Assembly (NCBI GenBank): GCA_016209905.1
Contig: JACQVG010000210.1
Coordinates: 1 to 33,584, forward strand
Direction of reading: 5' to 3'
From: Gemmatimonadota bacterium
GTDB taxonomy: Bacteria; Gemmatimonadota; Gemmatimonadetes; Gemmatimonadales; JACORV01
DNA length: 33,584 nucleotides
Shown: positions 1 to 33,584 of the stretch, in pieces
Layout: every line of letters starts with the position of its first letter
How positions within the stretch are numbered: the first letter of the stretch is position 1
The notes under the pieces: generated by a model
Told to the model about the DNA's origin: nothing
Databases searched by the model: none
What the model saw: only the letters and a program-made list of their open reading frames with translations
Made by a program: the position numbers and the translations under genes

Positions 1-1
1 C

Positions 2-238
2 CACCCCCATCCCCCGGAGCCGGCCGCGGGCCGGCGCGGCATCCGCTACCGGCGCGGGTCGCGGTCCACGGGCGGGCCGGCCGAACCGGCTCAGGTCCCG
101 CTGGTCGGCGTGGTGGAAGTGTCCGAAACGCCGGAGCCGAGCGTTCGGCCCAAGCGGCGGAAGGCCGGGACCACGCGGAAGCGCGGCGCCCGGCGCGAGG
201 GCAAGAAGCCGAACGGCCCGTCCGCGCCGGAGGCGTGA
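2..238 (+). CDS. C-terminal end of an unknown protein with a basic Arg/Lys/Pro-rich tail (truncated by window edge)
   Basis: Open frame 2 to TGA at 236-238 (…RPKRRKAGTTRKRGARREGKKPNGPSAPEA*), overlapping the next GTG start by 4 bp (GTGA). Confidence 0.5.
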   Translation, partial: HPHPPEPAAGRRGIRYRRGSRSTGGPAEPAQVPLVGVVEVSETPEPSVRPKRRKAGTTRKRGARREGKKPNGPSAPEA

Positions 239-822
239 GTCCCGAGCCGCTCCCGAGCGCCTTCTTCGCACGTCCCACCAAGACGGTGGCCCGCGACCTG
301 CTCGGCCGGCTCATCGTCTCCACCGTGGACGGCGGGCGGTGCGTGGCCCGCATCGTGGAAACGGAAGCGTACCTCGGACCTGACGACCCGGCGAGCCACG
401 CGGCGGGGTGGCGACGCACCGCGCGCAACGAGGTCATGTATGGCGAGCCGGGGCGCGCGTACGTCTACTTCACCTACGGCATGCACTGGTGCCTCAACGT
501 GGTGACCGAGCGCGCAGGGTTCCCCGGCGCCGTGCTGCTGCGCGCCATCGAGCCGCTCGCGGGAACCGAGACGATGCGCCGCCGGCGCGGCGGCGTCCCG
601 GATCGCCTCATTGCCTCGGGCCCGGCGCGCCTCGCGCAGGCGCTGGGCCTGGATCGGCAGCACAACGGGCACCCTCTCGGCGAGGCGCCGCTGTGGATCT
701 CGGCCGGCGAGCCGGTGCCCCGGCGCCGGCAGCGGGCGGCGGCCCGGGTGGGGATTCGCGAGGCGACCGACTGGAAGTTGCGCTTCTTCGAGCTCGGCAA
801 CCTCTTCGTGAGCAGAACCTGA
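235..822 (+). CDS. DNA-3-methyladenine glycosylase (AAG/MPG family)
   Basis: 195 aa; LPSAFFARPTKTVARDLLGRLIV…RIVETEAYLGPDDPASHA…YVYFTYGMHWCLNVV…GPARLAQALGL are MPG family signatures. GTG start. Confidence 0.93.
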   Translation: MSPEPLPSAFFARPTKTVARDLLGRLIVSTVDGGRCVARIVETEAYLGPDDPASHAAGWRRTARNEVMYGEPGRAYVYFTYGMHWCLNVVTERAGFPGAVLLRAIEPLAGTETMRRRRGGVPDRLIASGPARLAQALGLDRQHNGHPLGEAPLWISAGEPVPRRRQRAAARVGIREATDWKLRFFELGNLFVSRT

Positions 823-838
823 GAAGGAGCACACGGGG

Positions 839-1405
839 ATGAGATGGCTCATAGCGATGGCGGGGGCGCTCGCGATCGGCGCGACGGCGGACGGCTGGCG
901 CGCTTCGGTCTCCTCGGGTGTGGAGCTGAGCGAACGCGACGGGTCGCTCACGGTGGGGACCGGGCCGGCCGTGGACCTCTGGCCGGACGCTGCCCGCCCA
1001 CTGGCCGGCGCGTATGGCATACGAGCCACGCTCCGCAAGCTCGGCGGCCGGCGGCACGAGGGGTACGGCTTCCTTTTCGGCGGCCGCCACCTCGGCACCG
1101 ACAGCGCCACCTACTCCTACGTGATGGTCCGCGGGGATGGAAACCTGCTGGTCAAGAAGCGCTCCGGCGCCGCGCTGACGGTCGTGCGCGACTGGAGCCA
1201 CTACGCCGCCATCCGCCCGGACGACGCCGAGCACCGCGCCGAAAACCGGCTCGAACTAGGGGTGACGCCGCGGGAAGTCGTGGTGCGGGTGAACGGCACA
1301 GAGCTGGTCCGCGTTCCCGCCCGCGAGCTCGTAACGAGCGGAATACCGGGGCTTCGCGTCAGCCACCAGATGCGGCTCGAGGTGACCGGCTTCGAAGCGA
1401 GGTAG
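839..1405 (+). CDS. Secreted hypothetical protein, possibly a jelly-roll/LamG- or DUF1080-like fold
   Basis: Signal-peptide-like N-terminus; GYGFLFGG…YSYVMVRGDGNLLVKKR…NRLELGVTPREVVVRVNGTELVRVPA resembles concanavalin-like domains. SD-like gaaggag upstream. Confidence 0.65.
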   Translation: MRWLIAMAGALAIGATADGWRASVSSGVELSERDGSLTVGTGPAVDLWPDAARPLAGAYGIRATLRKLGGRRHEGYGFLFGGRHLGTDSATYSYVMVRGDGNLLVKKRSGAALTVVRDWSHYAAIRPDDAEHRAENRLELGVTPREVVVRVNGTELVRVPARELVTSGIPGLRVSHQMRLEVTGFEAR

Positions 1406-1426
1406 GGGGAGGGGGGAGGGGGCGGG
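1405..1426 (+). other. Putative G-quadruplex motif at stop codon, convergent intergenic
   Basis: GGGGG-A-GGGGGG-A-GGGGG-C-GGG: four G tracts with 1-nt loops. Confidence 0.6.
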
Positions 1427-1447
1427 CCGGCGGTCCGCCTCTCCGTC

Positions 1448-2107
1448 TCACTGCCTGGACGTCACATCGTCCTCGTGCGCGCCGAGGAATGCGTAGCGCA
1501 GCCCGAACTCGAAGCTGTGCGAGCTGCCGTCGAGCAGAAAGTCCCGCCCCTGAGGGCTGCCCTGGTAGTGGCCGTAGAGCGCGAGCTTGGGTCCCAGGCG
1601 CAGCTGTAGGCCGGCCAACAGCAACGCGAAACCACCGGAGCTCCGGTCCTCCAGCGCTCGCTCGACGGTCGTCTGATGCGAGCTGGACAGCGTCGTGTCG
1701 GGGTTGACGCCGGCGTTCGCCAGCGTCTCGATCACGAAGCCGCCGCCGAGGTAGGGTTGCAGGGGGGCGTTGCCCGGCAGGACGACCACCGCGATCTGAA
1801 TGCGGCGCATGCCGTCGAAGACGATCGGAACCGCCGACGGGACGCCGGAGAAGCGGAAGGTGTCAACCTCGGTCGTCGGCGATTGCGAGTACCCCAGGTA
1901 CAGCGCGCTACGGCGCGCCGTGATCAGCCACTCACCCCCGACCTGGGCGACGAAGGTCTGGCCGCCGGTAGGCAGCGTGTAGCCGAGCGTGCCGCCCTTG
2001 GCGCCCCAAAACCACCGCTGCTGCCAATCTTGGGTCTGCGCGGCCAGCGGGGCCGCACCGGCGAGGGCGGCGAGCGCCGCGCCCAGCAGGGGCCGATGTC
2101 GAGCCAT
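1448..2107 (-). CDS. Outer-membrane beta-barrel-like secreted protein
   Basis: 219 aa from ATG at 2107; signal peptide MARHRPLLGAALAALAGAAPLAAQ; YLGGGFVIET…LYGHYQGS…SFEFGLRYAFLG is typical of OMP-beta-brl proteins. Track ORF 1448..2764 extends too far upstream. Confidence 0.7.
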   Translation of the reverse strand: MARHRPLLGAALAALAGAAPLAAQTQDWQQRWFWGAKGGTLGYTLPTGGQTFVAQVGGEWLITARRSALYLGYSQSPTTEVDTFRFSGVPSAVPIVFDGMRRIQIAVVVLPGNAPLQPYLGGGFVIETLANAGVNPDTTLSSSHQTTVERALEDRSSGGFALLLAGLQLRLGPKLALYGHYQGSPQGRDFLLDGSSHSFEFGLRYAFLGAHEDDVTSRQ

Positions 2108-2111
2108 CGAG

Positions 2112-4784
2112 TTACCTCCCCGTCGCGGAACGCCCAGCGGAAGGTTGCGATGTCGGGGCGAGCGCCGCGCCGTAAAGTATCGCGTTGGTGAGCAGCCTGA
2201 AGGTCCCATGCGTCTGCCCGCGATGCTGCGGCCTAAACCCGAACATGATCGCGCGACCCGAGCCGACCGGTGCCTCGAGGAGGGCGGCGCGGCCGGCGAG
2301 AGCTTCCGGCCCTTCCACATAGCCCGACAGCAGCGGGTTCCGGTCGCGCGGATACGACGCAATCGCGCGGGCACCGCTGGCCGTGTCCAGAATCGCGCTG
2401 GAGACGAAGTAAATCGCCGCCGTCGTGTCCATTCCGGACGCGATCGGATGGCCGCGGTCCAGGACGGCCTCGAAGATAGACCCCGGCGCGGAAAAACGCG
2501 AGAGATTCGATGGGTCGCCGCGCCGCGTGGTGCGCACCACGACGCCCGGCGCCCCGAGCTCGCCGATCGCGTAGCGCGAGGCCTGATCGAGCGCGATGAC
2601 CGTCCCGCCGTCGCGGAGAAACGTCCGCAGCGCCTCGCCCCCGGCGGCGCCCAGACCGCCGGTGAAGCGCGCCGGCAAGCTGTCCGGCTGCCGGCCCCGG
2701 CGGATGGCGCTAGCGCTTTCCGACGGAAGGATGACCACGTCGAAGCGGCGGAGCAGGTCGCCACGCCTGATCAGCGAATCGCTCACCGAGGCGAAGGGCA
2801 CGCCCAGCCGCTCGAGCACCCAGCGCGTCCACCCCTCGTCCATGCTGGAGTTCCAGGATCGGTACAGGGCGACGCGCGGCGTGTGGCGCAGCACCAGGGA
2901 GCCGGTCGGCAGCGAGACGGCGCGCGCCGCGACGCCCTCGAACCCGAACTCTCGCGCGGCGGTCTCGACCGCCATCCGAGCGCCCCGCACCACTAAGGTG
3001 CCGGCCGGCCACTCGCGCCCGGAGGCACTGAAGCGCGCCGGGGCGATCGCGACCGCTCCGCCCGCGGCCAATGCCCGCCACGTCGCCGTGATCTCGCCAT
3101 TGGTCCGGTTCGCCAGCAGCACTACGTCCCCGTCGTCGATCACGCGGCCGGGAGTCACCGCGACCGTGTCCACGCGCTCCAGGTCCGCGGCGAACGCCGT
3201 GATTATCGAGTCAACCGCCACACCCATCTGCAGCGGCAGCGTCCAGCCGGCCACGTCGTACGGCGGGATCGGCGGGCCTCCGGGATACTCGCGCCGGTCG
3301 GGGAAGGCCTGCCGGTCGAAGAGGTCCTTGGCGTGAGCGCGGAACGGCTGGTCGAGCCGAATGACCAGGGAGCCAGCATCGTACCAGCGCCCGTCGGCGG
3401 CGAAGCGGGCCCGCGCCCGGTGAACCTCGACGCCCGTCGCGATGAGGAGATTCGCCAGATGCGCGCCCGCGGCGGCGTCGCGCTGCGTCGCCGGGATCAC
3501 GTAGGCGACCGGCGGCCCCGTGCGGCCGGCCTCCACGGCGCGGCGTCCCAGACGCACAAAGCGCTGGACGAACTCTGCGCGCTGGCTCGCCGCGAGCCGC
3601 ACCAGAGCCAGGGCGGCGACCAACTCGTAGTCCACGATGTCGCGCAAGCGCCAGCAGCCGCCGCGCCACGGCGACGGATAGTCCACGCCGCGCGGCGGTT
3701 GCTCGACGGCCGAATCGGGCAGGCAGAGCGGCGAGGCGAGGCGCGCGCTCGCCGCCTCGGAGAGGATTCCGATCATATTGTGCCGCATGGGGGTCGAGCG
3801 GACGCCCCCGTTCCACCACAGGTCGAATCGGGCCTGGTGCTGCACCCCGGTGTAGCCCGCATCCCCCAGCGCGGCGGCCATCACCGCACCCACGAGATTC
3901 ACCCCGGCGACCAGCATGCCGTCGAGGTTGGGGTTCACGGGGTCGGCGAACGGCGGGACGAAGAGGCGCGCGCCGGTGCTCCCCATCTGATGGACGTCGT
4001 AGACCACCTCCGGAAACCAGTCGCGGTACATCACGCGCGTCAGGAGCCGGGTCTCCACCTGGGTTAGCATGAACCAATCGCGGTTGTTGTCGTGGCCCAC
4101 ATATGGGTGGTACAGCCAGGGCGGTGACGACCCGTCGTACGGCGTGCCCCGGGTGCTCCGGTACCACTCCCCGACGATGTCCACTCCGTCGGGGTTGGCG
4201 GACGGGACGAGCAGCACGACGACGTCGCGCAGCGCCGCGCCGAGAAGCGAATCGGCCGCGAGGCGGTAGGCCAGCTCCATCGCCATCTGGCTCGACGCGA
4301 TCTCGGTCGAGTGGATCGCGCACGTGATGAGGATGACGGTCGGCTGCGACCCGACCAACCTCGCCTCCTCCGCGTCCTCCAGCGTGCGCGGGTCGGCGAG
4401 CCGTCGCTGCGCCGCCATGAGCGCCGCGCGCCGCGCCAGGTTCGCGGCATCCGAGATGGTGACGAGCAGGTACGGCCGCCCCTGCGTCGTCGTCCCGAGA
4501 GTATCCACGCGCACCTTCGGCGAAGCGGCGGCCAGGCGGTTGAAGTATTCGCCAATCTGCCGCCACGAGGCGAGCATCGAGTCGGCCCCGACGCGGAAGC
4601 CTAGGACTGACTCTGGGGTCGGAACCGGCGCCGTGATGAGGTGATGTGGTGACGTGGTGGGGGTCGGAACCTGAGCGGTGATGGGGTGATGAGGTGATGT
4701 AATGATGAGGAGCAGAACGGCCAACCCGACTGACCGCTGCATCCTGCCAGCCGCTGCAACTCTGCAACTCTGCAACTCTGTCAT
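2112..4784 (-). CDS. M14-family zinc carboxypeptidase-like protein with C-terminal GATase1-like region
   Basis: 890 aa; zinc motif IHSTEI (HxxE), NPDG, GHDNNRDWFMLTQVETRL, YDVHQMGSTGARLF; signal peptide MQRSVGLAVLLLI. ATG overlaps kbl stop (ATGA). Confidence 0.85.
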   Translation of the reverse strand: MTELQSCRVAAAGRMQRSVGLAVLLLIITSPHHPITAQVPTPTTSPHHLITAPVPTPESVLGFRVGADSMLASWRQIGEYFNRLAAASPKVRVDTLGTTTQGRPYLLVTISDAANLARRAALMAAQRRLADPRTLEDAEEARLVGSQPTVILITCAIHSTEIASSQMAMELAYRLAADSLLGAALRDVVVLLVPSANPDGVDIVGEWYRSTRGTPYDGSSPPWLYHPYVGHDNNRDWFMLTQVETRLLTRVMYRDWFPEVVYDVHQMGSTGARLFVPPFADPVNPNLDGMLVAGVNLVGAVMAAALGDAGYTGVQHQARFDLWWNGGVRSTPMRHNMIGILSEAASARLASPLCLPDSAVEQPPRGVDYPSPWRGGCWRLRDIVDYELVAALALVRLAASQRAEFVQRFVRLGRRAVEAGRTGPPVAYVIPATQRDAAAGAHLANLLIATGVEVHRARARFAADGRWYDAGSLVIRLDQPFRAHAKDLFDRQAFPDRREYPGGPPIPPYDVAGWTLPLQMGVAVDSIITAFAADLERVDTVAVTPGRVIDDGDVVLLANRTNGEITATWRALAAGGAVAIAPARFSASGREWPAGTLVVRGARMAVETAAREFGFEGVAARAVSLPTGSLVLRHTPRVALYRSWNSSMDEGWTRWVLERLGVPFASVSDSLIRRGDLLRRFDVVILPSESASAIRRGRQPDSLPARFTGGLGAAGGEALRTFLRDGGTVIALDQASRYAIGELGAPGVVVRTTRRGDPSNLSRFSAPGSIFEAVLDRGHPIASGMDTTAAIYFVSSAILDTASGARAIASYPRDRNPLLSGYVEGPEALAGRAALLEAPVGSGRAIMFGFRPQHRGQTHGTFRLLTNAILYGAALAPTSQPSAGRSATGR
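4614..4712. repeat. Short tandem repeat tract (TGATGAGG/GGTGATG-type) embedded in 5' coding region of the M14 gene
   Basis: ggggtcggaaccggcgccgtgatgaggtgatgtggtgacgtggtgggggtcggaacctgagcggtgatggggtgatgaggtgatgtaatgatgagg; the ggggtcggaac block occurs twice. Confidence 0.85.
4756..4780. repeat. Tandem 8-bp repeat, unit gcaactct / rc gcagagtt-type
   Basis: gcaactctgcaactctgcaactctg = three copies at the M14 start codon; the same unit recurs at 30011-30072. Confidence 0.85.
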
Positions 4785-5980
4785 ATGACTCCCAGCTTCC
4801 TTCCTGTCTTCCTAAACGCCTCGATCGCGAAATCCAGATGTTCTCTCGTGTGTGCGGCGCTGACCTGGCACCGCACTCGCGCCTGCCCCTGCGGCACCAC
4901 CGGATAGCCGAAGCCGGTCACGAAGACCCCCTCCTCCAAGAGCAGCTCGCTCATTCGGATGGCGCGAGCCGTTTCCCCCAGGATCACCGGGATGATCGGC
5001 GTCTCCCCGGCGAGCGGCTTGAAGCCGGAGTCCTCCAATGCCCCTCGGAAGTAGCGCGCGTTGTCGTGCAGCCGGGCCACGCGCTCGGGATGCGCCGTGA
5101 CGTAGCGCACCGCCGCCAACGCGCTCGCCGCGACGGTCGGCGGGAGGGCGTTGGAGAACAGTTGCGGGCGCGAGCGCTGGGTGAGGTAGTCGCACAGCGC
5201 CGCCGAGGATGCCGTGAAGCCCCCCGCCGCGCCGCCCAGCGCCTTGCCCAGCGTACTGGTGACGATGTCCACGTCGCCCATCACTCCGGCGCGCTCGGCG
5301 GTGCCGCGCCCGGTCGCCCCCATCACTCCGGTGCCGTGCGAGTCGTCCACTGCGACGATCGCGCCGTGGCGCCGCGCCAGTTCCACGATGTCGGCCAGCC
5401 TCGCCACGTCGCCCTCCATCGAGAAGACGCCGTCGGTGAAGACCAGCCTGGTTCGCGCCCCCTTCACCGCCTCCAGCTTCTCCCTGAGGTCGGCCATGTC
5501 GGAGTGCCGGTACACCAGGGACTGGCACTTGCCGATGGTTCGCGCCAGGCGCACCGAGTCAATGATGGACGCGTGGTTGAGCTGGTCGGAGATGACCGCG
5601 TCCCGCTCGCCGAGGATCGTGGGGCACAGTCCCTCGTTCGCGTTCCAGCAGGACACGTACGACAGCGACGCCTCCGTTCCCACCAGCGCCGCCAGGGCCG
5701 CCTCCAGCTCGCGGTGGATCGTGAACGTCCCGCAGATGAAGCGGACGGATCCCGTGCCCGCCCCGTACCGGTCGAGCGCCGCCTTGCCAGCCGCGATCAC
5801 CTCCGGCTCGTCGCACAGGCCCAGATAGTTGTTGGAGGAAAGGATCACGACGTCTCCGCGCCCCTCCATCCGCACGCGGGCGCTCTGCGGCGAGTCGAGG
5901 AAATTGAGCCGCTTGTACACGCCGGTCCGCTTGAACTCTTCCAGCTCCACCTGGAGCCGCGCGGTGAAGGTGCTCGCCAT
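4781..5980 (-). CDS. kbl: Glycine C-acetyltransferase (2-amino-3-ketobutyrate CoA ligase)
   Basis: 399 aa; ILSSNNYLGLCDEPEV…GTGSVRFICGTFTIHRELE…VAVDDSHGTGVMGATGRGT…STLGKALGGAAGGF. Adjacent to tdh. Confidence 0.95.
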   Translation of the reverse strand: MASTFTARLQVELEEFKRTGVYKRLNFLDSPQSARVRMEGRGDVVILSSNNYLGLCDEPEVIAAGKAALDRYGAGTGSVRFICGTFTIHRELEAALAALVGTEASLSYVSCWNANEGLCPTILGERDAVISDQLNHASIIDSVRLARTIGKCQSLVYRHSDMADLREKLEAVKGARTRLVFTDGVFSMEGDVARLADIVELARRHGAIVAVDDSHGTGVMGATGRGTAERAGVMGDVDIVTSTLGKALGGAAGGFTASSAALCDYLTQRSRPQLFSNALPPTVAASALAAVRYVTAHPERVARLHDNARYFRGALEDSGFKPLAGETPIIPVILGETARAIRMSELLLEEGVFVTGFGYPVVPQGQARVRCQVSAAHTREHLDFAIEAFRKTGRKLGVI

Positions 5981-5985
5981 GGCGA

Positions 5986-7020
5986 TCAGGGCCCGATGGA
6001 AAGAACGACTTTGCCGGCGTCCCCGTCCCGAATGGCGGCGAGGGCGTCCTCGATCCGTTCGAGCGGGAAGCGGTGCGTGATCACCGGCCGCGGATCGAAC
6101 CGTCCGGACGTCAGGTACCGCTGCATCTGGTGCCACGTCTCGTACATCCTGCGGCCGATCACCCCGTAGATCGTGATTCCCTTGAAGATGATCTCGGCGG
6201 AGAGGTTGATCGGCACCGCGTCCCGCGGGATCCCGAGCAGCTGCACCCGGCCGCCGTTCCGCACCAGGCGCAGCGCCGCATGCAGCGCGTGCGCCGCTCC
6301 GGACATCTCGCACACCACGTCGGCGCCGTCGCCTCCCGTCAGCTCCATGACCGCTGCGTCCACGTCGTCCTGCTTGGCGTGGAGCGCGCGCGCCGCGCCC
6401 ATGGTGCGCGCCAGCGCCAGCCGCTTCGGTTTGACGTCCACCGCCACGACCGCCCTCGCCCCGGCGGCCCGCGCGACCCCCACGGCGAAACACCCGATCG
6501 GCCCGCACCCCAGTACCAGCACCACCGCGTCGGAGACCTCCGCGGTGAGGACGGCATGAAAGGCGTTGCCCATGGGATCCATGACGGCGCCGATCTCGGT
6601 GGGGATCCCGTCCAGCCGCACGACGTTGGTGGCCGGCATGGCGTGGTACTCGGCGAACGCGCCGTCCTGATCCACGCCGATGATGGACGTGCGCCTGCAG
6701 ATGTGGCCGTTGCCGGTCCTGCACTGGCGGCACCGCCCGCAGACGATGTGTCCCTCGGCCGTCACGAGTTGGCCGCGCTCGAAGGTGCTTCCGACCGCGC
6801 TGCCCGTCTCGACGACCTCTCCCGCGAACTCGTGCCCCAGGACGAGCGGCGGCTTGATTCGTCCCGCGGCCCACTCGTCCCAGTCCGCGATATGGAGGTC
6901 CGTGCCGCACACGCCCGCGTGGTGGACGCGGATCAGCACGTCGGAGGGGCCGCACCGGGGCTTGGGGACGTCGCGCACCTCGAGCCCCGGCCCCGGTGCC
7001 GCCTTGACGATCGCTCTCAT
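5986..7020 (-). CDS. tdh: L-threonine 3-dehydrogenase, zinc-dependent MDR family
   Basis: MRAIVKAAPGPGLEVRDVPKP…GVCGTDLHIADWDEWA…VLGHEFAGEVVE…CGRCRQCRTGNGHICRRT. Start set to ATG at 7020. Confidence 0.94.
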   Translation of the reverse strand: MRAIVKAAPGPGLEVRDVPKPRCGPSDVLIRVHHAGVCGTDLHIADWDEWAAGRIKPPLVLGHEFAGEVVETGSAVGSTFERGQLVTAEGHIVCGRCRQCRTGNGHICRRTSIIGVDQDGAFAEYHAMPATNVVRLDGIPTEIGAVMDPMGNAFHAVLTAEVSDAVVLVLGCGPIGCFAVGVARAAGARAVVAVDVKPKRLALARTMGAARALHAKQDDVDAAVMELTGGDGADVVCEMSGAAHALHAALRLVRNGGRVQLLGIPRDAVPINLSAEIIFKGITIYGVIGRRMYETWHQMQRYLTSGRFDPRPVITHRFPLERIEDALAAIRDGDAGKVVLSIGP

Positions 7021-7083
7021 CCGACCTCGGGACGCAATCGCGGCAGAGCCCGGGGGCACCGTCGCCAGGCATTCGCAGCCGAC

Positions 7084-7276
<193 letters not shown>

Positions 7277-10240
7277 CTAGGCGGCGCCCTCCACGCGCAC
7301 CGCGCAGCACTTGAATTCGGGGATCTTCGCGTACGGGTCCAGGGCGGGGTTAGTCAGCAGGTTGGCCGCCGCCTCTCGGAAGTGGAAGGGCAGGAACAGC
7401 TGGCGGCGCTGCACCCGGTCCGAGATGCGGGCGGCGATCAGGATCGCGTTGCGCCGGGAGACGAGTCGCACCGGGTCCCCGTCAAAGACCCCCAGCTCGG
7501 CCGCGTCGGCAGGGTTGAGCTCCACCGTCGGCACCGGTTCACGAGCATCGAGCCCCTTGGCACGCCGCGTCATGGTGCCCGTGTGCCAGTGATAGAGCTG
7601 GCGCCCCGTGTTCATCATGAACGGGTACTGGTCGTTCGGCAGCTCGGAGGGAGGCAGATACTCCACCGGCACCATCGTGCCGCGGCCGTCCCCGGTCGGG
7701 AATCGGTCGGCGAAGAGGAACGCCGCCCCGCCGCTCTCCCGGTCCGGCACGGGGTACTGAAGTCCCGCCATGTCGAGCCGCTCGTACGTCACGCCCGCCC
7801 ACGACGGCGTCACCGCCGCGATCTCCTCCATGACCTCCCGCGGGTCCGCGAACGGCGCCGGCAAACCGGCGCGGTTCGACAGCTCGATCAGGATCTCGAG
7901 ATCGCCGCGCGCCTCGCCCGGGGGCTCGCAGGCCTTCCGGACGCGCTGGATGCGGCGCTCGGTGTTCACGAACGTCCCGTCCTTTTCCGCGTAGGACGCT
8001 CCGGGCAGCACCACGTCGGCGAGCCGCGCCGTCTCGGTGAGGAACAGGTCCTGCACGGCGAGGAACTCCAGCGCCTGGAACCAGTGCTCGGCGTGCGCCA
8101 CGTCCGGATCGGAGATGATCGGATTCTCGCCGAAGATGTACATCCCGCGAACCGGCGAGCCCTCCGCGACGACCTCCGTGACCCGCAGTCCCGGCGTCAG
8201 CGAGAGCGACTCCTCCGGGACGCGCCACGCCGTGGCGAAGCGCCGGCGCACCGCCGGGTCGGCGACGGACTGGTAATCGGTATAGAACATCGGGATCGCC
8301 CCCACGTCGGAGGCGCCCTGCACATTGTTCTGCCCGCGGATCGGTATCATGGCGGCGCCCCACCGGCCGATCATCCCGGTCGCCAGGATCAGGTTGAGGA
8401 GCGAGGCCACGATGTCCGTTCCCGCGGCGTGCTGGGTAAGGCCCATCGCCCATAGCGTGGAGCTGCGCGGCCCCCGCGCGAAGAGCTCCGCGGCCTGCGC
8501 GATGTCGGCCGCGGGCACGCCCGTGATCGTCTGAGCCCGCTGCAACGTGTACGGCTCGACGGCGGCCCGGACGGCGTCGAAACCGTGGGTCCGCCCCGCG
8601 ATGAAAGCCCGGTCGTGCAGATCCCGGGTGATGATGTGCCACAGCATGGCGTTGAAGAGCGCCACGTCGGTGCCGGGCAGGAGATGGAGGTGGATGTCGG
8701 CACGCTGGGCCAGCTCGATGCGGCGCGTGTCGGCCACGATCAGCTTGGCTCCCCTGCGCTGCGCCCGCTTCACCGCCGCGCCGAACACGGGGTGGGCCTC
8801 GGTCACGTTGGCGCCGGCGACGAAGATGACGTCCGAGACCTCCTCGACCTCCCGCATCGAGCCCGACGCCGCGGACGTATTGAGGGCGCGCTGCATCGCG
8901 GCCACCGACGACGAGTGGCATAGCCGCGTGCAGTGGTCCACGTTATTGGTGTTGAAGCCCGCGCGAAACATCCTCTGCAGGACGTAGTTCTCCTCGTTGG
9001 TGCACTTCGCGGAGCAGAACACCGCCAGGGCGTCCGGACCCCGCTCCCGGCGGATGCGCGAGAGCTCCTGGGAGACGAGCTCCATCGCCTCGTCCCAGGT
9101 CGCCTCGCGGAACGGTTCGTACCAGGAGGCCGGCGTCGCGACGCGGTCGCGCACGTCGTCGGGGCCGCGCGGGATGTGACTGAGGCTCGCCAGCGGCTTG
9201 CCGACCGCGCGCTCCGGCGGCCGCGGCTTCGGCCGCTCGCCTTCGTCGTCGATCGAGAGCCACGGTCCGCGCCGGCGCTCCGCCGCGGGGCCCTCGTAGC
9301 GCCACCGGTCGCGCCGCTTGACCCATCCCCGCCGGATCAGCGGCGCCCTGAGTCGGTCGCGGTGCTGGGGGAAGTCGTACCCGAACCTCCCCTTGACGCA
9401 GGTGGAGCCGCTGTTCGGCGTGTCTTCCTCGATCCACGGACTGGTCACGCGCACCACGGCGTTCTCGCGCACGTGCAGGTCCACCTGGCAGCCGACGCCG
9501 CAGTACGGACACACCGACCGCACCGCCCGCTCCGGCGCCGCGACCCGCTCCTTGGGGAACCGGCGCGGCGGGAGCACTTCGTGGATGGCGCCGGTCGGGC
9601 ACACGCGCACGCATTCGCCGCACCAGGTGCACGCCGCGTGGTCAGGATCGCCGTCGCCGCCGACCACGATCTCCGCGCGCTCGCCGCGCTGCGCCACGTC
9701 CAGCACCCCGACGACCTGGAGGTCCGCGCACGCCCGCACGCAGCGGGTGCAGAGGATGCAGGTGCTCATGTCGTGCCGGATCATCGGGTCGCCCGGGCGC
9801 TCGTCGCCCGTCCGCAGCGCCAGCTCGTGGTGGCGTTCGGGGCGCAGCGGCACCGCGTACCGCCGGAGCAGTCGCTCGAACTCGTTCGGACCGCCGCCAT
9901 CGAAGCCCGCCGCGCCGACTGCCACGTCCTGGCCGTCAGGCGCGAGACGGTCCGTGGGGTAGCGCTCGAGCAGCAGGCCGAGCACGCTCCGGCGGTTGGC
10001 CACCGCCGCCGGCGTCTCGGTCTCGACGGCCATCCCCTCCTCGGCCTGCGCGGCGCACGCCGCCATGAGTTTCGGCGCGCCCGCGACGCTCACCAGGCAG
10101 AGGCGGCACGAGCCGACGACCGGCAGCCTCGGGTACCAGCACAGCGTCGGGACGTCGATGGCGAGCCCTCGCGCGGCGTCGAGGATCGTCGCGCCGTTGG
10201 GGACCGTGACGGCCCGCCCGTCGATGCTGAGCGTGATCAT
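7277..10240 (-). CDS. Formate dehydrogenase catalytic (alpha) subunit, Mo/W-bis-MGD, with N-terminal 2Fe-2S and 4Fe-4S domains (Cys-type)
   Basis: 987 aa; CWYPRLPVVGSCRLCLVSV (2Fe-2S), CILCTRCVRAC and CTWCGECVRVCPTGAI (4Fe-4S), CPYCGVGCQVDL, NNVDHCTRLCHSSS active site, IRGQNNVQGASDVG. Confidence 0.93.
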   Translation of the reverse strand: MITLSIDGRAVTVPNGATILDAARGLAIDVPTLCWYPRLPVVGSCRLCLVSVAGAPKLMAACAAQAEEGMAVETETPAAVANRRSVLGLLLERYPTDRLAPDGQDVAVGAAGFDGGGPNEFERLLRRYAVPLRPERHHELALRTGDERPGDPMIRHDMSTCILCTRCVRACADLQVVGVLDVAQRGERAEIVVGGDGDPDHAACTWCGECVRVCPTGAIHEVLPPRRFPKERVAAPERAVRSVCPYCGVGCQVDLHVRENAVVRVTSPWIEEDTPNSGSTCVKGRFGYDFPQHRDRLRAPLIRRGWVKRRDRWRYEGPAAERRRGPWLSIDDEGERPKPRPPERAVGKPLASLSHIPRGPDDVRDRVATPASWYEPFREATWDEAMELVSQELSRIRRERGPDALAVFCSAKCTNEENYVLQRMFRAGFNTNNVDHCTRLCHSSSVAAMQRALNTSAASGSMREVEEVSDVIFVAGANVTEAHPVFGAAVKRAQRRGAKLIVADTRRIELAQRADIHLHLLPGTDVALFNAMLWHIITRDLHDRAFIAGRTHGFDAVRAAVEPYTLQRAQTITGVPAADIAQAAELFARGPRSSTLWAMGLTQHAAGTDIVASLLNLILATGMIGRWGAAMIPIRGQNNVQGASDVGAIPMFYTDYQSVADPAVRRRFATAWRVPEESLSLTPGLRVTEVVAEGSPVRGMYIFGENPIISDPDVAHAEHWFQALEFLAVQDLFLTETARLADVVLPGASYAEKDGTFVNTERRIQRVRKACEPPGEARGDLEILIELSNRAGLPAPFADPREVMEEIAAVTPSWAGVTYERLDMAGLQYPVPDRESGGAAFLFADRFPTGDGRGTMVPVEYLPPSELPNDQYPFMMNTGRQLYHWHTGTMTRRAKGLDAREPVPTVELNPADAAELGVFDGDPVRLVSRRNAILIAARISDRVQRRQLFLPFHFREAAANLLTNPALDPYAKIPEFKCCAVRVEGAA

Positions 10241-10252
10241 GGTGAGAAAAAA

Positions 10253-10281
10253 ATAGTACGTCGAATCCCTGTCGAGCGCAA
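10253..10281 (-). promoter_or_regulatory. Putative sigma70-like promoter for the FDH gene
   Basis: Minus strand TTGCGC-N17-TACTAT, followed by an AT-rich run and ATG. Confidence 0.5.
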
Positions 10282-10300
10282 AACCGCGCGCCAGAAAGTA

Positions 10301-10328
10301 TTGCGCCTTCGCGCGACTGTTATATATT
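10301..10328 (+). promoter_or_regulatory. Putative sigma70-like promoter for tldD-like gene
   Basis: TTGCGC-N16-TATATT, divergent from the FDH promoter. Confidence 0.5.
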
Positions 10329-10367
10329 CGCCTCCAAGACGTTACGGCCTCCGCGGAGACGAACTGG

Positions 10368-11975
10368 TTGGCGGTATCCCGTCGAGAATTCCTCAAGCGT
10401 AGTTCGACCGCACTGGCGACCATCGGTGTCGTCACGAGTCGCGGTCACGCCGGTGCCTCCCCCGCATCACTCCCGCTGCCCCAAGCCGATGGTTCGATTC
10501 GAGAGATGGCGCTCCTGGCGCTCGACGCCGCGCGCAGCGCCGGCGCGAGCTACGCGGATGTCCGCGTGAGCGGCGTTCGCACCCAGTCGGTCGAGACGCG
10601 GGAGAACCGCGTCACGGATCTTTCGGACGGCGAGAGCTTCGGCTTCGGGATTCGCGTGCTGGTGGGTGGAGCGTGGGGCTTCGCGGCCAGTCGCGACCTG
10701 TCGCGCCCGGAGGTCCAGCGGGTCGCGCGCGCGGCGGCCCAGCAGGCCCGCGCCAACCGCCGCGCCCTGGAGCGCCCCATCGTGCTGGCCCCCGCCGACC
10801 CCGTTCCCGACGGCCGGTGGAGCAGCCCGGCGCGGATCGATCCGTTCGAGGTGCCGGTCGAGCAGAAGGTGGATCTGCTGCTTCGCGCCAACGCGGAGGC
10901 GCTGCGCGTGCGGGGCGCCCGCTTCGTCAGCTCGTCCATGGACTTCGTCAGGGACGAGCGAACCTACGCCAACACCGACGGAACCTTCACGGTCCAGACG
11001 GTGGTGCGGTCGGACCCCGCCATGACCGTGACGGCCGTGGCGCCCGACGCCTCCGACTTCCAGAGCCGCCAGTCCGACGACGTGCAGCCGATGGGCATCG
11101 GCTACGAGCACGTCGAGCAGAGCGACTTCATCGGGAACGCGCCACGGTGGGCGGAGGAAGCCGTCCAGAAGCTGAGCGCCCGGTCCGTGGACGCGGGCAG
11201 CTACGATCTGGTGCTGCACCCCACGCACCTGTGGCTGACCATCCACGAGTCCATCGGCCACCCGACCGAGCTCGACCGCGCGCTCGGCTACGAGGCCAAC
11301 TACGCCGGCACGAGCTTCCTCGCCCCGCCGCGCGACATCATCAACCGCTTCCGGTTCGGCTCCGAGATCATGAGTGTCCAGGCCGACCGGCGGCAGCCCG
11401 GCTCGCTCTCGGCGATCGGCTGGGACGACGACGGCGTACCGGCCGACGAGTGGCTCCTGATCCGGAACGGGATCGTCACGGACTACCAGACCACCCGCGA
11501 CCAGGTCGCCTGGATCTCTGATCTGACCGGTGTCCGGCGCTCCCACGGCTGCTCCTACGCGCAGACGTGGGCGGATGTCCAGTTCCAGCGGATGCCCAAC
11601 GTCTCGCTCCTGCCGGGGGAGCAGGATCTCTCGGCGGAGGACCTGATCGCCGCCACCGATCGCGGCATCTACATCCAGGGCGCCGGCGCCTACTCCATCG
11701 ATCACCAGCGCTACAACTTTCAATTCGGCGGCCAGGTCTTCCACGAGATCCACAACGGGCGGCTCGGCGCAATACTGAAGGACGTGACCTACCAGGCGCG
11801 CACGCCGGACTTCTGGAACGCCATGGACATGATCGGCGGGCGGCGCTCCTACCGGCTCGGCGGATCCTTCACCGACGGGAAAGGGCAGCCCTCGCAGTCC
11901 AACGCCGTCAGCCACGGCTGTCCGCCGGCGCGGTTCCGGAACGTCACCGTCATCAACACGGGCCGCGGTCGGTGA
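10368..11975 (+). CDS. tldD: TldD-family metallopeptidase-like protein with Tat signal peptide
   Basis: SRREFLKRSSTALATIGVVTS (twin-arginine), HESIGHPTELDRALGYEANYAGTSF (HExxGH), GGSFTDGKGQPSQSNAVSHGCPPARFRNVTV. TTG start. Confidence 0.9.
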   Translation: MAVSRREFLKRSSTALATIGVVTSRGHAGASPASLPLPQADGSIREMALLALDAARSAGASYADVRVSGVRTQSVETRENRVTDLSDGESFGFGIRVLVGGAWGFAASRDLSRPEVQRVARAAAQQARANRRALERPIVLAPADPVPDGRWSSPARIDPFEVPVEQKVDLLLRANAEALRVRGARFVSSSMDFVRDERTYANTDGTFTVQTVVRSDPAMTVTAVAPDASDFQSRQSDDVQPMGIGYEHVEQSDFIGNAPRWAEEAVQKLSARSVDAGSYDLVLHPTHLWLTIHESIGHPTELDRALGYEANYAGTSFLAPPRDIINRFRFGSEIMSVQADRRQPGSLSAIGWDDDGVPADEWLLIRNGIVTDYQTTRDQVAWISDLTGVRRSHGCSYAQTWADVQFQRMPNVSLLPGEQDLSAEDLIAATDRGIYIQGAGAYSIDHQRYNFQFGGQVFHEIHNGRLGAILKDVTYQARTPDFWNAMDMIGGRRSYRLGGSFTDGKGQPSQSNAVSHGCPPARFRNVTVINTGRGR

Positions 11976-13351
11976 GCGCGATCCTGAGCCGCGACGAGGC
12001 GAAGGCGATCACCGACAAGGTGCTCGGCTTCTCGCGCGCCGACGCCTGCCGGGTCAGCATCCTCGGCCGGGCTGCTTTCGACGAGCGGACGCTGGCGGGA
12101 CTGCATGCCAACACGCGTTTCGCCGGAAACGCGATCACCACCAGCGGCGAGTCGGTCAACGTCAGGGTCCGGGTCCGCTCGGCGTTCGGCCGGCGGAGCG
12201 CAACGCTGTCGACCAATATCCTGAGCGACGAAGGGCTGCGGCGGTCGGTCGAGACCTCGGAGCGACTCGCCCGGCTCGCTCCCGAGGACCCCGAGGCGAT
12301 GCCGGAACTCGAGCCGCAGGCGTACCGCGAGGTGCCGGGATTCTTCGAGCGCACGGCGGGGCTGGACGCGGAGCGGCGGGCCGCCGCCGTGATGCCGGTG
12401 CTTCAAGCGGCCCGGCGCGCGAGCCTCCAGTCCGCCGGGTTCCTCACGCTCAACGCGGGCTGCACCGCCGTGGCGAACTCGCGGGGACTGTTCGGCTATC
12501 ACCGCTCCACCGCCTTCTCGTACACGACGACCGTGCGGACCCCGGACGGGACGGGATCCGGCTGGGCCGGGGCGGCGCACAACGACTGGAGCCGCGCGCG
12601 GCCGCAGGAGCTTGCCCACACGGCGATCGCCAAAGCCCGCCTGTCCCAGAACCCGGTCGCCATCGAGCCGGGTCCCTATACGGTGGTGCTCGAGGCCACC
12701 GCCGTGGCCAACCTCCTCCGGCTGCTCTTGGTCTTCGCGATGGGGGCGCGGCCGGCCGACGAAGGCCGCTCCTTCTTCTCGAAGCGGGGCGGGGGGAACA
12801 AGATCGGCGAGCGCGTCGTGGACGAGCGGGTCACCCTCGTTTCCGATCCCTGGGACCCGGATCTGCTGGCCTCTCCTTTCGACGGCGAGGGGCAGCCGAG
12901 CGAGCGTGTCGCGTGGATCGAGAACGGCGTGCTGCGCAACCTCATGTACGATCGGTACTGGGCCGAGCAGCGCCAGACGCGGCCGACGGGCTTTCCCGCC
13001 GCCGTGAAGATGACCGGCGGCACGGCGATGCTCGACGACCTGATCCGCTCCACCGAGCGCGGCATTCTGGTGACCCGCTTCTGGTACATCCGCGGGCTCG
13101 ACCCGCGCACGGTTCTTTACACCGGTCTCACCCGGGACGGCACGTTCCTGATCGAGAACGGCCGAATCGCGCGCCCGGTGAAGAACCTGCGTTTCAACGA
13201 GAGCCCGGTCGCGATGCTCAACAACCTGGATTTGCTCGGCCAGCCGATGCGCGTGTCGGGCTCGGAATCCGGCGACGTCGGGGCCGCCGTGGTGGTGCCG
13301 CCGATCAAGACGCGGGAGTTCCACTTCCAGTCGGTGTCCGACGCCGTTTGA
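11972..13351 (+). CDS. TldE/PmbA-family protein, no obvious signal peptide
   Basis: 459 aa from GTG overlapping the tldD stop (GTGA); ITTSGESVNVRVRVRSAFGRR…NSRGLFGYHRSTAFSYT…FFSKRGGGNKIGERVVDERVTLVSDPWDPDL. Confidence 0.88.
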   Translation: MSAILSRDEAKAITDKVLGFSRADACRVSILGRAAFDERTLAGLHANTRFAGNAITTSGESVNVRVRVRSAFGRRSATLSTNILSDEGLRRSVETSERLARLAPEDPEAMPELEPQAYREVPGFFERTAGLDAERRAAAVMPVLQAARRASLQSAGFLTLNAGCTAVANSRGLFGYHRSTAFSYTTTVRTPDGTGSGWAGAAHNDWSRARPQELAHTAIAKARLSQNPVAIEPGPYTVVLEATAVANLLRLLLVFAMGARPADEGRSFFSKRGGGNKIGERVVDERVTLVSDPWDPDLLASPFDGEGQPSERVAWIENGVLRNLMYDRYWAEQRQTRPTGFPAAVKMTGGTAMLDDLIRSTERGILVTRFWYIRGLDPRTVLYTGLTRDGTFLIENGRIARPVKNLRFNESPVAMLNNLDLLGQPMRVSGSESGDVGAAVVVPPIKTREFHFQSVSDAV

Positions 13352-13403
13352 CCGCCGGCCACTAGGGGTCGGCGGAATGTTTCACCCTTTCCTGGAGGCC
13401 GTA

Positions 13404-13475
13404 ATGGCTGCCAAGAAGAAGAAGGCCGCGAAGAAGACGGCAAAGAAGCCCGCGGCGAAGAGGAAGAAGAAGTAA
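13404..13475 (+). CDS. 23-aa lysine/alanine-rich basic microprotein
   Basis: ATG…TAA encodes MAAKKKKAAKKTAKKPAAKRKKK; strong SD ggagg 6 nt upstream; hairpin terminator follows. Below the ORF track size cut-off. Confidence 0.7.
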   Translation: MAAKKKKAAKKTAKKPAAKRKKK

Positions 13476-13491
13476 GCTGCGGGGTTGCACA

Positions 13492-13516
13492 GGGGCCGGC
13501 GAAGGTTGCCGGCCCC
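13492..13516 (+). terminator. Perfect 9-bp GC hairpin downstream of the microprotein
   Basis: ggggccggc-gaaggtt-gccggcccc; no poly-T tract. Confidence 0.65.
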
Positions 13517-13551
13517 GCGCAGCTTTGGGCGTCCGCTCCTATATTCCCGGC

Positions 13552-15333
13552 GTGATCCTGCACGACGAGCGCCGCGAGCTCGACCTGAGCGTCGCGCCGA
13601 CCGGTGCCCGCCTCGGCCGCGATCCCGCTCTCGACCTGGCGTTCCCCGAAGAGGACAGCGTCGTGAGCGCGGTCCACGCCCGCGTGTGGCGTGAGGCCGA
13701 CGGCACCTGGTGGCTCCAAGACCTCGGCAGCACCAACGGCACCTGGCTCAACGGTCGCCGGATCACCGGCGCCGAGCGGCTGAGGTCCGGCGACCGCTTC
13801 ACGCTCGGGCAACGCGGGCCCGCGCTGCGGGCCACGCTGCCCGGGGAGCTCGCCCGCACCCAGCCCGAGCGCGGCATCGACACCTCGCAGCCCCTGCTCC
13901 GGCTCCGGCGCGTCAAAGGCGGCGAGGACCTCACCGGCGCGGGCTCGGAGATCGTCATCGGTCGCGCGGCCACGTGCACCATTCCCCTTCGCACCGTGGT
14001 GGACACGGTCGTCTCCAAGCGGCACGCCGTCGTGGAGATCGACGAGAACGGCGCAGCGACGCTCACGGACGTGGGCAGCAAGAACGGCACCTTCCTCAAC
14101 GGCACGCAGATCCACGGCCGCGCCATGCTGCGCGTTGGCGATCGGATCATGCTCGGCTGGCACGGCCCCCTGCTGGAGGTGCGCATCCTCGGGCCGGCGA
14201 TGCTGCCGGAGGGCGAGGGCGCGGCGTACCACCCCGAGCTCCAGCCCGCGAAGACCTTCGTCGGAATGGTCCAGCACGCGCAGTCGCAGGCTCGCGGCGC
14301 GACGGGCGTGCGCACCGGCGTCTTCGTTCGCGCCATGGCGCGCCAGATGGCCCGCGAGTCGTCCGTCGCGTTTCGGGTCGCCGTGCTCGGTTCCATGGTC
14401 CTGCTCCTCGGAGCCATCGCCTACGTGTATCGCTCGGCCGAGCGACAGACGGCGGCGGCGGCGGCCAGGCTCGCCACGACCGAGCGCGCCCTGACGGAGC
14501 AGGTGCGCAGCGCCACCCTGGCCCAGCAGCGCGCGCAGGAGGAGCTCACGCGGCTTCAGCGCGACTTGGCCGCCGCCCGGCGTGCCAGCGTGAGCCGCGC
14601 TGTGCTCGACAGCCTGGAGCGCCGGCTGCGCGAGGCGGAAGCGCGTGCGGCGAGCGGGACCGCGCCGGGCGCGGCGGCGGCCGCGGATTTCACCCGAGTG
14701 GCGGCAGACAACCAGCCTGCCGTGGGGTTGGTGATCGTACGGTTCCCGGACGATTCGATCATGGGAAGCGGCTTCGTCGTGACGCCTTCGGGCTACTTCA
14801 TCACCAACCGGCACGTGGTCCAGGACGCCGGCCGCGGCAGCGGCGCCGGTTCGGCGGGGCTGCGGTCGATCGAGATCATCATGGCCGACACCCGAACGCC
14901 GCTACCGGCGGATCTGGTCGCCGTCAGCACCGTCCCCGACCAGGATCTCGCGATCCTCAAGATCCGCGGCTACCGGGGCGAGGTGGTTCGGTCCATTGAC
15001 TGGCAGGGCCGGGGCATCCGCCAGGGAGCGCCCGCCGCCCTGATCGGCTTTCCAGGCGGGACGCAACTCGCCATCGATCGCAACGGCTACGTCCGCACCA
15101 CCATGTTCGCCGGGATCATCTCTAAAACGACCAGCTCCGGCAGCGAGTGGGTGCAGTTCGGCGGCACCACCTTCAGCGGCGCGTCCGGCAGCCCGATCTT
15201 CAACGCCGACGGCGAAGTCATCGCCGTGCACTTCGGAGGCCTGCGCGAGGGCCCGGGGCTCGGCTTCTCGGTGCCCGTCGACCGCGTCCGACGCTGGCTG
15301 CCGGCGGAAGCCAGGGCCGAACTCGGCCTCTAG
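13552..15333 (+). CDS. Tandem FHA-domain, transmembrane, coiled-coil, trypsin-like serine protease
   Basis: FHA motifs ARLGRDPALDLAFPEEDSVVSAVHARV…LGSTNGTWLNG and EIVIGRAATCTIPL…VVSKRHAVV…DVGSKNGTFLNG; TM VAFRVAVLGSMVLLLGAIAYVY; protease GSGFVVTPSGYFITNRHVV…DLAILKI…GASGSPIFNADGEVIAVHFGG. Start 13552 (GTG) preferred over 13525 (TTG). Confidence 0.9.
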   Translation: MILHDERRELDLSVAPTGARLGRDPALDLAFPEEDSVVSAVHARVWREADGTWWLQDLGSTNGTWLNGRRITGAERLRSGDRFTLGQRGPALRATLPGELARTQPERGIDTSQPLLRLRRVKGGEDLTGAGSEIVIGRAATCTIPLRTVVDTVVSKRHAVVEIDENGAATLTDVGSKNGTFLNGTQIHGRAMLRVGDRIMLGWHGPLLEVRILGPAMLPEGEGAAYHPELQPAKTFVGMVQHAQSQARGATGVRTGVFVRAMARQMARESSVAFRVAVLGSMVLLLGAIAYVYRSAERQTAAAAARLATTERALTEQVRSATLAQQRAQEELTRLQRDLAAARRASVSRAVLDSLERRLREAEARAASGTAPGAAAAADFTRVAADNQPAVGLVIVRFPDDSIMGSGFVVTPSGYFITNRHVVQDAGRGSGAGSAGLRSIEIIMADTRTPLPADLVAVSTVPDQDLAILKIRGYRGEVVRSIDWQGRGIRQGAPAALIGFPGGTQLAIDRNGYVRTTMFAGIISKTTSSGSEWVQFGGTTFSGASGSPIFNADGEVIAVHFGGLREGPGLGFSVPVDRVRRWLPAEARAELGL

Positions 15334-15395
15334 TGTCCCGAGTCAGAGATGCGTTGCGCACCGAGGACGTCGCGGCGCCCGGCCCGAGAACGCGA

Positions 15396-15420
15396 AAGCC
15401 CGGGAACCGTCCCCGGGCTT
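15396..15420. terminator. Perfect 9-bp hairpin terminator, possibly bidirectional
   Basis: aagcccggg-aaccgtc-cccgggctt between the convergent FHA-protease gene and the 52-aa ORF. Confidence 0.7.
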
Positions 15421-15449
15421 CCGGCGCGTTGCCGACCGCGGAGGGCCGC

Positions 15450-15608
15450 TCAGTGTTCGCGGCGCTCTGCCTCGTCGGTCTCCTCCTGGTTCGCCCAGAA
15501 GTACATCCGAATCCTGGGCGGCCGATGATTCTCGCCGCCGTCCTGAACGACCAGGCCGACGGGTTCCTCGTGAACGACGTGATCGATGATCGCGCTCGCC
15601 GTCGCCAT
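15450..15608 (-). CDS. 52-aa small acidic hypothetical protein
   Basis: MATASAIIDHVVHEEPVGLVVQDGGENHRPPRIRMYFWANQEETDEAERREH*; protein-like composition, GGTGAG SD-like upstream, terminator downstream. Not in the ORF track. Confidence 0.55.
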   Translation of the reverse strand: MATASAIIDHVVHEEPVGLVVQDGGENHRPPRIRMYFWANQEETDEAERREH

Positions 15609-15766
15609 GGTCAGCTCTCACCGCTGAAGGAATCGCGCCCGCCGCCTCTCGGTCGGGCCCGCTTCCTCCTGCTTCGCAGTAACCGTGCCCGGCGCAGCTT
15701 CCGTGCAAGACTATATCTAGTAAAGCGTTACAGCGGTTCGTGAGGCAGCGCGCCCGACCGCCCGTG

Positions 15767-16639
15767 TCACTTCGACACAGCAAGCGGTGTTTCAGTCTGA
15801 CGCGCCTCCGGGCGAGTGGCCGCGAAGCCGACGTTGCGCGGGCCCCGCCCGCCGGCGCTTCCGCTGCCCAGGGGAGGGCGCACGACGCGCCAGTCCGCGT
15901 AGAGAGAACGCAGCGCATCGGTCGAGAGGCTAGGCCGCACGCCGCCGCGGGGCGGCGCGCCCGGCATGACGACGTGCCGGCCCTCCGGCGGGGTGGCCTC
16001 CTTGAGTCGCTCCACGAGCTTCGCGCGCTCGAGCGCCCCGAGCCGGGCGACCGCGCCGGTCTCGATCACGCACGCCACGAACGGGCACTCGGCCGGCGCA
16101 AAGAGCCGGAGGGGAACGACGAAACAGCGGATCCTTGCGCCTAGCGCTTCGGCGATCGCCCGGTTCTCCAGTCCCTCGACCGCCGCGAGGTCCGGGTCGG
16201 CGACCGTCACGTGCGCGCCGCGCGCGGCGAGGAACAGCGCGCACGCACCGTCCGCCGCACCGACGACGAGGACCGGGTCCTGGTCTTCGAGGACCAGGGC
16301 GAGCGCCGCCACCGGATCGTGGGTCGAAAGCCCCCAGTGCCCGGGTTTGGCCTGGGCCGCGCGCAGCGCGAGGTGGCGCTCGCGCCACCTCCGGTACGGC
16401 GGCAGCTTCAGCCGGCGGCGAATGATCGCGTCCACCTGCTCGCTCAGGAGCAGCTCGGTGAGCTGGAACTGCTCGGCGCGGGCCAGCTCATGCACCGCTT
16501 CGTCGCCGATCCCGAGGATCTCTTCGCGCGGCAGCGTGTCCTTGTACTCTTCGATCCGCTGACCGATGAACTCCTCGTACTCCGCGCGCAAGCTGCGGGG
16601 CGACCCGCGTCGCCGGGACCGCGTGGTCGAGCTCAGCAT
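15767..16639 (-). CDS. SAM-dependent methyltransferase-like protein with N-terminal helical domain
   Basis: 290 aa; VLVVGAADGACALFLAARGAHVTVADPDLAAVEGLENRA resembles Rossmann motif I; overlaps the CDF gene's 3' end. Confidence 0.65.
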   Translation of the reverse strand: MLSSTTRSRRRGSPRSLRAEYEEFIGQRIEEYKDTLPREEILGIGDEAVHELARAEQFQLTELLLSEQVDAIIRRRLKLPPYRRWRERHLALRAAQAKPGHWGLSTHDPVAALALVLEDQDPVLVVGAADGACALFLAARGAHVTVADPDLAAVEGLENRAIAEALGARIRCFVVPLRLFAPAECPFVACVIETGAVARLGALERAKLVERLKEATPPEGRHVVMPGAPPRGGVRPSLSTDALRSLYADWRVVRPPLGSGSAGGRGPRNVGFAATRPEARQTETPLAVSK

Positions 16640-17511
16640 GGCTCGATGTGCACCACGACCTCGTCCAGCTTGAGCTCCCGCTTCAGGCGGTCCTCGACGG
16701 CGTCCGCGATCTCGTGCGCCCGCGCCACGGCGAGAACGCCCGGAACCCCGATGGTCAGCTCGGCGAACACGACTCCGGCCGAGGCGCGCGAGCGGATGGC
16801 GTACGCCGCGCGGACGCCGTCCACCCCCTCCGCGGCGTGGCGGATGGCGGCCGGCTCCCGGGCAATCTCGTCCACCAGGATCGGCACGGCCCGGCGCACG
16901 ATCTGGTAGCCGATCCCGACGATCAAGCCGGTGATGACGATCGCCAGCAGCGGGTCGACGTGCCGCGCGCCGAAACGCGCCAGCACGCCGCCGCTGATGA
17001 CTCCAAGCGTGATGAAGACGTCGGCGCGGGTGTGGGCGGAGTCGGCCAGGAGCAGCTCGCTCTCCAGCTGGCGGCCCCGCCGCGCTTCGTACCAGGCGAC
17101 CCAGACGTTCACGGCGAGCGTGAAGGCGAGCAGGCCGAGATCGAGGTTGGTCAGAAGGGGAGGCGGGGCGCCGATCGCCAGCCGCCGTACGGCGTCCTTG
17201 AGCAGCTCGAAGCAAGCGACGGAAAGGAAGACGACGATGCCCAGCGCCCCGAGCACCTCGAACTTGCCGTGGCCGTAAGGGTGCTCATAGTCCGGCGCGC
17301 GGCCTGCCACGCGCATCAGCGCAATGAACAGGACGTTGTTGAGCGCGTCCACCGATGCGTGGATCGCGTCGCCCAAGACCGAGAGGGACCCGGCCTTGAG
17401 GCCGATGACGACTTTGGCCCCCACGACCGCCAGATTGGCGACGAGGAGGCCAAGGAGGACGCGCTGGATCGCGGCAGCGCGATCGCGCCCGACGGCGCGC
17501 GCCTCGGTCAT
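16633..17511 (-). CDS. Cation diffusion facilitator (CDF) family transporter
   Basis: KVVIGLKAGSLSVLGDAIHASVDALNNV…APDYEHPYGHGKFE…LLADSAHTRADVFITLGVI…DPLLAIVI. ATG at 17511 (alternative GTG 17517). Confidence 0.95.
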   Translation of the reverse strand: MTEARAVGRDRAAAIQRVLLGLLVANLAVVGAKVVIGLKAGSLSVLGDAIHASVDALNNVLFIALMRVAGRAPDYEHPYGHGKFEVLGALGIVVFLSVACFELLKDAVRRLAIGAPPPLLTNLDLGLLAFTLAVNVWVAWYEARRGRQLESELLLADSAHTRADVFITLGVISGGVLARFGARHVDPLLAIVITGLIVGIGYQIVRRAVPILVDEIAREPAAIRHAAEGVDGVRAAYAIRSRASAGVVFAELTIGVPGVLAVARAHEIADAVEDRLKRELKLDEVVVHIEPC

Positions 17512-17517
17512 GGCCAC

Positions 17518-17545
17518 AACCTAGGCTGCGGTCTAGGCCTGTCAA
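17518..17545 (-). promoter_or_regulatory. Putative promoter of CDF gene
   Basis: Minus strand TTGACA-N16-TAGGTT, with -10 ending 6 nt before ATG. Confidence 0.55.
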
Positions 17546-17550
17546 CTCCC

Positions 17551-17579
17551 TTGTAAGCGCTGCCGCGCCGCCGTAGCTT
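17551..17579 (+). promoter_or_regulatory. Putative promoter of PHP gene
   Basis: TTGTAA-N17-TAGCTT. Confidence 0.45.
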
Positions 17580-17600
17580 CGCCGACCGGCGGCGACCCTC

Positions 17601-18419
17601 ATGCATCTCGACCTGCATCTCCACACGACGTGCTCCGACGGCTCCGTGACGCCGGAGGCGCTGGTCGTCGCCGCCGAGGGAGCGGGCCTCCACGCCATCG
17701 CCGTCACGGACCACGACACCACCGCCGGCGTGGAGCCGGCGCGCCGCACGGCCGAGGCGCGCGGGCGCCTCACCGTGGTCGCCGGGACCGAACTCACGTG
17801 CTCCCTCGTGGGTCGGGAGGCGCACCTCCTGGCCTACGGCATAGACCCGGCGCATGCCGCGATGGGCGGGTTCGTCGAGCGCGGGGCGGCGCTGCGCCGG
17901 GCGCGGCTCGACGCGATGCTGGGGCGCCTGCGCGCGCTCGGCGTCGTGGTCGGCGCGGACGACGTCGAGCTGGAAGCGGAGTGCGCGGCCGTCGGGCGAC
18001 CGCACCTGGCGCGGGCGCTGGTGCGAACCGGAGCGGTGGAGAGCGTCGAGGAGGCGTTCACTCGCTATCTCGGCGACGGCCGGCCCGCCTACGTGCCGAG
18101 CCGCGGGCCCGACGTCCGGGAGGGCATCGCGGCCATCGCGGCCGCCGGGGGCCTCAGCGTGTGGGCCCATCCCGCGCTGGAGGACGCGCGCGAGTTCGCC
18201 CGACTGCGCGAGCTGGGGCTCGACGGGGTCGAGGCGCTGCGGCCGTCGTTCGATCCGGCCACCTCGATCGCTCTCGAGCGGGCGGCGCGCGAGCACGGCT
18301 TGGTCGTCACCGGCGGCTCCGACTGGCACGGCGGCTCGCGGCCGCCGCTGGGCGCCTGGTTCGTCACCGAGGCGCACGTGGGCGCCTTCCTGCAGCGGCT
18401 CGGGCTGAGGGCGCGCTGA
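17601..18419 (+). CDS. PHP-domain phosphoesterase
   Basis: MHLDLHLHTTCSDGSVTPEALV…AVTDHDTTAG…VAGTELTC…WAHPAL…TGGSDWHGG. Confidence 0.92.
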   Translation: MHLDLHLHTTCSDGSVTPEALVVAAEGAGLHAIAVTDHDTTAGVEPARRTAEARGRLTVVAGTELTCSLVGREAHLLAYGIDPAHAAMGGFVERGAALRRARLDAMLGRLRALGVVVGADDVELEAECAAVGRPHLARALVRTGAVESVEEAFTRYLGDGRPAYVPSRGPDVREGIAAIAAAGGLSVWAHPALEDAREFARLRELGLDGVEALRPSFDPATSIALERAAREHGLVVTGGSDWHGGSRPPLGAWFVTEAHVGAFLQRLGLRAR

Positions 18420-18426
18420 GCGCGCC
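18410..18426. terminator. Hairpin with the PHP stop codon as its loop
   Basis: GGCGCGC-TGA-GCGCGCC, between convergent genes. Confidence 0.4.
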
Positions 18427-18467
18427 GATGCAAAGCGACGCTCGTGCCGCGTCGAACTCCGGACGCG

Positions 18468-19628
18468 TCAGTCCACGGCCCGCAGCAGCGCCGCCTTGAG
18501 GTAGCCGGTCTCGGGGACGGTCACCAGCTCGGGATGGTCGGCGGCCGCGGCGCGGATCTCGAGCAGCTGGAGCCGGCGCCCGCTGTCCGCCGCCGCGTCG
18601 GCGAGCATGGCGAAGAAGTCGCTGCGGTGCACGTGGTGCGAGCAGGTCGCCGTGAAGAGGTGCCCACCGGGGGCCAGTAGCCGCATCGCGCGGAGGTTGA
18701 GCTCCTTGTAGCCGGCGAGGGCCCGCGGCAGGGAGCGCCGGTCCCGCGCGAACGACGGCGGGTCGAGCACGATCACATCGTGGCGCACCGGGCCCGCCGC
18801 TGCCTGGCGGAGCCAGTCGAAGGCGTTGGCCTCGACGCCGCGGACGGACGAGATCCCGTTCAGCGCCGCGTTCTCGTCCAGCGCCCGGAGCGCGTCCGCC
18901 GAGCTCTCGACGGCCACGACCTCTTCCGCCCCGCCGGCCGCGAGGTGCACGGCGAAGCTCCCCTGATGGGCGAACAGGTCGAGGCATCGCCCGCGCCCGA
19001 GGGGCCCGACCAGCGCGCGATTCTCTCGCTGGTCGAGGAACGCGCCCGTCTTCTGACCCGACCACGGCGCGGCGACGAATCGAAGGCCCGCTTCGACGAA
19101 CTCGATGCGTTCGGGCACCGTCCCGAATGCGAGCTCGACCGCGCGCGCGAGCCGCTCGCGGTCGCGCACCGGCGCGTCGTTGCGGAGCAGCAGCCCGCGC
19201 GGGCCGAGCGCGTCGCGGATGGCATCCACCACGTCGCCGCGGACCGCCTCCAGGCCGGACGAAAGGAGCTGCGCGACCGCGTACTCGCCGTAGCGGTCGA
19301 GCATCAGCGACGGCAATCCGTCGCCCTCGGCGTGCACCACGCGATACGCCGTGTCGGTGATCGCCGCGCGGCGGGCGAGCGCCGCCCCCACCATCCCTCG
19401 CCACCACGGTCCGTCCACGGCGACGCCTTCGGGCGCGAGCCAGCGCAAGCGGATCAGGGAGGCCGGCGAGTAGAGCGCCGTGCCGAGTCCCTTGCCGCGC
19501 TCATCCACCATTCGCACCAGCCCCGGCGGACGCCCCGGCTCCTCGTGCACGTCCGAGCCGTATACCCACGGGTGTCCGGCGCGCAGCCGGCCCACCCCCT
19601 TGGGCGCGACGACCAGCGCGGGCAGCAT
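18468..19628 (-). CDS. Class I SAM-dependent rRNA methyltransferase, RlmI-like (PUA + MTase)
   Basis: GVGRLRAGHPWVYGSDV; GLPSLMLDRYGEYAVAQ; FDENxxH-like CLDLFAHQGSFAVHLAAGGA; VIVLDPPSFAR; ATCSHHV. Confidence 0.92.
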   Translation of the reverse strand: MLPALVVAPKGVGRLRAGHPWVYGSDVHEEPGRPPGLVRMVDERGKGLGTALYSPASLIRLRWLAPEGVAVDGPWWRGMVGAALARRAAITDTAYRVVHAEGDGLPSLMLDRYGEYAVAQLLSSGLEAVRGDVVDAIRDALGPRGLLLRNDAPVRDRERLARAVELAFGTVPERIEFVEAGLRFVAAPWSGQKTGAFLDQRENRALVGPLGRGRCLDLFAHQGSFAVHLAAGGAEEVVAVESSADALRALDENAALNGISSVRGVEANAFDWLRQAAAGPVRHDVIVLDPPSFARDRRSLPRALAGYKELNLRAMRLLAPGGHLFTATCSHHVHRSDFFAMLADAAADSGRRLQLLEIRAAAADHPELVTVPETGYLKAALLRAVD

Positions 19629-19644
19629 CCGACTCGTCGCCCGC

Positions 19645-20292
19645 TCAGCGGCCGAGCGCGTCGCGCAGCTCGCGCGCGGCGCGGTACGGGTCCGGCGTCC
19701 CGACCACCGCAGCGATCACGGCGACGCCGGCCGCGCCGGCGGCGACCAGCGCCGGTGCCATCGCGGCGGTGACGCCGCCGATCCCCACCGCCGGCACCGA
19801 CGGAGCAGCCGCGCGGATGCGTGCGAACCCCGTGACGCCGATGGCCTGGCCGGCATCGGCCTTGCTCGATGTCACCCGGATCGGCCCGATGCCGAGGTAG
19901 TGCGCGCCCTGGGACGCCGCGCGCCGCGCCTCGTCTTCGCTCCCGGCGGAGCCGCCCAGGAGGAACCCGGGCGGCGTAAGGAGCCGCGCCTCCGCGATCG
20001 GGAAGTCGTCCTGTCCGAGGTGGCATCCGGCCGCGCCGACGGCCAGCGCCACGTCGAGTCGGTCGTTGACCGTCACGGGCACGCCGCCCGCGGCCTCCAG
20101 CACCCGCCGTGTCATCCGGGCCAGCTCGTCGGCGGACAGCGCCTTGCCGCGGACCTGCAGCATCGTGGCTCCGCCGCGCACCGCCTCACGCGCGAGGCCC
20201 GCCGGGTCGCTTCCCTCCGCGGCCTCGGCGTCGAGGATCACGATCAGGCGCAGCGCCTCGAGCAGTCCGCCCGGAATCCGGACGCCGGTCAT
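19645..20292 (-). CDS. thiE: Thiamine phosphate synthase
   Basis: 215 aa; AVRGGATMLQVRGKALS…VNDRLDVALAVGAAGCHLGQDDFPI…GGSAGSEDEARRAASQGAHYLGIGPI…VGIGGVTA. Confidence 0.92.
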   Translation of the reverse strand: MTGVRIPGGLLEALRLIVILDAEAAEGSDPAGLAREAVRGGATMLQVRGKALSADELARMTRRVLEAAGGVPVTVNDRLDVALAVGAAGCHLGQDDFPIAEARLLTPPGFLLGGSAGSEDEARRAASQGAHYLGIGPIRVTSSKADAGQAIGVTGFARIRAAAPSVPAVGIGGVTAAMAPALVAAGAAGVAVIAAVVGTPDPYRAARELRDALGR

Positions 20293-20337
20293 GGTGCGGA
20301 GGGAGGGAAAGGGGGGCGCGCCGGACCCGCCGCTCGC

Positions 20338-21420
20338 CTACCGCGCGCGCCGGGCGGCGGCGGCGCTGTCGCGCGCCGCGGCCGCAGCGCTGTCGCGCCG
20401 CGCCTCGAACTCGGCGCGCAGCACGCGGGCGACCGCGACCGAGTCGGCGTGCTCGCGCGAAGTGCGGGAGAACATGTGCCGGCCGTCGGGGCGGGCCACG
20501 AAGAAGAAGAGATTGTGCTGCTGCGGGTTCAGGGTCGCTTCCAGGCTGGCGCGCCCCGGATTGCCGATCGGCCCCGGCGGGAGCCCCGGATACCGATAGG
20601 TGTTGTACCGCGATCTCGTCTTGAGATGCCGGAGCAGCACCCGTCTCACTGGCTTGCCGATCGCGTAGATCACCGTCGGGTCCGCCTGCAGCAGCATGCC
20701 GCGGCGAAGGCGGTTGAGGTACACGCCCGCTATGCGCCGCCGCTCCGAAGGCACGCGCGCCTCGGCCTCCACGATACTCGCCAGCGTCACGACCTGGTGG
20801 CGCGTCAGCCCGAGTTCCTCCGCCCGTCGGTCCCAGGCCGTGTCCCAGACGAGCAGGAACTGCCGCGCCATTTGTGTGACGAGCTGCCGAGGAGTCTCGT
20901 CGAACGCGACGCGGTAGGTCTCCGGAAAGAGGTACCCCTCCAGCGGCTCCTTGGCGCCGCGCTGGGCCGGGACCCCGACCAGGGCGCGCAGCGACGTATC
21001 GCGCGCCGCGGCGAGGAACGAGTCGCGCACCGCTCCGCGGATCGAGTCGCGCGCCAGCCTAAGCTGCTCCGCCGCCAGCTCCGCGATCTGCGCCACGGCC
21101 AGCCCCTCGGGCACCATGAACACGAAGTCGGCCGTGCGCCCGCTTCTGAGCGCGGCCACGATGACCGCCCACCGCTCGCGCTCCGCAAAGGAGTAGAGGC
21201 CGGGCCGCACCGCGCGCGCCAGGCCGCGCAGCCTGGCGTACCAGCGGAAAGCAACGGGCGAGGCGACGACGTCGTGCGCCGCCAGGGACTCCGCCACCGC
21301 CGCGAGCGACGCGCCGCGCGGAACGTAAACGTGTGCCGTGGCTGCGTCCGGTGCCGGGACGGCGCAACCGGCGAGCAGGAGGGCGATCGTGCTCGCCCTG
21401 AGCAGGCGTTCGCCTCTCAT
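20338..21420 (-). CDS. mltG: Endolytic transglycosylase MltG, predicted lipoprotein
   Basis: EPLEGYLFPETYRV…LTRHQVVTLASIVEAEARVPSERRRIAGVYLNRLRRGMLLQADPTVIYAIG…YNTYRYPGLPPGPIGNPGRASLEA; lipobox LLAGC. Confidence 0.93.
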   Translation of the reverse strand: MRGERLLRASTIALLLAGCAVPAPDAATAHVYVPRGASLAAVAESLAAHDVVASPVAFRWYARLRGLARAVRPGLYSFAERERWAVIVAALRSGRTADFVFMVPEGLAVAQIAELAAEQLRLARDSIRGAVRDSFLAAARDTSLRALVGVPAQRGAKEPLEGYLFPETYRVAFDETPRQLVTQMARQFLLVWDTAWDRRAEELGLTRHQVVTLASIVEAEARVPSERRRIAGVYLNRLRRGMLLQADPTVIYAIGKPVRRVLLRHLKTRSRYNTYRYPGLPPGPIGNPGRASLEATLNPQQHNLFFFVARPDGRHMFSRTSREHADSVAVARVLRAEFEARRDSAAAAARDSAAAARRAR

Positions 21421-21845
21421 CACCCGCGGGCCCGCTGCGCGTCGAGATAGTGCTGGAGGATGGCGACGGCGGCCATCTGGTCGAGGCGCGCGCGTGAGCG
21501 GCGGTCGGCCACGCCGGCGCGCCGCGCCGCCCTGCGCGCCAGGGCCGTCGAGAGACGCTCGTCCCACATCACCACGCCGAGCCCCGATCGCCGCGCGATC
21601 GCCGCCCCGAACGCCCGTGCCTCGGCGGCCGCCTCGCCCTCTTCCCCGCCCGGGGTGAGCGGCAGCCCCACCACCACCTCCGCCACGTCGTATTGCCGGA
21701 TGAGATCGATCACCGCGGCGACCGGCGCCCGGTGCCGGGCGCGGCGGCTCAGCGTCAGCAGCGGCTGCGCGATCAGGCGGCCGGGGTCCGAGATGGCCAC
21801 GCCGAAGCGCTTGGTGCCCCAATCCACGGCGAGCGCCCGCCCCAT
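21420..21845 (-). CDS. ruvX: Putative pre-16S rRNA nuclease / Holliday junction resolvase RuvX (YqgF)
   Basis: MGRALAVDWGTKRFGVAISDPGRLIAQPL…VVVGLPLTPGGEEG…WDERLSTALARR…DQMAAVAILQHYLD. Confidence 0.93.
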   Translation of the reverse strand: MGRALAVDWGTKRFGVAISDPGRLIAQPLLTLSRRARHRAPVAAVIDLIRQYDVAEVVVGLPLTPGGEEGEAAAEARAFGAAIARRSGLGVVMWDERLSTALARRAARRAGVADRRSRARLDQMAAVAILQHYLDAQRARG

Positions 21846-21868
21846 GCCAGCGCCGGGCACGCTCGGGG

Positions 21869-23119
21869 CTACCCCTGCGCCATCGTCGCGTAGAACTCCT
21901 TGTTGTTCTTGGTGCGCTTGAGCCGCTCGAGCAGGAACTCGATGGCCTCGACGGGCGGCATGTCGGCGAGGAACTTCCGGAGCAGGTACACCCGGTTCAG
22001 CTCGTCGGGCGGCAGCAACAACTCCTCTTTCCGCGTGCCGGTCCGCTGCACGTCGATCGCCGGCCAGATGCGCCGCTCGGAGATCCGCCGGTCGAGCACG
22101 AGCTCGAGATTGCCGGTGCCCTTGAATTCCTCGAAGATCACCTCGTCCATCCGGCTGCCCGTCTCGATCAGCGCCGTGCCGATGATCGTCAGCGACCCGC
22201 CCCCCTCGATGTTGCGTGCCGCCCCGAAGAAGCGCTTGGGCTTGTGCAGGGCGTTTGCGTCCACGCCGCCCGAGAGGATCTTGCCCGAGTGCGGCACCAC
22301 CACGTTGTGCGCCCGTGCGAGCCGCGTGATCGAGTCGAGGAGGATCACCACGTTCTTGCCGTGCTCCACCAGCCGCTTCGCCTTCTCGCTCACCATGTCC
22401 GAGACCTGCACGTGGCGGTCGGCCGGCTCGTCGAAGGTCGAGGAGATCACCTCGGCCTTCACGTTCTCCTCCATGTCCGTCACTTCCTCGGGTCGCTCGT
22501 CGATGAGCAGGACGATGAGCACGATCTCGGGATGGTTCTCGGTGATGGAGTTTGCCAGCTTCTGCAGCAGCATGGTCTTGCCGGCCTTCGGCGGCGAGGA
22601 GATCAGGGCGCGCTGGCCCTTGCCGATGGGGCACAGAATGTCCATCACCCGCATCGACAGATCCCCGTCGCCGCGCTCGAGCCGGATGCGCTCGTCGGGG
22701 TAGCGCGGCCGCAAGTTGTCGAACGCGATCCGGTGCTTGGCCTTGTCCGGCTCGTCGAGGTTGACGCTCTCGACCTTGAGGAGGGCCAGGTACCGCTCCC
22801 CCTCCTTCGGCGGTCGCACCTGGCCCAGGACCGTGTCCCCGGTGCGGAGGTCGAAGCGCTTGATCTGGCTCGGCGAGACGTAGATGTCGTCCGGGCCGTA
22901 GAGGTAGTTCCAATCCTGGCTGCGCAGGAACCCGTACCCCTCGGGCAGGATCTCGAGCACCCCCTCACCGCGCAGCACGGTGTCGGCGTCCAGCAGGTTC
23001 TGCTCGATACGGAAGATCAGGTCCTGCTTCCTGAGCCCCGAGTAGTTCGAGATGTTGAGCTCTTCTGCCATCGCGTTGAGTTCGGCGACGGACTTCCGTT
23101 TCAGTTCGGCGATGTCCAC
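21869..23119 (-). CDS. rho: Transcription termination factor Rho
   Basis: 416 aa; full-length Rho incl. [92 protein letters not shown]. Confidence 0.98.
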
Positions 23120-23391
23120 GGGATGGAAACTCCGATTGCGGAGCGGGAGGGCGGAGGGCGCAGGGCCCTCGGCCTAGTGGTTACTCACGGTGCGGTGGCG
23201 GTCTCCCGGCTTCGGGGCCGGGCTATCAATCAAGGAATGACGATCGGGGTTGGGTCTCCGAGGGGGTCAACTTATGGCGGCCCCGGAAGGAGGTCAAGTG
23301 GTCCCCGCCGCCGGGCTACCGGCCGCTTCGGGGTCCGCTTTAAGCCCGCGCGGCTCTTCGGCCAGGGGCGGGGCAGCCGTAGTTCGTCGTA

Positions 23392-23419
23392 TTGCGCAAA
23401 TCGCGTAACTCATTATTTT
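23392..23419 (+). promoter_or_regulatory. Putative promoter of the 95-aa/HisKA-mini unit
   Basis: TTGCGC-N16-TATTTT. Confidence 0.4.
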
Positions 23420-23449
23420 GCTTCAAACTCGGGGCCTTCGCGCTGGCCG

Positions 23450-23479
23450 CCTCCGGGTTTGGGTACCCCGTTGCGGAGG
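23450..23479 (+). promoter_or_regulatory. Hairpin sequestering the Shine-Dalgarno of the 95-aa ORF
   Basis: cctccg (23450-23455) pairs with cggagg (23474-23479), the SD; internal gggtaccc palindrome. Confidence 0.45.
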
Positions 23480-23485
23480 TTCCGA

Positions 23486-23773
23486 ATGCCGCTCCCACAG
23501 ACCAGGCCTGTTCCACCCGAACCGGCCGAGCCGTTGCTCCACGACCTCCCCCCGATCCGCTTCGAAGGCGGCATGGTTGCCGTCCGCCTGGCGGTGCGTC
23601 GGACCGAGGACAACTTGTGGAGAGCGCGCCTCCACTTCGCCCAAGCCGGCGGCGAATTCGAGCGGATGACGGCGGAGATCTTCTGCGCCACGAGCGAGCA
23701 GGACCTCTGGCAGGCGGTGCGCGATCTGCGCGACCACCACTTGCGCGATCTGTACCGCTCGCTGATCGCCTAG
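23486..23773 (+). CDS. 95-aa hypothetical protein
   Basis: MPLPQTRPVPPEPAEPLLHDLPPIRFEGGMVAVRLAVRRTEDNLWRARLHFAQAGGEFERMTAEIFCATSEQDLWQAVRDLRDHHLRDLYRSLIA; SD gcggagg upstream. Confidence 0.7.
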   Translation: MPLPQTRPVPPEPAEPLLHDLPPIRFEGGMVAVRLAVRRTEDNLWRARLHFAQAGGEFERMTAEIFCATSEQDLWQAVRDLRDHHLRDLYRSLIA

Positions 23774-23781
23774 CGTCTTCC

Positions 23782-23982
23782 GTGGCGGCCGACGAAGCAG
23801 AGGTCATCCGCAAGCTGCGACACGACCTGGCCAACCCGCTCGCCGCCATCCTCGCCGAGACCCAGCTCCTGCTCTTGAACGAAGCGTCGCTCGACCCCGA
23901 GACGGTCCAGGGGTTGCGCGAGATCGAGGCGCTCTCGCGCCGCATGCGGGAGATGCTCGCCGGCCGGGCTGCGCCGGCCTAG
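23782..23982 (+). CDS. 66-aa stand-alone HisKA/DHp-like mini-protein
   Basis: GTG start; VIRKLRHDLANPLAAILAETQLLLLNEASLDPETVQGLREIEALSRRMREML matches H-box helix plus second helix of HisKA; no ATPase domain. Confidence 0.7.
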   Translation: MAADEAEVIRKLRHDLANPLAAILAETQLLLLNEASLDPETVQGLREIEALSRRMREMLAGRAAPA

Positions 23983-24014
23983 CCGAGCCGCTCCCCCCGG
24001 CCGCGCCGGCGGCG

Positions 24015-24044
24015 TTGACGAACCCGACGGGGCGCCGCTAGCAT
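24015..24044 (+). promoter_or_regulatory. Putative promoter of APC permease gene
   Basis: TTGACG-N18-TAGCAT. Confidence 0.45.
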
Positions 24045-24075
24045 TGCCGGACCGCCAACCCCCGGGACCACGACT

Positions 24076-25515
24076 GTGACCCATCCGAACGCCCTCGTCC
24101 GCGGCATCAACGTGACCGCGGCCATCTCGCTCGTCGTCGGCTCGATGATCGGCTCGGGCATCTTCATCGTCTCGGCCGACATCGCCCGCCAGGTTGACGC
24201 TCCCGGGCTGTTGCTGCTGGTCTGGGCCATCACCGGCGTCCTCACCATCATGGGCGCGCTCTCCCAGGGCGAGCTCGCCGCCATGGCCCCGCGCGCGGGC
24301 GGCCAGTACGTCTACCTGCGCGAGGGGCTGTCGCCGCTGTGGGGCTTCCTGTACGGGTGGACGCTCCTGCTGGTCATCCAGGCCGGGACCATCGCCGCCG
24401 TGGCCGTGGCGTTCGCGAGCTTCACGAGCGTCCTCGTCCCGCAGCTCTCGCCCGGCGTGTTCCTCTCGCTGGGCCAAGTGCCCATGCCCGGCGGCACCAT
24501 CGAGCTCGGCGTGTCGTGGCAACGCGTCTTCGGCATCCTGTCGGTCGTCGTGCTCACCTGGATCAACGTGCGAGGCGTGCGGCAGGCCGCGTGGATTCAG
24601 ACCGTGCTCACCGCCGCCAAGGTGCTCGCCCTCGGCGGCCTCATCCTTCTCGGCCTCACCGTCGGCCGCCAGGCGGCCGCGGCCGAGGCCAACTTCGGGA
24701 GCTTCTGGGGCACGCAGCCGCTGACGCTCGCCGTCCTGCCGGTGATCGGCGCCGCGATGGTGGGCTCGCTGTTCGCGTCGGATGCGTGGAACAACGTCGC
24801 CTTCGCCGCCGCCGAGGTCGAGAACCCCAGGCGCAACCTGCCGCTCGCCCTCTTGACGGGCACGCTGCTCGTGAGCGCGTTCTACGTGCTGGCGAACTTC
24901 GCCTACCTCAGCGTGCTCCCGCTGGACCAGATCAAGACGGCTGCGCAGAACCGTGTGGGCACGGCGGCGGCCGAGATGATCTTCGGCGACGCCGGCCGCA
25001 CGATCATGGCGATTGCGATCATGATCTCGACCTTCGGCTGCAACAACGGCCTGATCCTGGCCGGGGCGCGCGTCTCGTTCGCGATGGCCCGCGACGGGCT
25101 CTTCTTCCGGGTGGTGGGCGGCGTGGACCCGGTGCGGCACACACCCAAGGCGGCGCTGTGGGTGCAGGCGCTCTGGACCTCGATGCTGGCGCTGTCGGGC
25201 ACCTACCTGCAGCTGCTCGACTACGTGATCTTCGCGGCGGTCCTGTTCTACTTCCTCACCGTGATCGCGCTGTTCCGCCTGCGCGCCCTCAGGCCGGAGG
25301 CCGAGCGGCCGTACCGCACGCTCGGCTACCCGTGGATGCCGGCGCTCTACCTGGTTCTCACCGGTGCGGTCCTGGTGAACCTTCTCATCCAAAAGCCGCT
25401 GTACACCTGGCCGGGGCTCATCATCGTGGTGATCGGGATCCCGGTCTACTTCGTCTGGCGGCGGGTCGGCGTGCCGGTGGACGTCGGGGCGGAGGCCGAA
25501 GCGGCCGAAGCCTAG
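24076..25515 (+). CDS. APC superfamily amino acid permease
   Basis: 479 aa; ISLVVGSMIGSGIFIVSADIARQV…GELAAMAPRAGGQYVYLREGLSPLWGFLYGW…SLFASDAWNNVAFAAAEVENPRRNLPLAL. Confidence 0.95.
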   Translation: MTHPNALVRGINVTAAISLVVGSMIGSGIFIVSADIARQVDAPGLLLLVWAITGVLTIMGALSQGELAAMAPRAGGQYVYLREGLSPLWGFLYGWTLLLVIQAGTIAAVAVAFASFTSVLVPQLSPGVFLSLGQVPMPGGTIELGVSWQRVFGILSVVVLTWINVRGVRQAAWIQTVLTAAKVLALGGLILLGLTVGRQAAAAEANFGSFWGTQPLTLAVLPVIGAAMVGSLFASDAWNNVAFAAAEVENPRRNLPLALLTGTLLVSAFYVLANFAYLSVLPLDQIKTAAQNRVGTAAAEMIFGDAGRTIMAIAIMISTFGCNNGLILAGARVSFAMARDGLFFRVVGGVDPVRHTPKAALWVQALWTSMLALSGTYLQLLDYVIFAAVLFYFLTVIALFRLRALRPEAERPYRTLGYPWMPALYLVLTGAVLVNLLIQKPLYTWPGLIIVVIGIPVYFVWRRVGVPVDVGAEAEAAEA

Positions 25516-25518
25516 AAG

Positions 25519-25537
25519 CCGCGCCCCGGCGCGGTTT
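25519..25537 (+). terminator. Hairpin terminator after the permease gene
   Basis: ccgcgcc-cc-ggcgcgg-ttt. Confidence 0.55.
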
Positions 25538-25547
25538 GTCGGCCTGG

Positions 25548-25576
25548 TTGCCGTCGGGGGTAGACGCGCGTAGCTT
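25548..25576 (+). promoter_or_regulatory. Putative promoter of the three-gene secreted cluster
   Basis: TTGCCG-N17-TAGCTT. Confidence 0.5.
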
Positions 25577-25626
25577 GGCGGTACGGGGTCGAGTGCCCCG
25601 AAGTGTCGCGCCCCTGGAGGCATCCC

Positions 25627-26916
25627 ATGAAAGCCACCGGTTTCTCCGCTGCGGCGCTAGTGCTGGCCGCCGCGCTTCCCCTTCCGACCCCGCTCACCGC
25701 CCAGCAGACCGACGAGGCCACGGTCCCCGTCGTCGGGGAGGCGGTGATCCGCGGCGACAGCCTGCTCGCCGCGAGCCTCGCCGCCAAGACGGCCGGCTAC
25801 CGCGAGGCGCTCCGCATCCAGCTCGGCCGGCTGCTCGACTCCCTGGGCGCCATCGAGGCGTTGCCGCGGCTCCAGAGCCGCGCCCGCTCCTACGTCCGCC
25901 GCGAGGAAGTCGAGAACGAGGAGCGCGAAGGCAACCTGATGCGCGTCTCGCTGCGCCTGGTGCTCGACGTCGCCAGGCTCAAGACCGACCTCGAGGCGCT
26001 TGGCTATGAGATCCGCACCATCGGCACCGACCTACCCTCGGTGATGGTGGTGGTGGACGAGTACTTCGTGAACAACCCCCGCTCCCTCTCCGCCCAGGCC
26101 CAGGCGCAGGCGGGGCCGCCGAGTGCCATGACGGGGCGGCAGCAGGCCGCGGCGGACACCTCCAGCGATGAGTTCACGCGGCCCGAGTTCCGGGACCGCA
26201 GCGCGCGCGCCTCGGCGACGGAGATCGAGGAGGCGCTGAACCGGAACCAGTTCACCGTCCTCGACCAGAGCACGGTGGCGCAGCTCAGGGCCGACATCCC
26301 CGGGTTCACCGCCGATCTGATCAAGCAGGGCGACCAGCTCGCCGAGTTCGCCCGGCGGGCCAACGAGCGCTTCCACGCGCAGCTCGTCCTGGTCGGAGCG
26401 ACCACCGTCATCAACTCGGGACGCGACGCCAGCGGTCTCGAATCCCGGCGCTCGATGATGATGTACCGCGCCATCGACGCCTCGTCCGGCCGGCTCCTGG
26501 CGAGCGGCACGGTCGAGAGCGCGGCGCAGGCCTCCGACCCGCTCGTGGCGCGTCAGCGCGCCGCGGTGCGGGTGTCGCAGGTCGCCGCCGAGCGGCTCAT
26601 CCCGCAGCTCACGCGCGCGGCGCGTGACCGCGCCTCGCGGGGCGAGCTCTACATCATCGAGCTGGTCGGATTCTCGGGCTTCGCGCAGGCGCGGTCCTTC
26701 CTGCAGGCCGTGCAGGGTGTCGAAGGAGTGACCTCGGCGCGCCAGACCCAGCTCGACGTGTCGAACCGGCGGATCCGGATCGAGGTGATGTTCATGCGCC
26801 CCCGCGACGAACTGATGGGCGAGATTTTCGACGCGGCGCAGCAGATCCCCGCGTTCGGAACGCTGGACATCCGGAACCAGCGGGGCAACGAAATCGTATT
26901 TGCAGTCCGCCAGTAG
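25627..26916 (+). CDS. Secreted hypothetical protein with FlgT-N-like region
   Basis: 429 aa; SD ggagg; signal peptide MKATGFSAAALVLAAALPLPTPLTAQ; GEAVIRGDSLLAASLAAKTAGYREALRIQLGRLLDSLG… reminiscent of FlgT N-terminal domain. Confidence 0.75.
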   Translation: MKATGFSAAALVLAAALPLPTPLTAQQTDEATVPVVGEAVIRGDSLLAASLAAKTAGYREALRIQLGRLLDSLGAIEALPRLQSRARSYVRREEVENEEREGNLMRVSLRLVLDVARLKTDLEALGYEIRTIGTDLPSVMVVVDEYFVNNPRSLSAQAQAQAGPPSAMTGRQQAAADTSSDEFTRPEFRDRSARASATEIEEALNRNQFTVLDQSTVAQLRADIPGFTADLIKQGDQLAEFARRANERFHAQLVLVGATTVINSGRDASGLESRRSMMMYRAIDASSGRLLASGTVESAAQASDPLVARQRAAVRVSQVAAERLIPQLTRAARDRASRGELYIIELVGFSGFAQARSFLQAVQGVEGVTSARQTQLDVSNRRIRIEVMFMRPRDELMGEIFDAAQQIPAFGTLDIRNQRGNEIVFAVRQ

Positions 26917-26934
26917 GCGGGAAAGGAGTCGCTG

Positions 26935-27678
26935 ATGGCAAGCGCGATTCGTGGCGCGGCGCTCGGCGTCGCGCTGGTGGGCGGGCTCGGGTTGCTCGCG
27001 CGCCCGGGGGAGGCGCAGATCGGACGCCTGCGCCGTACCGTCGAGCGGGTGAGCTCGGGGCCCTCGTACGAGATCCAAATGCTGCTCTACCGCATCGACA
27101 CCACTCGGACGCTCTTCGACAAGGCGACGTTCCTCCTCTTCAAGGCCTCCTACGTGATGGAGTCGGTCGTGGCCACGCAGGAGCGTCGCGCGGAGATCCG
27201 GCGCGAGCTCGCCTCGGTCGACTCCCTGGAGCAGCGCGGCGGCGAGAACCGGGTGCAGCTCAACGCGCAGGACCACGCCACCCGGCTCGAGCAGGCGACC
27301 GCCGAGCGGCGCTACGAGCAGACGCGGCTCTCCGACGCCCAGTCCAGGACCGTCACCAACGTCGGTTTCAACTCCGCGCTCGCCCTGCTCATGGACGCCT
27401 TCGCGCTCGACGAGGCGCGGCGCCTGGTCGGGGAGGCGCAGGCGGCGGCGCAGAACATCGCCAACGATCCGGCCCAGCTGGTCCACTTCAATCGGCTGCG
27501 CAGGGCGGCGACCGAGGACCTCCCGGCGATCGTGAACGCCATCCCCCAGCAGCAGCGGCTCGGCTCGGCGATCCGGAACGCGGCCCTCCAGGCGCGGGCC
27601 GCCAACCAGGCGGTGCAGGTGTCGGAGGCCACGGCGCGCAGCGATCCGCCGCGGCCGATTGACCTGAGCGCCATCTAG
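26935..27678 (+). CDS. Secreted hypothetical protein, helical
   Basis: 247 aa; signal peptide MASAIRGAALGVALVGGLGLLARPGEAQ; Gln/Ala/Arg-rich helical body; SD ggaaaggag. Confidence 0.75.
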   Translation: MASAIRGAALGVALVGGLGLLARPGEAQIGRLRRTVERVSSGPSYEIQMLLYRIDTTRTLFDKATFLLFKASYVMESVVATQERRAEIRRELASVDSLEQRGGENRVQLNAQDHATRLEQATAERRYEQTRLSDAQSRTVTNVGFNSALALLMDAFALDEARRLVGEAQAAAQNIANDPAQLVHFNRLRRAATEDLPAIVNAIPQQQRLGSAIRNAALQARAANQAVQVSEATARSDPPRPIDLSAI

Positions 27679-27699
27679 CGGCGAGCGACCGGAACCCGC

Positions 27700-29814
27700 C
27701 TGAGCCCGCTACTCGCGATCGTCTTAGCGGCGCGCCTCGCCGCGCAGGAGCCGGCCGACCGCGTGCGCTGCCAGCTCCTCTCCTTCCGCGTTCTCCAGGC
27801 GGCGAAGGGCGGCCTGACCGACCCCCGTTTCCTCCAGGTTTTCAACGAGGCATCGCAGCGCGGTGCGCTCCAAGCCGCGCTCGGCGCGGTCCCCGCGCTT
27901 GAGATGCTCCCCTTGGATGCCGATACCGGGCTCGTCGCCCGCGGCGAGCTGTCGCAGCGCATCGCGGCCCGCGCCTTCGTCACCCGGGCCGACATCGAGC
28001 GCGTGGACAAGGCGCTCACCACCGAGCACCTCGTCAGCACCACCGTGATGCTCGAGTTCTTCAATCCCGCGACAGGCGAGGTCTACCATATCCAGGAGCT
28101 GACGGGCAGCACCAACATCCGCAAGGACGCCGGCGCCGCTCTCACGCCGCCCGAGGCGCTCGGCGCTTTCACCGCGACGCTGGCCGGCACGGTGCGGGAA
28201 CTGGTCTCACGCCTGCGCGACCGCTATCGCCCCGGCGTCTCGGCGCGCGTGGTGCAGCAGCTGGCCGACGGGCGGCTCGCGCTGGCCGCCGGGCGCGCGG
28301 CGGGCCTGCGCGAGGGAGCGCGGCTGGAGGTCCGCGACTCCTCCGCTCAGACCGTCGGGATCGCCCGCGTCGAGCAGGTGCAGCGCAACTTCGCCGTCAC
28401 CACGAGGCCCCTCGCCGATAATCCGGCCCGCAATTGGGTCGGGCTCACGGCCTCGAGCCCCGGCCTGAATCGCACCGCGGGGGGCGACGGGTTCTCGCAC
28501 ATGGTGGCCGGCGTCGAGCAGCGGAGCGAATTGGTCCAGCGCGAGTACGTGCTTCCGCAGGCGACGCTGATCTACTGGCTGCACGAGAGCCTCGCCGAAG
28601 CGGCGCCGGGCCTGAACTTCCTCCCGCCCGTGGCGGCGGGAGGGCTGGCCGGCGAGCAGGAGCGGCTCGAGCTGGCGACGGGCCGCGCCGGCGACATCGC
28701 GGGCCAGCGCATCATCCCCGACTTCGTGGTGCGCGCGGCCATCTCGCGCGCCGACGCCCTGTCCGACATCGGCCCCGACGGCGCGACGTACTACATCCTC
28801 AAGGTCGGCGTGGACCTGAGCTTCTACGACGTCCGCAACGGACAGATTTTCTACGCGACCTATGTCGAGGGCACGCAGCAGGAACGGGTTCGGGCGGGAG
28901 AGCGGGAGCTCGACCTCTCGGTGAGCTACCGCAACCTGCTGCAGCGCTCGATGGCCGAAATCGGTCGCCGCGTCGCGGCGGAATACGCCCCCGTCATCGC
29001 CGAGGGGACGGTGCGGGAGGTACGTGCGGACGGAAGCGTGGGGCTGGCCGTGACCGGGAGCGGCACGCTGCCGGTAGGAGGCATCGTCACGCTGTGGACC
29101 GACGGCGAGGAGGTGCGGGACCCGGGCGGCCGGCAGTCGCTGGGGCGGGTGGAGGAGCCGGCGGCGCGCCTCAGAATCGTTCGCCACTCCGGCACGACCG
29201 CGGACGCGCTGCCGATCGGTGCGCCCGTGCGGCCGCTCGCCGGCGGGCGGTTTCACGCCCCCGCGACCGCGGGCGAGAGCGGGACGGCGCGGCGGCTCGT
29301 GCAGGTCCAGCGGGTGGAGGTGCGCGGCGAGATCCAGGTGCAGCCCGCGCTCCTGACCGAGATCGTGCAGACCGCCATCGCCAGCTCGCGTGCCCTCGCC
29401 GTCCTGGAATCCCGCGAGGTGCTCGGCGAGCTCGCGGCGCTCAGGGACCGCGAGTTCGGGGGAGGAGCCTTCAGCAGCCGGGGCGCCGCGCAACTGCTGT
29501 CGGCGGAGAACGCCGAGCCGGCGCTCTACGCTCGCGTGGTGGCGCGTTTCCTCCCGCCGAGCCCCGCCCAGGAGGAGGGCAGGCCGGCCCAGGCGTACGA
29601 GGCCCGCATGGGGATCGCGCTCGTGAGCGCGTCGGATACGACCCAGCAGGTCGGCAGCGCGGCGCAGGTGCTCACCAGCCGCTTCCCGCTGCCGCGGGGG
29701 CGTCGCGTGGTGGTCGTCGGCCTCTCGCCGCAGGACGTGGCGAAGATCTACGCCCAGATGAGCCGACAGCTCGCCGCCACGGTGGTGCAGGCGCTGGCGC
29801 AGGGCGCGCGGTAG
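27700..29814 (+). CDS. Large secreted protein with CsgG/FlgT-C-like segments; probable CTG start
   Basis: Frame open from the upstream TAG (27676); CTG at 27700 gives MSPLLAIVLAARLAAQEPADRVRC signal peptide. ADGRLALAAGRAAGLREGARLEVRD (FlgT-C-like); KVGVDLSFYDVRNGQIFYATYVEGTQQERV (CsgG-like). The track start (GTG 27763) would lose the signal peptide. Confidence 0.7.
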   Translation: MSPLLAIVLAARLAAQEPADRVRCQLLSFRVLQAAKGGLTDPRFLQVFNEASQRGALQAALGAVPALEMLPLDADTGLVARGELSQRIAARAFVTRADIERVDKALTTEHLVSTTVMLEFFNPATGEVYHIQELTGSTNIRKDAGAALTPPEALGAFTATLAGTVRELVSRLRDRYRPGVSARVVQQLADGRLALAAGRAAGLREGARLEVRDSSAQTVGIARVEQVQRNFAVTTRPLADNPARNWVGLTASSPGLNRTAGGDGFSHMVAGVEQRSELVQREYVLPQATLIYWLHESLAEAAPGLNFLPPVAAGGLAGEQERLELATGRAGDIAGQRIIPDFVVRAAISRADALSDIGPDGATYYILKVGVDLSFYDVRNGQIFYATYVEGTQQERVRAGERELDLSVSYRNLLQRSMAEIGRRVAAEYAPVIAEGTVREVRADGSVGLAVTGSGTLPVGGIVTLWTDGEEVRDPGGRQSLGRVEEPAARLRIVRHSGTTADALPIGAPVRPLAGGRFHAPATAGESGTARRLVQVQRVEVRGEIQVQPALLTEIVQTAIASSRALAVLESREVLGELAALRDREFGGGAFSSRGAAQLLSAENAEPALYARVVARFLPPSPAQEEGRPAQAYEARMGIALVSASDTTQQVGSAAQVLTSRFPLPRGRRVVVVGLSPQDVAKIYAQMSRQLAATVVQALAQGAR

Positions 29815-29837
29815 CGCCCGCGTCCCCTTTTGACCGC

Positions 29838-30002
29838 ATGCGCTCCGCCCTCGCCCTGAGCCTGGTCTTACTGCTGACGAGCGTCTAGCCCGTCGTAAGC
29901 GCCGCGGCCGAGCACGACTACATGATCCAGTACTCGCCGTACGACAGTCTGGCGCCGCGCGACTACGCCTTCATGCTGGAGCAGGTGGGAATGACCCAGT
30001 GA
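29838..30002 (+). pseudogene. Small secreted ORF interrupted by in-frame TAG
   Basis: MRSALALSLVLLLTSV*PVVSAAAEHDYMIQYSPYDSLAPRDYAFMLEQVGMTQ*; a complete signal peptide is recovered only if the TAG at 29886-29888 is read through. Confidence 0.5.
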
Positions 30003-30010
30003 TCAGCGTT

Positions 30011-30072
30011 GCAGAGTTGCAGTGGTGGGCAGAGTTGCAGAGTTGCAGTGGTGGGAAGTGGGAAGTGAGCAG
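30011..30072. repeat. Tandem short repeats (gcagagtt)n / gcagtggtgg / gggaagt
   Basis: gcagagttgcagtggtgggcagagttgcagagttgcagtggtgggaagtgggaagtgagcaggaaa. Confidence 0.85.
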
Positions 30073-30471
30073 GAAAGCACGAAGCCCCGCGGGCCGGAGC
30101 GGCTCAAGACGCTCGGCCAGGCGCTGGAAGGGTGCTCCGGTGTCGTCTTCGCCTACCTGTTCGGCGGGGCGGTGGGTGGACGCATCCGGCCCCTGAGCGA
30201 CTTGGATGTAGCCGTTTACCTTGATGAAACCGTGGCCCCGATGGATGGGCGGCTCGAGGCCATGGGTGTGGCCACCGCGCACCTCGGGACCGACGAGGTG
30301 GACCTGGTCGTCCTCAACACGGCGCCGACGGCCCTGGTCGGGCGGATCCTGCGTGAGCATCTCGGGGACTTCACCGGCTTCAGGCCCGCCGTGTTGGGGT
30401 GGATATGGCTCACCCATCCCGCAGCAAGCCGGGCCGCGCCACGCGCTCCTCCGGGTCGGCGTCTAAGCTGA
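30022..30471 (+). CDS. MNT-type nucleotidyltransferase domain protein, probably truncated/degenerate (start uncertain)
   Basis: GVVFAYLFGGAVGGRIRPLSDLDVAVYLDE is the NTP_transf_2/MNT core (GG-x…-SDLDVAV); C-terminus short and divergent, N-terminus made of repeat sequence. Confidence 0.65.
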   Translation: MVGRVAELQWWEVGSEQESTKPRGPERLKTLGQALEGCSGVVFAYLFGGAVGGRIRPLSDLDVAVYLDETVAPMDGRLEAMGVATAHLGTDEVDLVVLNTAPTALVGRILREHLGDFTGFRPAVLGWIWLTHPAASRAAPRAPPGRRLS

Positions 30472-30745
30472 CCGGAGGACTCTCCCTGGCCCCCGTCGCA
30501 ACCGCGCGTGAGCCACGAGCGCATGACTCGGCTGCCCGGCCCTCGCCGTCGGATGTGGGGTCTCGTGGGGGCGGCCTCGAGCGGCGGCTCATCGCTCTCG
30601 AGACCGAGATTCGCCTCTCCAAGTAGCGGATCAGGCGGGATCTCCTGGAGCGGGACAGCGGCTGGCGCAACCGGATGATGACCGGAATGTTCCTCCTCGC
30701 CAGGATGGTGGCCGAGTTGGCATCGCCGCAGCCTGGGGGGTGCAT

Positions 30746-32119
30746 ATGTCGCTCCCGACGTTCGTGGAAGAGGTGACGCGCTGGCGAGCGGAGGTCGTCC
30801 GGGCGAACGCTTTCGAATGCGAGCCCATCCCGTTCGACGCGTCGCGGGAGTGGCTCTTCGAGGACGGCATCCTGAAACACCGGACGGGAGGGTTCTTCTC
30901 GGTGGCGGGGCTCGCGGCGCAGGCGAACCACCCCGGGCTGGATGGCCGCGAGCAGGTCATCCTCCTCCAGCCCAGGCCGGCCATCAACGGTTTCCTCGTT
31001 CGCGGCGTCCCCGGCGGCGCGGAGCTGCTGTTCCAGGGGCGGGTGGAGCCAGGCAATGTCCACGCGATGCAATTGGCCCCCACGGTCCAGTCCACCGAGA
31101 CCAACTACCTTCAGATCCACGGGGGAGCGGCTACCCCCTTCATCGAATGGTTCACCGAGCCAGGATCGGCCCGGGTGCTGGTGGACCAGCTGCAATCCGA
31201 GGAGGGGACGCGCTACCAGGGGAAGTACAACCGCCACGTGGTGTTGGAACTCCCTCCGGACGCTGAGCTCGTCATTCCTTCCCAGTTCCGTTGGTATGGC
31301 ATCGCGGCCTTGCGGGCCTTCGTGGCCGAAAGCAACCTGCTCAACACCGACGCTCGATCGGTGATTGCGTGCCTCGACTGGGCCGTCCTGGCGGACGAGG
31401 ACGGTCCATTCGCTGGCAACGCCCGCGGCAGCTTCGGGGCGGCGCTCCGCGATTCGTACCTAGCGCGGGACGACAAGGGCGAGTGCCCCCTCGTCGAGCT
31501 GGTCCGGTGGCTCACGCGGCTCCGCGTCCGCTGCGCGCTGAGGACGCGGGTCCTGGGCATCCCCGACCTCCGGAACTGGGTCGTGGACAAGGACGCGATC
31601 CGGGAGAAGCGGAAGGACGTCGGATTCGCCGTGCGCCAGTTCCGCGTGGTCGCTCTGGGACGGGAGGTGACCTCGTGGGACCAGCCCCTCGTCCACAGCA
31701 CGAGCGCGGGCCGCGTAACGCTGGCGTGCCAGAGGCGGGGAGGGACGCTTCGATTCCTGCTGAAGGCCAGTCACGAGATTGGCTTCCTCGAGGCCGTGCA
31801 GCTTTCGAGCTCGTTGTGCGCGCCGCCCGGCCAGGTTGGGCCTCAGGACGACCCGGTGGAGGCGGAGCTGTCGCGGCGCATCGACGGGAACGAGGGCGCC
31901 ATCGTCCGCGCGCGGTGCCGCCAGTCGGAGGAGGGCGGACGCTTCTACCGGGACGAAAACGAATACGAGGTCGTCGAGCTGGACGAGACCGTCGCCCTGC
32001 CGGAATCGGAGTGCTATCGGTGGGCGACGCTCGGGCAAGTCAAAGAACTGATTCGGACCCCAGGACTGATCTCCATTGAGCTGCGCGCGGCGCTCACGCT
32101 GTTGTTGGCGCACCTCTAG
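30746..32119 (+). CDS. NDP-hexose 2,3-dehydratase family protein (EvaA-like)
   Basis: LFQGRVEPGNVHAMQLAPTVQSTETNYLQIHGGAATPFIEWF and GGRFYRDENEYEVVELDE…YRWATLGQVKELIRTP match the family signatures (…K.EPGN…QL.PTVQAT.SNY…HGG / YRWMTLGQI). Alternative GTG 30740. Confidence 0.88.
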   Translation: MSLPTFVEEVTRWRAEVVRANAFECEPIPFDASREWLFEDGILKHRTGGFFSVAGLAAQANHPGLDGREQVILLQPRPAINGFLVRGVPGGAELLFQGRVEPGNVHAMQLAPTVQSTETNYLQIHGGAATPFIEWFTEPGSARVLVDQLQSEEGTRYQGKYNRHVVLELPPDAELVIPSQFRWYGIAALRAFVAESNLLNTDARSVIACLDWAVLADEDGPFAGNARGSFGAALRDSYLARDDKGECPLVELVRWLTRLRVRCALRTRVLGIPDLRNWVVDKDAIREKRKDVGFAVRQFRVVALGREVTSWDQPLVHSTSAGRVTLACQRRGGTLRFLLKASHEIGFLEAVQLSSSLCAPPGQVGPQDDPVEAELSRRIDGNEGAIVRARCRQSEEGGRFYRDENEYEVVELDETVALPESECYRWATLGQVKELIRTPGLISIELRAALTLLLAHL

Positions 32120-32129
32120 CGCCGCGGTC

Positions 32130-33056
32130 CTAGTCTCGGGTAGCGCGGCCGCGCAGACGGGCCAGCACGGCCTCCGGATCGGCGAGGAGGTCCCCGAGCA
32201 TCGCACGACCCTGCTTCTGATTCCTCCGCAGCCGCAGCTGCCGTCGGGGCTCGTCAAGCAGACGCCCAATCGCCCTCCCGACGCCGCGGCGGATCGCCCT
32301 GAGCACGCTGGGCGGCAGGACGGCCCTCGCGGCCGTGGCGGCCGCCGTGACCAGGGCCGCATACGCGGACCCGCCGAGCACCGACTCGTCGGGCGGCCGG
32401 CTGACGATGCGGACCGCCCCCTTCAGATGGAACACGAGGTCGTCGTAGATCCGCCCGCACGGGTTCTCTTCCGCCGCCGCGGTGGAATCGCGCATGAAGG
32501 ACCCTGTCAGGCCTTCCAGGTAGGCGCGAAACCCGTAGCCGATCCCCGAATGCTGGAAGGGGCTTTGCTCGCGGAGGTACCGCCGGTACTCGGGGCGGTG
32601 GGTCTCCGCGTCCGACAGGAGGAACGGGGGCCGGCACCGGAGGTAGAACTCCCGGGTGAACATCATGCAGGCCGTGTGGAGCCCTTCGAGCGTCACGAAA
32701 GGGCACTGGTCCGAAAGCCGCCCCGCCAGGGTCTCGGCCCAGTCGGGGCGCACGGGGAACGAGTCGACGTGGAGGGTCACGACGTGGGTCGCTCCCTCCT
32801 CGATCGCCGCTGAGACCAGGTGGTCGAGGTAGTGCGCGTGCTCCTCGTAGCCGGTGAGGTCGGTGCGTGGGCACTCGCGGAGGCGGATCCGGGGGTGCGT
32901 TTCCAGGACCGTCCGGGCCCCGGCCGAGGCCTGCGTCACACAGCCGTAGATGGCGAACGGCACGCGGGTGTTCCTGTCGATCTTCCGCAGGTGCAGCGGA
33001 AGGAGCGGCTCGGTCTGCTCCGTGAGATAGTAGAGGACGACGATTCCCAGGTCCAT
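32130..33056 (-). CDS. Glycosyltransferase-like protein (GT-A fold)
   Basis: 308 aa from ATG 33056; MDLGIVVLYYLTEQTEPLLPLHLRKIDR…ATHVVTLHVDSFPVRPDWAETLA resembles family 2-type GT; FQHSGIGYGFRAYLEG. Confidence 0.6.
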   Translation of the reverse strand: MDLGIVVLYYLTEQTEPLLPLHLRKIDRNTRVPFAIYGCVTQASAGARTVLETHPRIRLRECPRTDLTGYEEHAHYLDHLVSAAIEEGATHVVTLHVDSFPVRPDWAETLAGRLSDQCPFVTLEGLHTACMMFTREFYLRCRPPFLLSDAETHRPEYRRYLREQSPFQHSGIGYGFRAYLEGLTGSFMRDSTAAAEENPCGRIYDDLVFHLKGAVRIVSRPPDESVLGGSAYAALVTAAATAARAVLPPSVLRAIRRGVGRAIGRLLDEPRRQLRLRRNQKQGRAMLGDLLADPEAVLARLRGRATRD

Positions 33057-33180
33057 CGACGAGCCGCTTCGCCCCGGGTGCCGGCAGGAACGAGCTCCGC
33101 CAGCGTAGCCATCCGGGCGCCGCTCCGCAAGGGCGATGTCCGCGCGATTCCTGCCTTCGCCACGCACCGAACATCCACCA

Positions 33181-33584
33181 TTGCGAGCTCACCGACCCTC
33201 TGCTGTCGGGTGACGGCTGGCGTAAACCCCGCGCGCGGGAAGAGCGCGAGCAACGGCGGGGGGCCGGACCCGGCAAGTCGCGGTGCTTTGTGCCGCAGAC
33301 CATCCAGCACGTCCTCGCCGACCGGTTTGCGGGACCATTTGCACTCACCCGCCAGCACCGGCGACCGGCCCTTCACGGCTACCAGGTCCACTTCCAACTC
33401 CCGGTCCCAGTGTCGGCCCAGGCGGTCGTAGTCCAGCTCACTTTCCCGTTGAGAGTCAGATCTCTCCGGATCTCGCGGCAGGTGTGGTCGAAAGCCTGGC
33501 CGACGAACGGGTCGAGGCCGGGCAGGATGCGGCTCTTCAGATCGTGAGCGGGTCCGCGGTCGGCCAGCGCGCTACGGCAATCTC
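33181..33584 (-). pseudogene. Frameshifted C-terminal part of DUF234-type ATPase (AAA) gene, running off the window
   Basis: Frame A: LKSRILPGLDPFVGQAFDHTCREIRR; frame B: YDRLGRHWDRELEVDLVAVKGRSPVLAGECKWSRKPVGEDVLDGLRHKA. Both match DUF234-like order but lie in different frames. Confidence 0.6.

Follow-up and report, generated by a model that had tools for sequence, protein, structure and literature searches.

A three-gene operon of secreted FlgT/CsgG-type proteins in a Gemmatimonadota genus in which FliG was not found

The locus described here is, with a rough probability of 0.45, a short operon encoding a periplasmic envelope scaffold assembled from FlgT/CsgG-type modules and serving a structure other than the flagellum. 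It lies in the window, i.e., the whole stretch of 33,584 nucleotides that was analysed, which is contig C197 of a 2.17-Mb Gemmatimonadota genome in 225 contigs. Judged by its sequences, this is a variant of known FlgT/CsgG-type proteins that is restricted to one lineage, and the operon probably rearranges known parts in an unusual way rather than constituting a machine of a new kind. The same three genes were recovered from one other species of the genus (G001). The features are as follows:

25548..25576, + strand: promoter-like element TTGCCG-N17-TAGCTT, ~50 bp upstream of the start of gene 1, kept ahead of the G001 operon
25627..26916, + strand: gene 1, 429 aa; a signal peptide followed by FlgT_N-like, CsgG-like (middle), and ferredoxin-like (C-terminal) domains; 79% identical orthologue
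25720..25959, + strand: FlgT_N-like segment of gene 1, residues 32-111 (Pfam PF16548, below cut-off)
26083..26592, + strand: CsgG-like middle of gene 1, ~residues 153-322 (hhalign to the CsgG + FlgT_C profile)
26644..26910, + strand: gene 1 C-terminal beta-alpha-beta-beta-alpha-beta (ferredoxin/ACT-like) domain, residues 340-428 (AlphaFold2, Foldseek)
26935..27678, + strand: gene 2, 247 aa; secreted, helix-rich by inspection; 76% identical orthologue
27700..29814, + strand: gene 3, 704 aa; secreted, putative CTG start; two units of the CsgG-like + FlgT_C-like type, then a third domain at the C-terminus; 82% identical orthologue
27751..28239, + strand: CsgG-like domain 1, residues 18-180 (hhalign against domain 2, E 1.4e-4)
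28240..28449, + strand: FlgT_C-like beta module 1, residues 181-250 (hhalign E 1.4e-4; score 32.1, shuffles at most 19.9)
28483..28983, + strand: CsgG-like domain 2, residues 262-428; the best phylum profile matches start here
28993..29229, + strand: FlgT_C-like beta module 2, residues 432-510 (hhalign 92%, E 7.5e-7; top Foldseek matches FlgT)
29275..29811, + strand: gene 3 C-terminal domain, residues 526-704, CsgG-like by eye only

The original prediction of three consecutive same-strand genes with signal peptides holds well: all three ORFs have a coding-type third-position GC of 0.92-0.94, their signal peptides end near A-x-AQ by inspection, and the set recurs in G001. The short gaps of 18-21 bp that it described survive in part. 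Genes 1 and 2 are separated by 18 bp, and the 21 bp between genes 2 and 3 obtain only if gene 3 starts at CTG 27700. We infer this start because it is needed to keep the signal peptide; the first in-frame ATG/GTG/TTG is GTG 27763, and starting there would delete it. The signal peptide is also kept in the G001 orthologue, where the gap to the ATG is ~97 bp, and hence the second gap is not conserved. No lipobox is present in the products of genes 1, 2, or 3; the weak AAGC of the gene 1 orthologue is not common to the window gene 1. Just 3' of gene 3, at 29840-29999, a short ORF with a signal-peptide-like start is stopped after 16 codons, with readable sequence beyond. It is possibly a decayed gene, and no counterpart follows gene 3 in G001.

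The promoter-like element proposed ahead of gene 1 was missed by a strict sigma-70 scan, yet it recurs upstream of the G001 operon as TTGC-G-N17-TAGCTT, with identical spacing and near-identical hexamers, and is among the best-kept stretches when the two upstream regions are compared. A second TTG-N3-N17-TAGCTT occurs at 17551-17579, 21 bp before ATG 17601 of a PHP-domain ORF, and GTAGCTT is found twice in the window against 0.62 occurrences expected. As far as sequence goes, the two elements suggest a promoter form of this lineage.

In G001, the gene order is the same on a 4.4-kb contig; the 3' end of gene 3 falls on a different one. The dN/dS values between the two species (0.22, 0.32, and 0.15 for genes 1, 2, and 3) indicate purifying selection, and thus the operon is not a chance set of ORFs; since the flanks differ between the two genomes, the three genes form a conserved unit. 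No further orthologues turned up when 60 relatives and up to 395 phylum genomes were searched with sequences and profiles, although the wide phylum searches score few candidates per genome, such that very remote relatives could escape. The expected conservation of the three-gene order in relatives is therefore borne out in one sister species, with nothing comparable detected across the ~400 phylum genomes sampled. The gene 2 profile is clear in only 2 of 101 genomes, the host and G001, and its one match in G002 (E 1e-3) lies mostly over the signal-peptide region. Gene 3 found no relatives among genome contigs, nor did genes 1 and 3 in tblastn against plasmids, and the weak phylum-wide matches of the gene 1 profile looked like signal-peptide or unrelated similarity and were set aside.

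At normal thresholds, Pfam and NCBIfam assign none of the three proteins to a family. Pfam CsgG has no match above its cut-off in the gene products; Pfam FlgT_C reaches E 0.12 for module 1 of gene 3, short of its cut-off, and does not match module 2. PDB sequence searches with the orthologue profiles likewise returned nothing meaningful. The best non-self match of the gene 3 profile in the phylum is a 335-aa protein, over residues 370-496, a stretch also matched by a relative of this protein from a second genome; both are of the CsgG + FlgT_C type by sequence. A reference profile of such proteins was made from seven loci and two from relatives, a family in which Pfam recognises CsgG at 5e-28 and FlgT_C at 3.5e-9, and whose members retrieve TsaP and CsgG from the PDB. 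Unit 2 of gene 3 (residues 262-518) matches this profile at 93%, E 3.5e-7, with a score of 53.6 as against a maximum of 25.9 in 100 column shuffles, 16.2 for the reversed profile, and a best score of 22.0 among 12 unrelated window proteins. Unit 1 (residues 18-262) matches it at E 8e-4, scoring 31.9 against a 100-shuffle maximum of 25.7, and the two units match each other at E 6.6e-6, in keeping with an internal duplication. These profile matches and the mutual similarity establish gene 3 as two CsgG-like + FlgT_C-like units. The FlgT_C-like and CsgG-like segments originally recognised in gene 3, which, like the other protein segments quoted at the time, are present exactly, are thus confirmed by hhalign, the unit in fact occurring twice in tandem. 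The last 180 residues also look CsgG-like by eye; their profile comparison did not rise above the null, and that assignment was dropped.

The anticipated FlgT/CsgG-like fold also emerged from structure prediction, in the form of a partial model of unit 2. The AlphaFold2 model of residues 262-518 was made from seven homologous rows covering only the second half of this region, because the first half of CsgG-like domain 2 did not align in register with CsgG proteins in MAFFT; the first half of that domain is not folded confidently. In most of the FlgT_C-like module the pLDDT is ~80-91; the CsgG-like strands reach 50-75, and the mean of the model is 60. Foldseek searches of the PDB place the LPHT ring chain 8z5n (E 1.3e-5) and FlgT 3w1e (E 1.9e-5) at the top for this model; CsgG entries follow among related folds, at E 0.02 and above. 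As the alignment rows are themselves CsgG + FlgT_C proteins, the model supports the fold assignment without being independent of it.

The domain matches of gene 1 are weaker. Its supposed FlgT_N-like segment stays below the Pfam cut-off (PF16548; E 0.44 for the whole protein, 0.014 for the segment), as does that of the orthologue (E 0.052); in favour of the assignment, the match falls in the same register in both orthologues, is found in none of nine shuffles or the reversed gene 1 sequence, and concerns one of the very few families expected beforehand beside FlgT_C and CsgG modules. The middle of gene 1 scores 28.5 in hhalign against a shuffle maximum of 17.5, at a probability of only 13%, and is thus a weaker instance of the FlgT_M/CsgG-type domain than either unit of gene 3. 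The C-terminal ~90 residues reach a pLDDT of ~70-83 in a single-sequence AlphaFold2 model, the rest of which is unusable, and retrieve ferredoxin-like folds in Foldseek. Gene 2 matches no Pfam or NCBIfam family, and FlgO/FlgP (LPP20-type) was not recognised in it.

A separate locus in a genome of the family (L040, G006:C202, positions 1-2519) encodes two adjoining secreted-looking proteins, one with FlgT_N at the Pfam cut-off (28.9 bits). By eye it has the same FlgT_N/middle/C-terminal layout as gene 1; hhalign did not exceed shuffles, and it was not accepted as a relative. None of the 298 phylum genomes sampled gave a FlgT_N match at E 0.001 or lower, in searches whose controls gave no match either, and for this reason the contig of L040 may be foreign.

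How might these parts work together? The CsgG/FlgT-M-type alpha/beta domains would pack side by side into a periplasmic arc or ring. By analogy with FlgT in the Vibrio H-ring, the FlgT_C-like beta modules could bind a peptidoglycan-associated partner or an outer-membrane ring protein, and the related module of the pilus protein TsaP offers a second analogy for such partner binding. Gene 1 would supply the FlgT_N-type part, such that genes 1 and 3 together would present the FlgT N, M, and C types over two polypeptides, gene 2 would act as a helical partner, and the operon would serve to brace, or to position, some envelope structure that is not the flagellum. The known precedent is FlgT, a periplasmic protein that builds the Vibrio H-ring with the lipoproteins FlgO and FlgP; the ring is lost without FlgT (PMC7990780, PMC6375700), and the locus numbers of flgT, flgO, and flgP are consecutive in several tabulated species, e.g., VF_1883-1885 (PMC6375700). 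Like FlgT, the operon products are secreted and have M-type (CsgG/TolB-N-like) and C-type beta domains with a possible N-type domain, CsgG and TolB-N being placed in the same Pfam clan (PMC3173608); as with flgT/flgO/flgP, the genes form a compact group of three. In contrast to FlgT, N, M, and C do not share one polypeptide, the possible N-type lying on gene 1 and the C-type on gene 3, and the M-C unit is duplicated in gene 3. Unlike the FlgO/FlgP partners, gene 2 has neither an LPP20-type match nor a lipobox.

The other departure from FlgT concerns the flagellum. FliG has no match in the host genome (89.5% complete), in G001 (98%), or in five further genomes of the family (G002-G006), while it is present in other genomes of the order. 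This supports the proposed use of these modules outside flagella. A bolder form of the scaffold reading, in which a FlgT-type periplasmic ring, its modules split over two genes, its M-C part duplicated, and a new helical partner added, braces an envelope machine in non-flagellated Gemmatimonadota, strikes us as unlikely in all its particulars. Were the products to form a ring, FlgT scaffolds would count as an envelope module of general use and not as an invention of the flagellum, with a bearing on the origin of the Vibrio H-ring. Short of that, the operon presents FlgT/CsgG modules duplicated and split in a lineage where FliG was not found, a rearrangement of the kind that Pfam-threshold homology searches overlook.

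A scaffold does not follow from the domains alone, because CsgG + FlgT_C proteins occur in other Gemmatimonadota too. Single proteins of this type, with no clear lipobox, are seen at several loci of the phylum (L020, L021, L071, L073, and L081-L087). They share the domain order of gene 3 units 1 and 2 (e.g., L081-L087), from which gene 3 differs in its tandem units, third domain, remote sequence (~20-26% identity for unit 2), and shortened hairpin regions. The three products may simply be lineage-specific periplasmic FlgT/CsgG-type proteins without a joint machine, their gene order reflecting ordinary co-transcription in two close species. Their confinement to two species of one genus, the remoteness of the domain similarity, and the differing neighbours beyond the three genes all agree with this view, which we nevertheless think improbable, as the three genes stay together under purifying selection while their flanks differ.

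A further alternative, to which we give a rather low probability, is an accessory ring of a secretin machine, i.e., of a type IV pilus or type II secretion system, comparable to TsaP, which places its FlgT_C-like module at the PilQ secretin. TsaP binds peptidoglycan and occurs together with the pilus secretin (PMC7545093). The host genome has one secretin gene, and the FlgT_C-like reference family matches TsaP, which acts at an envelope ring. On the other side, G002 and G003 have a secretin and the operon was not detected in them, the operon products have no LysM match, and no pilus genes adjoin the operon.

Export or anchoring through an outer-membrane pore of the CsgG/HfaB kind, in which the gene 3 product would form a channel that exports the gene 2 product or holds an adhesin, is distinctly improbable. 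CsgG is a ring-shaped pore, and the operon does encode CsgG-like alpha/beta domains with a small secreted protein between them. Opposed to this are the lack of a lipobox in every product, the lack of any matched curli-type gene in the window, and the loops of unit 2 corresponding to the two membrane hairpins of CsgG, which are shortened in alignments with genuine CsgG proteins, in a part for which the model is not reliable. CsgG-type secretion by this operon is thus unlikely, and the original placement of the operon as an outer-membrane module is not supported, a soluble, periplasmic FlgT-like part being the better fit. Least probable of all are regulators of peptidoglycan synthases like LpoB, which share the LpoB/TolB-N/CsgG-type fold and are weakly matched by the reference CsgG proteins in Pfam, as LpoB is an outer-membrane lipoprotein not known to carry a FlgT_C module, and the gene products themselves have no LpoB match.

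We favour the periplasmic scaffold because non-lipidated products with shortened hairpin regions fit FlgT better than a CsgG pore, and because the theme common to FlgT, CsgG, and TsaP is that of ring or collar parts at envelope machines. The neighbours of the operon in the window are ordinary housekeeping genes (rho, TldD-like proteases, a NuoG-like molybdopterin protein, and an amino-acid permease). Directly downstream of the TldD/PmbA-type protease pair (10368-13348), the stretch at 13525-15330 encodes a single protein with two FHA-domain segments and a trypsin-like protease domain. At 30022-32116, a short Polbeta-type nucleotidyltransferase ORF precedes an NDP-hexose 2,3-dehydratase; such a deoxysugar enzyme is unusual beside housekeeping genes.
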